This document shows positions 1 to 58,614 of a stretch of 58,614 nt of DNA, piece by piece. The DNA is from Candidatus Sumerlaeota bacterium (GTDB taxonomy: Bacteria; Sumerlaeota; Sumerlaeia; JAFGJS01): positions 1 through 58,614 of the forward strand of contig JAFGJS010000038.1 of the NCBI GenBank assembly GCA_016928995.1, given 5' to 3'. The position numbers and the translations under genes were made by a program. Every line of letters begins with the position of its first letter. Positions within the stretch are counted from its first letter, which is position 1. The notes below the pieces were generated by a model. It was not told where the DNA came from. It saw only the letters and a program-made list of their open reading frames with translations, and did no database searches.

Positions 1-206
1 ATTGATTATCGCAGGAGCGAGGATGCCTCAACTCACTGCTTTGTCAACCACCCCGTGGGGGGGGCACTTGGAAGTTGAATCCGGGAAATATGAAAATATT
101 ATATTTAAGTGATTCGAAATATTCCCGATAAAGTGTTTGGGAAAGCAATCCCATCATGGTTTGTCGAAGGCTGTTCCATCACATCTTGACGCTGGAGGAA
201 TGTTCG

Positions 207-1085
207 ATGAGAAACCGCAACATCTTATTGATCTTTGTTTCAACATGCGCATTGTGTCTGTTTCTTGTTTCAAGTTTATCCGCACAAGTCAGTTTGCTCG
301 CAGGAACCTGGTTGATTGAGGACTACAAGGATGGGACGACTTTCGAACAATGCACTATCGACAGTTCCGGAAACGCCACATTCACTGAATATTATGACAC
401 TTCCATGGATTATCCCTATGACTACACCATGACCGTGACGCATGCGGGCGTGTTCACGTATGACACGAATCGCAGATTCACCTACACCGGAACCGGCGCC
501 GGCGTGGCGCAGGAAGATCCTCTGGCGACATGCATTTTCAATGTCAGCGCGGAAGGCACTGGATCGGAGGATCATAACCAGCTCGCCGGATATTGGAGCG
601 ACACGGAGCAGTACTACTACAACGGATCGCTGATGGGAAGCGACGTCGATGCCTCGCAGGTCGTGATGACGCGAGTCAGTTACATTCCGCCGGAAGAAAG
701 TCCAGAGATTGTCGGAACATACTTAATCACAATCTACGGGGAAAATTTCAGCTGGTCCGGCGAGGTCACGATGAATCCCGACGGCACTATGACCGGATAT
801 ATATCGAAAGTGGGCGATGACGCGCCCTTGGCTGGCTTGTATGAATATGACGACGCGAGCAACACGTTGACTTTTGAGTATACGAGTTCGATGGACCTCC
901 CGATTGTCGGAGAACGCGTTTTTGTGTTTGAAGCGACAGGCACGAGCAATGACGCGAACACAGTCGTGACAGGCACATGGTCGATAACTTTGACCGCGCG
1001 TGAATTCAACGGCACTTTTACCATGGTGAAATCGGGAAAACAGATACCGAACACGCGAGCCAGCGGCTGGATCTTATACGACTAA
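207..1085 (+). CDS. secreted protein of unknown function
   Basis: A protein of about 292 residues that I do not recognise. The ATG at 207 is chosen because GGAGGA lies just upstream and because the protein then starts with a clean signal peptide: basic MRNRN, a hydrophobic stretch, and a likely cut after LSA. An in-frame ATG at 156 would add 17 residues in front of the signal peptide. The mature part seems to hold two related halves, one beginning near GTWLI and the other near GTYLI. Both are rich in Thr, Tyr and Asp and predicted to be beta-sheet, which recalls lipocalin-like domains. It stands alone on this strand and is followed by a hairpin terminator. Export is a confident inference; function is unknown. 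Confidence 0.7.
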   Translation: MRNRNILLIFVSTCALCLFLVSSLSAQVSLLAGTWLIEDYKDGTTFEQCTIDSSGNATFTEYYDTSMDYPYDYTMTVTHAGVFTYDTNRRFTYTGTGAGVAQEDPLATCIFNVSAEGTGSEDHNQLAGYWSDTEQYYYNGSLMGSDVDASQVVMTRVSYIPPEESPEIVGTYLITIYGENFSWSGEVTMNPDGTMTGYISKVGDDAPLAGLYEYDDASNTLTFEYTSSMDLPIVGERVFVFEATGTSNDANTVVTGTWSITLTAREFNGTFTMVKSGKQIPNTRASGWILYD

Positions 1086-1125
1086 GGCGCTTTATATTTA
1101 TTGCTGGTTTAATCGGGCCGAAGTG

Positions 1126-1158
1126 ACCGCGCTGGGCGCATAGCTCAGCGCGGTTTTC
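1126..1158 (+). terminator. rho-independent terminator
   Basis: A nine-base-pair stem (ACCGCGCTG pairing with CAGCGCGGT) is followed by TTTTCT, 40 bases after the stop of the secreted protein gene. It would end that transcript before the convergent AT-rich cassette. Confidence 0.75.
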
Positions 1159-1200
1159 TAAGGAGACATAGAAAATTATCTCCTACGCCTTTTCCCTCAA

Positions 1201-1632
1201 TTATATTGCCGGTTTTTTGAGGATTATAGCACGATCTGCTAAATGTGTACGAAATTTCATCTTCAGTTCTTTATTTGATATTTTTGCAGACACCCTATAT
1301 CGACCATTTTTCAGTGTCCGTATTTCAGTGTGTGCTTCATTATCGACTTCTGGCACATGAAAAGGCTTGAATTCATATAAAATAGGATTTTTGGGATCAG
1401 AAACACGAAATTCTTGTAAAATATCCATCACGGCAAAACATATGATCCCCCAAGTTTTAAATTGTCGTCTGTAATTGATCACATCTTCCGGACATTTTGA
1501 ATATTTCTCCCGATTAACACAGAACACAGGGAACCGAATCGATGCAGGAAATATTCTTTCATCTAAAACTGATTCATTAAAACGATGATACAGTTTTTCT
1601 GTCGGTGGAAAATCAGGATCAGGATTTATCAT
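1201..1632 (-). CDS. hypothetical protein, third gene of AT-rich cassette
   Basis: A 143-residue soluble protein with no signal peptide or membrane segment. It opens with a Pro/Asp-rich stretch (PDPDFPPTEKLYHRF) followed by a segment with REKYSKCPEDVI. As far as I recall, small proteins with this LYHR and YS.PED pattern occur elsewhere as unannotated genes, but I cannot name a family. It starts 15 bases after the stop of the preceding gene, so the three genes at 1201-2576 look like one operon. Base composition is clearly more AT-rich than in the flanking secreted-protein and cysS genes, which suggests transfer. Function unknown. Confidence 0.7.
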   Translation of the reverse strand: MINPDPDFPPTEKLYHRFNESVLDERIFPASIRFPVFCVNREKYSKCPEDVINYRRQFKTWGIICFAVMDILQEFRVSDPKNPILYEFKPFHVPEVDNEAHTEIRTLKNGRYRVSAKISNKELKMKFRTHLADRAIILKKPAI

Positions 1633-1647
1633 TGATTGAAATATGCC

Positions 1648-2193
1648 TTAACACAAAAAGTCGCGAATTTCATCAATAGCTGCAACAAAATCAGCTCTAT
1701 CCTCTGGATTAAATTGAAAAACTCGTGCATCGTTTATTCTATCAGACATTCCGCAAATAGCGTCTCCATCATTATCGATTTCCACGTTGGCATATTTCTC
1801 ATGATTCGAAAAAATAAATGCAATTCCACCTTCAACAGAAGGCAGGACACCATTGGGTAAAAACTCAATGTTATTTAGCTCATCCAAAATAGTCTGCGAC
1901 AGAGAAATTGCTTTGAAAGTGGGAGCAGGCGCGCCATAGCTATCCCAGTCTCGTTCGAGTTCCTTAAGTTCATTAATTCTATCGTGCAACATCTTCAATT
2001 TTGATTTCCCATAATTAACGACATTTAAAACAGCCCTAGAAGGCGTACTGAAATGATTTTTTTCTTGAACCATAATATGTGCCGACAATGTTGGCTTGGC
2101 CATAACAACAATAGAACCTGCCACTAAAGCAGGAATAACTCTCTTCGAAGTGCTATTTTGTGAAGAGTAGAGAGCGTCAGGTTTAAATTTCAT
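1648..2193 (-). CDS. hypothetical protein with WDSYGAP motif, second gene of cassette
   Basis: A 181-residue protein. The N-terminal part is variable, with a short hydrophobic stretch (VIPALVAGSIVVMA). Near residue 80 is the pattern LKELERDWDSYGAPAP, followed by PSVEGGIAFIF and VEIDNDGD. That combination (WD.YGAP, then a GG-containing strand, then an acidic DG turn) belongs, as I recall, to a widespread family of unknown function found on islands and plasmids. Its ATG overlaps the stop of the upstream gene in an ATGA junction, so translation is probably coupled. AT-rich like its partners. Confidence 0.7.
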   Translation of the reverse strand: MKFKPDALYSSQNSTSKRVIPALVAGSIVVMAKPTLSAHIMVQEKNHFSTPSRAVLNVVNYGKSKLKMLHDRINELKELERDWDSYGAPAPTFKAISLSQTILDELNNIEFLPNGVLPSVEGGIAFIFSNHEKYANVEIDNDGDAICGMSDRINDARVFQFNPEDRADFVAAIDEIRDFLC

Positions 2194-2576
2194 TTATTTG
2201 CCTCCTTTAACAATCTCTCCAACTCATTTATATGGGTACCCATCCATTTGTGAATAGCCTTTGCCGTGCTTATGTCCATAATCAACGTAGTTTCAATTAT
2301 ACGAATGACGGCCTCGCGTGAAACACGTTCTTCTTTGATCTCATCACGCAGTTCACCATCACTGCTCATTTTGTATACAACTTGTTGTGGGATTACAGAT
2401 CTTTCAAGAAATAATGACATTTGGAGTTTCCCATGAGGCGTAGCACCTCCAGTAGCCCCTTCAACAAAAATTTCTCGGTGTAGATTACTTTTGATAAAAT
2501 CAAAGCGCACTTTTGTCGGCTCATTCACTGGCGCGGCCTTCTTTGAAGACGAACTTTTTCGTTTTTTGTTTGGCAT
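2190..2576 (-). CDS. hypothetical protein, first gene of cassette (DUF3467-like architecture)
   Basis: A 128-residue protein with a basic, Ser/Lys-rich tail at the N terminus (MPNKKRKSSSSKKAA). A compact domain follows, containing IKSNLHREIFVEGATGGATP, an ER..IP turn, and a C-terminal helix with MDISTAKAIHKWMGTHINELE. The closing pattern (M..STAK...W...I.ELE) resembles the end of DUF3467-type proteins, but the match is only by eye. It is the promoter-proximal gene of the cassette and overlaps the next gene by four bases. AT-rich, with no recognised catalytic motif. Confidence 0.7.
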   Translation of the reverse strand: MPNKKRKSSSSKKAAPVNEPTKVRFDFIKSNLHREIFVEGATGGATPHGKLQMSLFLERSVIPQQVVYKMSSDGELRDEIKEERVSREAVIRIIETTLIMDISTAKAIHKWMGTHINELERLLKEANK

Positions 2577-2639
2577 CGTATGACTCCAAAGATATAAATC
2601 ACTATAATCTTATCCAAATTTTGACTTCAAGCTCGAAAT

Positions 2640-4049
2640 TCATCCCAATGGCTTGACTTGCGGGCCGGCAGGCGTGTCCATCACGGTGAAGCCCAGGGCT
2701 TCAATCTCTCCACGAAGGCGGTCGGCTTCGGCAAAGTTCTTCTGTTTGCGGAGCTCCTGACGCTGTTGAGCCAGTTCAAGCGCCTTTTGCTCGGAGTCTT
2801 GCGTGGCGCCGCGCATCGTGCGCAGGTCGTTCAACCGTGTGCGCGACGTGGCCAGGTCGAGCGCCAGCACATCGTCCATTTTGAATAGCGTGCGCGCCTT
2901 GGCCGCTGGATCGGCGTCCGACTTGATCAGCTTATGCACCACGGCCAGCGCCGCCGAGGTGTTCAGGTCGTCGTACAGCGCCGCGCGAAATTCACTCAGA
3001 TAATCCTCCAGCGGCTCGACGGACGGCGCGGGAAGTTCTGAGCAGAACTCCCAGATTTTCGCCAGCGCGGTCTGCGCCGCCTCCAGTGCGTCCCAGGTGA
3101 AGTTGATCGGCTTGCGGTACGAGCTTTGCAGGAAGAAGTAACGCAGGGCCAGCGGCGTGAAGCCCTTCGCCCGGCAGTCGTCCAGCGTGTAGAGGTTGCC
3201 CAGGCTCTTCGACATCTTCGTGCCGTCCACATTGAGGAACGCCGAGTGCACCCAGAAGCGCGCGAAGGTCTTGCCCGTGGCGCATTCGCTCTGCGCGATC
3301 TCGTTCGTGTGGTGCACCGGAATATGGTCGATGCCGCCAGTGTGGATGTCGAGCTCCTCGCCGAGGTAGCGCATCGCCATCGCGGAGCACTCGATGTGCC
3401 AGCCCGGATAGCCGCGCCCCCAGGGGCTGTCCCATTGCATCACGTGGTTAGGCTTGTTCAGCACCCACAGCGAAAAATCCTGCGGACTCTTGCGGTCCGG
3501 ATCGGCGGCGGTGCGGAAGTTTTCGATGTTGCCGTCGAGTTGCAGGCGCGCGAAATCGGCGTAGCGGTCGAACTTATTAGAATCGAACACCACACCCGCC
3601 GGAGTGATGTATGTGAAGCCATTCTTTTCCAGCCGTTGGATCAGCTCGATCTGCTCCTGAATGTGTTCCGTGGCGCGGCAGATCACCTGCGGACGGATGA
3701 TGTTCACTTCGCGGATCGTATTGAAAAAATGCTCCTCATATTTACGCGCGAGTTCCCACGGGCTAAGCCCCTCCTTTTTCGCGCCCACATCCATCTTGTC
3801 ATCGCCTTCGTCCTCGTCCGAGGTCATGTGGCCTACGTCGGTCACGTTCATCACATGCCGCACCTCATAGCCCGCGAACTCCAGTGTGCGGCGCAGGATG
3901 TCGCTGGCGATGTATGTCTTCAGATGGCCGATGTGCGCGAAGGAATACACCGTCATCCCGCAGGAATAGATCCGCGCTTCCGGCGGATGGATCGGCGCGA
4001 ACTCCTCCACGGATCGCGATGCGGTGTTGTACAATTGAACTTTCATCAT
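2640..4049 (-). CDS. cysS: cysteine--tRNA ligase
   Basis: Charges tRNA-Cys with cysteine in the cytoplasm. The class I signatures are visible: HIGH at residues 39-42 and KMSKS in DGTKMSKSLGN. The zinc ligands expected of the family appear as SCGMTVY near the N terminus and the CSAM and HHTNE segments. I start it at the ATG at 4049, giving 469 residues, close to the family norm; an ATG follows directly at 4046. The open frame runs 100 codons further upstream, but that extension overlaps the hicB-like gene and does not resemble the enzyme. The sequence HVMNVTDVGHMTSDEDEGDDK is of the type that carries the acidic insertion. Monocistronic or cotranscribed with hicAB. Confidence 0.95.
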   Translation of the reverse strand: MMKVQLYNTASRSVEEFAPIHPPEARIYSCGMTVYSFAHIGHLKTYIASDILRRTLEFAGYEVRHVMNVTDVGHMTSDEDEGDDKMDVGAKKEGLSPWELARKYEEHFFNTIREVNIIRPQVICRATEHIQEQIELIQRLEKNGFTYITPAGVVFDSNKFDRYADFARLQLDGNIENFRTAADPDRKSPQDFSLWVLNKPNHVMQWDSPWGRGYPGWHIECSAMAMRYLGEELDIHTGGIDHIPVHHTNEIAQSECATGKTFARFWVHSAFLNVDGTKMSKSLGNLYTLDDCRAKGFTPLALRYFFLQSSYRKPINFTWDALEAAQTALAKIWEFCSELPAPSVEPLEDYLSEFRAALYDDLNTSAALAVVHKLIKSDADPAAKARTLFKMDDVLALDLATSRTRLNDLRTMRGATQDSEQKALELAQQRQELRKQKNFAEADRLRGEIEALGFTVMDTPAGPQVKPLG

Positions 4050-4176
4050 GACCTGTCCTGTGTTGGGATGCGGCATCGAAAATCGCAAGGACATCTTGCC
4101 ATGCCAATCCGCAAGATCAACGTCAAAATCCACTGCTACTATTCGGAAACGAATAGTTGCAGTGGAAGGATCGGAA

Positions 4177-4509
4177 TTATTGCGATAGTTTTGAACTGGC
4201 CAGCCGGTTAAGGCTGATCCCTGTTTCTGCGGCCTGGAGCGCCAGACGCCGATGCACCTCGGGAGGAACACGAACGACAAACTTGCCGCTGTAACGTCTG
4301 CTGACAATCGGTTCAGGGATTGATTCGCCATTCGCCCGCATGTCATCAATCACATCAGCGACTACCTTCCGGATGCCGCGCAAAGCGGTCTCGGGACGCT
4401 TGGCCAGCCAGCTTAAGCTGGGAAATTCAGCGCATAAACCAATGTATTCCCCATCGTCTTCCGACCAGGTCACTCGATAAGTGTATTTATCGCATTTAGT
4501 TTTCATCAT
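4177..4509 (-). CDS. HicB-like antitoxin
   Basis: A 110-residue protein with the HicB fold pattern: an N-terminal half resembling degraded RNase-H/HicB (YRVTWSEDDGEYIGLCAEFPSL is typical) and a C-terminal ribbon-helix-helix-like segment (FVVRVPPEVHRRLALQAAE) that would bind operator DNA. It would neutralise the toxin encoded upstream. Its ATG overlaps the toxin stop in an ATGA junction, as in classical hicAB operons. ATG ATG occurs at the start; either could be used. Less GC-rich than cysS downstream. Confidence 0.85.
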   Translation of the reverse strand: MMKTKCDKYTYRVTWSEDDGEYIGLCAEFPSLSWLAKRPETALRGIRKVVADVIDDMRANGESIPEPIVSRRYSGKFVVRVPPEVHRRLALQAAETGISLNRLASSKLSQ

Positions 4510-4751
4510 TGCTTCTCCAAAAGCTCAATCGCAAGCAGCGCCTGACGGACCTGATAGGCTTTGGCGCAGCCTTTGCTATTCTGGATATTCACTCGCGGAT
4601 CGCCGGGCCAAGGCGTTTTATATATTCTGTGACTACCGCTCTTTTGCCGCGGTGCGCCGAAATAATAATCGCATACCTTGCATAAATCCGAAAAACGGAC
4701 ATTTCTCGGATTTCGTTTCATCTGCATAACGATGCGAGCAATGGCATCCAT
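4506..4751 (-). CDS. HicA-like mRNA interferase toxin
   Basis: An 81-residue basic protein with the pattern GSHRIYKTPWPGDPRVNIQ, which contains the conserved Gly-Ser-His of HicA-type double-stranded-RNA-binding toxins, where the His is catalytic. The C terminus AKAYQVRQALLAIELLE fits the closing helix. It is larger than minimal HicA proteins of about 60 residues because of an N-terminal helical extension. It lies first in the operon, followed by the antitoxin with a four-base overlap. Assigned by motif and gene order. Confidence 0.75.
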   Translation of the reverse strand: MDAIARIVMQMKRNPRNVRFSDLCKVCDYYFGAPRQKSGSHRIYKTPWPGDPRVNIQNSKGCAKAYQVRQALLAIELLEKQ

Positions 4752-4759
4752 AGGGAGAT

Positions 4760-4777
4760 AGTATCACTATTGATACT
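4760..4777. promoter_or_regulatory. inverted repeat upstream of hicAB, candidate operator
   Basis: AGTATC and GATACT form a six-base palindrome separated by six bases, just 8 bases upstream of the toxin start codon. HicB antitoxins usually repress their own promoter through such a site, so this is a reasonable operator. Binding is inferred. Confidence 0.5.
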
Positions 4778-4815
4778 GCCCGTCAAGCGTATATATTCTG
4801 AGATATTGCACTCAA

Positions 4816-4852
4816 AAAACGGGAGACGCGGCTTCATCGCGTCTCCCGTTTT
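4816..4852 (-). terminator. strong terminator after ctpA-type gene
   Basis: A perfect 15-base-pair inverted repeat (AAAACGGGAGACGCG and its complement) encloses a seven-base loop. It carries A/T tracts on both sides, so it can work in both directions. It lies 32 bases beyond the stop of the minus-strand protease gene and insulates it from the hicAB promoter. Confidence 0.9.
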
Positions 4853-4884
4853 ATGATTGATTTTATGGCGTCTGCCCATCCGCC

Positions 4885-6504
4885 TCAGGGAGCTTTCTCT
4901 TCCTTGGGGCCTTGCTGCATGAAAACCAGCACGTTGAGATATTTCTTGGCCGCATCCAGCTGAACGTCCGTAATGTCGCGCCACGTTTTTTCCTTCTTCT
5001 CCGTTGACTCCTTCGCCTCCTCGGCTTTCTCCAGCTTCTTCAGATAAAACGGATCGTTCTCATCACCGGAAGACGCCGGACCCGAGGTCGGCTCCGATTC
5101 TTCCAGCGTGCGTTCGCCTTCATCGCCGGATGGCTCTGTGCCATTGTCATCGCCTTCCCGCTCCTTAACGCTCTTGCCATTCACCACTTCATTCTCGTCG
5201 TAATGATCGCCCAGCAGCACGCCGTAGCGCAACAGATCTCCCGTTTGTCCTTCGGGCAGATCCACAAGGACATCCGGCAGAATGCCATTCTCATGGATGC
5301 AGTGACCGGAAGGCGTGTACCATTTGGCCGTGGTGACGCGCACGGCGGATTCCATTGGATTGCCGTTCTCGTCCGTCTCAAACGGGAAATTCAGCCGCTC
5401 GACGGTCTGCACGGAACCCTTGCCATAGGTCCGGTTGTCATCGCTCACCGGACCGATAACCAGGCCGCGCCGTTGGTCCTGCATCGCGCCCGCGAAGATC
5501 TCCGACGCGCTCGCGCTCGCCTTGTTCACCAGCACTACAATGGGTTTATCATACACCGAGTCCTGAGTGGAGCGGCGCTCCATATAATCGCTCTCTTCGC
5601 GCCCCTTCACGGACACGATCAGCTGCCCTCTGTCGAGGAACAACTCGCTGGTGTTCACCGCTTCCTCGAGCAGGCCGCCGGTGTTGAAGCGCAGGTCGAT
5701 GATCGCGCCCTCGCATCCATCGCGGTTGAACTCCAACAGCGCCTTCCGCAGATCCTTCGAGATATCCTTGCTGAATTTGGTCAACCGCACGTATCCGATC
5801 TTGTCATCAAGAATTTTCCAATACACGCTCTCGACCTTGATCACCTGGCGGATGATCGTCAGATCGAACGTCTTCGGCGCGCCATCACGATAGACCTTGA
5901 TCTTCACCTCGGTGCCCTGCGGCCCCGTGAGCTTGTCCACGGCCTCAATCGTCGTAATGCCTTCCGTGCTCTCGCCGTCGATCTCGATAATGCGATCCAT
6001 CGGCTGCAACCCGGCCTTTGCGCCCGGCGAGCCGGGAATCGGCGAAATCACCGTGAGCAGCCCGTCCCGCTGGCTGATCACGATGCCGATGCCGCTGAAC
6101 TGGCCTTCCGTTTCCTTGGTCAGACTTTTGAAGTTCTGCGAACTGAGGTACTGGCTGTGTTCGTCAAGCTTGTTAAACATGCCTTGCAGCGCGCCCTCAA
6201 AGAGCTCCTTGGGATCCATCTCGGGAGCGTCGATATATCGCGCCTCGATGATATTGTACACCTCGCCGAACGTTTTGCTGAAGCGATAGTACATTTCCTC
6301 CTGCTCATCGGTCAGCGGCGGGAGAATCTCCTTGGCCGCCAGACGCTGAAAGCCCATCGCCTTCAGCACCAGGCCGGCGCAGACGATCATCAGCAGCAAA
6401 TTCAGAAATAAAAGAAACTCATTCGCCCGCGAGGGATAGCTCTGCTCCAATTGCGAACGTCTGTGTTTACGCTCCGCTCGTTCTTGATGTTCCATTTGTT
6501 CCAT
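4885..6504 (-). CDS. S41-family C-terminal processing peptidase (CtpA/Prc type)
   Basis: A membrane-anchored periplasmic serine protease that trims or degrades proteins from their C termini. The order of domains is: a charged cytoplasmic tail, one transmembrane helix near residues 32-50 (FLLFLNLLLMIVCAGLVL), a helical linker, a PDZ domain (GIGIVISQRDG to IEIDGEST) and the S41 core. In the core, NKASASASEIFAGAMQD holds the nucleophilic Ser and KGSVQ the general-base Lys. The C-terminal ~100 residues are acidic and low in complexity. The ATG at 6504 is preferred because AAGGTG then sits at a good distance; an ATG two codons earlier (6510) would leave almost no spacing. At about 539 residues it is longer than CtpA because of the tail. 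Confidence 0.9.
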   Translation of the reverse strand: MEQMEHQERAERKHRRSQLEQSYPSRANEFLLFLNLLLMIVCAGLVLKAMGFQRLAAKEILPPLTDEQEEMYYRFSKTFGEVYNIIEARYIDAPEMDPKELFEGALQGMFNKLDEHSQYLSSQNFKSLTKETEGQFSGIGIVISQRDGLLTVISPIPGSPGAKAGLQPMDRIIEIDGESTEGITTIEAVDKLTGPQGTEVKIKVYRDGAPKTFDLTIIRQVIKVESVYWKILDDKIGYVRLTKFSKDISKDLRKALLEFNRDGCEGAIIDLRFNTGGLLEEAVNTSELFLDRGQLIVSVKGREESDYMERRSTQDSVYDKPIVVLVNKASASASEIFAGAMQDQRRGLVIGPVSDDNRTYGKGSVQTVERLNFPFETDENGNPMESAVRVTTAKWYTPSGHCIHENGILPDVLVDLPEGQTGDLLRYGVLLGDHYDENEVVNGKSVKEREGDDNGTEPSGDEGERTLEESEPTSGPASSGDENDPFYLKKLEKAEEAKESTEKKEKTWRDITDVQLDAAKKYLNVLVFMQQGPKEEKAP

Positions 6505-6688
6505 GAACATTCACCTTGATGTTTAGGGATGCCGCTTGCGTCAATATTTCACCTCTCACCGGCGGACGATACCCGTCCGGCGCTTCATTTATTGCGTAAG
6601 CGAATAGTATGATTATCGACGCGCTCACGCCAAACGGCAAGCCCTAATTTCGGACCTGCAGAAGGGCGGACTGAAGCGGAAACGCAGT

Positions 6689-8293
6689 TCATTCCGCGAG
6701 ACCGTCATGGTCTCCTGATGAAAAACGCCCGGCGCCGATATGCCGCTTGGCGCGGGAGAGGTTTTGCATGAAGCCCCCATGCTTCAGGTTGGAGGTCCAG
6801 CGGCGCATGACGATCCATCCGCCGAAGCGCATCAGGTCGGTCTCCCAGATGCGATACCACTTGCGCCAGCTATAGGGAATGTTCCACAGCGATAACATCA
6901 TCGCCGGAAAAATCAGCACGTTGCGGCCGATGTTGAACATGTAGCGAAAACGATAGAAACGGCCCATGATTTTCCGGATGCTCCATTGCATCTCCTCCGG
7001 CGTAAGCGGAGCGTCGGGCACGAATAACGGGAAATTCCCGTCGTAATATTCCCAGCCGATGTCCTCGCGCGGAAAGATGCGCCCGTTTTCCGCGAGGCGC
7101 TCGGTCAGCTTTGTGCCAGGCAGCGGAACGGGCAAAAGCACCTGAAGCGTGTCGAGCCGCGTCTTGCGAATGAACCGCTGGAAATGCCGCACCCGGCGGG
7201 CCGCCGGCAGGTCCAGCTGGACGCCGTCAGGGAGCGGATAGCCGAAGATAAACATGCCATGCACAAAAAAACCGGCCCGATGATAGCGCCGGGTCAGCTC
7301 GACCATTTCCTCCGGGCGCGTGCGCTTGTTCATCGCCTTCAGTTCCTCCGCGATGGGCGATTCGAAGCCGATGCAAACCATATGGACTCCGGCCTTCCGC
7401 ATGGCCTGAAGGAGCTCGGCGTCACGCGCACGATCCAGCCGGATTTGCACGGTCAGCGAGAGCCGTGTCCGGATCGCCTTCTGGTAATCGGCCAGCATGC
7501 CGCAGAGTTTCAGTGTTTCAGTGCGAAAGTGGCCGAACAGGTCGTCCACAATAAAAAAACGGCGGGCGTTATGCGTTTCCACCAGGGAAGCGATCTGCTC
7601 GAAAACGCGCTCGATCGGCATCGCGCGGGGCTTGCCCTTGACCGCGCAAAACTCGCAATCCATGCCGCAGCCGCGAATCCAGTTGATCGGGAAGACCTTG
7701 ATTTTCGCATAGTGCAACAGGTTGAAATCCGGCAGCGGCGCGTCTTCGAAGCTTGTGACCGGCGGACGCTCCGCGGTCTGGACGAGCTCGCCGTCGCGCA
7801 GAAATGCGATCCCGGCGACAGCATCGGGCGCCCCGCCCTCGCGAATCACGGCGAGCAATTCGCGGATCGTGTCCTCACCTTCCCCGCGCACAACATAATC
7901 CACGCCATTCTCCAGCGCCTCGCGAATGTTGCCGCCCACAAAATGATGGCCGCCGGCGATGGTGACGACGCCCCGCTCCTGATAAAAACGCGCCAGCTCA
8001 TATAATCGCGGAATCGTGCTGCTCAAACCGCCGTAAAGCCCCACTACATCGGCGGCGCGGATGGCCTGGAGCGTCCGGTGATCCGCCCGGCCGTCATCGT
8101 CCCGTGGGCCGGGCTTGCGATAGTTATTCTCATCGATCACCTCGACGTCCCAAGCATCGAGTTTGCTGACAATCGTCGCGATCAACAACGGTCCGATGGC
8201 CGTGGTCCGCTTCGAAATCCCGGAATAAACATTAAAAGCGGGAAATGCGGGAGCGACCATCCTGAAACGGCGTCTTTCCGGATGGGCATCCAT
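6689..8293 (-). CDS. B12-binding domain radical SAM protein
   Basis: A 534-residue enzyme with an N-terminal cobalamin-binding-type Rossmann domain (residues ~10-150; GLYGGLSSTIPR and IAGGHHFVGG lie in it). A radical SAM barrel follows, with the cluster motif CGMDCEFC near residue 210. The C-terminal ~120 residues are basic and aromatic, as in members that act on lipid or hydrophobic substrates. The substrate cannot be read from the sequence. The start is well supported by AGGAGG ten bases upstream. No neighbouring gene points to a pathway; transcription may continue towards the protease gene 185 bases downstream. Confidence 0.85.
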   Translation of the reverse strand: MDAHPERRRFRMVAPAFPAFNVYSGISKRTTAIGPLLIATIVSKLDAWDVEVIDENNYRKPGPRDDDGRADHRTLQAIRAADVVGLYGGLSSTIPRLYELARFYQERGVVTIAGGHHFVGGNIREALENGVDYVVRGEGEDTIRELLAVIREGGAPDAVAGIAFLRDGELVQTAERPPVTSFEDAPLPDFNLLHYAKIKVFPINWIRGCGMDCEFCAVKGKPRAMPIERVFEQIASLVETHNARRFFIVDDLFGHFRTETLKLCGMLADYQKAIRTRLSLTVQIRLDRARDAELLQAMRKAGVHMVCIGFESPIAEELKAMNKRTRPEEMVELTRRYHRAGFFVHGMFIFGYPLPDGVQLDLPAARRVRHFQRFIRKTRLDTLQVLLPVPLPGTKLTERLAENGRIFPREDIGWEYYDGNFPLFVPDAPLTPEEMQWSIRKIMGRFYRFRYMFNIGRNVLIFPAMMLSLWNIPYSWRKWYRIWETDLMRFGGWIVMRRWTSNLKHGGFMQNLSRAKRHIGAGRFSSGDHDGLAE

Positions 8294-8495
8294 GATCCTG
8301 TCCTCCTTGATTGCAGCTGCATAACCAAATATAAAAGCATAACCGCCGTCTTTTTGTCAAATCAATTGATGTATGGCATGGTTGGCGCTCGCTGTTCCTG
8401 AATCAAACTCTTTCCGGTTGCGCCGTCGCGGAAGTCATGTCACAATGTTTTTTTTATTGATAACATACAACCCGGCAACGGTATGGATATTTTTA

Positions 8496-10685
8496 ATGAC
8501 CAATCCATCGCATTCAAATACAGAGCGCAAAACAAAACACGTCCGTTCGCCGTTGCCTTCGGCGGACGAGATCGCCCAGCTGCCGCCAGATGGCGGTCCG
8601 CAATTCAACCGCCTGATCTTCGAGCAAAGCCCGTACCTCCTGCAGCACGCGGCGAATCCAGTCGACTGGCGGCCGTGGGGCGACGATGCCTTCGCCGCGG
8701 CGAAGGAGCAAAACAAGCCGGTCTTCCTCTCCATCGGCTACAGCACCTGCCACTGGTGCCATGTGATGGAGCATGAATCGTTCGAGGACGGCGAGGCCGC
8801 CGCCGCGCTGAATCAACGTTTCATCTGCATCAAGGTCGATCGCGAAGAACGGCCGGACATCGACCACCTCTATATGAATGTATGCAACGAGATCACGGGG
8901 CAGCAGGGCGGCTGGCCGTTGACGTGCTTCCTCACCCCGGAGGGCGAGCCCTTTTTCATCGGCACATACTTCCCGCGCCATTCGCTCCCCGGCCGCATCG
9001 GCATCGTCGAACTGGCGGAGCAAATCCATGACGTGTGGCAAAACCGTCGGGACGACATCACATTCAACGTGAAGGCGATTCGCGGCGCGCTGCAAGAAAA
9101 CCGGCAGACGCAATCTAGTGCAAAGGTCGCGCCGCAGGCGCTCGCGCTGGGCTGCGAGCAATTGAGCGCGCGCTTCGATCCGGAATACGGCGGCTTCGGC
9201 CGCGCGCCGAAATTTCCCTCCCCGCATCAACTGTCGTTTCTGTTGCGGCAATGGAAGCGCGGCAACGAATGGCGCGCGCTGGAGATGGTGGAAAAGACGC
9301 TGCGGCAGATGCGGCATGGCGGCGTGTTCGATCAGATCGGCTTCGGTTTTCATCGCTACTCCACAGACCGCAAGTGGCTCGTGCCGCACTTCGAGAAGAT
9401 GATCTACGACCAGGCGATGCTGATGATCGCCTGCATCGAGACGTATCAGGCGACCGGCGACGAGCAGTACGCCCGCACGGCGCGCGAGATCGCGACGTAT
9501 GTGCTACGCGACATGACGTCGCCCGAAGGCGGCTTCTATTGCGCCGAAGACGCCGACAGCGAAGGCGAAGAAGGCCGCTTCTATCTGTGGGAGCCGCAAG
9601 AAGTTGTCGATGTATTGAGCGAAAACGACGGCGCGCTGTTTAATCGAATTTTCAACATTGTGGACGGCGGCAATTTCCTCGATGAAGCGTCGCGACAAAA
9701 AAACGGCAAGAACATTCCGCATCTGACCAAGCCGCTTGAAGCATGGGCCGAAGCACTCAACGTGGAAGAAAATACATTGCGCGAACGCATCGAAGACCTG
9801 CGCATAAAACTGTTCGATGCGCGAAAGAAGCGCATTCATCCGCTGAAAGATGACAAGATTCTCACGGACTGGAACGGCTTGATGATCGCCGCGCTGGCCA
9901 GGGCGGGCTGCGCGCTGGATGAGCCGGAATACATCGCCGCCGCGCGCAAAGCCGCGGACTTCCTGCTTACCACGCTGCGCCGCGAGGACGGCCGGCTGCT
10001 CAAGCGTTATCGCCAGGGGCAGGCCGGTCTGCCCGCGCATGTGGAGGATTACGCATTTACCGTGTGGGGCTTGCTTGAATTATACGAAGCAACATTCGAC
10101 ACACAATACCTGCAAGCCGCCATCGAATTAAACGACGCATTGATTCAACACTTCCAGGACGAGGAACACGGCGGATTTTTCCTCACCGCCGATGATGGCG
10201 AAAAATTGATGGATCGCGGCAAGGAAGTTTACGACGGCGCGATGCCTTCCGGCAATTCCGTGGCGGCGCTGAATCTGATTCGTCTCGCGCGCATCACCGG
10301 CAAATCGGAATACGAAGAGCACGCGGAAAAATTGATCGCCGCATTCGGCGCGATGGCCAATCGCGCCCCCAGCGCCGTGGCGCAATTCATGATCGCCTTT
10401 GACTTCCTGCAAGGACCATCCTGCGAAGTCGTCATCGCCGGCAATCCGCAAGCCGCAGACACCCAAGCCATGCTCCGCGCCCTGCGCGCCGAATTCATCC
10501 CCAACAAAATCGTGATTCTGCGCCCACCGACGAAAGACACGCCCGCGATTGTGAAATTCGCCCCATACACCGAACATAAAACCCCCAAGGACGGCAAAGC
10601 CACGGCCTACGTCTGTCAAAACTACTCATGCCAGAACCCAACGAATGATCCGGAGCAGATGCTTAAGTTTCTGAACCAAGAATAA
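8496..10685 (+). CDS. YyaL/SPATA20-type thioredoxin-domain protein (DUF255)
   Basis: About 729 residues. The N-terminal thioredoxin-like domain contains [14 protein letters not shown] with a CHWC redox-type motif and [11 protein letters not shown]. It is followed by a long alpha-toroid resembling six-hairpin glycosidases or epimerases. Family members are conserved from bacteria to mammals (SPATA20), but their reaction is not established. I start it at the ATG at 8496 (MTNPSHSN); the frame is open upstream to 8373, but that part is not family-like. No clear ribosome site precedes 8496, so the start is uncertain. It ends facing pntB, with a hairpin between them. Confidence 0.88.
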
Positions 10686-10687
10686 AA

Positions 10688-10720
10688 AACGGCACGACGT
10701 TGAAAAAACGTCGTGCCGTT
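10688..10720 (-). terminator. terminator between YyaL-type gene and pntB
   Basis: AACGGCACGACGT and its exact complement form a 13-base-pair stem. Read on the minus strand the stem is followed by a run of T, so it ends the pntAA-AB-B transcript. It lies only two bases past the stop of the opposing gene and may also stop that one weakly. Confidence 0.85.
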
Positions 10721-10750
10721 GTGTCGTTGTGGTTAATTATAAAATTCGCC

Positions 10751-12184
10751 TCAGCCTTCCTTCAGGCAGTTGGTCAGTTCGATGATCGCTTTTTTGCCAT
10801 CGCCGAACATCATCTGCGCGTTGTCCATCGCGAACAGCGGATTCGGCACGCCGGCGAAACCGGGGCTGAGGCTGCGCTTGACCACGATCACCATGCGCGC
10901 TTCGTCCACGTTGATGATCGGCATGCCCGCGAGCGGCCCCACGGACTTGCGCGCGTCGGGATTCACCACGTCGTTCGCGCCGATCACCATGCAGATGTCC
11001 ACCGTGCTCATCGTCGGATTGATCGCGTCCATCTCGATCAACTTTTCATACGGCACGTCGGCTTCGGCCAGCAGCACGTTCATGTGCCCCGGCATGCGTC
11101 CGGCCACCGGATGAATCGCGTATTCCACGGTCACGCCGCGCGATTCCAGCAGGTTCTCCAGGTCGCGCACGGCGTGCTGCGCCTGCGCCACGGCCACGCC
11201 ATAGCCCGGCACGATCACCACGCGCTGCGCCGTGTCGAACAGCATCGCCACTTCCTCCGGCGTCGTGGACTTCACCTTGCCGCCATACACGTCATCCGCG
11301 CTCGGTCCGGCGCTCGCCTGCTCCGAAAGCAGCCCGCCGAACAACACATTGGACAGCGAGCGGTTCATCGCCTTGCACATGATCCCGGTCAGAATCACGC
11401 CTGAAGCGCCGACCAGCGAACCGGCGATGATCAGGATGTTGTTGTCGATCACGAAGCCCGTGGCCGCCGCGGCCAGGCCGGAGTATGAGTTCAACAGCGC
11501 GATGACCACCGGCATGTCCGCGCCGCCGATCGCCACGACCAGCATCACGCCCAGCACGCATGAGATCAGCACGACCACCCAATAAGGCCACAACGAAGCG
11601 CTGTAGTAGCACCCCAGGCCGGAGAGCAGAATGGCCAGCAACAGAATAGCGATGTTCGCCAGATTCTGTCCCTGAAAGAGAAATCCGTTCGGAACCCATT
11701 TGTACTCGCGCAATTTGCAGAAGGCCATCACGCTGCCGGTGAGCGTCACAGCGCCGATGATGCCGGAGGCATAGGTGGCGATCAAGCCGTCCATCTCCAG
11801 CTTCATGTTTACTAAATGATGATAAGTCACAGGATCCGTGATGTAGTCGCCATGCAGCAGCAGCGCTATGCCGGCGACCAGAAACGACGCGCCGCCGCCA
11901 AAGCCGTTGTACAGCGCCACGAGCTCCGGCATCGCGGTCATCTCCACCTTCCACGCCAGCTGCCAGCCGATCAATCCGCCCACGACAAAGCCGCTGATGA
12001 TCAGCGCGTAAGCCGTGAAACCGGCGTCCCACTTGAGCAGAATCGTCACGGCCATGGCCAGCGCCATGCCCAAAGCGCCCAGCAGATTGCCGCGCACCGC
12101 CGTCCGGGGATGGGTCAAGCCTTTGATGCCGAAGATGAACAGCGCCGAGGCCACGAGATACATCAAATTTGCGAATTGTTCCAT
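10751..12184 (-). CDS. pntB: NAD(P) transhydrogenase beta subunit
   Basis: The 477-residue beta chain of the proton-translocating transhydrogenase, which moves hydride from NADH to NADP+ using the proton gradient and so supplies NADPH. The N-terminal two thirds hold eight or nine transmembrane helices (for instance GGASFLVAGIALLLHGDYI). The C-terminal domain III binds NADP(H), with VVIVPGYGVAVAQAQH and VIGANDVVNP. Third gene of the three-gene pnt operon, 73 bases after pntAB. Confidence 0.96.
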   Translation of the reverse strand: MEQFANLMYLVASALFIFGIKGLTHPRTAVRGNLLGALGMALAMAVTILLKWDAGFTAYALIISGFVVGGLIGWQLAWKVEMTAMPELVALYNGFGGGASFLVAGIALLLHGDYITDPVTYHHLVNMKLEMDGLIATYASGIIGAVTLTGSVMAFCKLREYKWVPNGFLFQGQNLANIAILLLAILLSGLGCYYSASLWPYWVVVLISCVLGVMLVVAIGGADMPVVIALLNSYSGLAAAATGFVIDNNILIIAGSLVGASGVILTGIMCKAMNRSLSNVLFGGLLSEQASAGPSADDVYGGKVKSTTPEEVAMLFDTAQRVVIVPGYGVAVAQAQHAVRDLENLLESRGVTVEYAIHPVAGRMPGHMNVLLAEADVPYEKLIEMDAINPTMSTVDICMVIGANDVVNPDARKSVGPLAGMPIINVDEARMVIVVKRSLSPGFAGVPNPLFAMDNAQMMFGDGKKAIIELTNCLKEG

Positions 12185-12257
12185 GATCTTGTCCCTTTGG
12201 AAATTCCGTTTTAATCTTGGCGCATTGCGCCGGTCGAACGCCGCCGACTACGGCGCC

Positions 12258-12533
12258 TTAGCGCTTGTCGAACATCTTCAGCATGCGGTGCGTCACGGCG
12301 AAACCGCCGACCACGTTGATCGTCGCCAGCGCCATGGCCAGAAAACCCAGCACGATCGCCACGAAGCCCTCCGCGTGTTGCAGCATCAGAATCGCGCCGA
12401 CGACCGTGATGCCCGAAATCGCGTTCGAGCCGGACATCAACGGCGTATGCAGCGTGGGCGGAACCTTGGTGATGATCTCCTTGCCCACGAAGATCGCCAG
12501 AAAAAAAACTGTGAGTGAAGCAATCAGCGACAT
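12258..12533 (-). CDS. pntAB: NAD(P) transhydrogenase alpha subunit part 2 (membrane)
   Basis: A 91-residue membrane segment corresponding to the C-terminal part of the fused E. coli PntA. It has three hydrophobic helices (LIASLTVFFLAIFVG; ISGITVVGAILML; VAIVLGFLAMALATINVVGGF). The ATG at 12533 follows a GAGGTGAGA ribosome site at the right distance; the frame is open far upstream, but only this start gives the family N terminus. Split alpha subunits are the common form in many bacteria. Confidence 0.93.
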   Translation of the reverse strand: MSLIASLTVFFLAIFVGKEIITKVPPTLHTPLMSGSNAISGITVVGAILMLQHAEGFVAIVLGFLAMALATINVVGGFAVTHRMLKMFDKR

Positions 12534-12700
12534 AACTCTCACCTCGTTTTTCGATTTTTTCTTCTCCCAATCGCTATCGGGATCGGGTTCGCTATCGTTA
12601 TGCATGTCTTGTCTGCTGTTTCGATGCCGATAGCGAAAGCAAGCAGCGATACCGATTGACATGCAGTGAGTTTTTTTAATCTCCTGTTGCGGCTGTCCGC

Positions 12701-13855
12701 TTAAGCCTGCAACTCCTTGATCCGCGCATTCACCACCTCGCCGCCTTCGCAGATCAGCGTGTCGCGGATGATCTCGTCTTCCATATTGATATTCAGCTCG
12801 CCTTCCTTGGTCAGCATATTCTGCAGGAAGGTCGTGATGTTGCGCGCGTACATCTGGCTCGCGTGGAACGGAATCATGGCCGGAATGTTCTCCGGGCCGA
12901 TGATCGTCACATTGTGATGCACCACTTCCTCGCCGGACATGCTCAGCTCGCAATTGCCGCCGCGCTCCGCCGCCAGGTCCACAATCACGCTGCCCGGCGC
13001 CATCGCCTCGACCATGTCCCTGGTCACCAGCAACGGCGCCTTCTTGCCCGGAATCGCCGCCGTGGTGATCACCACGTCCATATCCTTGACTACGGACATC
13101 ATCAGCTCGCGCTGCTTGCGGATCTGCTCATCGCCCATCTCCTTGGCATAACCGCCCTTGTCCTGCGCGTCGCTGGTATCGAGATCCTTCATCTCCACGA
13201 AACGGCCGCCCAGGCTCTCGATCTGCTCCTTCACCGCAGGACGCACGTCGTACGCCTGCACCACGGCGCCCAGCCGCTTCGATGACGCGATGGCCTGCAA
13301 ACCGGCCACGCCCGCGCCGATCACGAACACCTTCGCCGGAGCGATCGTGCCCGCCGCCGTCATCATCATCGGGAACATCTTCGGCAGCTTATTCGCCGCC
13401 AGCAGCACGGCCTTGTAGCCCGCGATCGTGGCCATTGAGCTCAGCACATCCATGCTCTGCGCCCGCGTGATGCGCGGAATCAACTCCAGCCCGAACGCCT
13501 TGGCGCCGGTTTCCGCCAATTCTTGCATTAGCGCCGCTGATGAAAGCGGATCCTGCTGGGCGATGATGATCTGATCCTTCCGGTACTTCTTCAGCTCGGT
13601 CTTGCCCTTATCGGAATTGGCGCCATAGCCGCGCACTTGCAGCAAGATGTCCGCATTCTTCAGCACCGTATCGCGCGTTTTCAGCACTTTGGCGCCCTTG
13701 GCTTCATATTCCGCGTCGGTGTATCCGGCAGCCAGTCCCGCTTCGGCCTCGATTTGAATCTCCAGCCCCAAACGCGTCAACGGCAGCAGTGCGGCCGGAA
13801 CCAGCGCCACCCGTTGCTCCGCAGGAAAGGTCTCTTTTGTCACGCCAATGATCAT
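12701..13855 (-). CDS. pntAA: NAD(P) transhydrogenase alpha subunit part 1
   Basis: A 384-residue soluble NAD(H)-binding domain I of transhydrogenase, related to alanine dehydrogenase. MIIGVTKETFPAEQRVALVP is the standard start and VFVIGAGVAGLQAI the Rossmann loop, with an acidic residue (AYDVRPA) that selects NAD. The ATG at 13855 is chosen over one five codons earlier because GGAGGG then becomes the ribosome site. First gene of the operon. The spacer to pntAB is 167 bases and holds repeated GCTATCG words but no gene. Confidence 0.95.
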   Translation of the reverse strand: MIIGVTKETFPAEQRVALVPAALLPLTRLGLEIQIEAEAGLAAGYTDAEYEAKGAKVLKTRDTVLKNADILLQVRGYGANSDKGKTELKKYRKDQIIIAQQDPLSSAALMQELAETGAKAFGLELIPRITRAQSMDVLSSMATIAGYKAVLLAANKLPKMFPMMMTAAGTIAPAKVFVIGAGVAGLQAIASSKRLGAVVQAYDVRPAVKEQIESLGGRFVEMKDLDTSDAQDKGGYAKEMGDEQIRKQRELMMSVVKDMDVVITTAAIPGKKAPLLVTRDMVEAMAPGSVIVDLAAERGGNCELSMSGEEVVHHNVTIIGPENIPAMIPFHASQMYARNITTFLQNMLTKEGELNINMEDEIIRDTLICEGGEVVNARIKELQA

Positions 13856-14551
13856 GGAAAATCCCTCCATTTTGCATCCATTGCGCCCCGTTGGCGCCGT
13901 GATTATCGCGCCATTTATTCTTCCAGGCGCGATTCGAAACTGTCATCTAACGGTAAATCGCACGCACCTGCAAGCGTCAATTCCACATGCCATGCCACGA
14001 ATCATTCGCTGGCGCCAATCAACCTTCAAGTATAAGCAAGGCTAATGCTGAAGATCTGTGCGATTTATGATTATTCGGATTGGAATTGGGCGACTTTTAT
14101 CAATTAATCCCACCTTGTCAAGGCAATATGGCAAAACCCGCCAATCCACATTAGCAAAAGAAATCCTCAATACTCACCGATCCCTTTTACATCGTCGCGA
14201 GCATGATGCAATGGCGCGCATCTCAACTTTTTCCAGATTTTTAAACTTTGAACTCTTGCTCTTACTCTCAATCGGATTCCTGTATCCGGATATGGCAAGA
14301 ACCTTTGAGAGATGTCTATAGCAATAATTTCCAGTTGCGTGAAGAGGTTGGTTATCAGAGCAAGAGCAAGAGCAAGAGCAAGAAAAAGACACAGAGCCAA
14401 GTCAAGACGCGCCCGGTGCAACGTGCTGGTTGACAAACACAGCCCTTTTCCGAAATCGTTATCGCAGAGCTGGAATCCATGCCCCATTGAATGAAGCTTG
14501 ATTCCACGAATCGCCTCAAACGGCGATACTCGCGAAGGGATGGCATTCATC
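13856..14551. other. intergenic region between divergent pntAA and purine permease
   Basis: About 700 bases without a credible gene. It must hold the promoters of the pnt operon (minus strand) and of the permease (plus strand), but I see no convincing sigma-70 pair. The middle is occupied by the inverted TTGCTC/GAGCAA hexamer repeats described separately. Short reading frames here (for example Leu/Ala-rich ones across the hexamers) are products of the repeat. Confidence 0.6.
14253..14381. repeat. inverted hexanucleotide repeat pair (TTGCTC / GAGCAA)
   Basis: A left arm at 14253-14269 (CTCTTGCTCTTACTCTC) faces a right arm at 14358-14381 made of four exact GAGCAA units. The arms are complementary and could form a stem with an 88-base loop. 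The same hexamer in the same inverted arrangement recurs at 50159-50250. No open reading frame explains it. Confidence 0.85.
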
Positions 14552-15940
14552 ATGAACATGATCTCGCAAAAACTCGACGGCTATTTCGACATCAGCAAAT
14601 CCGGATCGTCCATCAGCGTCGAGCTGCGCGCCGGATTGACCACCTTCCTGACCATGGCTTACATTCTGTTTGTTAATCCCAGCATCCTCTCCAACGCCTT
14701 CCTCACCGATCCCGAGATCTCCCGCGATCTGATCTTCGCGCAGCTGCTCACGGCGACCGCGCTCGCGTCAGCCGTCGGCTCATTGCTTATGGGCATGATC
14801 GCGCGCTACCCCTTTGCGCTCGCGCCCGGCATGGGACTCAACGCCTACTTCACCTATACGGTCGTGCTCGGCCTGGGCGCCAGCTGGCGCGCGGCGTTGG
14901 GCGCCGTACTGATCAGCGGCATGGTCTTCGTCGTGATCAGCGTCGCCGGCATCCGCGAAATGATCCTGCGCTCGATCCCGCATTCGCTGAAACTCGCCGT
15001 GGCCGCCGGCATCGGCATGTTCCTGGCCCTGATCGGCCTGGAAAACTCCGGCGTCATCGCCGGCCATCCCAGCACCCTCGTCACGCTTGGACATCTGCAC
15101 GCCGCCGCGCCGCTGATGACCATCGCCGGGCTGTTTCTGATCGCCTGGCTGCTGATGCGGCGCATCCCCGGAGCGATCCTGATCGGCATCGTCATCATCA
15201 CCCTGATCGCCGCGTTTTCCGGTCTGCCGGTGTATCCTGATCCCGGCGGCGTGGAAACATTGATCCCCTTCGGCGGATTCAAGGACGGCGTCGTGGCCAT
15301 GCCAGTCTGGCCCGTGGAGATCGCCTTTCAGGCCGACCTGGCCGCCGCCTGGAAACTGGGCTTCACCGTGATCTTCGCGCTGGTCTTCGTCGATCTGTTC
15401 GACACTGCCGGCACGCTGATCGGACTGTCGGAAAAGGCTGGCTTCAACGATGAACACGGCAACCTGCCGCGCGCCTCGCGAGCCTTTCTTTCCGACGCCC
15501 TGGCCACGACCTGCGGCGCGCTGCTGGGAACCAGCACCACCACGAGCTACATCGAATCGGCCTCCGGCATCGAGGAAGGCGGACGCACCGGCCTCACCGC
15601 CGTCGCGGTCGCCGCGCTGTTTCTCATCAGCATTTTCTTCTGGCCGCTCGCCTCGGCCATCCCGGCCTGCGCCACGGCCCCAGCGCTGATCCTGATCGGC
15701 CTTTTCATGATGGGCGGCATCGGCAAGATCGACTGGAGCGACTACGGCGAGGCGATCCCCGCTTTCATCGCCATCATCGCCATGCCGCTGACCTTCTCCA
15801 TCGCCAACGGCATCTCCTTCGGCATCATCGTCTGGACCGTGCTGCGGCTGCTCTCGGGAAAATTCCTCGCCAAGGATTGGCTGATGGCGCTGCTGGCCGC
15901 GCTGCTCATCGCGCGCTACATCATGCTGCCGACCGGATGA
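14552..15940 (+). CDS. AzgA/NCS2-family purine permease
   Basis: A proton-coupled nucleobase transporter of about 462 residues with 12 or more transmembrane segments. The AzgA subfamily hallmarks are present: a short N-terminal segment before TTFLTMAYILFVNPSIL, then APGMGLNAYFTYTVV, and DLFDTAGTLIGLSEKAG near the middle, and GTSTTTSYIESASGIEEGGR, which forms part of the substrate site. Such proteins import adenine, guanine or hypoxanthine; the exact substrate cannot be told. Start chosen at the ATG at 14552 with AAGGGATGG upstream; ATGs at 14498, 14540 and 14558 are alternatives. Confidence 0.93.
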   Translation: MNMISQKLDGYFDISKSGSSISVELRAGLTTFLTMAYILFVNPSILSNAFLTDPEISRDLIFAQLLTATALASAVGSLLMGMIARYPFALAPGMGLNAYFTYTVVLGLGASWRAALGAVLISGMVFVVISVAGIREMILRSIPHSLKLAVAAGIGMFLALIGLENSGVIAGHPSTLVTLGHLHAAAPLMTIAGLFLIAWLLMRRIPGAILIGIVIITLIAAFSGLPVYPDPGGVETLIPFGGFKDGVVAMPVWPVEIAFQADLAAAWKLGFTVIFALVFVDLFDTAGTLIGLSEKAGFNDEHGNLPRASRAFLSDALATTCGALLGTSTTTSYIESASGIEEGGRTGLTAVAVAALFLISIFFWPLASAIPACATAPALILIGLFMMGGIGKIDWSDYGEAIPAFIAIIAMPLTFSIANGISFGIIVWTVLRLLSGKFLAKDWLMALLAALLIARYIMLPTG

Positions 15941-15948
15941 AACCGGCT

Positions 15949-16944
15949 CTATTTTTCACCGAAAATTTTCGACCGGACGACGCTCGGAGCGCGATCGCGC
16001 ATCTCGCGCAGCATGATATCGAACACCGGACCGCAATCCCGCTTGAATCGCGTCACGAAATACTTCATCGCCTGATAAAGCAGAAATCCAAACAGCGCCA
16101 GCACTGCAAGCGCGGCAAGCGCAATCATCACGGCGCCCGATCCCATCGCGAAAATTTGATGCAGATCGCTCATCGCATCGATTGTTTCGAAAAACAAACC
16201 CCATCCGATTCCCGCCGCTCCCATCAATACAAGGGCTAGCATGGCTGGTGGAATGATAATCAGGAACGGCGTCAAAAACCACTGCGCGAAATGCGATATA
16301 ATGATGCCGATCTTTTCGTCCGTCCGGGCGATGTTCAATTTTAAGTGCATGTCGATATTGATGCTCAGCGCAATCGTCGCCATCATGACGAAAAAGTAAA
16401 AATAACAAATGCATAACAGAATAACGGCCACGCACAGAAGCAAAGCGATCCAGACAAAATAATTGATCCCCAACGGAATGATTTCATCGGAAAGAAAGAG
16501 AATGATCTGCGGCACATAGCTGATTAAGAGAACGGCAAACACCAACCACAACACCGCCGCCGTCCCGCGATAAAACTTCGCCCCCGCAATGCCCCAGATG
16601 ATCTCATGCGGCGTCAGACCGGAAAGATATAGCGACTCCAGCCGGCCCGACTCCCATTCCTCGCGCAAATAGCGTGATAAAAACAAAGAACCGCGTCCGC
16701 CATGCCCATAAAACTGGACGCTGAAAATCAACAGCGTCGATCCCAGCAGACAACAAAAATGCCACGCGGAAATCCCGATATACAGCGCCAGTCCGTTCAA
16801 CCCCGCGATCAGAAATCCGTAAAATCCGCTTCCCTGACCGCACCAGCGCAAACCGCATTCACGCAGGAAGACCGGATTTTCTTCCAGATCCTTGAAAAAA
16901 GGAAAACAATTCAGAAACAGTCGAACCAGCGTAAAAATCGCCAA
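15949..16944 (-). CDS. multi-pass membrane protein, ABC-2-permease-like (paralogue 1)
   Basis: A 331-residue integral membrane protein with about six hydrophobic segments. The stretch REEWESGRLESLYLSGLTP, followed by HEIIWGIAGAKFYRG, resembles the cytosolic loop of ABC-2 export permeases (E...GRLE.L..SGLT..EI..G). It is clearly homologous along its length to the gene upstream at 17002-18003, including the start (FLNCFP.F.DL.ENP.FLRE.GLRW) and the end (K.IFGE). Translation begins with TTG at 16944 behind a good GGAGGG. No ATP-binding partner lies nearby. Function unknown. Confidence 0.8.
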   Translation of the reverse strand: MAIFTLVRLFLNCFPFFKDLEENPVFLRECGLRWCGQGSGFYGFLIAGLNGLALYIGISAWHFCCLLGSTLLIFSVQFYGHGGRGSLFLSRYLREEWESGRLESLYLSGLTPHEIIWGIAGAKFYRGTAAVLWLVFAVLLISYVPQIILFLSDEIIPLGINYFVWIALLLCVAVILLCICYFYFFVMMATIALSINIDMHLKLNIARTDEKIGIIISHFAQWFLTPFLIIIPPAMLALVLMGAAGIGWGLFFETIDAMSDLHQIFAMGSGAVMIALAALAVLALFGFLLYQAMKYFVTRFKRDCGPVFDIMLREMRDRAPSVVRSKIFGEK

Positions 16945-17001
16945 GCCCTCCTTCAGCGGCGCATCGCCGCGTCAAACCAAAATCGACCGCGCACAACGCG
17001 T

Positions 17002-18003
17002 CTACGATTCGCCGAAAATTTGCCTGCGGCCTTGAGATGGGGATTGCCGGGCCAGTTCCTCCAGCATCGCCTGAAAAGCCGGACCGCATCGCTTTTTGAA
17101 TTCCGAGATCGAATACCACATCACAATCGCCAGCATGATCGTCAAACACGCTTGCGTGAAGATCGTGATTCCGAATTGGGCCAGCAGCATGCCATCGCTC
17201 ATCGTATACGGCGAGACCGGCGCGGATGGCGCGCCGAGCTGGGACGAATACGTGCTCCACATGGAATAACCTACGATTGCGAATCCGAAAAAAAGCCCCA
17301 CCAGCATCGGCAGCACAGTGATGATCGTCATCACCGCCACGAACACCAGGCAATGCAGCGCTAAAATCTTAAATCTTCCCTCTTTCAATTCGGCGCTCCA
17401 CTGCAGATGAAAATGGATGCTCAACGGAATAAAAATCGCGATATACATTGTATTATTCAGAAAGGCGAAAAAAGCAGAAGAGATAGCCGTCGCGAAATGA
17501 ATAACCGCTCGCGTGACGCTCAACTCAACCCCCGCCATCGGACCCATCGCCGCGCCCATCAGCAAGTTGCCCGCCAGCCCCAGCAACACCAGCAGCACGG
17601 TCCAAAAAAACACATACGGCGCAGAACGATAGATTTTCGCTCCTGTGATCCCCCAGATCATGTCATGAGTCGTCAATCCCGACAGCGTAAGGCTTTCCAG
17701 CCGCCCGGTCTCCCATTCCTGCCGGATGTAACTCGTAAAAAACAAGCACCCTCGATTGCCCGAACCATAAAACTGCAAACTGAAAAAAAGAAACGGAACG
17801 CCCAGCAGGCAGCACGCCAAACCCGCCATACTGATGGCGATCAACAGCAGAAATCCATTCACAAACTCGATCAGCACTTCCTGGAATTTTCGCTTCGACG
17901 AAGTCCAGCGCAATCCGGTTTCTCGCAGAAAAATCGGATTTTCGGCTAAATCCTGGAACATGGGAAAGCAATTCAGAAATCGGCAAACCAGGGCAAATAC
18001 CAC
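17002..18003 (-). CDS. multi-pass membrane protein, ABC-2-permease-like (paralogue 2)
   Basis: A 333-residue membrane protein that is a tandem paralogue of its downstream neighbour, 57 bases away. The conserved cytosolic loop reads RQEWETGRLESLTLSGLTTH, then MIWGITGAKIYRS. Both paralogues keep a Cys-Gly-Pro near the C terminus (KKRCGPAFQAML here, KRDCGPVFDIML in the other). It begins with GTG at 18003 behind AAGGAG. The pair is probably one transcription unit. An exporter or envelope role is inferred from the ABC-2 resemblance only. Confidence 0.8.
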   Translation of the reverse strand: MVFALVCRFLNCFPMFQDLAENPIFLRETGLRWTSSKRKFQEVLIEFVNGFLLLIAISMAGLACCLLGVPFLFFSLQFYGSGNRGCLFFTSYIRQEWETGRLESLTLSGLTTHDMIWGITGAKIYRSAPYVFFWTVLLVLLGLAGNLLMGAAMGPMAGVELSVTRAVIHFATAISSAFFAFLNNTMYIAIFIPLSIHFHLQWSAELKEGRFKILALHCLVFVAVMTIITVLPMLVGLFFGFAIVGYSMWSTYSSQLGAPSAPVSPYTMSDGMLLAQFGITIFTQACLTIMLAIVMWYSISEFKKRCGPAFQAMLEELARQSPSQGRRQIFGES

Positions 18004-18070
18004 ATTGCGCTCCTTGGGAAACTTCCATTGTTAAAAGCATCAAATCCTTTTTCCCAGCGCAGGGCAACGA

Positions 18071-18106
18071 AAAACGCGCCTGGAGCGATTCGCTCCAAGC
18101 GCGCGT
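18071..18106 (-). terminator. rpsD terminator
   Basis: Beyond the rpsD stop, AACGCGCGCTTGGAGCGA (minus strand) pairs with ATCGCTCCAGGCGCGTT, followed by a T tract. It separates rpsD from the two membrane genes downstream. Confidence 0.85.
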
Positions 18107-18136
18107 TGATTTTGCTTCGGGATGAACCCTTGAAAA

Positions 18137-18760
18137 TTAGCGGGAGTAAAACTCCACAATCAGGTTCATATCGAGCTGAACCGGGATCGGAATGTCAGCC
18201 GCTTCCGGCTTGCTTTCCAGTTTCACGCTGAATGCGTTGTCGTCGCGCGAAAGGTACGGCGGCATCGCATTCGAAGGCTTCTGCTGCATCGCTTCGAGCA
18301 TCTGGGGGTGCTTGCGGCTTTTCTCGCGCACCGTGACCACGTCGCCCGGACGCAGCTGGTACGACGGAATGTTGACCTTCTTGCCGTTGACCAGCACGTG
18401 CCCGTGGCTGACGAACTGCCGCGCGCTCCAAACCGTAGCAGCCAGTCCCGAGCGATAGCAAACCGCGTCGAGCCGCGTTTCCAGCATCATCAGCAGATTA
18501 TCGCCCGTCACGCCATGCATGCGCGCCGCGCGCTTGAACGTCAGCCGGAATTGCTTCTCCAGCAGACCGTAGTACATGCGCAGTTTCTGCTTCTCCTGCA
18601 AGTGGATGCCATAGTTGGTCAATTTGCGCCGCGCGCCGCGCGCTGCGCCATGCTCGCCCGCAGGATAAGGACGTTTGGCCGACGGGTCTTTCGCCCGTCC
18701 CCAAAGGTTCTCGCCGATACGGCGGCAAATCTTATACTTCGGTCCCAGATAACGTGCCAT
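18137..18760 (-). CDS. rpsD: 30S ribosomal protein S4
   Basis: A primary 16S rRNA-binding protein that nucleates small-subunit assembly. The 207 residues include the N-terminal S4/S9 region (MARYLGPKYKICRRIGENLW) and the S4 RNA-binding domain (LETRLDAVCYRSG to FVSHGHVLVNGKKV). The N terminus lacks the four-cysteine zinc site, so this is the zinc-independent form. It stands alone and not in the alpha operon with rpsK, rpsM and rpoA, as in many phyla where a second or relocated copy occurs. Confidence 0.97.
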   Translation of the reverse strand: MARYLGPKYKICRRIGENLWGRAKDPSAKRPYPAGEHGAARGARRKLTNYGIHLQEKQKLRMYYGLLEKQFRLTFKRAARMHGVTGDNLLMMLETRLDAVCYRSGLAATVWSARQFVSHGHVLVNGKKVNIPSYQLRPGDVVTVREKSRKHPQMLEAMQQKPSNAMPPYLSRDDNAFSVKLESKPEAADIPIPVQLDMNLIVEFYSR

Positions 18761-18822
18761 GGCCGGTGTTTATTTCTCCGCTGATATATTTTGTAACACT
18801 CGAACTTTTATTAACTTAGCGC

Positions 18823-18867
18823 AAAAAAACATCCCGCCCGGAAACCCCGGCTCCGGACAAAGGATGC
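18823..18867 (-). terminator. terminator downstream of beta-helix gene
   Basis: On the minus strand an imperfect GC-rich hairpin (outer CATCC/GGATG, inner TCCGG/CCGG) is followed by seven T residues, about 95 bases beyond the stop of the beta-helix gene. It separates that gene from rpsD. Confidence 0.7.
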
Positions 18868-18962
18868 AAAATCTAGGAAGCGCAAGGGCCAAAGTCAAAC
18901 GAAAAATCGGAAATCTCCATAAATCTTTTGCGTAAAATGAGGAGAAAATCCGTGATGACGAG

Positions 18963-20264
18963 TCAGATGCCGCCCAAAGGCGTATTCATCAGCACCCATA
19001 CGATGACATCAGCGATGTCGAGCAAGCCGTCCTGATTCGCATCCAGCAGCGCCAGTTGCCCCGCCGTTGGCTGAAACTGCTGGACTTCCAAGATCTGGTC
19101 CGTAACCAGCAAGGCGTCGGCGATATATTCATAGGCGCCTATATCCACTCCGGAGCCGTCCCCGCCGTTCGCCGGATGCGCGTCGATCCCGCGATCCCGC
19201 CCCAAAATATCTATAGCAAACGTCACCGTGCTCCCTGCATCGATGCATGACGAGAACGCGATCAGATGCAGACTCAACGAAGTAATATCCAAATCACGAT
19301 AATCTTGAACATAGCATATGAACATCGGATCGGCGCTGATATTCCCCCAAACGTCGGCCTCCTCGCCCCAATCCTGAATACAACTAAACGTTGGAGTCGT
19401 CGAATCTTCAGAGATTTGATCCGTCACATCAATGTTATCGGTGTTATCAAGATTGCCCCAGATGATATTGTTACGAATCTCGCCAGTGCAATGATACAAA
19501 CCGCCATACATGCTGATGGTGGCGAAATAATAGGGCCATTGTCCAGTCCAAACCCTCGAATTGAGGTAGTTGTTGACGATTGTATTATTCAGGATTGCGC
19601 CGTCGCAATAGCCCATTCCTCCGCCGCTCACCCAATGCTCCCAACCCCTCGTTTATGTCGCTCTGCAACTATTTACAGCTACGATGTTGTTGCGAATCAC
19701 GCCATCGCAATCGCACAGTCCAGCGCCCACGATGCCGGTATCCGACATATAGTACTCGGTCATTTCATTTTCGGCGATCAGGTTGCCCTCGATCAAGCCG
19801 TCGCAAGCATATAGCCCGCCGCCGTAGCGATACGCAAAGTTCGCGACAATCCTGTTCCCTCGAATCGTCGCAACGCAATGATTGCCATTAATTCCGCCGC
19901 CATCCATGTCACTCCCGTTTGTGATCGTCAATCCTGTCAGTATGCACGTCGTGCCTTCAGCGCCGGAAAATGTAATCACGGAAGATGTGATATTGCCGTC
20001 GATAATCGTGCTTTGCACGATCGCCAGGCTCGTTGGATCGGAGGATTGCAGAGTGATATTCTTGCCGTTGAATTGGAGGTTTTCCAGATACGTCCCGGAA
20101 GTCACAACCACCGTGTCGCCATCCACCGCCGCATCAATCGCGGATTGAATCACGGTGAAACTGGATGCGCCATCCAAACTCACCGTCAGCGTTGTCGCCC
20201 CGGCAGTGTAATGCAAAGCTGAAAATATGAAAACGATACTCCAGATAAAAATACGCTTATGCAT
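18963..20264 (-). pseudogene. secreted right-handed beta-helix protein with dockerin-like C terminus, interrupted by a stop codon
   Basis: Two reading frames in the same phase, 19653-20264 and 18963-19631, make one gene split by a single TAA at 19653-19655. The N-terminal part has a signal peptide (cut near AGA) and begins a pectate-lyase-like beta-helix: FTVIQSAIDAAVDGDTVVV, TYLENLQFNGKNITLQS, then repeats of the type GGGLYACDGLIEGN. The repeats continue after the stop (GGGMGYCDGAILNNTIVNN). The chain ends in a dockerin-type calcium loop, LLDANQDGLLDIADVIVWVL. The intact product would be a secreted 433-residue protein, perhaps for polysaccharide or adhesion. The stop could be real decay, readthrough or a sequencing error. 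Confidence 0.8.
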
Positions 20265-20344
20265 AAGCTGCCACCTTTAGATCCAGTTTTATATTCCAAT
20301 TTCATCGAATAAAAAATAGATCAAAACCACTCGTTATAACAATA

Positions 20345-20386
20345 AAAAACGGCGGAAGAAGTTAAGCCATTTCTTCCGCCGTTTTT
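20345..20386 (-). terminator. ilvD terminator
   Basis: A perfect 16-base-pair inverted repeat (AAAAACGGCGGAAGAA and complement) with a ten-base loop lies 30 bases after the ilvD stop. A T run follows on the minus strand, and the stem itself is usable in both directions. Confidence 0.92.
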
Positions 20387-20415
20387 CGATGATAAAATTC
20401 AGCTACAGCGATGGA

Positions 20416-22236
20416 TCAGTCCGCCGAGAGCACGGCTCCGTGGGCGGCGTTGGTCACCAGCTTCTGATAACGTGCCAGCCAACCGAAGTTCATCCGTTTC
20501 TCCGGCCGCTGCCAGTTCTTGCGGCGCTCAGCAAGTTCCGCGTCGCTCAGTTTCACATTGATGCTCTGGCCGGGGATGTCGATCTCGATGATGTCGCCGT
20601 CCTGCAGCAGGCCGATGGGGCCGCCTTCCGCCGCCTCGGGCGAGACGTGGCCGATGCACGCGCCTGCCGTGCCGCCGCTGAAGCGGCCGTCCGTGATCAG
20701 CGCGCATTTGTCGCCCAGGTCCATGCCCTTGATGTACGATGTCGGCGAGAGCATCTCCTGCATGCCCGGTCCGCCGCGCGGACCTTCGCGCCGGATCACC
20801 ACCACGTCGCCGGCCTTCACCTTGCCGCCGAGAATCCCCTCGCAGGCGTCTTCCTGCGACTCAAAAATCACCGCCGGGCCGCTGTGCCGCAGCATCTTCG
20901 GATCCACGCCCGCCGTCTTCACCACGCTTCCCTCGGGCGCCAGATTGCCGTAAAGGATCGTCAGCCCGCCGGTCTGGGTGTATGCCTCGCTGACCATGCG
21001 GATGCAGTCGTGCGCGTCGAAATTCGGATCGTCCTGCGGCGCGACTTCATATTTCGACTCATCATCATCCGTCACAATCGCCACAACATCCTGCACCGAG
21101 CGTTGCGTCGGGACGCTGGCCGTGGCATAGCAGCGCTTCGCCTCGTCCAGGCACTTCGCGCTGCGCAGGTCGTACTCCTCGATGTTCTCGCCCAGCGTCT
21201 TGCCGGTCACTGTCATGCAGTCGAGATTCAGCAAGCCAGGCTTGCCGCGCGTCAGTTCGCCGAGGATCGTATGGATGCCGCCCGCGCGATGCACATCCTG
21301 GATGTGATACTGGCAACTCGGTGAAACCTTGCAGATATTCGGCGTGCGGCGGTTCAGGCCGTTGATCACATCCATCGAGTAATCCACGCCCGCCTCGCGC
21401 GCCACGGCCAGCGTATGCAGCAGCGTGTTCGTGCTGCCGCCCATCGCCATGTCGAGGATCATCGCGTTCGCCATGCTCTCGCTGGTCACGATGTCCTGCG
21501 GCTTGATGTCGCGCTTAAGCAAATCCATGAGCTGGAACGCCGCGCGGCGATACAGCCGTTTGCGCTCGACGCTGGTCGCCAGAATCGTTCCGTTGCCCGG
21601 CAGCGCCAGCCCCAACGCCTCGTTCAGGCAGTTCATCGAGTTCGCCGTGAACATCCCCGAGCACGAGCCGCACGTCGGGCAGCCGTGCAGCTCGATCTGC
21701 TTCAATTCCTCCGGCGAGATCGCGCCGATGGTCTGCTTGCCCACGCCCTCGAACACGCTGATCAGATCGACGCTCTTCCCGGCGTCCGTCACGCCGGCTT
21801 CCATCGGGCCGCCGCTGACGAAGATCGTCGGGATGTTGCAGCGCATCGCGCCCATCATCATGCCCGGCACGATCTTGTCGCAATTCGGAATGCAGATCAT
21901 CGCGTCAAAGCAATGCGCGCGCACCATCGACTCCACCGCGTCGGCGATCAGCTCGCGCGAGGCCAGCGAGTATTTCATCCCGCTGTGGCCCATCGCGATG
22001 CCGTCGTCGATGCCGATGCAGTTGAACACGAACGGCACGCCGCCCGCCTCGCGGACGCACTGCTTCATGTATTCATTGACCGCGGCCAGATGCACGTGAC
22101 CCGGAATGATGTCCACGTGCGATCCCGCGATGGCGATAAACGGCTTGTCAAAGTCGTCGTCATTCAAACCGCAAGCCCGCAGCAAACTGCGGTGCGGCGC
22201 CCGCTCCAAGCCCTTTTTCACAGTATCAGAACGCAT
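20416..22236 (-). CDS. ilvD: dihydroxy-acid dehydratase
   Basis: Converts 2,3-dihydroxy-3-methylbutanoate (or methylpentanoate) to the 2-oxo acid, the third common step of valine, leucine and isoleucine synthesis. The 606 residues include the iron-sulfur and Mg-binding segments [16 protein letters not shown] and [20 protein letters not shown], and the C-terminal [19 protein letters not shown]. An AAGGAG ribosome site precedes the ATG. The gene stands alone with its own terminator. A degenerate copy of its first codons lies 0.8 kb upstream. Confidence 0.97.
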
Positions 22237-22390
22237 GATTGTACTCCTTGAGAAAAGTTGATCGGTAGGAGCCTAAAAAGCTGAACAGCATTTCGCAACC
22301 GGAAATTTATAATGAGGGTACTTTGGCAATGTAAGAACAACATGGTATATACAGGTTCGGCGCGAGAGAAAAAATCCACTAGACTCAATC

Positions 22391-23014
22391 CTATTGGGAA
22401 CTCACAGACAACATTGACGGCATCTGACCATACAATATTTGGCCGCCAAGATAAATAGAGCGCCTTTGGTAATCAGTATCTACATGCAAAATATTTTTGG
22501 ACCAGCTATGCTCAGTTTGCAAAGACATCTCCAGATCGCAGCCATTAAGCCAGGCTAAACGCATGCCTGCGCATTGCCAAACACCAAAAATCCAGAAAAC
22601 ACGCGTCTTGCCATCCTCAGAACTGATCCTCATCCGACGAATTGAAAATATTGGAACAAGTAAGCCAATCAAGAGAGGAATATACAAAAAAACATACATG
22701 ATCACAGAATAAATCGCCTTGGCCCAAACTGGCCATTGCCCCGTCCATATCCAGATCAAAGCGGTAATGAATGAAATCAAACACAATGAAAGAAAACTGA
22801 AATCAAATGAAACGCACCAGCTTTCAGCTTTCCTGCTCGTATCTCCGGAATATGCCCGCACAAATTGCGGCGTTATAAGATCGAGAATAATAATGCCCAA
22901 TAACGTATAGAATCCCCAAATAGTCGCCCACGCAAACGACAAACCCAATGCCAATAAAACCAATTTCAACGCTACAATTATCCGATAGAATCTTGTCGGA
23001 ATAAGTCGACACAT
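22391..23014 (-). CDS. small integral membrane protein of unknown function
   Basis: A 207-residue protein with two pairs of hydrophobic segments: IIVALKLVLLALGLSFAWAT plus WGFYTLLGIIILDLI, then LISFITALIWIWTG plus VIMYVFLYIPLLIGLLVPIF. The C-terminal ~80 residues are polar. I do not recognise a family. It is visibly more AT-rich than ilvD. ATG 23014 is chosen over the GTG at 23020 because the upstream 11-codon frame ends right there (TGATAATG), which suggests coupled reinitiation. It may be transcribed with ilvD, 154 bases downstream. Confidence 0.65.
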   Translation of the reverse strand: MCRLIPTRFYRIIVALKLVLLALGLSFAWATIWGFYTLLGIIILDLITPQFVRAYSGDTSRKAESWCVSFDFSFLSLCLISFITALIWIWTGQWPVWAKAIYSVIMYVFLYIPLLIGLLVPIFSIRRMRISSEDGKTRVFWIFGVWQCAGMRLAWLNGCDLEMSLQTEHSWSKNILHVDTDYQRRSIYLGGQILYGQMPSMLSVSSQ

Positions 23015-23016
23015 TA

Positions 23017-23052
23017 TCACTCAATTCCAGTTTTCACGATATCTGAACGCAT
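23017..23052 (-). other. 11-codon remnant of the ilvD start, acting as leader ORF
   Basis: A short frame encoding MRSDIVKTGIE and then TGA. It matches the start of IlvD ([11 protein letters not shown]) at 8 of 11 residues, and the bases before its ATG (GTAATC) resemble those before ilvD (ACAATC). It therefore looks like a partial duplicate of the ilvD head. Its stop overlaps the start region of the downstream membrane protein gene, so ribosomes ending here could restart there. Confidence 0.6.
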
Positions 23053-23141
23053 GATTACACTCTGATTATACTCCCTGAATTAGCATTGAGAAGGGAAGTC
23101 TAGTTTCTTCGATTGGCGGCTGCAACCGGAAATGCACCAAG

Positions 23142-23858
23142 CTACTGGCGCTTTTTATTGGCTTGCCTTATATTGTAGAGGCGCTCCGTGAAACCGCCTT
23201 CTTTTTTAAAAGCTTCGGCTTGCGCCTTGATCTGCCGATCCAGCAATCCACAGGCGACGGCAATCAGGACCAACGCGGCGTTGGCGGAAGTTTCCTCATA
23301 GGTGGAATTGTGGGGCGGAGTGGGCACAGTGGACGAGCTGGACGGGGTGGACGCAGTGGATTTTTGTATATCTCCACATCGTTCATCTTGTCCACATCGC
23401 TCACCTTGTCCACTTCTTCCACTCCGTCCACCTTGTCCACCTCGTCCATCCTGTCCACCCCGGCAAATCCCCTTCACCCACACTGCCACCTCATCCGCCG
23501 TCCGCGGCCTTCGGTCGATCAAATCCTGCCTTCTCGGATCCCTCCGCTCCCAAAGCGCCCAAGCCCGCTGTCGGAGAAAATCCTCATAATCCAGTTTCAA
23601 TTCCTCCAAACTGGCGCGCGCCACATTGGTCAGTTTCAGTTCCATTTTTTTCGACGTCCCGCTGGCCTGACTGCCTTCAGCAATATTTTGCACGCCAGAT
23701 CGCGCCGCCTGAACCATCTGGTCATGCGTCCGGCTTGCCCGCGGGATATACCGGTTGCAAAAACGCACCGTCACATCATAGACTAACTGCGCCACTTGAA
23801 AACTCTTCAAATGGCGATATCCCCCGTGGCCAGGAATCAAGGATTCTGCATTGTCCAT
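23142..23858 (-). CDS. four-helix-bundle protein with low-complexity insert (S23/IVS-like, suffix-domain type)
   Basis: A 238-residue protein. Residues 1-105 form the four-helix bundle known from proteins encoded in 23S rRNA intervening sequences: LKSFQVAQLVYDVTVRFC, then VQAARSGVQNIAEGSQASG (the classic R.....IAEG motif), then ELKLTNVARASLEELKLDYED. Residues ~134-190 are a Gly/Arg/Gln- then Ser/Thr/Pro-rich insert encoded by degenerate repeats. A C-terminal helical suffix (NAALVLIAVACGLLDRQ) follows. Members occur singly in many uncultured bacteria; their role is unproven, and RNA or nucleic-acid binding is suggested by kinship to Avd of diversity-generating retroelements. Divergent from gyrB. 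Confidence 0.85.
   Translation of the reverse strand: MDNAESLIPGHGGYRHLKSFQVAQLVYDVTVRFCNRYIPRASRTHDQMVQAARSGVQNIAEGSQASGTSKKMELKLTNVARASLEELKLDYEDFLRQRAWALWERRDPRRQDLIDRRPRTADEVAVWVKGICRGGQDGRGGQGGRSGRSGQGERCGQDERCGDIQKSTASTPSSSSTVPTPPHNSTYEETSANAALVLIAVACGLLDRQIKAQAEAFKKEGGFTERLYNIRQANKKRQ
23308..23460. repeat. degenerate GTGGAC / GTCCAC repeat array inside four-helix gene
   Basis: On the plus strand the left part (23308-23361) carries repeated GTGGAC-type words about nine bases apart, and the right part (23387-23460) carries the complementary GTCCAC word repeatedly, e.g. CTTGTCCACATCGCTCACC. The polarity switches in the middle, so the array can fold into a long imperfect hairpin. It keeps the reading frame open and encodes the low-complexity insert. 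Confidence 0.85.
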
Positions 23859-24202
23859 ATCAGATCCTCATAAGGATAAAATCAGGAAATAATCCCCGTT
23901 TCATGCAAGAAAAGCAACGATGAATTCATGAGCGTCAATTTATCGCGAAAGACGCTTGACCGCTACACTTCACGTTCGGATAAATAATTGAATAACATAG
24001 AGTTACGGCACAACGATCGGTTTTTTTTGTCTTGACAGTGTCCTTCAATCGAAGGAATATATATTTGTTGCGGGGTTAATGCATGAGGAGAGGGTTTTGC
24101 TCCGATTTAACCCCTATTTTTGGACAATTCCGGCGATTTTGCCGGCGTTGCCTGTTTTCTTTCGTTCCCTGGAAAAAAATGCCTGGCGAGGAGTCTGCGA
24201 AC
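23859..24202. other. divergent promoter region between four-helix gene and gyrB
   Basis: About 340 bases with no gene. They contain a likely sigma-70 promoter for gyrB (given separately) and must hold the minus-strand promoter of the four-helix gene, which I cannot place. The frame of gyrB is open upstream to 24083, but that extension lacks family character. Confidence 0.6.
24032..24063 (+). promoter_or_regulatory. candidate sigma-70 promoter of gyrB
   Basis: A consensus -35 box TTGACA at 24032-24037 is followed 17-20 bases later by an AT-rich -10 region (GAATATATATTT). It lies about 140 bases upstream of the gyrB start. Assigned by consensus only. Confidence 0.5.
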
Positions 24203-26741
<2,539 letters not shown>

Positions 26742-26743
<2 letters not shown>

Positions 26744-27296
26744 TGTTCAGAGTTTAGAGTTTGGTGTTCAGGATCGCTAACGAGACTGCCTCGGAATATC
26801 GTTCATGGCTTTTCTGAAAATTCAAAATTTGGATGTCTATCAGCGTTTATGCCGATTGCATCTGGAAGTATGCCAGTTGAGCCATAACTGGCCGGCTGAA
26901 GAAAAATATGAACTTGGCTCGCAAGTGCGCCGATCTTCCAATAGCGCGCCAGCACAATTGGCGGAAAAAAATGATGATCGGCATATCCGCAATAAAATTG
27001 AAGGAGTCAATCGGAGCCGCGGAGAAGCAGCGGAAACCATACATCATCTGTATATGGCTCATTTGAAAGGTTATCTCGATGAATCGACTTTTTCTCAGTT
27101 CAGTGAGCGATATCAAGAATGCATTCGCATGCTGAACGGCTTGGAAAAAAATCTGGAGCGTCACTTGCCTGATAAAGACCAAAGATGGAATGTCCGCGAA
27201 ACTGCATCTGAATATAATCAATCAATCGTATATACAGAAGATGAACGCGATATTGATCCGCGATTTCTGACTTCTGAACACTAAACTCTGAACACT
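26742..27296. repeat. inverted repeats framing an S23-like gene
   Basis: The left arm at 26742-26770 begins inside the gyrB stop codon: AGTGTTCAGAGTTTAG, a seven-base insertion, then TGTTCA. The right arm at 27275-27296 is the exact complement of AGTGTTCAGAGTTTAG plus TGTTCA. The right arm supplies the last two codons and the stop of the enclosed gene. The arms would bring the ends of the 550-base segment together as an RNA stem, with the gene in the loop, the arrangement known for 23S rRNA intervening sequences. Confidence 0.85.
26805..27284 (+). CDS. four-helix-bundle protein (23S rRNA intervening-sequence/S23 family)
   Basis: A 159-residue helical protein with the S23 pattern: KIQNLDVYQRLCRLHLEVCQL, EEKYELGSQVRRSSNSAPAQLAE (here APAQLAE replaces the commoner IAEG), GEAAETIHHLYMAHLKGYL, then RYQECIRMLNGLEKNLE. 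Family members form four-helix bundles that oligomerise and resemble Avd of diversity-generating retroelements; their cellular role is unproven. AT-rich compared with gyrB. Enclosed by inverted repeats that touch the gyrB stop on one side and form its own stop on the other. Confidence 0.88.
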   Translation: MAFLKIQNLDVYQRLCRLHLEVCQLSHNWPAEEKYELGSQVRRSSNSAPAQLAEKNDDRHIRNKIEGVNRSRGEAAETIHHLYMAHLKGYLDESTFSQFSERYQECIRMLNGLEKNLERHLPDKDQRWNVRETASEYNQSIVYTEDERDIDPRFLTSEH

Positions 27297-27307
27297 GCGA
27301 GGTTCCC

Positions 27308-27769
27308 ATGCAATTCATCAAAGACTGGATCGCCATTCTAACCAGCCCGGAAAAGCCTGAGATCAATGTGCGCATTGATCCCGTGCAGAAAAACACCGCC
27401 GAGGAAACCGCCAGCCAGGACGAACTCTGGAAATACGTCAGCGACCGCGCGCTGGAAAAACTCAAAGCGGAAAAAGAGCGCCGCTCGCTGCCGGTCAAGT
27501 TTCAACTGCTGCTCGGACTCGCCTGGCTCGACGGCTACCGTCAGCCGCAGGAGGCGATCCAGCTCGGACTGCGCCTTAACGCGTTGATGGACGCGGACAT
27601 CTACACCGCGATGGCCGGCAAGACGCTGCTGGAATACAAGCATCAGGACCAGTACGTGATCGACCATAAAGGCCCGGCGCACGTGGCCAACGCCTGGCGC
27701 CTCACGCGCAAAGGGCTGGAGACTGTCTGCGCCGAAATCGGCGCCAACGTGCCCAACGCCTTTGACTGA
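27308..27769 (+). CDS. conserved-looking hypothetical protein
   Basis: A 153-residue soluble protein behind a GAGG ribosome site. The first third is charged (PEINVRIDPVQKNTAEETASQDE). The rest is helical, with LLLGLAWLDGYRQPQEAIQLGLRLNALMD and a closing helix WRLTRKGLETVCAEIG. I do not recognise it. Its composition is GC-rich like the backbone. It starts just after the S23 inverted repeat, so before that insertion it may have followed gyrB directly. Confidence 0.7.
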   Translation: MQFIKDWIAILTSPEKPEINVRIDPVQKNTAEETASQDELWKYVSDRALEKLKAEKERRSLPVKFQLLLGLAWLDGYRQPQEAIQLGLRLNALMDADIYTAMAGKTLLEYKHQDQYVIDHKGPAHVANAWRLTRKGLETVCAEIGANVPNAFD

Positions 27770-27831
27770 TTCGAACAGCGCAAGCGCCCCAACAGAAGAT
27801 TTTAAAAAGTCTCATCTTTTCTTGCTTGGCG

Positions 27832-27861
27832 ATTCACAATGCGCAATTGCCAATTGTGAAT
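27832..27861. repeat. small hairpin of ATTCACAAT words
   Basis: ATTCACAAT and its complement ATTGTGAAT enclose 12 bases that again read GCGCAATTGCCA, so the same ATTG words recur in both directions. There is no T run, so it is not an obvious terminator. It lies between the hypothetical gene and the FMN riboswitch. Confidence 0.65.
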
Positions 27862-28001
27862 TGCCCGGGAAGAAAACACGGCTTTAGTGAGATCCAAAGC
27901 GCGCCTGCTGTTTTCACGAAATTTCATTGACTCTGCCGGCGTGCTTGCTAAGCTTTGATTCAAGTTTGCGGTAAATTCGCAAGCGTTTGACATTTCGGTG
28001 G

Positions 28002-28135
28002 TTGCTTTTGGGGATCGGTGAAATTCCGTACCGGCGGTGAAAGCCCGCGAACCCGACGATGCGCGGCAGCGCGACTTCGGGCTGAGCCAGTGAAATTCCG
28101 GCGCCGACAGTTAAAGTCTGGATGGGAAAAGGCAA
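28002..28135 (+). promoter_or_regulatory. FMN riboswitch (RFN element)
   Basis: The conserved RFN blocks appear in order: GATCGGTGAAATTCCGTACC, GGCGGTGAAAGCCCGCGA, a variable stem, CAGTGAAATTCCGGCGCCGA, CAGTTAAAGTCTGGATGGGA. The closing P1 stem is TTGCTTTT with AAAAGGCAA. It senses flavin mononucleotide and lies 270 bases upstream of ribE. A possible switch is the C-rich stretch CCCCTTTTCCTCCCAT at 28265-28280, which could pair with GATGGGAAAAGG at the 3' end of the aptamer. Confidence 0.96.
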
Positions 28136-28310
28136 TCCAATGACGCCAAGTATACAATCGCGCTACGGCGCGCAACGCTAACGCCAGCCGCGCATGTATG
28201 CCTCCGCCTCGCGCAAGGCCATGCCGCCAAGGCAGAACCCTCGCTGATAAAGGCGTCAGTTCCACCCCTTTTCCTCCCATAATCCAAAGCAAACACCATC
28301 GTTTTGCCCA

Positions 28311-28360
28311 TTCGAATTTTGAATTTCGAATTTGTTTCGAAGTTCGAAATTAGAATTTTG
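28311..28360. repeat. GAATTTCGAATTTG-type repeat, copy 1 (before ribE)
   Basis: An AT-rich stretch made of repeated and self-complementary words (TTCGAATTTTGAATTTCGAA, then TTTGTTTCGAAGTTCGAAAT). A related copy in the same orientation precedes ribBA at 29262-29322. It can fold on itself; no gene is present. Confidence 0.7.
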
Positions 28361-28407
28361 ACTTTTACTCCCTGCGGATCGCGATCCGCCCGCAAAGGTT
28401 AAAAAAT

Positions 28408-29064
28408 ATGTTCACCGGACTCGTGCAGCATGCCGGCCGCGTCATCAGCGCCGTGGACGAAGGAAAGACGCGCCGCTTCGTGATCGACGCCGGTCCGCTC
28501 GCCGCGCGGCTCGAGACCGGCGCCAGCCTGGCCTGCGACGGCGTCTGCCTTACCGTTGAGCAAAACGACGGCCGCAATGTGACGCTGTTCGCCTCGCCCG
28601 AGACGCTCCAACGCAGCACGCTCGGTCAATGGCGGACCGGCGCCACGGTCAACCTGGAGCCGTCGCTGCGCGCGGGCGATCCCATTGGCGGCCACTTCAT
28701 GCAGGGTCACGTGGACGCCACGGGCGAGTTGCTCGACGCGCGGCAGGACAGCGCCGAGTCGTGGATCGTGCGCATCGGCTTTCCCGAGCGCCTGCGTCCC
28801 TGGCTCGTGGAAAAGGGCAGCGTCGCCGTGGACGGCATCAGCCTCACTGTCGCCGCGCTCGGTGAGTCGTGGTTCGAGGCCGCGATCATCCCGCACACCT
28901 GGAGCGAGACGAACCTGCACGCCAAGCGAACGGGCGACGCGGTCAACATCGAATGCGACATCCTGGCCAAGCAAGTGCATCAGTTCCTCACGCGCTATAC
29001 GCAAGGCCTGGGAAACAGCGGGCAAGGATTGACCATGGAACGATTGCAGGAATTAGGATTTTAA
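28408..29064 (+). CDS. ribE: riboflavin synthase alpha chain
   Basis: Joins two lumazine molecules to give riboflavin and the pyrimidinedione. The 218 residues show the two lumazine-binding beta-barrels: MFTGLVQHAGRV opens the first (with GASLACDGVCLTV), and HVDATGELLD and KGSVAVDGISLTV mark the second. The duplicated D-G-[VI]-[CS]-L-T-V motif is diagnostic. First gene of the riboflavin cluster, under the FMN riboswitch. Often named ribC or ribE depending on the organism. Confidence 0.95.
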   Translation: MFTGLVQHAGRVISAVDEGKTRRFVIDAGPLAARLETGASLACDGVCLTVEQNDGRNVTLFASPETLQRSTLGQWRTGATVNLEPSLRAGDPIGGHFMQGHVDATGELLDARQDSAESWIVRIGFPERLRPWLVEKGSVAVDGISLTVAALGESWFEAAIIPHTWSETNLHAKRTGDAVNIECDILAKQVHQFLTRYTQGLGNSGQGLTMERLQELGF

Positions 29065-29069
29065 TAAAA

Positions 29070-29230
29070 ACCACAGAACGCACAGAGAAACACAGAGAAA
29101 CTTTTTTTACAGGATACACAAAATCACAGGTATGAAAAAATTTAATCGTCTTAAAAAATGATAGCATCCGATGATTCTTTTATATTCCGCAAAAAACTCT
29201 GCGTCCCAGCGTCTCTGCGTGAATTAAAAA
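29070..29230. repeat. CACAGAG / CTCTGCG word pair between ribE and ribBA
   Basis: At 29070-29101 the words CACAGA, GCACAGAGAAAC and ACAGAGAAAC repeat; at 29189-29222 the opposite-strand words CTCTGCG, CGTCTCTGCGTGAATT appear. The arms are loosely complementary. No gene lies between them. Similar CGCAGAG words recur at 45150-45215 and 57381-57597. Confidence 0.7.
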
Positions 29231-29261
29231 CTCCATTGCGTATCATTACGATGAGAACGCT

Positions 29262-29322
29262 GAAATTTTCGAGTATTGAATTTGGAATTTGTTTCGGATT
29301 TCGCATTTAAAATTTAGGATTT
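29262..29322. repeat. GAATTTCGAATTTG-type repeat, copy 2 (before ribBA)
   Basis: Contains GAATTTGGAATTTGTTTCG followed by GATTTCGCATTTAAAATTTAGGATTTT, closely paralleling copy 1 upstream of ribE and lying a few bases before the ribBA start. Two copies before two rib genes could be coincidence or a shared element. Confidence 0.7.
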
Positions 29323-29328
29323 TCTACC

Positions 29329-30540
29329 ATGCATATTTCCATCGAAGAAGCCATTGAACGATTCGGACGCGGCGAGATGCTGATCATGTCCGACAGCGAA
29401 GAGCGCGAGAACGAAGGGGACTTGATCATGCCCGCCGGCGCGGTGAAGCCGGAGCATGTCAACTTCGTCGTCAGCTACGGCCGGGGCATGCTCTGCGCCG
29501 CCATCAGCCGCCAACGACGCATCCAACTCCGCATTCCGCCCATGGTGGCGGAAAACACCTCGCCCATGGGCACCAACTTCACCATCACGGTGGACGCCGC
29601 GGAAGGCGCCACGACCGGCATCTCCTGCGCCGACCGCGCGCTCACGCTCAACCTGCTGGCCGATCCCGACTCCACGCCAGAACATTTCTCGCGTCCGGGG
29701 CATATCTCGCCGGTCTGGGCCAAGCCCGGCGGCGTGCTTGAGCGCCCCGGCCACACCGAGGGCGTCGTCGATCTCTGCCGCCTTTCCGGCCAGGTGGAAG
29801 CGGGCATGATGTGTGAGATCATGAACGACGACGGCACGATGGCGCGCATGGCCGACCTCGAACGATTCAGCGAAGAACATGGCATCCCGATCTGCACGAT
29901 CCATGATCTGATCACCTGGCGCGTGAAAAATGAGCGGCACGTGGAATCGCAAGTTGAAGTGCCAATCCAAAACACACACGGCCTCTGGACCGTGCGGCTC
30001 TATGAGGACCAGCTCACCGGCGAAGAGCACATCTGCCTGATCAAAGGCTCCCTCGAAGAGTTGGCGCAGGCCTCGAATCCGCTCGTGCGCGTCCATTCGC
30101 AATGCTTCACCGGCGACACCCTCGGCTCGCTGCGCTGCGATTGCGGCCCGCAACTGCAACAAGCCATGGAGCAAATCGCACAGGAGGGCTGCGGCGCCAT
30201 TGTCTACATGGCACAGGAAGGCCGCGGCATCGGCCTGCGCGACAAACTCCGCGCCTACGTGCTGCAGGATAGCGGCCGCGACACCGTGGAAGCCAATCTT
30301 GATCTGGGGTACGCCCCCGACCTGCGCCACTACGGCGCCTGCGCGCAAATCCTGATGCACCTCAACGTACGGCGCATGCGGCTACTGACCAACAATCCGG
30401 AAAAGATCAAGGGACTCCAACGCTACGGCCTTGAAGTCGAGCGGGCCTCCATCGAAGTCGGATGCACCCCGTACAATCAGCAATACCTGAAAACCAAAAA
30501 AACAAAAATGGGACACATCCTGGAAGAGATCGAACAATAA
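29329..30540 (+). CDS. ribBA: bifunctional DHBP synthase / GTP cyclohydrolase II
   Basis: A 403-residue fusion that supplies both riboflavin precursors. The N-terminal half makes 3,4-dihydroxy-2-butanone 4-phosphate from ribulose 5-phosphate: DSEERENEGDLIMPA holds the acidic metal site, with RPGHTEGVVDL later. The C-terminal half opens GTP: VHSQCFTGDTLGSLRCDCG carries the three zinc cysteines and YMAQEGRGIGL the catalytic loop. Both sites look complete. The gap to ribE is unusually long (264 bases) and repeat-filled, so it may have its own promoter. Confidence 0.96.
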   Translation: MHISIEEAIERFGRGEMLIMSDSEERENEGDLIMPAGAVKPEHVNFVVSYGRGMLCAAISRQRRIQLRIPPMVAENTSPMGTNFTITVDAAEGATTGISCADRALTLNLLADPDSTPEHFSRPGHISPVWAKPGGVLERPGHTEGVVDLCRLSGQVEAGMMCEIMNDDGTMARMADLERFSEEHGIPICTIHDLITWRVKNERHVESQVEVPIQNTHGLWTVRLYEDQLTGEEHICLIKGSLEELAQASNPLVRVHSQCFTGDTLGSLRCDCGPQLQQAMEQIAQEGCGAIVYMAQEGRGIGLRDKLRAYVLQDSGRDTVEANLDLGYAPDLRHYGACAQILMHLNVRRMRLLTNNPEKIKGLQRYGLEVERASIEVGCTPYNQQYLKTKKTKMGHILEEIEQ

Positions 30541-30560
30541 AACGAGACAAGGACGGATGA

Positions 30561-31346
30561 ATGGCGCACATCAACGACTCATTTCCCTTTGCGGAGCCTC
30601 GGCATATCGAGCGGGCCGAGGATTGCATCTTCTATCATGTGATGGACCTGCCGGGCTTCACCATGCCGGACGCTCCATGGGATTTGCGCGGCAAATTCGA
30701 TGACTACACGGGGCGCGTGAAAATGAAAGGCAAGACCGTGCTCGACATCGGCGCGGCCACCGGCTTTCTCTCCTTCGAAGCGGAAAAACGCGGCGCCACG
30801 GTCGTCTCGTTCGACATCAGCGAGGGCAAATATCAAAACCTGCTCCCCTTCGTGCAAAAACAATACTATCGCGACCACGCGACCTGGGCCGCGGAGCGCA
30901 CGCATCATTTTGACCAATGGAAAAACGGCTATTGGCTGGCCCATCGTCTGCTGAAATCCAAAGCTCGGGCGTTTTATGGCAATATCTACGACCTGCCGGT
31001 CGAGGTCGGCATGTTCGACGTGACCATCATCGGCTCCGTGCTGGAGCATCTCGCCGATCCGATCGCCGCACTGACGTCGATTTCCCGGCTGACCGAGGAC
31101 ACAATGATCATCACCACGGACGCCATCGACGATGACGAGCCAGTGGCGCGCTTCATGGGCCGGGCGAACAATCCGGACCAGGATTACACCTGGTGGTTTT
31201 ACTCGCTTGGACTTTACCGCGAAATCCTGGGCATTCTGGGCTTCAGCATTGAACGCATCACTCAAGGCAAATACTTATTCACCCATACGAAAACGAAAGC
31301 GAAGCGTCACACGATCGTCGCGAAACGAACGACGCCGAGATCCTGA
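30561..31346 (+). CDS. class I SAM-dependent methyltransferase in the rib cluster
   Basis: A 261-residue enzyme with motif [21 protein letters not shown] and an acidic residue ending beta-2 (VVSFDIS). [16 protein letters not shown] is motif IV. The N terminus ([19 protein letters not shown]) resembles tRNA mo5U or small-molecule methyltransferases of the DUF1698 kind, but the substrate is not certain. It starts 20 bases after ribBA and ends 35 bases before ribH, so it belongs to the same transcript. It is not a standard riboflavin gene. Confidence 0.85.
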
Positions 31347-31381
31347 ATCCAAAAACAATCATTCATCTGAAAGGAACGACC

Positions 31382-31843
31382 ATGAAAATCTACGAAGGCG
31401 ACTTCACGGGAAGCGGTTTGAAGGCTTACATCATCGTCAGCCGGTTCAACGAGCTGATCTCGAACAAGCTGCTGGGCGGCTGCCTCGACGGACTCAAACG
31501 CCACGGCGTAGCGGAGGACGACATCAGCGTGAGCTGGGTGCCCGGCTCGCTCGAAATGCCGGTTGTGGCCAAGGCCGCCGCGCAGTCGGGCAAGTACGAC
31601 GCCGTGATCTGCCTGGGCTGCATCATCCGCGGCGGCACGGATCACTACGACCACGTCTGCAACCAGACCGCCGCGGGCGTCGCCAAGGCCGCGCTGGAGA
31701 CCGGCAAGCCGATCATCTTCGGCGTGCTGACCACTAACACCATCGAGCAGGCCATCGAACGCGCTGGAACGAAAGCCGGCAACAAAGGCTTCGACGCAGC
31801 CATGGCCGCCATCGAAATGGCCAACCTGCTCAAGCAACTGTGA
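31382..31843 (+). CDS. ribH: 6,7-dimethyl-8-ribityllumazine synthase
   Basis: Condenses 5-amino-6-ribitylaminouracil with dihydroxybutanone phosphate. The 153 residues contain [38 protein letters not shown] and [19 protein letters not shown], where the His of the active site is kept; most homologues read RG-T-HF at that place. AAAGGAAC provides the ribosome site. Last gene of the cluster. No ribD is present in the window. Confidence 0.94.
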
Positions 31844-31879
31844 CAAACTGATGGTGCACAGCATGTGTACCTTCGGAGT

Positions 31880-31898
31880 GCGCAGGCCATGCCTGCGC
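31880..31898. repeat. GCGCAGGC palindrome
   Basis: GCGCAGGC, CAT and GCCTGCGC form an exact eight-base-pair hairpin with a three-base loop. It lies 36 bases after the ribH stop and may help end the transcript, though no T run follows. Confidence 0.7.
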
Positions 31899-31930
31899 CT
31901 TGTTTCGCGGAATATCTTATCTTTTCGATT

Positions 31931-32011
31931 CAGTACCGCGACCGTGAGGGAGCGGCCCGCAAATCCTTGACGCAAAGCCAGCTGGGCCGCTCCCTCACGG
32001 TCGCGGTACTG
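31931..32011. repeat. perfect 28-base inverted repeat
   Basis: The arms 31931-31958 and 31984-32011 are exact complements (outer end CAGTACCGCGACCGTGAGGG) with a 25-base spacer. The stem is GC-rich and very stable. It lies between the convergent ribH and methyltransferase genes, so it could act as a two-way terminator. Its length and exactness point to a dispersed repeat element. Confidence 0.92.
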
Positions 32012-32052
32012 ATTTGCGTCTCCATGAAAAAGGCTATATAATGCGGAACGGT

Positions 32053-33339
32053 CTAGGCCGGGCTGCACACCAATCCTTGATGCGGGATGAGCAGCTTGCG
32101 CATCACGCCGACGGCGGTTTGCCGGATCGCGGAGAACTCCACTCCGGCCTGTTGCGCGGCGCATTCGCCCGCCTGCCGCAGCGTTTTCTGCCCGTCCAAT
32201 TGGTTAATCAGGATTTGAAAAAACGGATGAGCCGTCAAATGCAGGCCGCCGGGCGTGTGGATTTTCATCCGGTCAGGCTGGCCCGGAATCGCTTCAAAGC
32301 CGCATCCACGGGAAGTTGAAGGCTTTCCAACGACAATATTGCTCTTGACCTCAAGCCGGTAAATCGTGGGATTGACGAAAACCATCTCCAACAGCGCCTC
32401 ATCGTTTTCCAGCCAGGGAAATTCCGGCGCGGCGTCCTCGTCCCGTCCGCAAAGCATCTCGAACAACGGCATACGCAGCCTGTCGGCGAACTCCCATTGG
32501 CTCTGGAGCGGCAGCGCGGCGAAACGCTCCTTGAGCGCCGGCGATCCCAGCCAGGGAGCAACGTGCCAGTTGCGCGGATTGCGCCAGTTCAGCATCTGCA
32601 TGCCGGTGTTTTTCAGCAGGGCGAACAATTCATCCAGATTGTAATCATGCTCCAGCGGATGAACGCACGCGTCGGCCCAGTACGGCCGGTCGTTCTCATA
32701 TTGCGCGCTCGCATATTGCTGCGTCTCACGCAAGCGGGAATCATCCGCGAGCAAATCGAAAGTCAAGGACTTGCCCATTGCCTCGCGCGACTCCGCCGCA
32801 TCATCCGGGCAGAGCAGTTCCACCAGCCCCTGAAATTCCCGGAGAAAATAGCGGTTGCGCCGGTTATAGAGCATCAGGTTCATCACGCCGTCCGGCTTCA
32901 GGCGCCGCCGCAAAACGGACAAGCCTTCCCGCGGATCCTTCAAGTGATGCAGCACGCCATAGGACGAGATCAGATCGAACTCGCCGTCGGATTCGTTCAA
33001 CTCCAGCAAACTGCGTTGCTCCACGCGCACATTGGAAAGGCGCAGCTGCTCGATCAAGGAGCGTGTGATGGCGATCGACTCGCTGGAAAGATCCACGCCG
33101 TAGAGTTCGGCCTGCGGGCATGACTTCGCCCACATCACGGCCTCGACCGTGCCGCAGCCCGCGATCAGGATGCGTCCGTCTTCGGGGATCGGCTTCGCGC
33201 CCCAGCGCCCGGCGAGCGTGTTGAGTTCCCAAAGCATCCAGGGATTCCATTGAATTTCCGCAGCTTTGGGGAAGGGAAAACTGTTATAATGCTGCTGGAC
33301 TTTCTCCGTCTCGTTCATCGCTGCGGCTGGTTGATCCAT
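32053..33339 (-). CDS. SAM-dependent methyltransferase with C-terminal helical domain
   Basis: About 428 residues. The N terminus YNSFPFPKAAEIQWNPW has the look of YNxxPFP-type methyltransferases; motif I is ILIAGCGTVEAVMWAKSCP and FDLISSYGVLHHLKDP is motif IV. The last ~70 residues (FFQILINQLDGQKTLRQAGECAA) resemble a small helical domain often found at the end of such proteins. ATG 33339 is used because AAGGCG lies upstream; ATG 33318 is possible. The substrate is unknown. It is divergent from the M6 protease gene. Confidence 0.82.
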   Translation of the reverse strand: MDQPAAAMNETEKVQQHYNSFPFPKAAEIQWNPWMLWELNTLAGRWGAKPIPEDGRILIAGCGTVEAVMWAKSCPQAELYGVDLSSESIAITRSLIEQLRLSNVRVEQRSLLELNESDGEFDLISSYGVLHHLKDPREGLSVLRRRLKPDGVMNLMLYNRRNRYFLREFQGLVELLCPDDAAESREAMGKSLTFDLLADDSRLRETQQYASAQYENDRPYWADACVHPLEHDYNLDELFALLKNTGMQMLNWRNPRNWHVAPWLGSPALKERFAALPLQSQWEFADRLRMPLFEMLCGRDEDAAPEFPWLENDEALLEMVFVNPTIYRLEVKSNIVVGKPSTSRGCGFEAIPGQPDRMKIHTPGGLHLTAHPFFQILINQLDGQKTLRQAGECAAQQAGVEFSAIRQTAVGVMRKLLIPHQGLVCSPA

Positions 33340-33600
33340 TGGTTTTGATCGCCTTGTATCATTGCGCCTCGAAGACGTGATCGAACCTCGATGATCACAA
33401 CCGGTCAAGGCCTGCCCATACAAATCCTATCGGCCGTTTCGCTGGAATGCATGACCGCTCATTCCGCCTCGTCGAAAACACCGCCAGAGCCTTCATTTTC
33501 GCTAAAGTTACGCCCGTTTTGAGCCGAATAATTTATTACGACGGCCAATAAACGCGAAATAGTGTGAAAAGTATCTTGTCGAATGAAATGAGCAGGGATC

Positions 33601-36600
33601 ATGTGGAGGGGAGCATTCCATTTTAAGCATCTATTAGCGCTCATCTTTTGTGCTTTTTGTATTTTTAGCAGTTGGCAGCAGGCGGCCCAGGCTTCTCCAT
33701 CTTATGGCGATGTGTCCACGCTGAACCAACCCGACGCAACGACGGTTTCCGTTCGCATCTGGGGAGATGAGTACTATCAGATCATCGAAACGCTGGACGG
33801 CTATACTCTGACGCTGGATCAGACCACGAGCTACGCCGTTTACGCGATCCTGTCCGCCGACGCCTCGGAACTGCTCTCCAGCGGCGTGCCTGCCGGCGAC
33901 AATCCGCCGGACGGCCTCGCCAAGCATCTGCGCATCAAAAGCGAATCGCTGGTGCAGGAAGTCGCCGATGCGCATGAAGATTACGCCTCGCACGCGCCTC
34001 CGGGCGAAGGCACATTCACCGCCCCCACGCATGGCAACGTGACCGGACTGACAATCCTCATCGACTTCTCCGACGATCCCGGCGTGATCGCATACGCCGA
34101 AGTAGAGGATTTCTGCAACCTGCCCGGCTATGATAATTTCAACAACAACGGCTCGGTATACGACTATTTCTACGATGTCTCCTGCGGCGAGTTCTGTTAC
34201 ACCAACGACGTCTCCCATTCCGATTGGTACACCACCACGCGCACGGTGACCGCCGGTTACTATCGCGCGTTGCAGCCGAAATCATACTATAACGATCCGG
34301 AAGTGACGCTGGGCATTCGCACGCGCGAGCTCATCGCCGAAGCGCTGGACAACATGGACGCCGCCGGGTTCGATTTCAGCGTTTACGACGCGGACGAGGA
34401 TGGCATCATCGATGCGCTGAACGTGTTTTACGCGGGCGAGCGCGGCGCGACATGGGGCAAGGGTCTCTGGCCGCATCAATCCGCGTTGGATTATGAGACG
34501 GACGACGGCGTACGCACGGGGCATTACCAGATCACGGACATGGGCGACACCCTTGAACTAGGCACCTTCTGCCATGAAAACGGCCATATGCTGTTCGACT
34601 GGCCGGACCTTTACGATTACGACTACGACTCGCGCGGATGCGGACGGTATTGCCTGATGGCCTACGGCGGCACGGGCACGAATCCCGTGCAGCCCTGCGC
34701 GTACTTGAAAGACCTGAACGGCTGGGGCGCCACGACCGACCTTGAAACGCCGGAGAGCGATCTGATCATCCGCTCCGATCAAAATCAGTTTTACCGCTAT
34801 GTGAATCCTCACGACACGAATGAATATTTCATCATCGAAAACCGCCAGCAATCCGGACGCGACCTGAGCGTTCCGTCCACCGGTCTGGCGATCTGGCACG
34901 TGGACGCATCCGGCAGCAATAGTTGGAATCAAATGACGGATACGCAGCACTACCAATGCTCGCTGCAACAGGCGGATTACGCCTTCGACCTGGAAAACAA
35001 CCGCAACTACGGCGACGAAGACGATCTTTACCGGGCGGAATACGTCGAACTCTTCTCTGATGAAACATCCCCGAATGCGCGCTGGTGGAACGGCGACAAG
35101 TCGCGGTTGGTGATCAAGGACATCAGCGCCGGCGGCGTGGAGATGAGCTTCACCTTCGGCAACCCGGAGTCCATCGTCGTCAGCGACGGCGAGCTCTCCG
35201 CGATTGGCTTCGCCTCCGGCGCCTTTGCAAACACGGCGACCTCCTACACGCTCAGCAACGTCAGCGGCGCCGCGCATGGCTGGACGGCCAGCGTGAACGT
35301 GGGCTGGCTGGATGTGTCGCCGGAATCCGGCACGCTGGCGAACAACGGAAACCAAACCGTGCTGGCGGAACTGAACGACTTTGTGGCCAAACTCGCGCCC
35401 GGAACGCACACCGGCGCGATCACCTTCACCGACACGTTCACCGGCCTGACCGAGGAACGCGAAGTCGAGGTGACGGTGCTGCAGATTCCCGACGGCGTGT
35501 TTCTGCATGTGCCGTTGAACAAGGATCCAGGATGGACTATGCAGGGCGGATGGGAGTACGGCGTTCCGCTGGGCGGCAATGACGACACGCACGGCGCCGC
35601 GGATCCCATGGGCGGCAAGATCGGCGCAAACGTGCTGGGATACAACCTGAGCGGCGACTATAGCGTCAACATGGAGGAAACGGAATGGCTGCAAACCACC
35701 GCGATCGACTGCTCGCTGTTCACCGATGTGCATCTGGTGTTCTGGCGCTGGCTGGGCGTGGAGCAATGGGATTACGACAAGGCCTGCATCGAAGTCAGCA
35801 ACGACGGCTGCACGTGGCACACGGTTTGGGAAAATCCGAATCAAATCACCGACGATGCGCAGTGGGTCGAGGTGGAATACGACATCTCCGCGTGGGCTGA
35901 TGAACAAGGGGAAGTCTACATCCGCTGGGGCATGGGATCGACCGACGCATCATGGACATGGTGCGGATGGAACATCGACGAAATCTTCCTCGCCGGCGAT
36001 TGGCAAGCGCCGCACGCGGACGTGGAGCCGGCCCTGCTCGACTTCGGCATGCAAGCATTCGACGCCGGAGCGACGGATCCGCATTACGTGACGGTGGTCA
36101 ATGGCGGCGCGGAAGACTTGCTGATCAGCAGCATCGAACTCACCGGCGCGGCCAGCGTCGCCTACACGCTTCAGGACGACTACACCTCGATCACCCTGCA
36201 ACCGGGCGAATCGCAGCTATTCCAGGTCGTGTTCGATCCCGACGAGGAAATGAATTACAGCGCGATGCTTGAGATTCACTCCAACGATCCGTTGACGCCG
36301 GATACGCAGGTCGTTCTTTTCGGCCAGGGCGGACCGCACACCGAAGCGGATATCTCCGCCTCGCCAACTTCGATCAACTTCGGCAGCCGCGAAATCAGCG
36401 CCGGACCGACTTCGCCTTATCTTGTGGCGATTCAGAACGACGGCAACGTTCCGCTGAATATTTCCAGCATCAGCCTGACCATCAATCCATACAACGCATT
36501 TGCTTTCGCCACGCAGCCGCCGTCCACGGCCACGCTGGCCGCTGGAGCGACGCTGGAGCTGCGCATCGTGTTCGATCCGTCAACCGCCGGAACGTATCCC

Positions 36601-37068
36601 GGCATGCTGACGATCCAATCGGACGATCCGGACACCCCGGCGCTGGATATTCCGCTCAACGGCGTGGGTGAATTACCCGCCGCTCCGTGCGGAGAGGCGG
36701 ATCCGCTTACGCTGAATTTCGGCGAGTGTGAGATCAATCGGCTGACTTCCACTCTGACCTGCCACTTGACCAACACCGGCGACGCCGCGCTATCGATCAC
36801 GGCCGTCAGCATCGTGGGCGATCTGACCGGCGCGTTCCAACTCGCGCAAACGCCGGATGTCAGCGATCTGCCGCCGGCTGAAACACGGAATTTCGGCGTT
36901 CGGTTCAATCCTGCCACGGAAGGCATGAAATCGGCGATCCTGCGCATCACAACGAACGATCCGGCCACGCCGATCATCAATGTGTCGCTGTATGGAACCG
37001 GCGTGCATGCAGTCGCTCCGCCGGAAAATGAAATCACCGCCGCCCGGCATTGGACCTGCTACGAATAA
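33601..37068 (+). CDS. large secreted M6-type metalloprotease with choice-of-anchor-D repeats
   Basis: An 1155-residue exported protein. Residues 1-32 form a signal peptide (cut near AQA). The M6 (immune inhibitor A-like) catalytic domain has the zinc motif HENGH at residues 325-329, a variant of HExGH, followed by LFDWPDLYDYD and CLMAYGG. Near residue 520 begins a BACON/Ig-like domain, then a MAM-like beta-sandwich (residues ~640-800), then three choice-of-anchor-D/ASPM-like repeats marked by DFGMQAFDAG, NFGSREISAG and NFGECEINRL. It probably acts outside the cell on proteins or peptides. There is no obvious sorting tail at the C terminus. Confidence 0.88.
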   Translation: MWRGAFHFKHLLALIFCAFCIFSSWQQAAQASPSYGDVSTLNQPDATTVSVRIWGDEYYQIIETLDGYTLTLDQTTSYAVYAILSADASELLSSGVPAGDNPPDGLAKHLRIKSESLVQEVADAHEDYASHAPPGEGTFTAPTHGNVTGLTILIDFSDDPGVIAYAEVEDFCNLPGYDNFNNNGSVYDYFYDVSCGEFCYTNDVSHSDWYTTTRTVTAGYYRALQPKSYYNDPEVTLGIRTRELIAEALDNMDAAGFDFSVYDADEDGIIDALNVFYAGERGATWGKGLWPHQSALDYETDDGVRTGHYQITDMGDTLELGTFCHENGHMLFDWPDLYDYDYDSRGCGRYCLMAYGGTGTNPVQPCAYLKDLNGWGATTDLETPESDLIIRSDQNQFYRYVNPHDTNEYFIIENRQQSGRDLSVPSTGLAIWHVDASGSNSWNQMTDTQHYQCSLQQADYAFDLENNRNYGDEDDLYRAEYVELFSDETSPNARWWNGDKSRLVIKDISAGGVEMSFTFGNPESIVVSDGELSAIGFASGAFANTATSYTLSNVSGAAHGWTASVNVGWLDVSPESGTLANNGNQTVLAELNDFVAKLAPGTHTGAITFTDTFTGLTEEREVEVTVLQIPDGVFLHVPLNKDPGWTMQGGWEYGVPLGGNDDTHGAADPMGGKIGANVLGYNLSGDYSVNMEETEWLQTTAIDCSLFTDVHLVFWRWLGVEQWDYDKACIEVSNDGCTWHTVWENPNQITDDAQWVEVEYDISAWADEQGEVYIRWGMGSTDASWTWCGWNIDEIFLAGDWQAPHADVEPALLDFGMQAFDAGATDPHYVTVVNGGAEDLLISSIELTGAASVAYTLQDDYTSITLQPGESQLFQVVFDPDEEMNYSAMLEIHSNDPLTPDTQVVLFGQGGPHTEADISASPTSINFGSREISAGPTSPYLVAIQNDGNVPLNISSISLTINPYNAFAFATQPPSTATLAAGATLELRIVFDPSTAGTYPGMLTIQSDDPDTPALDIPLNGVGELPAAPCGEADPLTLNFGECEINRLTSTLTCHLTNTGDAALSITAVSIVGDLTGAFQLAQTPDVSDLPPAETRNFGVRFNPATEGMKSAILRITTNDPATPIINVSLYGTGVHAVAPPENEITAARHWTCYE

Positions 37069-37086
37069 GTCCGCAGCCGTTCGCCC

Positions 37087-37638
37087 TTATCTCAACTTGA
37101 AGACCTCGCGATTTTCCATTTCCAGCATTCGCTGCTTCATGTCCAGCCCGGGACCGAAGCCGCCCAAACCGCCGTCCGAGGCGATCACGCGATGACAGGG
37201 CATGATCGGTGGAATCGGATTGACGCCCATCGCCTGCCCCACGGCGCGCGCGGACTTTGGCGCCTGGATGCGATCCGCCAACTCGCCATAGGAGCAAATC
37301 TCGCCATACGGCAGCGTCTGCATGGCGCATTCGTACACGCGCCTTCGAAATAGCGTAACGCCGAAGAGATCGAGCGGCAGCGTGAATTCGCGCAGCTCCC
37401 CGGCAAAATACGCGTCGAATTGCTTCACTGCGTTGATCAACAACGCCGCCCGAGGATCCTCGATCCATGCGCCGCCGGAGGCCGCTTTCCAGTCCTTCAG
37501 CTGCTGGATGGCTTTTGTTTTGGCTTTCACAGGCAGGCAGGTGTTGCAGACGCCGAAATCCGTCGCCGCCAACGCAACCCAGCCCCATGCCGTATGATGC
37601 AGGCAGTAAATCCTATCGCGCGCATGCGTCCTTTTCAT
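37087..37638 (-). CDS. ogt: methylated-DNA--protein-cysteine methyltransferase
   Basis: Removes alkyl groups from O6-alkylguanine by suicide transfer to its own Cys. The 183 residues hold a degenerate N-terminal domain and the complete C-terminal one: VYECAMQTLPYGEICSYGEL, PKSARAVGQAMGVNP and the acceptor motif PCHRVI, followed by GGLGGFGPGLDMKQRML. The ATG at 37638 is preceded by GGCGGA and lies 22 bases after the dsbD stop; the frame is open far upstream but overlaps dsbD. Last gene of the dsbD transcript. Confidence 0.93.
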   Translation of the reverse strand: MKRTHARDRIYCLHHTAWGWVALAATDFGVCNTCLPVKAKTKAIQQLKDWKAASGGAWIEDPRAALLINAVKQFDAYFAGELREFTLPLDLFGVTLFRRRVYECAMQTLPYGEICSYGELADRIQAPKSARAVGQAMGVNPIPPIMPCHRVIASDGGLGGFGPGLDMKQRMLEMENREVFKLR

Positions 37639-37660
37639 TTTCCGCCATCCTTGACCAGGA

Positions 37661-39985
37661 TTACGCTCCCGCGGCTTTTTCCAGCCCGGCAATGACCAGG
37701 GATGGGGTGAGCACTTCCGGCAGGAGCTCCGGCGCTCCACCGCCGGGAGGATAAATCGCATACACCGGTACGCCCGGCCGCTGGAATTCATCAAGTAGCC
37801 GCTTGATCTGCGGATCGCGCGCGGTGAAATCGCCGCGCACCAGAACCGCCTTGTGCTTGGCGAACGCCGCCTCCACCGTGTCCGAGGCAAGCACAACGCT
37901 TTCATTCGCCTTGCACGTAAGGCACCAATCCGCGGTGAGATCGAGAAACACAAGATGGTTCTGTCGCCGCAAGGCCGCCAACAGTTCCGGCGAATACTCC
38001 AGCCATCGAATCTGGTATTCACTGGATTCCTGCGCCGCTGTTTCGATTCCATAAATCAACTTGAATTCCTTAATGCGCGCCTGTTCTTCAGCGTGGCGAC
38101 GCTGCTTCATTGCGCCGCCGATGAAGATATAGGGATGCGCGAGCAACAGGTATCCGGCGGCCGCCAGCGCGGTGGAAATGCTCAAGGCCCACGTGCGCGC
38201 CTTGCCGGACGGGCGATAGTTAATGAACGAGCCATACAACCAGGCGACGACTCCGACGGCGACAAGCAAAATCACACCATCGCGCAAGCCGCTCTTGGCG
38301 TCGGCTGACGCGAGCAGTTCCTGCAAAAGGCCGTTATACACGCTCAGCGTCCACGCCGCCGTGCCCAGCAGCAGAAAACCCATCGCCTGCTTGAAGCGGA
38401 TCATCCACTCGCCCGGTTTGGGGATGTGCCGCGTCCAGCCGGGAAAGATCGACAGCAGCATGAAGGGAAACGCCAGACCGAGTCCGATGAACGTGAAGAT
38501 CAGCAGGATCATGCCCGCCGGTTGCGCCAGGGCGAACGCCACAGCGGTTCCAAGGAACGGCGCGCTGCATGGCGTGGCGAGGATCGTGGCCAGCACGCCG
38601 GTGGAAAACGCGGCTAGTGGCCCTTCGCGCTCCTCTAATCGGGCTAGTCCCTGCACCGCCTTGCCGCCGGGCGCCTGGAATTCAAACACGCCCAGCATGT
38701 TCAATCCCAACGCGAAGACGATGACCGTTACAGTGAGCACAAAGGCGGGAAACTGAAACAGCGCGCCCCAGCTGGCGCCGCCGGCGCCAGCTTTCAGCAG
38801 GATCGTTGCTCCGGCCAGCGCCCAGAACGACGCGAGCACTCCCGCGACGTACATCATGCCGAGAAAAAACAGCCGGCCGCGCGATTCCTGGGCCTGTCGC
38901 ACAAAGGAGAAAACCTTGAGCGAAATCACGGGCAGCACGCACGGCATAATATTGAGGATCAGACCACCGAGAAAAGCGAGCGCCAGCCACGCCAACAGCC
39001 CGCGTTGCGCCGATGGAGCGGTTGGCTCTACAGGCGCCGGAGCATCATCAACTGCCGCGCTTTTCACTTCTGGTGGTACGCTTTGTTGAACAGCTGAAGC
39101 CTCGCCAAAAACACGAACAGGGAAATGATAATAACCTTCCTCGCCGCCTTTCAACGTCACGCGCACGAATGCTTCCAAACCCGCCAAGCCGCTTTCCGGC
39201 AGCTCAAGCAACAAGCCTATGACATTGATCATCGCGCGGGCGCCGTCGGGAGCCGCATGAATCACCGGCGGCTCGAACGCCAGTTCCAACGCATCGTCCG
39301 GCTTCGGCGCAAACGCGAACGGCGGCGTGAAATCCGCCTGACCAGCGGACAGCGTGATCTCGATCTCAAATGGATCGTCCGCTTTTTCCGGTTTTTGAAT
39401 GATGCGAGTTTTCACTTCAATCGGAGGATCATCGACGGGCAGTGGAACCGGGATTTTTTTCAGCGCCGCTTCGATTAGTTTCGTATGCTCTTCATTGCGG
39501 CGCCCTTCGCCTTGTTGCAGCGTCAGTGTCAGCGAATCGCTCTGCGGCACGCATGAATCGCTGCATTCCAGCCATCGCACATTAGCCTGGATCGTGATTG
39601 AATCCGGCGCCTCCTCTGGCGCGCGGATGCGAGTCAGCAACACCGCTATATCCGTGTAGCCGTATCCGGCGACACCGCCCGCCTCAAATGTGACCGGAAA
39701 CGGCCACTCGATCGGACCGGCTTCAAAGCCGTCCGGCAGCGTCCACTCGATCGTGGTCGGCATGCCCGTGCCGGGATACTGCCAATATGTATGCCAATGC
39801 TCATCGTGCGTGAGTTTCAGTCCGACGATGAACTCCTCGCCAAGCTGCACGGCGTCCCGCTCTGTGATCAGTTCCGCGGCGACATGCTTTTGAGCTTGAT
39901 TGAAAGTGAATTGAGCGCGCGCTGGAAATGCGGCAGCCAGGCAAACGGCAACAATAAGCAAAAATATAGAGCATCGAATTCTCAT
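37661..39985 (-). CDS. DsbD-family thiol:disulfide interchange protein
   Basis: Carries electrons from cytoplasmic thioredoxin across the membrane. The 774 residues show a signal peptide, an N-terminal periplasmic DsbD-alpha/ScsB-like domain (residues ~25-300, with LECSDSCVPQ as its Cys pair), and an eight-helix core with the cysteine motif NIMPCVLPV and its mate TPCSAPF. A C-terminal thioredoxin-like domain follows, with DLTADWCLTCKANE. All three redox pairs are present. Second-last in a minus-strand row with holB and ogt. Confidence 0.92.
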   Translation of the reverse strand: MRIRCSIFLLIVAVCLAAAFPARAQFTFNQAQKHVAAELITERDAVQLGEEFIVGLKLTHDEHWHTYWQYPGTGMPTTIEWTLPDGFEAGPIEWPFPVTFEAGGVAGYGYTDIAVLLTRIRAPEEAPDSITIQANVRWLECSDSCVPQSDSLTLTLQQGEGRRNEEHTKLIEAALKKIPVPLPVDDPPIEVKTRIIQKPEKADDPFEIEITLSAGQADFTPPFAFAPKPDDALELAFEPPVIHAAPDGARAMINVIGLLLELPESGLAGLEAFVRVTLKGGEEGYYHFPVRVFGEASAVQQSVPPEVKSAAVDDAPAPVEPTAPSAQRGLLAWLALAFLGGLILNIMPCVLPVISLKVFSFVRQAQESRGRLFFLGMMYVAGVLASFWALAGATILLKAGAGGASWGALFQFPAFVLTVTVIVFALGLNMLGVFEFQAPGGKAVQGLARLEEREGPLAAFSTGVLATILATPCSAPFLGTAVAFALAQPAGMILLIFTFIGLGLAFPFMLLSIFPGWTRHIPKPGEWMIRFKQAMGFLLLGTAAWTLSVYNGLLQELLASADAKSGLRDGVILLVAVGVVAWLYGSFINYRPSGKARTWALSISTALAAAGYLLLAHPYIFIGGAMKQRRHAEEQARIKEFKLIYGIETAAQESSEYQIRWLEYSPELLAALRRQNHLVFLDLTADWCLTCKANESVVLASDTVEAAFAKHKAVLVRGDFTARDPQIKRLLDEFQRPGVPVYAIYPPGGGAPELLPEVLTPSLVIAGLEKAAGA

Positions 39986-40080
39986 GCTGCGGTCAGCCTC
40001 GCGATTAGGTATCGCTTTCTTGGTAGAGACAGCCGTTCCATCCTTACAACTCGAACAAGCCGATTACGCCGCGGACGATG

Positions 40081-41151
40081 CTATTTTTTCGACGCCATGC
40101 CGATGTCCAGCAGCAGGTTCTCCAGCGCCAGTTGGACGTTCAGCATGCGACCAGCCCAATCATAGCGTTTGAGCGCCGCGCCCAGCATTTCAATCGCCGC
40201 CTCGCGCGTGCAGCCCTCAGCGCTTTGCATCAAAAGATTTTTATACTGACGGTTGACCAACAGCTGTTCCGCGTACTCCGGCGCGGCGCGCGCGATCAGC
40301 AGGTCGCGCTGCCAGGCCGAGATGTGCTGCAACGCCTGCGCCAGATCGCCGTCCGCTTGCCGTTCGATCTCGTAGGCGGATTGAAACAGCCGCACATAGC
40401 CATGCTCGCCGAACTGCTTCAGCGCGGCCAGCGTCTCCTCGCGCTTCACCGACAGCTGTTCATCCTGCGCCAGTTCGAGCGCCAGACCCGGACATCCGCC
40501 GGAAAGCACGGCCAGAAATTCGCGCAACGCCGCGTCGCAGCTTGTGCGCGCCTTCAGCCATTCGGCCAGCGCACGCCAGTCCACCGGATTGAAGCGCGCC
40601 TCCGTGCAACGCGAGCGGATCGTCGGCAGCAACGAATACAGCCGGCTGGTGAGCAAAATGATGTGCAGATGCGGCGGCGGCTCCTCGAGCGTCTTGAGAA
40701 AGGCGTTGGCCGATTCCTTCTGCATCCGCTCCGCGCCATGCACGAGCAGAAAACGATGGCGGCCTTCGATGGGCAATTGCACGGCGCTCTCCATCGCCTC
40801 GCGCATGTCGAGCACCTTCACGACCTGTTGTCCGGTTTCACCGGGCCGGACTTCGATCAGGTCGAACCACGAGCCGCGCTGAAGTTTGACGCAGGCGCGG
40901 CAATCGCAGCCCGGCGCCGCATCGCCTTTCAGGCATTCCATGCGCCGGATCAGCGCATACGCCAACGAGCGTTTGCCGATCTGCGCGGGGCCGTGAAACA
41001 GCAGCGAATGCGGCAGCCGCCGTTGCTCAATCATCCGATTGAGCAACGTCATCAACCGCTCATGTCCGGCGATGTCCTGGAAGGATCGTCCGCGCCGCGG
41101 ATCGCTCGCCGGATCGTAACTGCCGCTATTGTCCCGTCTGCTCTTCGCCAT
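40081..41151 (-). CDS. holB: DNA polymerase III delta' subunit
   Basis: Clamp-loader component. The 356 residues have the AAA+ fold: FQDIAGHERLMTLLNRMI, a Walker-A-like loop GPAQIGKRSLA, a zinc-binding Cys cluster (CDCRACVKLQRG), NAFLKTLEEPPPH and the sensor SRC (TIRSRC). The C terminus is helical. GKRS in place of GKT is as expected, because delta' does not hydrolyse ATP well. It starts 16 bases after the secreted protein gene upstream and shows no clear ribosome site, so translation may be coupled. Confidence 0.9.
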   Translation of the reverse strand: MAKSRRDNSGSYDPASDPRRGRSFQDIAGHERLMTLLNRMIEQRRLPHSLLFHGPAQIGKRSLAYALIRRMECLKGDAAPGCDCRACVKLQRGSWFDLIEVRPGETGQQVVKVLDMREAMESAVQLPIEGRHRFLLVHGAERMQKESANAFLKTLEEPPPHLHIILLTSRLYSLLPTIRSRCTEARFNPVDWRALAEWLKARTSCDAALREFLAVLSGGCPGLALELAQDEQLSVKREETLAALKQFGEHGYVRLFQSAYEIERQADGDLAQALQHISAWQRDLLIARAAPEYAEQLLVNRQYKNLLMQSAEGCTREAAIEMLGAALKRYDWAGRMLNVQLALENLLLDIGMASKK

Positions 41152-41167
41152 GATCTACTATCTGGTT

Positions 41168-42223
41168 CTAGTTCTGGTCGTTCATGCGAGGTGGCGGACT
41201 TGGATTCTGGCCCTGGTTCTCAGGGGTCGTCCCAACGCCAATCTCCACCTTTACGCCCGCGCCCTGCATATTCATCGCACCCGCCTGCATCGCTTTCTCC
41301 ATGATCATTTGCAGCACATCGGCCGGCACGACCAGTTTCGCTTCGGCGTAATTGCCGTTGGCCGAAAACGCCACATTGCGCAACGCCTGGGCCAGTCCCG
41401 GCTGCTGCTCCTGTACCGTCGGCGGCATCATCATCAACATCAACTGATACGCGCTTTGCATCGCTTTATGAAGCGCAACGGCGTCGGCGGCATCGCCGCT
41501 TGTCAGGCTAAACCGCACACTGCATTCATCGCCGGTCAGCACGGCAACGTTTGCCAACTGAGCCTTGGCCAGCGGCGCCATGTTGGGATCTTCGGCGAAG
41601 CGCTTCGCATATCCCTCGGGCAGCGACATGGCGACGCTCACCGCCGCGCCGGCATGCAGGTTGATCGCCTCCGCCATCGCGCCAGACGCAAGCTTGTTTT
41701 CCGCGCCGCTCTTGTATTGATCGTAGTGCGCCGGATCGCTGCAAACGACAACCTCGCCATCGCCCGGCAGAACCACGTAGACGCTCGTTGAAGCATCGAC
41801 AGGGCTTTGAATTTTATAGGCTGGCGCGCCCGAAATCTCCGTTTTCTCCGTTGTCATCCGGCCTTTCTGCTGAATCATCTCCAGCAGCGTTTGATCCAAT
41901 CCATCGGCCGCTCCGCTCATCACGGCGAAAAACTTCCGGGATTGCGCATCGGAATTGTTCATACCCGATACGGCGATAGTGATCTGCTGGATCTTTTCCA
42001 GCTCATCGAATTGGAAGAGCATGGGGCTTGCAGGATCGCCCGAAGTTTCTTTGGCCTGCTGCACGGCGTCATTGACAGCCGGAATCTTCAAGATTTGCCG
42101 CGGATTGATCTGGATCACCGCGTCCGCGTCCATCGGCGCATAAGGCTTGGCCTGCAGCGTCGCCGCCGCCAGCGAAAAAATCGCCGTGCATAAAACAACA
42201 TACAACTTCAAATAATGAAACAT
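41168..42223 (-). CDS. secreted protein of unknown function
   Basis: A 351-residue protein with a signal peptide (cut near LQA) and strong ribosome site GGAAGGAGATAGG. The body begins PYAPMDADAVIQINPRQILKI and alternates beta strands and helices, with VVLPGDGEVVVCSD and LASGAMAEAINLHAGAAV. This recalls DUF3352-like or 'bacterial scaffold' periplasmic proteins, without a firm match. The last ~35 residues are Gly/Pro/Asn-rich. First gene of the row leading to holB and dsbD. Confidence 0.7.
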   Translation of the reverse strand: MFHYLKLYVVLCTAIFSLAAATLQAKPYAPMDADAVIQINPRQILKIPAVNDAVQQAKETSGDPASPMLFQFDELEKIQQITIAVSGMNNSDAQSRKFFAVMSGAADGLDQTLLEMIQQKGRMTTEKTEISGAPAYKIQSPVDASTSVYVVLPGDGEVVVCSDPAHYDQYKSGAENKLASGAMAEAINLHAGAAVSVAMSLPEGYAKRFAEDPNMAPLAKAQLANVAVLTGDECSVRFSLTSGDAADAVALHKAMQSAYQLMLMMMPPTVQEQQPGLAQALRNVAFSANGNYAEAKLVVPADVLQMIMEKAMQAGAMNMQGAGVKVEIGVGTTPENQGQNPSPPPRMNDQN

Positions 42224-42327
42224 TCCTATCTCCTTCCAATATCATCCTCTCTGTGTATCTGGGGTTTGTCTCACGTTCATCCGGCGCTGTCAAACTGCGA
42301 ATAGAGCGGTTCTCGAATGTTTTATCC

Positions 42328-42400
42328 GCATCCCTTGAATGTGGCACAGCCGCCCTCGGCTGTGTTCTCTTCTCATTGGGATAACACAATCGAGGGATGC
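42328..42400. repeat. inverted repeat with nested CACAGCCG hairpin
   Basis: Outer arms GCATCCCTTG (42328-42337) and CGAGGGATGC (42391-42400) enclose a second hairpin, CACAGCCG CCCT CGGCTGTG. It lies immediately after ispF on the minus strand, so it might end that transcript. The form is that of a dispersed intergenic element. Confidence 0.75.
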
Positions 42401-42401
42401 T

Positions 42402-42902
42402 CTAAACGCCGCCGGATAAAGCCACAGTGGCCGTGGCAAGGGCGGCGATGCCTTCTTCGCGGCCGGTGAAGCCCATGCCTTCGGTCGTGGTGGCCTTGAT
42501 GTTCAGCAGCGTATCAGGCGGCATGGCGCCCTTGAGCCGAGCATGCATGCGCTCCATGTACGGCGCAAGCTTGGGACGCTGGGCGATCACCGTGGCATCC
42601 ACGTGCAGGATGCGTCCGCCGCGCTCTTCGGCGATGCGCACGACCTGGCGCAGCAATTCGACGCTGACGGCGCCCTTGTAGCGCGGATCGTTGTCGGGAA
42701 AATGCCGGCCGATGTCGCCAGCGCACACCGCGCCGAGGATCGCGTCGCAAATCGCATGCGTTAGCACGTCAGCGTCCGAATGCCCCGCCAGCCCCCGGTC
42801 GTGCTCAATCGGCACACCGCCCAGGATCAACGGGCGGCCCTCGCAAAATGCATGCGCGTCGAATCCGTGGCCTGTGACAGCGGCGGCGCTTTGATGCGGC
42901 AT
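42402..42902 (-). CDS. ispF: 2-C-methyl-D-erythritol 2,4-cyclodiphosphate synthase
   Basis: Fifth step of the MEP isoprenoid pathway. The 166 residues include the metal ligands in GHGFDAHAF and AGHSDADVL, the loop DIGRHFPDNDPRYKGA and the CDP-binding end IKATTTEGMGFTGREEGIA. ATG 42902 is preferred because GGAGAG then forms the ribosome site; ATG 42914 is also in frame. It is not fused to or adjacent to ispD here. Confidence 0.95.
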   Translation of the reverse strand: MPHQSAAAVTGHGFDAHAFCEGRPLILGGVPIEHDRGLAGHSDADVLTHAICDAILGAVCAGDIGRHFPDNDPRYKGAVSVELLRQVVRIAEERGGRILHVDATVIAQRPKLAPYMERMHARLKGAMPPDTLLNIKATTTEGMGFTGREEGIAALATATVALSGGV

Positions 42903-43095
42903 GGCTCTCTCCATAAAAAAATCATCTCTGGCGATTTTTCATGCAACATCCTGCCGTATCCGGCGTCAATAAATCAAAGCTAATCTCAGCAGCGGCAAAA
43001 TACCACGCAGCGGCCTTGACGGCGCGCGCAAAAAGAGGCGTATAATGGCGCGATTTGAACGATTCGCTTCAGCGCAAAAAGGAGACAATGCCATT

Positions 43096-44340
43096 ATGAT
43101 CCTCAGCCGCCGGTTACTGTTGACCGCTTTATTCGCTCTGATGCTGTGGGGCGCCATATACGCCGGACTGCACGCTGGCGCGCAGGACGAGCCCTCCGCC
43201 AAGGCGGAAAGCCGCTCCGGCCGATACGCCGGCGGCGGCGACGTCTACGCCGCCAATCCAGAGGAAAGTCCGCTGGTCATCGCCGCGCAAAAGGCGAGTC
43301 CAGCCGTGGTCAGCATCGGCGGCACGGAGCTGCGCTACCGCAGGATGATCGCCGATCCGTTTTTCGACGGTTTCTTCATGCCCTACCGGTATCAAAAGCA
43401 GGAGTTCAAAAACGAATACAGCGGCACGGGCTTCATCGTCAAAGTGGACGGCAAGACCGGCTACGTGGTCACTAACTACCATGTGATCCAGGGCATGAAA
43501 CGGATCTTCGTCACGCTGCCCGACCGGCGAGAATTCGAAGCGGCCAAGTTCGACGCCGACCTGGTGGTGGACGTGGCGCTGCTGAAAATCGAGGGCGAGG
43601 ATCTGCCGTGCATCGACCTCGGCGACTCGGACGGCCTGCGCCTCGGCGAATGGGTGCTGGCCATCGGCAATCCGTTCGGCAACCTGATCGACGATCCGCA
43701 GCCCACGGTGACCGTCGGCGTCGTCAGTGCAACGAAACGCTCCTTCTCACCGGATTACGCGGCGGCCAACGCGCCCGGACGCCAGCCGCGCGTTTACCTC
43801 GGGATGATCCAGACCGACGCGGCGATCAATCCCGGCAACTCCGGCGGGCCGCTGGTGAATATCCGCGGCGAGGCCGTCGGCATGAACACCTTCATTTTTT
43901 CCCAGGTCGGCGGCAGCCACGGCATCGGCTTCGCCATTCCGATCAAACGCGTGCGGCAGATCGTGGACCAGATTTTGAAATACGGAAAGGTGCGGGAACT
44001 GCTGCTTGATTTTGAAGTGATGAACCTCACCCCGCCTCTGGCCCAGCGGCTTGGGCTGCGCACGACAAACGGCGCGCTGGTGCGGCGATTCTTTCTGGAG
44101 GACGGCCCGGCCAGTAAAGCCGGGCTCAAACCCGGCGATCTCATCGTCGGTATGGACGACCGCGAGGTGGATAGCGCCGATGAATTCATGGCGTACTACG
44201 CCGCGCGGCAAGTGGACGAAACGATCACACTACGCGTAGAGCGTGACGGCCAATCCTTGGAATTAAAATATAAAATCAGCGAATACCATCAAGACACCGA
44301 ACCGGAAGCTCAGTCGCAGGATAACGGTAATTTCTTCTGA
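43096..44340 (+). CDS. HtrA/DegP-type periplasmic serine protease
   Basis: Envelope quality-control protease. A signal peptide or anchor (LLLTALFALMLWGAIYAGL) is followed by a trypsin-like domain with His129 (TNYHVI), Asp159 (VVDVALL) and Ser249 (GNSGGPL), then one PDZ domain (FEVMNLTPPLAQRLGL to VDSADEFMAYYA). With about 414 residues and one PDZ it resembles DegS or HhoA rather than two-PDZ DegP. ATG 43096 follows AAGGAG; ATG 43045 lies upstream of it in frame. Stands alone. Confidence 0.93.
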   Translation: MILSRRLLLTALFALMLWGAIYAGLHAGAQDEPSAKAESRSGRYAGGGDVYAANPEESPLVIAAQKASPAVVSIGGTELRYRRMIADPFFDGFFMPYRYQKQEFKNEYSGTGFIVKVDGKTGYVVTNYHVIQGMKRIFVTLPDRREFEAAKFDADLVVDVALLKIEGEDLPCIDLGDSDGLRLGEWVLAIGNPFGNLIDDPQPTVTVGVVSATKRSFSPDYAAANAPGRQPRVYLGMIQTDAAINPGNSGGPLVNIRGEAVGMNTFIFSQVGGSHGIGFAIPIKRVRQIVDQILKYGKVRELLLDFEVMNLTPPLAQRLGLRTTNGALVRRFFLEDGPASKAGLKPGDLIVGMDDREVDSADEFMAYYAARQVDETITLRVERDGQSLELKYKISEYHQDTEPEAQSQDNGNFF

Positions 44341-44403
44341 CGTTATGAATGTTTCACCTCAGTGGTTCTGCCTAAAGATGGCGGATTGTTAAAAATGATA
44401 TAT

Positions 44404-44694
44404 TTATACCAGCTTTTTTGAGGTCCAATTTGGATCTCGACGGCAATCGAGTATGGCGCGAACACGAGCAACATCATCCTCAATGCGATAATACACTGCA
44501 TACGGAAATCGCTTGGAAAGGAGACGATGATAACCATTATGGATGGAATGAATGCCGCCATTCAAGCGAAGTGAGTGAATATCGGACCACAGAGAATCGA
44601 GAAAGTAATCGCCCAATCCTTCGGCCTGTCGTTCATAGAAACGATACCCGTCCGCCAGGTCAGCGGTTGCCTCTTCAAGGACTTGAACCCTCAT
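44404..44694 (-). CDS. RelE/ParE-family toxin
   Basis: A 96-residue basic protein with the RelE/ParE fold pattern: EEATADLADGYRFYERQAEG, LGDYFLDSLWSDIHSL and the strands RLLSKRFPYAVYYRIEDDVARVRAILDCRRDP. Proteins of this group either cut mRNA at the ribosome or poison gyrase; which one cannot be told. The ATG overlaps the antitoxin stop by four bases, so the antitoxin is made first. Confidence 0.85.
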   Translation of the reverse strand: MRVQVLEEATADLADGYRFYERQAEGLGDYFLDSLWSDIHSLRLNGGIHSIHNGYHRLLSKRFPYAVYYRIEDDVARVRAILDCRRDPNWTSKKLV

Positions 44695-44909
44695 TTGAGT
44701 CGATCTCGCACCGCATTTTTAGCATCGGCTATATCAAGAAAGTGTGACTTACCTTCGGATATCCTTTGTTCACGGGCGCGCAAAACATCAGCGTGCCAGG
44801 ACGGAGAGGGGATATCCTCCGGCATTCCAGCAAGATCAGTCCAGATCTCTTCGATTGCTTGCAGCTTATCCTCGACGCTCATTTGCTTCAAAGGAATGGT
44901 TAAACGCAT
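44691..44909 (-). CDS. addiction-module antitoxin component
   Basis: A 72-residue acidic helical protein: LTIPLKQMSVEDKLQAIEEIW then SWHADVLRAREQRISEGKSHF and LDIADAKNAVRDRL. This layout (S..EKL..IE..W, then H...L..R......G) is that of the short addiction-module antitoxin family of TIGR02574 type that pairs with ParE/RelE toxins. First gene of the pair, overlapping the toxin in an ATGA junction. Confidence 0.85.
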   Translation of the reverse strand: MRLTIPLKQMSVEDKLQAIEEIWTDLAGMPEDIPSPSWHADVLRAREQRISEGKSHFLDIADAKNAVRDRLK

Positions 44910-45299
44910 GATGCTTCTCCAGAAATATTAAAATCAGATTCAATTATCGTACTTTATCCTCTTTCATGCAAAAGATTTTATACAAAAAAAGGATACCTTG
45001 GGGCGTCCCATTGTACTGGCCATACGATTCCTGATGTCATTTCTGTTTCCATCTTGTGGTGATCGCCCTCAACTTTCGGAAAGAAAAATGCCATTGCTTG
45101 AAACTCTGCGGTTCACTCACAAAAGATTTCTTGTTTGATCTTTATTTCCCGCAAAGACGCGGAGGCGCAGAGATGAATATTCATGTATTCCTCAGCGCCC
45201 CTGCGCCTCTGCGCGATAAATAACGTATAAATTTACATTACACCGGGCATCTACCAAGAATTTTGTTGGGCGCCCCTCATTTTGTCCCGTTTTTACATC
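44910..45299. other. intergenic region between antitoxin and ackA
   Basis: 390 bases without a gene. The left part should hold the toxin-antitoxin promoter. The middle (about 44960-45140) has no recognisable feature. The right part carries the CGCAGAG-type inverted repeat described separately. Confidence 0.6.
45150..45215. repeat. inverted CGCAGAG-type repeat pair
   Basis: CGCAAAGACGCGGAGGCGCA (45150-45169) faces CAGCGCCCCTGCGCCTCTGC (45193-45212). The GGAGGCGCAGAG and CTGCGCCTCTGCGC words are complementary, giving a stem around a 20-base AT-rich loop. Same vocabulary as at 57381-57597. Confidence 0.8.
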
Positions 45300-46526
45300 T
45301 TAAAACTGCGTCAGCGCTCGCGCCGTTTCGCGGGCGATGATGAGCTCTTCATTGGCGGGAATCACGTAGGCTGCGATGGATGAATCCTCGGCGGTGATCC
45401 ACGTTTCACAATCGCCGCAGGCCAAGGCATTGCGTTCCGCGTCGAGCATCGCACCTAATCCACGCATGCCGTTCACCACGCGCGCCCGAATCTCCTGCGC
45501 CTTCTCGCCGATGCCGCCCGTGAAGACCAGCGCGTCCAGCCGCCAATCCAACGCAGGCATGAACGACGCAATCGACTTCTGGATGCGCCAGCAAAACACA
45601 TCAATCGCCAGCCGCGCCCGTGGATCGTCCGCCTGCCGCGCCAGAACCTCGCGCAGATCGTGCGACACGCCGCTGATGCCCAGCAGCCCGGATTCCTTGT
45701 TCAGCACGCGATCCATCTCCTCGATGGACAGCGACTCATACTCCATCAAGCGCAACGGCAGCGCCGGATCGATGTCGCCGCAACGCGTCCCCATGATCAG
45801 CCCCTCCAGCGGCGTGAAGCCCATCGAGGAATCCATTGAGCGCCCCCCTGCGATCGCGCAGGTTGAGCATCCATTGCCCAGATGCGCCGCGATGGCATGA
45901 ATCGTCTCCGGTGGGCGCTCGATGAGCTGCGGCAGGCGCTCCGCGATGTACTGATACGATGAGCCGTGAAAGCCATAGCGCCGCACGCCATGCTTTTCAT
46001 AATACGCATACGGCGTGCCATAAAAATAGGCCCGTGGCGGAATCGTGCGATGAAACGCCGTGTCGAACACCGCCACATGACGCGCGCCGGGAAACTCCTG
46101 GAACGCGGCGTGATATCCCGCCAGATTATGCGGATTATGCAGCGGCGCCAGCCGGTTCAAGCGCTCGAACTCCGGCAGCAGCTCCGCGACAATCGGCGTC
46201 GCTTCGCGAAAACGCTCGCCGCCGTGCACGAAGCGATGTCCGATCATGTCCACCGCCGGAGCGCCTTGCTGCAGCAGCCCCTCCTGTTCGCGCAGCCAAT
46301 CCAGCACCGTATGCACGGCGTCACGATGATTCTTCTCCGCGCGGACCGCGGAAAATTCCACGCCGCCGATCCGTGAAAAACGGCACGCCGCATCATCGCG
46401 GCCAATCCGTTCAATATCGCCCCGCGCCAACGCGCGCTCATCCGTAATACCGCCGTCCTTCATTTCCAGTTCGAACAGCTGGAACTTCAACGAAGACGAA
46501 CCGCAATTGAGCGCCAGAATTCTCAT
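45300..46526 (-). CDS. ackA: acetate kinase
   Basis: Interconverts acetyl phosphate plus ADP with acetate plus ATP. The 408 residues show LALNCGSSSLKFQLFE at the start, GHRFVHGGERF, HVAVFDTAFHRTIPP, the ATP-binding AHLGNGCSTCAIAGGRSMD (Cys-Ser-Thr where most have Ala-Ser) and FTGGIGEKAQEIR at the end. No phosphotransacetylase gene is next to it, unlike in many genomes. It suggests fermentative or overflow acetate metabolism. Confidence 0.96.
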   Translation of the reverse strand: MRILALNCGSSSLKFQLFELEMKDGGITDERALARGDIERIGRDDAACRFSRIGGVEFSAVRAEKNHRDAVHTVLDWLREQEGLLQQGAPAVDMIGHRFVHGGERFREATPIVAELLPEFERLNRLAPLHNPHNLAGYHAAFQEFPGARHVAVFDTAFHRTIPPRAYFYGTPYAYYEKHGVRRYGFHGSSYQYIAERLPQLIERPPETIHAIAAHLGNGCSTCAIAGGRSMDSSMGFTPLEGLIMGTRCGDIDPALPLRLMEYESLSIEEMDRVLNKESGLLGISGVSHDLREVLARQADDPRARLAIDVFCWRIQKSIASFMPALDWRLDALVFTGGIGEKAQEIRARVVNGMRGLGAMLDAERNALACGDCETWITAEDSSIAAYVIPANEELIIARETARALTQF

Positions 46527-46738
46527 CAGTCATTCCATGATACGTATTGGCGCGCCCATCAAGCCGACGCGCGAGAGCAGATTGAACACGCAGTTGCGGA
46601 ATTGCAACCATAAATCGGCAATATTGAGGCGCCGTCGGCTGAAAGCGTTTTTATGGTGGACAGGGCCGGAGCTTTATATTCAAAATCAGAATCGGGCATG
46701 TTCAGCAAGGTGTGCTTTGCTTTCAAGAGGAGGATAAA

Positions 46739-49222
46739 ATGCGCATCGCAAAATATTCGTCATATTGCATATGCGTTGTTTTTTTAATTCTTACAAATTC
46801 AGGGAGGCCGGGGGAAGTGAGACTCACAATCGAAGCTGGAAAATTCGGAGCGCCCATCAGTCCGATGATGCATGGCGTTTTCTTCGAAGACATCAACTAC
46901 GGCGCCGACGGCGGCCTGTATGCGGAACTCGTGCAGAATCGTTCGTTCGAGCACGCCGATTCGTTCTACGCCTGGGAAAAAGTCAACAACGGCGGCGACG
47001 GCGAAATCACGCTCGAAACCGACGATCCGCTCAATGTCAACAACAAGCATTTTGTGCGCTTCAAGGTCCGCGACGACGGAGAGAAATTTGGACTGGTCAA
47101 CAGCGGCTTCGAAGGCATCCCGGTCGAAGCGGGAAAAAACTACCGTTTCTCCTTGTTCGTCCGGCGCGACTCGAGCTTCAGAGGGTACCTGAGCGTCGTC
47201 ATCGAAGATGAAAACGGCGCGCCGCTGGGCGAAGGAAAAGTCACCGTTTTCAGCCCAAGGTGGAAAAAAGCCAACGGCACGATTCGCGTCTCAGGCTCCA
47301 CGGACAACGCCCGGCTGGCCGTGTTGTGCCATGGCAAAGGGCAACTGGACATCGACTTTGTCTCGCTCTTTCCCGAAGACACATATAATCAGCGGGAAAA
47401 CGGCCTGCGCGCGGACATGGTGCAGATGCTGGCGGATATGAAACCCGGATTCGTCCGGTTTCCCGGCGGCTGCATCGTGGAGGGCAAAAACCTGGCCAAC
47501 GCATACCGCTGGAAAGACACGGTCGGCGATCCGGAGGAGCGCACGCAAAACTGGAATCGCTGGATGAATTCGCAGGAAGGCCGGGAAGCGCCGCAATATT
47601 ATCAATCCTACGGACTGGGTTTCTACGAGTATTTCCTGCTGTGCGAAGACATCGGCGCGGAGCCCGTGCCGGTGATCAACTGCGGCATGTCCTGCCAGTT
47701 CCAGGACGGAGAACTGGCGCCCATCCATCAATTGAAATACTATGTGCAGGACGCGCTGGACCTGATTGAGTTCGCCAACGGCCCGACAGACTCCAAGTGG
47801 GGCGGTTTGCGGGCTAAGATGGGGCATACCGAGCCGTTCGGCCTGAAGTATCTGGGCGTCGGCAACGAACAATGGGGCGAGGAATATTTCAATCGCTATC
47901 AGGTTTTCTACGACGAGATTAAAAAACAATATCCTTACATCACCCTGATCACCTCCTCCGGACCGGGAGTGGATGACGACCATTGGGAACTGGCATGGCG
48001 TAAATTTAAGACAGTGCCGGCGGATATCGTGGACGAGCATTATTACCGGCCGCCGCGCTGGTTCCAGGAACAAAGCTACCGTTACGACTCCTACGACCGC
48101 TCAGGGCCGAAGGTCTTCGCCGGCGAATTCGCCGCGCATGACGCCGGGAAGCGCAACACCCTGGAATGCGCCTTGAGCGAAGCCGCGTTCATGACCGGCC
48201 TGCTGCGCAACGCCGACGTGGTGACGATGGCTTGTTACGCTCCGCTGTTCAACAAAATCGGATTCAGCCAATGGACGCCCGATCTGATCTGGTTCGACAA
48301 CACCCGGATTTACGCCACGCCGTCGTATCATGTGCAGAAACTCTTCTCCCTGTACAAGGGCGACACGGTCTTGTCCGCGACAGTCTCGGAAATCAGCGAT
48401 TCCGCTCCGCCGCTGAACGGCATGATCGGCGTGGGGACATGGGGCACGCAAGCCGAGTTCGACGAAATCAAGGTCGTCGCCGAAGACGGCACAGTGCTGT
48501 ACCAGAGCGATTTCCAAAACATCGGCATGGAGAACTGGATCACGCGCAGAGGCGACTGGAAGATCGGCGACAATGGCTTTCTGCAGCAACTCGGCAATGA
48601 CCAGCCGGCCGAGGCGTATTTCGGCGATCATACCTGGACCAATTACACCTTGACCCTGAAAGCCCGCAAACTGGATGGAAATGAAGGCTTCCTGATTTCA
48701 TTCGCCGCCGACGCTGGCATCACGAAGTGCTGGTGGAATATCGGCGGTTGGGGCAATACAAATAATGCGATCGATTATCCCGGCATCTCCTTCAACCGCA
48801 TTAACGGCCGGATTGAAACTGGCCGCCTCTACGAACTTAAAGTCGAAGTCACAGGTCCGGCCGTAAAATGCTACATTGACGGTCAGCTGATTCAACAAGG
48901 CGTGCGGCAAGCTCCGCCGGTCACATACTCCCTGGTCTCTCTGGATCGCAAGACAAACGAAGTGATTGTAAAACTGGTTAACGTCACCGAGGAAACCTTC
49001 GAGGGCACAGTGGACCTGCAAGGATGGGGCAGCCTGCCAAGCGAAGCCAGCGTCATCATGCTGACATCTGAAAATATGAGCGATGAAAACTCGATGGAAG
49101 AGCCCGACAAAGTCGCACCGACCGAAAAGTCGGTTGCTATCGCAGGGACTGAAATTCAATACACATTTCCGCCCCATTCCTTTACGCTCATGCGCATCCC
49201 CCTGGCAGGCGGAGCGCGATAG
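46739..49222 (+). CDS. secreted GH51 alpha-L-arabinofuranosidase
   Basis: Releases arabinose from arabinan or arabinoxylan. About 827 residues: a signal peptide, the typical start FGAPISPMMHGVFFEDINYGADGGLYAEL, an N-terminal beta-sandwich, then the catalytic barrel. The acid/base Glu is about residue 377 (GNEQWG) and the nucleophile about residue 463 (VFAGEF). A concanavalin/LamG-like domain (residues ~560-720, from SAPPLNGMIGVGTWG to YIDGQLIQQG) is inserted before the end of the C-terminal jelly roll. ATG 46739 follows GAGGAGG. Linked by function to the GH1 gene downstream. Confidence 0.92.
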   Translation: MRIAKYSSYCICVVFLILTNSGRPGEVRLTIEAGKFGAPISPMMHGVFFEDINYGADGGLYAELVQNRSFEHADSFYAWEKVNNGGDGEITLETDDPLNVNNKHFVRFKVRDDGEKFGLVNSGFEGIPVEAGKNYRFSLFVRRDSSFRGYLSVVIEDENGAPLGEGKVTVFSPRWKKANGTIRVSGSTDNARLAVLCHGKGQLDIDFVSLFPEDTYNQRENGLRADMVQMLADMKPGFVRFPGGCIVEGKNLANAYRWKDTVGDPEERTQNWNRWMNSQEGREAPQYYQSYGLGFYEYFLLCEDIGAEPVPVINCGMSCQFQDGELAPIHQLKYYVQDALDLIEFANGPTDSKWGGLRAKMGHTEPFGLKYLGVGNEQWGEEYFNRYQVFYDEIKKQYPYITLITSSGPGVDDDHWELAWRKFKTVPADIVDEHYYRPPRWFQEQSYRYDSYDRSGPKVFAGEFAAHDAGKRNTLECALSEAAFMTGLLRNADVVTMACYAPLFNKIGFSQWTPDLIWFDNTRIYATPSYHVQKLFSLYKGDTVLSATVSEISDSAPPLNGMIGVGTWGTQAEFDEIKVVAEDGTVLYQSDFQNIGMENWITRRGDWKIGDNGFLQQLGNDQPAEAYFGDHTWTNYTLTLKARKLDGNEGFLISFAADAGITKCWWNIGGWGNTNNAIDYPGISFNRINGRIETGRLYELKVEVTGPAVKCYIDGQLIQQGVRQAPPVTYSLVSLDRKTNEVIVKLVNVTEETFEGTVDLQGWGSLPSEASVIMLTSENMSDENSMEEPDKVAPTEKSVAIAGTEIQYTFPPHSFTLMRIPLAGGAR

Positions 49223-49258
49223 GTTAGCTGTGTAAATAACGCGTTTCGATTCAAAACA

Positions 49259-49298
49259 AACGGGGCATGCCGTCATTAATGTGCCGGCATGCCCCGTT
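49259..49298. terminator. bidirectional terminator between GH51 and DUF1080 genes
   Basis: AACGGGGCATGCCG and its exact complement form a 14-base-pair stem with a 12-base loop. It lies between two convergent genes and would serve both. Confidence 0.82.
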
Positions 49299-49320
49299 GC
49301 TTTATAAAGCTACTATTGCC

Positions 49321-50085
49321 TTATTGCTGATCCGCGGAATCGAGCGTCCGGATTTTCACGCTCTTGAAATAAAACACGCTCTTCGGATCATGCGCCTGCA
49401 ACGCGATGGCGCCGCCCTCAGGTTTGAGCAAACGTCCCTCGCGCTCCTTCGGCCGCTGAGGCTTTTCCGCTTCCGTATAATCAACCACCGTCTTACCGTC
49501 GATCTTCACCGTGATCCGCTTGCCTTGCACCAGAAGGTTCAGCGTGAACCACTGCGTCTCATCGACCGGAGACTCGTCCAGATCGGCGATGGCGTACAAT
49601 CCGCCGGTCTTGCGCGGATCTTGCTTCCCGTTATTCAGCTGTACCTCATAACCGGAATAAAGCGCCGAGCTGTTCTCTTTCTGTTTCCAATCCGTATGAA
49701 AAAAAACGCCGGAATTCGACTCCGGCTCGCAACGCGCCACGATTTCAAGTTCAAAATCCTTGAACTTGAAATACTCCCCTTCCGGACTATCGCCGACATA
49801 GAACAAATGCGACGAACCGCCTGCCGCCTGCGCGCGAAGGAGTCCGTCTTCCACGCGAAACGAATCCGGCTTCCGGTTCGCCTTCCAACCGGTCAAATCC
49901 TTGCCGTTGAATAACTCCAGCCATTCGCCCGTTTTCTGATCGGCATCGATTTCCGGTTTACGCTCTCTCTTGCTGTCCGTGCTCTGCAATTCGCTCTCCG
50001 CGAAATAATGCGTGGCGCCCAAAACCGCGAACAGCGTCACGGCCATGAAAAGATTGCCTTGCATCAGAACCGAATTCCGGAGCAT
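49321..50085 (-). CDS. DUF1080 (3-keto-disaccharide hydrolase-like) secreted protein
   Basis: About 254 residues: a signal peptide (FMAVTLFAVLGATHYFAES), then a concanavalin-like beta-sandwich with the DUF1080 hallmarks LFNGKDLTGWKAN, SFRVEDGLLRA, KDFELEIVARCEPESNSGVF and the closing FYFKSVKIRTL. Relatives are abundant in Planctomycetes and Verrucomicrobia, and some hydrolyse 3-keto-glycosides. I choose the ATG at 50085, after GAGG; ATGs at 50100 and 50124 are alternatives. Confidence 0.87.
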   Translation of the reverse strand: MLRNSVLMQGNLFMAVTLFAVLGATHYFAESELQSTDSKRERKPEIDADQKTGEWLELFNGKDLTGWKANRKPDSFRVEDGLLRAQAAGGSSHLFYVGDSPEGEYFKFKDFELEIVARCEPESNSGVFFHTDWKQKENSSALYSGYEVQLNNGKQDPRKTGGLYAIADLDESPVDETQWFTLNLLVQGKRITVKIDGKTVVDYTEAEKPQRPKEREGRLLKPEGGAIALQAHDPKSVFYFKSVKIRTLDSADQQ

Positions 50086-50158
50086 TGCAGTTCGCCTCAT
50101 ACTTCTAGCCCGATTTCTCATCACTCAGCACGTTTTCGGCTGTGAGAAATTGTCACAC

Positions 50159-50250
50159 TTGCTCGTGCTCTTGCTCTTGCTCTTGCTCTTCCTGCCCAAC
50201 CACACACTGTTTTTTTTGAGTGAGAGCAGAAGCAAGAGCAAGAGCAAGAA
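50159..50250. repeat. inverted hexanucleotide repeat pair (TTGCTC / GAGCAA), second locus
   Basis: The left arm (50159-50192) is TTGCTCGTGCTCTTGCTCTT and onward; the right arm (50218-50250) carries GAGAGCAGAAGCAAGAGCAA and onward. They face each other across about 26 bases. The unit and orientation are those of the locus at 14253-14381. It fills the space between the DUF1080 gene and the uvrD gene's 3' end. Confidence 0.85.
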
Positions 50251-50308
50251 TATTCGGTTTCAAGCACGATACAATTACAATTTAATTCACCGTGGCGAGA
50301 AGACCGTG

Positions 50309-52615
50309 CTAAGCCTCAATCACTTTAAGCCGGGCGAAGCGCGCATAAAGCGTTTCCTCGCTGCCGTCCTCGAACAGCACGCTCAGCTTGCGATCATCGC
50401 CGGCGTTTTCGGCGCTCAGAATCTCGCCCACGCCAAGCAGCGGATGCCGCACCCGGACGCCCGGCCGGAGTTCGTCCGTCCCGGCGGTTTTCTCCTCATC
50501 GCGGCGTTGCCGCGCACGCCGGCGCGCGTCGATAATCCGCTCATCCAGCCGCCGCTGCGCCTCGCGCTCCGCCGATTTCATCCCGCCGATCAGCAAATCC
50601 TCGTCGTCCCCCACCGCCTCCCGCACGACATCCTCGCGAAGCTGCCGTCGCACCGCGCAAAAATCGCTCACCGCGTTGTAATCCATCTCGTCGACGTCCT
50701 CGATCTTCTCGCGCGGCAATTCCCGCAAAAACATCGACGGCTGATTCCAGCTTTGACGGCCGTTGTAAAATCGAGAATCCGCCCGGCTCAGCACACACAT
50801 GTCCTTCGCTCGCGTCAGCGCCACATAAAACAACCGCCGCTCCTCCTCCAAACTCCCCTCCTCAATCGAACGGCGATTGGGGAAAATCTCATTGTCCATG
50901 CCCATCAGAAACACGCAGGAAAATTCAAGCCCTTTCGCCGCGTGCACCGTCATCAGACTTACCGCCCCGGCCTTCTGGTCGAAGTCGTCCGTCGCCGAAG
51001 TCAGGCTCACCATCTCCAGGTAGTCGTCCAGCGTCGCGTTGAGGTATTCCTTCTCCCACTGCACGATCGACGCCTTGAGCTCATCGATATTCTCGCGCCG
51101 TGTCACCACCTCGATGGCGTTCTCATCGCCCAACGCCTCGATATAACCCGTGTCGCTCAGGATGCGCTCCAGCAGCGTCGAAGGCGAAAGTTTCCCCACG
51201 TCCGCACGCCACGTTTCGAGCAAGCCGAGAAATTCCGCAACGCTCTTCTTGCCGCCGCGCGGCAAACGATTCTCCGCCGCCATCTGCTTCAGCGTCACGA
51301 ACATCGTCTGATTCTTCGCGCCCGCCTCCTCCAGCACTGCGTCGATGCTCTTCTGCCCGATCCCCCGGCGCGGCGTGTTGATCACACGCAGCATGGAAAT
51401 GTCGTTGTTCGGATTCGCCGCCAGCTTCATGTAGCTCAGCAAATCCTTGATCTCCATCCGGTCATAGAAGCGGATGCCGCCGATCATGCGGTACGGCACG
51501 CTCCACTCCCGCATGCGATCCTCCACGACCCGGCTGAGCGCATTCGCCCGGAAAAACACCGCGATTTCATGATACGGCAGCCCGTGGCTGTCGTGCAGCT
51601 CCTGAATACGGCTCACCACCTCGCCCGCCTCATCGCGATCCGTACGCGCGCGGATCAGGTAAAGCGGCGGCCCGTCCGGACGTTCCGTCCAGAGCGTCTT
51701 GCCCAGCCGCTCTCGGTTGCGCTCGATCACATGCGACGCGGCCGACAGGATATTGCCGTGCGACCGGTAGTTCTGCTCCAGCCGGATCAGCCGCGCCTCC
51801 GGGAAATTCTCCCGGAAATCCAGCAGGTTGCTGATCTCCGCCCCACGCCAGGAGTAGATGCTCTGATCCTCGTCGCCCACCACGCACAGGTTGCGATGCT
51901 CCCGCGCCAGCGCCGCCAGCAACTGGTACTGCACAAAATTCGTATCCTGATACTCGTCCACCATGATGTACGGCCAGCGCGCCGCCCACTCCTGCCGCGC
52001 CTCGTCATTGCCCTGAAACAGCTCCACGCACTTCAGGATCAAATCCTCGAAGTCGCACGCGTCGCTGCGCGCCATCACCTTGTTGTACGCCTCGAAGATG
52101 CGCACGTATTCCTGCTCGTGCTTCGATTGCAGGATGCGCCCCACGTCGCTCGGGCCCAGCATGCGCATCTTCGCCTGATTGATGATCCACTGCGCCTGCC
52201 GCGGCTTGATTTCCTTGTCGTCGATGCCGAGCTCGCGCACCACCGTCTTGACCACCGCGTGCTGATCATGCTCGTCGCAGATCGTGAAGTTCGCCGTCAG
52301 CCCCACGCGCGTCGCCTCGCGCCGCAGCACGCCCGCGCACGTCGAATGAAACGTCGAGATCGACAGCCGCCCAGGCGTCTTCTCGCCGATCAGCCGCGCC
52401 ACGCGCTCGCGCATCTCCTCCGCCGCTTTGTTCGTGAAGGTCACAGCCAGGATATTCCACGGCGCCACGCCGCACTCCCGCACCAGGTACGCAACCCGGT
52501 ACGTGATGACGCGCGTCTTCCCACTCCCCGCCCCCGCGATGACGAGGGCCGGCCCATCCACATGCGTCACCGCCTCCCGCTGCGGCGGATTCAAAATGTC
52601 CAGCCAATCATTCAT
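50309..52615 (-). CDS. UvrD/PcrA-type superfamily 1 DNA helicase
   Basis: A 3'-5' helicase for nucleotide-excision and mismatch repair or for clearing replication forks. The 768 residues contain the Q motif NPPQREAV, Walker A AGAGSGKTRVIT, TFTNKAAEEMRERV, motif II VDEYQDTN, motif III VGDEDQSIYSWRGAE, LEQNYRS and motif V LMTVHAAKGLEF. The C-terminal ~60 residues include GVRVRHPLLGVGEILSAE, the PcrA-type RNA-polymerase-binding tail. Its start is duplicated: two identical 21-base units each encode MNDWLDI, so ATG 52615 or 52636 can be used. Confidence 0.93.
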   Translation of the reverse strand: MNDWLDILNPPQREAVTHVDGPALVIAGAGSGKTRVITYRVAYLVRECGVAPWNILAVTFTNKAAEEMRERVARLIGEKTPGRLSISTFHSTCAGVLRREATRVGLTANFTICDEHDQHAVVKTVVRELGIDDKEIKPRQAQWIINQAKMRMLGPSDVGRILQSKHEQEYVRIFEAYNKVMARSDACDFEDLILKCVELFQGNDEARQEWAARWPYIMVDEYQDTNFVQYQLLAALAREHRNLCVVGDEDQSIYSWRGAEISNLLDFRENFPEARLIRLEQNYRSHGNILSAASHVIERNRERLGKTLWTERPDGPPLYLIRARTDRDEAGEVVSRIQELHDSHGLPYHEIAVFFRANALSRVVEDRMREWSVPYRMIGGIRFYDRMEIKDLLSYMKLAANPNNDISMLRVINTPRRGIGQKSIDAVLEEAGAKNQTMFVTLKQMAAENRLPRGGKKSVAEFLGLLETWRADVGKLSPSTLLERILSDTGYIEALGDENAIEVVTRRENIDELKASIVQWEKEYLNATLDDYLEMVSLTSATDDFDQKAGAVSLMTVHAAKGLEFSCVFLMGMDNEIFPNRRSIEEGSLEEERRLFYVALTRAKDMCVLSRADSRFYNGRQSWNQPSMFLRELPREKIEDVDEMDYNAVSDFCAVRRQLREDVVREAVGDDEDLLIGGMKSAEREAQRRLDERIIDARRRARQRRDEEKTAGTDELRPGVRVRHPLLGVGEILSAENAGDDRKLSVLFEDGSEETLYARFARLKVIEA

Positions 52616-52636
52616 AATGTCCAGCCAATCATTCAT
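52595..52636 (-). repeat. exact 21-base tandem duplication of the helicase start
   Basis: The unit ATGAATGATTGGCTGGACAT plus one T occurs twice in a row, at 52636-52616 and 52615-52595, without a difference. Both are in frame. The downstream ATG gains a weak GGA ribosome site from the upstream unit. Confidence 0.95.
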
Positions 52637-52825
52637 AATGCGGCAGCATAGAGCCACCCAAAGCAACACGCCACATTTTTCTCACCGGCATGCAATGTCG
52701 AAAATCGTGGAAAAACCGCCCTCGACGCGAACACTCCTCGGAACAAAGCGCTTCACCCACATTCGACTTGCTGTCCACAAGCTGCGCTTGTTACCGTCAA
52801 TCCGAAATATGTGAGAGTCGCGATT

Positions 52826-53740
52826 ATGCAAAAAGAAACTGTACAATTTATCCAATCTGCACTGCCGAAAGGCCGGACTGTCTTCTACAGTTTTCCGGAC
52901 CGATATGCTTTGCTGTTGCTGCAATATATCGTAGGCGATAGCGGGAAATCCGTTTCAGCATTGAAACGCAGTGGATTTGCGCCCCTGCTAAACAAAAACT
53001 ACACGAAACAGGTTTTATCGACCTTGAGTTCTGACAAACTCAAGTCAGACGATCTGCAGAGATTCTGGCCAGACAGTCACGAAGCATTCCGCCTGACCCT
53101 TGGTTCCTGGCCAGAATTGGACGAAAAACCAAGAAAGTCATGGGATCAAACCACCCGATGGGGGTGGAATGTTGTTTTACAGCTCAATTTTGCCTCAATC
53201 CACATTAGAAAATTAAAAGAACTCGTCGCCGATTGGAAAGCACCTCTGGAATTCAGTGGACATCCAATCTCCCAAGGCAACGAGCTCACCTTGGCATGGT
53301 CGAGAATTGATCTCGATTTCGAAACCGGCGAAGCGCTCATTGAAGAAATTCAATCGGACTGGGTGCGCGACGTAAAATACTACACATATGCATCCTGGAG
53401 GGAAGATCATAAATCCTGGCATGAGTATTTCGAAAAAGTTCTTAGACACGAAACGAAAAGGTGGGCGGAGACCATGCTGACAGCCGCAATTTGGTTCTTG
53501 GTTGAAGAGCTTGGGTTGAAAACGATATTTTATCACACTCACGAGACCGGAAGCAAATTGAAAAGAATCTCCGATGTTCATCCACCCAAATCAATCTACT
53601 CCGATCTGCCAAGGAAATTCTGTTTCCAGGTCACGCACAACGGTCCGTTATTCATACGAGATTCAGCAAGACGGGAGCTTCGAAAATACTTCACAGATCC
53701 TGACACAAAATGGCACATCCTAAATTTAAATGCTACATGA
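52826..53740 (+). CDS. hypothetical protein with EIQSDW motif, partner of radical SAM gene
   Basis: About 304 residues, no signal peptide. The C-terminal two thirds carry a conserved-looking core: FETGEALIEEIQSDWVRDV, then YFEKVLRHETKRWAETMLTA, then ELGLKTIFYHTHETGSKLKR and DLPRKFCFQVTHNGPLF. I recall unannotated proteins with the same EIQSDW ... FYHT.ETG ... DLPR.F.F order but cannot give a function. ATG 52826 is preferred (GAGAG upstream); a GTG at 52811 is also in frame. The gene is clearly AT-rich against its neighbours. Its TGA overlaps an ATG (ATGA) that leads into the radical SAM gene. Confidence 0.75.
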   Translation: MQKETVQFIQSALPKGRTVFYSFPDRYALLLLQYIVGDSGKSVSALKRSGFAPLLNKNYTKQVLSTLSSDKLKSDDLQRFWPDSHEAFRLTLGSWPELDEKPRKSWDQTTRWGWNVVLQLNFASIHIRKLKELVADWKAPLEFSGHPISQGNELTLAWSRIDLDFETGEALIEEIQSDWVRDVKYYTYASWREDHKSWHEYFEKVLRHETKRWAETMLTAAIWFLVEELGLKTIFYHTHETGSKLKRISDVHPPKSIYSDLPRKFCFQVTHNGPLFIRDSARRELRKYFTDPDTKWHILNLNAT

Positions 53741-53949
53741 TTGACGGAGACATCTATGATATTGTTAAATTCAAACAGCATTCAAAAAATAAAAAATGCC
53801 CGATAAAGAGATTCATCGCAGAAGACCGACAAAGCCATCGCTTCGATTCGTGCGCGCAATCAACTTTGAGCTCACATATCAATGCAACATGTCATGCACA
53901 CACTGTATTCAGCAGAGAATTCGGAACTCTAGAGATTCCACTTGGATAA
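53737..53949 (+). other. short coupled frame between EIQSDW gene and radical SAM gene
   Basis: A 70-codon frame that starts at the ATGA overlap with the EIQSDW gene (MIDGDIYDIVKFKQHSKNKK, then a tail) and overlaps the radical SAM gene in another frame. Around 53784-53796 it runs through A6-T-A6. A one-base backward slip at the second A run would join its first 20 codons to the radical SAM protein. It may be a small protein, the true N terminus of the enzyme, or nothing. Confidence 0.35.
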
Positions 53950-54896
53950 ATACCGATAGGGCGTCTCAAGCCTTATACGATGCCAAATCCTTAGGATTGA
54001 CTTCTTCTGGAGTCAATTTCACTGGCGGAGAGCCTTTCCTGTCTGGCAGCAACTTGCCGGAATTATTAAAAACTGCGCAATCATTGAAATTGAATACTCG
54101 GATTAACACAAATGCATGGTGGGGAAATGAACGGCATATTAATCTAGGATCTATTCGGTTTTCTTCATGCAGTCATGTTATTAGCTGGTTGCGAGAAATG
54201 GAAGTGGCAATATTGGCGCTCAGTTTTGACAAGCGTTATGATGATAATCCACTCTATTGGAATCGTATTATTTCAGTTATACGTGAGTGTGAAAACCAAG
54301 GGCAACATTATCAAATTGTAATAACTGGAGCAAAGCAGGAGGAAATAGAACATGCATGGTGTAAACTTACCGAAATTGAAGGCATAACTCCGAACCACAT
54401 GATACCGGTGCATATGGAAATAGTGGACCTGGGAGCAGCCGCTAATCTTCAGGATAAAGACATTTCGAATGGCTCATCATGTAGTGGAAAGGGATTCTAC
54501 CGTCCCAACTTCCTTCATATTAATCCGACGGGAGGTGTTCGCACTTGTTTATATGCGCCGGGTTCTCAGTGGTTGGGCAACATATATACACACTCGCTAA
54601 TAGATATTTGCAACGAGTTTGAAAATAATTTTGTTGTGATGACTTTTTGCCGAAACACGCTTGATCAATTAACCGACACGTACTTAACGAAATATGTAGA
54701 AAACGGATATCAACTACCGAAGCATCCTTGCGCTTCTTCTGTGTTGATTGTTAGAGCGATTGAGGATCAGCATTTTTTTGAGCAACAAAAAGGCAGAATT
54801 TCTACAGCGGATGAATCAAATATGATCGTCAAAAGCATCGCTGAGGATTATAATCTTTATGATCAAAATTTTTCAGCAGACGGCTCCAGTGAATAA
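53796..54896 (+). CDS. radical SAM protein with extra C-terminal cysteines
   Basis: A 366-residue enzyme. The radical SAM cluster motif is CNMSCTHC near residue 30, followed by the SAM-binding GVNFTGGEPFL. After the barrel, further Cys occur (NGSSCSGKGF, GGVRTCLYAP, FCRNT, HPCASS), like the auxiliary-cluster region of SPASM or Twitch enzymes that modify peptides. The pattern INPTGGVRTCLYAPGS fits. No precursor peptide was found. AT-rich like its upstream partner, with which it forms a pair; no ribosome site precedes 53796, so coupling or a frame fusion is likely. Confidence 0.85.
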   Translation: MPDKEIHRRRPTKPSLRFVRAINFELTYQCNMSCTHCIQQRIRNSRDSTWINTDRASQALYDAKSLGLTSSGVNFTGGEPFLSGSNLPELLKTAQSLKLNTRINTNAWWGNERHINLGSIRFSSCSHVISWLREMEVAILALSFDKRYDDNPLYWNRIISVIRECENQGQHYQIVITGAKQEEIEHAWCKLTEIEGITPNHMIPVHMEIVDLGAAANLQDKDISNGSSCSGKGFYRPNFLHINPTGGVRTCLYAPGSQWLGNIYTHSLIDICNEFENNFVVMTFCRNTLDQLTDTYLTKYVENGYQLPKHPCASSVLIVRAIEDQHFFEQQKGRISTADESNMIVKSIAEDYNLYDQNFSADGSSE

Positions 54897-54934
54897 ACCA
54901 CAGAAATTGGGATACCCTCTGTGCTCTCTGTGGT
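54897..54934. repeat. ACCACAGA hairpin between convergent genes
   Basis: ACCACAGA and TCTGTGGT enclose 22 bases in which CTCTGTG occurs again. It begins at the stop of the radical SAM gene and lies just before the end of the GH1 gene. Same vocabulary as the words at 29070-29101. Confidence 0.75.
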
Positions 54935-54950
54935 GAAAATACTACTACTA

Positions 54951-56306
54951 TTAAAAGAGTATGTCCCCATTGCTGCGGATGACTTCTTTGTACCAATAGG
55001 CGGAGTCCTTCAGCGTGCGTTGGCCGGTGGCGTAATCGATGTGGATCAGGCCGAAACGTTTGCGGTAGCCTTCGGCCCATTCGAAGTTGTCCATGATCGA
55101 CCAAACGAAATAGCCGTCCACCCGCACACCTTCGGTCATGGCGCGATGACACTCGCGCATGTAGCGCGTGAGGAAGTCGATCCGCTGCGGATCGTGCACC
55201 TTGCCGTCAAGGTGCACCCAGTCGGTGTTCGCCATGCCGTTTTCCGTGATCACGACGGGCAGTTTGTAGCGCTCCTGCAAGAAACGCGGCCCCCAGTACA
55301 GCGCCTCAGGCGTCACGGGCCAATCCATCATGGTCAGCGGGAAGCCCACCGGCCAGGGCACATTCTCGATCGCGCCGTCCTTCCCCGCGCGCACAGCCTC
55401 GTCATGGTAGATATTCACGCCGTAAAAATCGAGCGACTGGTTGATTGTCTCCATGTCGCCGCTTTGAATCGCGGGCATGTCCTCGCCGAACAGCTCCACG
55501 CCGTCCTCAGGATATCGCCCCAGCACCATCGGATCGGCGAACCAGGTGTTGTTCCAGCAATTCCTGGCCGCCACGGAAAAAGTCGCGCGCCGCGCTGCAT
55601 CGATGTCCTCCGGCGCATCGCTGGCCGGGATCTTCACATGACCCACGGGCGCCGCGCCGATGGACGGCGTCAGTTTCGAATGCGCGCGGATCGCCTGCAC
55701 CGCCTTGCCGTGCGCCATCAACGCATGATGCGAGGCAAGCAGCACGTCGGCAAAACTCAGTTTCAATCCCGGAGCATGCTGTCCGGACTGATGTCCCAGC
55801 CCGATGAAACACTGCGGTTCGTTATGCGTCATCCAACGCGTCACCCGGTCCCCGACCTTTTCCGCCAGCACCTGCGCGTATTCGCCGAACCAATCCGCGC
55901 TGTCCCGGTTGAGCCAGCCCCCCTGGCGATATAGCATCAATGGGAAATCCCAATGAAACAGCGTAACCCACGGCTCCACATGGTTCGCCAGCAGCACATC
56001 GATCAGCTTGTCGTAAAACTCCAGGCCTTTCGCATTGACCTGGCCCACGCCGTCAGGCAGCACACGCGGCCAGGAGACCGAAAGCCGGTACGCCTGCAGC
56101 CCGATCTCGCCCATCAACCGGGCGTCCTCCTCGTAGCGATGATAGTGATCGCCGGCCACGTCGCCGGTGTTGCCCGACCAAACCTTGCCCGGCTGGCGGC
56201 ACATCTCGTCCCAAACGGACAGCCCCTTACCGTCTTCGCGCGCGCCCCCCTCGATCTGATAACTCGACGCCGCTGCGCCCCAGATAAAGCCTTGTGGAAA
56301 ACTCAT
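54951..56306 (-). CDS. GH1 family beta-glucosidase/beta-glycosidase
   Basis: Cleaves beta-linked glucosides or related glycosides in the cytoplasm, since no signal peptide is present. The 451 residues open with FPQGFIWGAAASSYQIEG, carry the acid/base Glu in THNEPQ and the nucleophile Glu in ITENGMA, and end DGYFVWSIMDNFEWAEGY. These are the full GH1 signature set. The ribosome site is GGGGCGAG. It probably digests oligosaccharides released by secreted enzymes such as the GH51. Confidence 0.95.
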   Translation of the reverse strand: MSFPQGFIWGAAASSYQIEGGAREDGKGLSVWDEMCRQPGKVWSGNTGDVAGDHYHRYEEDARLMGEIGLQAYRLSVSWPRVLPDGVGQVNAKGLEFYDKLIDVLLANHVEPWVTLFHWDFPLMLYRQGGWLNRDSADWFGEYAQVLAEKVGDRVTRWMTHNEPQCFIGLGHQSGQHAPGLKLSFADVLLASHHALMAHGKAVQAIRAHSKLTPSIGAAPVGHVKIPASDAPEDIDAARRATFSVAARNCWNNTWFADPMVLGRYPEDGVELFGEDMPAIQSGDMETINQSLDFYGVNIYHDEAVRAGKDGAIENVPWPVGFPLTMMDWPVTPEALYWGPRFLQERYKLPVVITENGMANTDWVHLDGKVHDPQRIDFLTRYMRECHRAMTEGVRVDGYFVWSIMDNFEWAEGYRKRFGLIHIDYATGQRTLKDSAYWYKEVIRSNGDILF

Positions 56307-56683
56307 GTTCTCGCCCCGTTTCTATTACGTAATGCTGATCGCCTATTCCGTGTTGAACCAACAACAACGCGACTGACCCTTGCATGTCAATCAGAATCCT
56401 GCCGATCACCGGCCTGTTCCCGGATATTCTCAAAGTAAAGCATCGGACGGTTGTAGCGCCGGCGTCTCGCCGGCAAGACAAGCCGCCGGGACGGCGGCGC
56501 TACGATTTCACGCTGACTATGAGAAGATCCTGCGGTCTATCCCAATAAAATGATGTCTTGCCGGAGTCTTGAACAGAACATTCGGTCAAAACGCGGATTC
56601 CGCTTGCCGTCGGACCGGTTTCTGGCATGATGGTTTGTATTGCGTCGCCCATATTCATCGCAACCGGCGCCGCTGGAACAGCC
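56307..56683. other. intergenic region between GH1 and ElyC/YdcF-type genes
   Basis: About 375 bases between divergent genes. It holds the nested GTAGCGCCGGCG repeat and presumably two promoters, which I cannot locate. The plus-strand frame is open from 56627, but its family-like part starts at 56684. Confidence 0.6.
56453..56503. repeat. nested GTAGCGCCGGCG inverted repeat
   Basis: The left arm GTAGCGCCGGCGTCTCGCCG (56453-56472) and the right arm ending ACGGCGGCGCTAC (to 56503) are largely complementary, and each arm is also a small hairpin by itself (GCCGGCG TCT CGCCGGC). The spacer is eight bases. This is a typical dispersed intergenic repeat shape. Confidence 0.9.
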
Positions 56684-57349
56684 ATGCCTGAAACCGAACC
56701 GATCTCTGAGATATCTCCCACTAAACGCGAACATCGCTGGTTTCGCGTAGCCACGCGCGCCGGAGGTTTGCTCGCGTTGACAATTCTTATGGCACTGGGC
56801 TATCCCGCCGCAAGCATCTTCATCTATGGATTCCAGCGCACGGAGAACTCCGCCGACGCCGCCATCGTGCTCGGCGCCGCAGTGTGGAAGGATCGCGCCT
56901 CGCCGGTGTTCCGCGAACGCATTCGCCACGCCATTGACCTGCGGCAATCCGGCCGCGTGAAGCAGATCATTTTCACCGGCGGCAAGGGCGAACCGCATGA
57001 GCCGGCAGAGTCGATCGTGGCTCGCGACATGGCCCTGGATTGGGGCGAACCGGAAAGCGTCACTCTGTTCGAAACCCGCTCGCACAACACATTTGAGAAT
57101 CTGGTGCTGGCGCGCGAGGTGATGCGGCACAACGGGCTGCAAACCGCGCTGATCGTCAGCGATCCGCCACATATGCGGCGCTCCATGGCTATGGCCCGCG
57201 GACTCGGCATCGATTGCGCGCCGTCGCCGACGCCCACGACGCGGGTGCAGGGCGTCCGCTCGCAGGCGCTCTTCATCCTGCGCGAAACCGGCAACTACCT
57301 GCGCTACCTTTTCTGGCTGCGCTTCAAAGCCGATCCCGAAATTCCATGA
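56684..57349 (+). CDS. ElyC/SanA/YdcF-family membrane protein (DUF218)
   Basis: About 221 residues: one transmembrane helix near residues 27-47 (LLALTILMALGYPAASIFIYG), then a DUF218 domain with ADAAIVLGAAVWKDRASPVF, IFTGGKGEPHEPAES, TLFETRSHNTFENLVLAREV and IVSDPPHMRRSMAMA. SanA and ElyC take part in envelope integrity and peptidoglycan precursor handling. ATG 56684 is chosen so that the protein begins shortly before the anchor; the ribosome site is weak. Confidence 0.88.
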   Translation: MPETEPISEISPTKREHRWFRVATRAGGLLALTILMALGYPAASIFIYGFQRTENSADAAIVLGAAVWKDRASPVFRERIRHAIDLRQSGRVKQIIFTGGKGEPHEPAESIVARDMALDWGEPESVTLFETRSHNTFENLVLAREVMRHNGLQTALIVSDPPHMRRSMAMARGLGIDCAPSPTPTTRVQGVRSQALFILRETGNYLRYLFWLRFKADPEIP

Positions 57350-57380
57350 TATTCAATTTAAAGGGAACCATAAAAAATTC

Positions 57381-57597
57381 AACGCAGAGACGCGGAGCCG
57401 CAAAGAACCGAATTTGGATATACAATAAGTGCAATGATTGAAATCTTTGTGTGCTCCGTGCCTTTGTGTGAAAATTTCAATGATAAAAGGTCGCCTAAAT
57501 TCTCAATCCGAAGCATCTCCAAAATTGAAAAACACGCCGCACATTGATCCCGGATAACAGCTGATCCCTCTGCGCCACTGCGCCTCTGCGTGAAAAA
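57381..57597. repeat. CGCAGAG / CTCTGCG words in a 350-base gene-free stretch
   Basis: Three word groups occur between 57350 and 57701: AACGCAGAGACGCGGAGCCG (57381-57400) on one strand, then CTTTGTGTGCTCCGTGCCTT (57444-57463) and CTCTGCGCCACTGCGCCTCT (57569-57588) on the other. The first can pair with either of the other two. No gene is visible in this region. Confidence 0.75.
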
Positions 57598-57701
57598 AAC
57601 GGCGATCCTTGGATCCGATGCAATCCTTCTATTTTCAATTTATTTACAGATAACCTTGACGAATTTCTTGTTTTTGATGATTGAAGACAAGGATTAAGGC
57701 A

Positions 57702-58535
57702 CTATAGGTTGGTGAATTCCCTGGCAGGTGATACCGGCGCGGCGCTGATGACCGCGCGCCAAACGGCTCGATCAATCGGCCCTCTGAAGTAAACCCGCAA
57801 AAACCGTCCGAGATCGAACCGGCTCAATGTCAAATCCGATTCGCTTTTCAGCCAGGCGATCAGCCAGTCAAAGCTGCGCTCAATGGGCTGCTGTTCCATG
57901 AATACGAATGCGGCCAGATCGGAAGATCGAAGCTGCAGCTCTCCTGCGGACGAAAGCTGGACCCGCCATTCATCGGGCCGCAACCGCGTCAGATTGATCC
58001 GCACCTCGTGCAAACGGCGCAGCGTATCGCCCGCAACGCAGAGCGCCTCCCTACGCTGTCCGGATTGATGCAAAACTTCCATGAACCTCCGTTGCTCGGA
58101 CAACGAATCGCAGACAAGACACTCTATTCGTGAATGCCATCGCTTTCGCGCATACGCCGCCGCCGTGTGAAGGGCGTCCAGTCCTGCCCGGCTGATCGCA
58201 TTGGCCATGCGCCATTGCTGCGACAGATCGGATTCGCCGTGCAATGGCCGGGCGCCGCGACGCAACTGGAACGGCCCCGTTTGATCGGCGTCATTCGAAT
58301 CATCCGATGCGCACGATAATGCGGATTCGATGGCATCCTGCTCGCGCGTTCTAAACATGAAAACCTGAAAGCCGCGATGCGTGAAACGCTGCACGGGACG
58401 AAAACGCCCCATGCAATGCGCATAGGCCCGGCTGCTGTTTTCAACGTGCCGTTCATGTGCTTTGCCGATCAAAGATTCGATCCAATGCTCAATGTCTGGA
58501 TCCTGCTCCACTTGCATGCATCGGACAGGGCGCAA
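57702..58535 (-). CDS. hypothetical protein, faintly like lipopolysaccharide/WaaP kinases
   Basis: 277 residues. The segment EALCVAGDTLRRLHEVRINLTRLRPDEW, followed by LQLRSSDLAAFVF, lines up by eye with the LHxxG..HRDL..N...DL region of WaaP/Kdo kinases. However, the catalytic HRD and metal-binding DFG-type residues are replaced, so any kinase activity is doubtful. The frame begins at a TTG (58535) close behind AAGAGAG; an ATG at 58517 is the alternative. It is read towards the repeat-rich gap and lies alone at the window edge. Confidence 0.55.
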   Translation of the reverse strand: MRPVRCMQVEQDPDIEHWIESLIGKAHERHVENSSRAYAHCMGRFRPVQRFTHRGFQVFMFRTREQDAIESALSCASDDSNDADQTGPFQLRRGARPLHGESDLSQQWRMANAISRAGLDALHTAAAYARKRWHSRIECLVCDSLSEQRRFMEVLHQSGQRREALCVAGDTLRRLHEVRINLTRLRPDEWRVQLSSAGELQLRSSDLAAFVFMEQQPIERSFDWLIAWLKSESDLTLSRFDLGRFLRVYFRGPIDRAVWRAVISAAPVSPAREFTNL

Positions 58536-58614
58536 CTCTCTTAAGCTACAGGATGATAATCTCTTTAATCATGATTCCTGATAAGCGCTGAAAGCGCTGA
58601 GTATCTCAGCCCAG

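Follow-up and report, generated by a model that had tools for sequence, protein, structure and literature searches.

The closest described relatives of the locus analyzed here are the intervening sequences (IVSs) of 23S rRNA, found in Coxiella and Leptospira, in which an S23 open reading frame (PF05635) lies between inverted arms that form a long stem and whose distribution is sporadic. In the Coxiella IVS, tandem GACAGAT heptamers stand just before the S23 start codon and vary in number among strains; RNase III cuts at the first heptamer repeat, and the IVS is released as a discrete RNA (PMC4990558). The origin of IVSs has been called unclear, with transposition listed as a hypothesis, and both their origin and their mobility have been open questions since about 1990 (PMC4990558). 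Heptamer repeats are also found as the STRR sequences of cyanobacteria and Xanthomonas, which are intergenic and often arranged in inverted pairs; Xanthomonas genomes hold 70-75 inverted pairs of intergenic heptamer arrays, which were tied to neither S23 genes nor mobile elements (PMC4692102). In RAYT/REPIN systems, a single small gene sits between inverted hairpin sequences that also occur as gene-less copies in the genome, and the Avd protein of diversity-generating retroelements is a four-helix protein homologous to S23. A literature search, mostly of sources other than subscription journals, returned no report of S23 genes tied to inverted heptamer arrays outside rRNA.

We analyzed a stretch of 58,614 nucleotides from Candidatus Sumerlaeota bacterium (hereafter, the window). 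Positions 26742-27297 are probably one copy of a mobile element, here called the S23 element, consisting of a lone S23/Avd-like gene between inverted arms of short tandem repeats. The element and its neighbors are as follows.

24083-26743, + strand: gyrB, an open reading frame matching NCBIfam gyrB, subfamily PRK14939, at 997 bits
26742-26771, + strand: 5' arm, tandem heptamers AGTGTTC AGAGTTT AGAGTTT GGTGTTC, with G in excess of C and a unit of the type NNAGKNN
26805-27284, + strand: S23-like / 23S_rRNA_IVP four-helix-bundle gene of 159 aa, matching TIGR02436 and PF05635
27274-27297, + strand: 3' arm, CTGAACACTAAACTCTGAACACTG, an inverted copy of the 5' heptamer array
27308-27769, + strand: next gene, 153 aa, with no family match, starting about 11 nt past the 3' arm

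Unlike the rRNA IVSs, the window element lies between gyrB and a protein gene rather than in 23S rRNA helix 9, 25 or 45; in S23 elements each arm is a tandem array, with a unit that varies among loci, and no rRNA is fragmented. Relative to RAYT/REPIN, the element contains no Y1 transposase, its cargo is an Avd-like four-helix bundle, and its arms are locus-specific heptamer arrays in place of the fixed, folded REP arms of RAYT loci. It differs from an insertion sequence or MITE in having no family-constant terminal inverted repeats, with presence and absence at precise sites nonetheless seen at five plasmid sites, and from a diversity-generating retroelement in that no reverse transcriptase was found at the S23 loci examined, nor in the majority of S23-positive genomes. 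Whereas the Xanthomonas heptamers were described without such a partner, the heptamers here form the arms of S23 elements.

The gyrB stop codon is TAG (26741-26743), and the element starts within it. From the A of this codon, AGTGTTCAGAGTTTAG (26742-26757) is exactly complementary to CTAAACTCTGAACACT (27281-27296), bearing out the 16-base arm that an earlier, sequence-only reading of this DNA had placed at the gyrB stop. That reading had also proposed further pairing, which is found as an ungapped extension to 20 nt at 95% (26742-26761 / 27277-27296) and, in shifted registers, as 24 nt at 88% and 39 nt at 72%. Pairing in more than one register follows from the make-up of the arms, each a tandem series of heptamers (TGAACAC / TAAACTC). 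As the reading had stated, the right arm supplies the final codons (SEH) and the TAA stop (27282-27284) of the enclosed gene, the sole open reading frame between the arms, and the gene product belongs to the S23 four-helix family, with scores of 80 bits for TIGR02436 (cut-off 24) and 85 bits for PF05635 (cut-off 33.8). When up to 3 mismatches are allowed, the window holds 3 matches to TGAACACTAAACTCTGAACACT, none of them outside the two arms, against 0 expected; the arm score of 17 compares with a maximum of 12 in 1000 Markov resamples. The predicted RNA stem is strong (fold z = -3.5). The gene at 27308-27769 presumably adjoined gyrB directly before the insertion. A search of 39 genomes of the class returned no homologue of this downstream open reading frame, and for that reason no empty site was found for the window copy.

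The window also contains a second S23-type gene (23142-23858, - strand) with a TIGR04258 "four helix bundle suffix" domain. It is split by an in-frame region of 9/18-bp tandem repeats that holds an inverted pair (23330-23360 / 23418-23448). Close to the element, the intergenic DNA also carries AATTNNN heptamers and an array of the TTCGAAATTAGAATTTGT type (27825-27866, 28311-28358), and hexamer CTTGCT/AGAGCA inverted hairpins, with the two halves 34-109 bp apart, recur throughout the genome (window 50158-50249; loci L107, L109, L119 and L124).

Nine TIGR02436 matches in the same genome correspond to seven S23 loci, including that of the window and one split by a frame break, plus the second S23 gene of the window. 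Six of the seven loci are flanked by inverted tandem arrays of 6-8-mers, and no two of them share a unit: AGGCATYR (8 bp), GGGTCTA, TGAACAC (window), GTTCTC (6 bp), a TAAATYC-like unit and TAATCC. At the seventh, L006, the only array is a palindromic AATTNNN one on the upstream side. Four of the six arm units recur in S23-less arrays elsewhere in an 8% sample of the genome, frequently in inverted pairs separated by 20-200 bp, and the TGAACAC-type pattern has 16 matches over several contigs. On contig C37, two GGGTCTA inverted pairs surround non-S23 genes (L114, 1248-1939 and 5408-6156), the cargo being an orphan 190-aa open reading frame and a gene for a DUF6882 protein. S23-less arrays and other cargo indicate that S23 is not always inside the arms.

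We surveyed S23 loci by scoring pairings between their 500-bp flanks, ungapped, at +1/-2, and counting a locus as armed at a score of at least 14. Arms were found at 45 of 55 S23 loci and at 0 of 30 smpB loci from the same genome set (Fisher p = 1e-14), and cross-locus arm pairings reached the cut-off once in 165 in this first set. With added genomes and plasmids, 62 of 80 S23 loci were armed. An independent set of 78 named loci, drawn from Bacteroidota, Acidobacteriota, Planctomycetota, Nitrospirota, Chloroflexota, Clostridia, Alphaproteobacteria, CPR bacteria and others, gave 49 armed loci and 5 cross-locus pairings in 308; one locus in this set, from a Methanophagales archaeon, scored 13, just below the cut-off. 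Arms went undetected at roughly one fifth to one third of S23 loci. Rfam searches of 20 of the named loci returned no rRNA match. The sequence-only reading had proposed a survey of this kind, for armed S23 genes outside rRNA. Across the surveyed sets, the arm unit agrees within a locus and differs among loci. Applied to Y1 transposase (RAYT) genes, the same scoring recovered their known REP-type arms in 16 of 19 cases, all fixed hairpins without heptamer arrays, which indicates that the method detects real systems. Chance origin of the arms is rejected by the pattern count, the resamples and the smpB controls. At the level of sequence, these comparisons establish an association of S23 genes with inverted arms across phyla. 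The S23 family itself is present in about half of 61 genomes searched. Near the S23 locus of a KSB1 genome (L192), two Acido-Lenti-1 RNA motifs were seen (3486-3531, 4059-4104).

The arms share a recognizable anatomy. A period of 7 or 14 fits the arms best at 46 of 62 loci, the units being mostly 7 bp, and in two survey sets G outnumbers C in the 5' arm, at 52 of 59 and at 48 of 49 loci. When 74 period-7 loci were aligned in phase, a weak consensus, NNAG[GT]NN (that is, NNAGKNN), emerged with 3.39 bits, permuted controls giving at most 2.89. By eye, the arms do not resemble the attC sites of integron cassettes. Placement is also regular. The suggestion that the element settles behind stop codons is supported by the 40 loci with a co-directional upstream gene, in 29 of which the arm's outer edge falls between -10 and +20 nt relative to the stop (median 3.5 nt); the distance from the arm to the downstream start is longer (median 23). 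S23 runs in the same direction as its neighbors in 30 of 38 loci where these agree with each other (p = 0.0005). Both the stop-codon proximity and the shared orientation could come from selection as well as from target preference.

Comparison of filled and empty sites, which the sequence-only reading had also proposed, bears directly on its idea of an IVS-like element that moves. At five sites in Nostocales plasmids, all involving copies other than that of the window, gene and arms occur together or are missing together as one block, which abuts the stop codon of one gene and precedes the start of the next. Site A is filled in Trichormus and Scytonema and empty in four plasmids about 97% alike; site B is filled in Calothrix, with GGGTGTA arms, and empty in three. 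At site C, filled in Nostoc ATCC 53789 with AAAAGGG arms, the target is an overlapping TAATG stop/start, and both stop and start are restored after insertion. Site D is filled in two plasmids and empty in four, and there a base of the element turns the stop TAG into TAA. At site G (L335, Nostoc edaphicum plasmid pNe_5), the element lies antisense between two ribonucleotide reductase genes of an nrd operon, with its arm about 1 nt past the stop of the upstream gene; the site is empty in Calothrix NIES-4105. No target-site duplication of constant length was seen, there being identities of 4-5 nt at A and D and none clear at B, C and G. With precise block boundaries at these sites and arms at most other S23 loci, the reading of the window element stands as partly supported overall: an IVS-like element with defined arms that settles behind stop codons and moves is supported, excision from mRNA and movement of the window copy itself being possibilities. 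The reading had anticipated neither the tandem-heptamer make-up of the arms and their locus-specific unit, nor the arms at other S23 loci, nor the heptamers reported for a 23S rRNA IVS with the same reading frame.

The plasmid elements also record dispersal and decay. Those at sites A, D and E (E being a third plasmid, from Aulosira) are 77-80% identical, arms included, in three unrelated places, and their S23 genes show dN/dS of 0.10-0.15, that is, purifying selection. In genome G047, dispersed palindromes of about 700 bp carry S23 coding sequence on both strands (L266-L273); the eight regions read form pairs 93-99% identical and have dispersed recently. Decay is indicated by two remnants, L172 and L337, and in-frame stops occur in several S23 copies. 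The S23 gene of L337 is split by an S23-less element of about 195 bp with AGTCAG heptamer arms (1312-1506), which is found at 101 places in 43 Nostocales plasmids; GATAA follows the three copies read, and no clear duplication accompanies them. Taken with the survey, the filled and empty sites demonstrate, as far as genome comparison can, a general, mobile class of heptamer-armed S23 elements.

Orthologous sites in Flavobacteriales show that both arms have changed unit together, with pairing within a locus better than pairing between species (p = 3e-8, by a statistic that ignores the tree). At two such sites the S23 gene is common to several genera, which would also fit a useful host gene; one shared site appears, judging from the flanking protein ends, to lie between sdhA and sdhB. 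S23 is kept at this apparent sdhA/sdhB site in Flavobacteriales/Bacteroidales (L199, L215, L220, L224, L231, L242, L248, L251), and in some of these copies the arms are weak or absent. In small sequence samples, heptamer (lag-7) arrays number 5.9 (G000, a genome somewhat richer in repeats generally), 14.3 (G054) and 0.7 (G007) per 100 kb in S23-positive genomes, compared with 0.25, 0 and 1.7 in three S23-free genomes. Heptamer arrays and hairpins without S23 are found alongside S23 elements in some genomes, and the S23-free genomes sampled have few of them.

We know of no function assigned to the S23 protein. AlphaFold models the window protein as four helices with a mean pLDDT of 84, and the best Foldseek matches are the S23 family structures 2gsc and 2rld, followed by Avd of the Bordetella phage retroelement (4dwl/8ube). 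Avd profiles also match S23 members, in 11 of 12 cases for bAvd (PF22296) and 12 of 12 for PHROG Avd (PHROG 3206). No catalytic domain was found in S23. Among the 61 genomes, S23 shows no association with Y1 transposase (p = 0.20) or with reverse transcriptase (p = 0.77): 10 of 32 S23-positive genomes have no Y1 transposase match, only 7 of 32 have reverse transcriptase genes, no oftener than S23-free genomes, and eight, including G047, match neither family. Obligate mobilization in trans by a resident enzyme of either kind is rejected by this lack of co-occurrence.

Several other explanations have to be set against a mobile S23 element. The arms might be ordinary dispersed intergenic repeats or hairpins (terminators, REP/STRR-like sequences) that flank a resident S23 gene by accident, for which the many S23-less arrays in the genome, the scattered TGAACAC-type matches and the recurrence of most S23-arm units can be cited. 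Yet smpB control loci have no arms, units agree within loci and differ between them, and gene and arms are jointly absent at empty sites; the empty sites have already largely refuted this account, which we regard as very improbable. Capture of a resident gene between pre-existing repeats, as the main account, is rejected by the same sites. A host gene with a role at the RNA level is likewise unlikely, despite several points in its favor: the operon-embedded S23 gene would be kept for host benefit, its arms forming an mRNA stem by which RNase III separates or processes the transcript, in keeping with the strong predicted stem in the window, the shared direction of S23 and both neighbors, the retention of the same site across Flavobacteriales genera and the known RNase III excision of the rRNA IVS (PMC4990558). 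Presence and absence among near-identical plasmids, the decayed remnants and in-frame stops, and the antisense insertion in the nrd operon all speak against it.

Two further accounts concern the machinery of movement. S23 may be a passenger, merely the commonest cargo of non-autonomous, heptamer-armed hairpins moved in trans by a Y1/HUH transposase (IS200/IS605-RAYT group) or a reverse transcriptase. This is unlikely. It draws on the dispersed 195-bp S23-less elements, one of them within an S23 gene, on the GATAA that follows three of these copies without clear duplication, as for IS200/IS605-type insertion, on the non-S23 cargo between GGGTCTA arms, and on genome G000, with its 9 Y1 transposase matches and 1 reverse transcriptase match (RVT_1, on a contig other than that of the window). 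Against it stand the eight S23-positive genomes that match neither enzyme family, G047 with its recent copies among them, the REP-type rather than heptamer arms of the RAYT genes themselves, and the purifying selection on S23 among elements. Finally, S23 could work through reverse transcription, as Avd does, making the element a degenerate retroelement with an RNA intermediate. Homology to Avd, the sense-orientation bias of S23 and the release of the rRNA IVS as a discrete RNA by RNase III (PMC4990558) are compatible with this, but the scarcity of reverse transcriptase genes among S23-positive genomes makes it quite improbable.

For the S23 element as a mobile unit in its own right, the following mechanism may be envisaged. 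In single-stranded DNA (or RNA), the two arms would anneal as a long stem, which an S23 oligomer would recognize or hold, and the element, so folded, would be moved by host enzymes or by an enzyme supplied in trans. Two processes could keep the arms complementary: selection on the stem, and the copying of units from one arm to the other by slippage or template switching within it. Insertion behind stop codons would be tolerated because both reading frames survive. In transcripts, RNase III may cut the same stem, as it is known to do in the rRNA IVS; the IVS would on this view be an element of the same kind that has settled in a helix of rRNA. Given the heptamers that precede the same reading frame in Coxiella, the rRNA IVSs look like one niche of the S23 class.

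We tentatively propose, as a possibility that falls somewhat short of our favoring it outright, that S23 elements form a distinct and hitherto unrecognized class of mobile DNA in bacteria and archaea. Each element would be autonomous, with a single gene whose Avd-like product acts on inverted heptamer arms that renew themselves, and would have no transposase, integrase or reverse transcriptase of its own; STRR-like intergenic heptamer arrays and rRNA IVSs would be footprints or special cases of the class. One such class would join the origin of the rRNA IVSs, the function of S23 and the heptamer arrays of cyanobacteria and Xanthomonas, which were described without a cause. The S23 arms also provide a natural example of concerted change in two sequences that lie apart. 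With the family present in about half of the genomes searched, the effect of S23 elements on operon structure could be wide.
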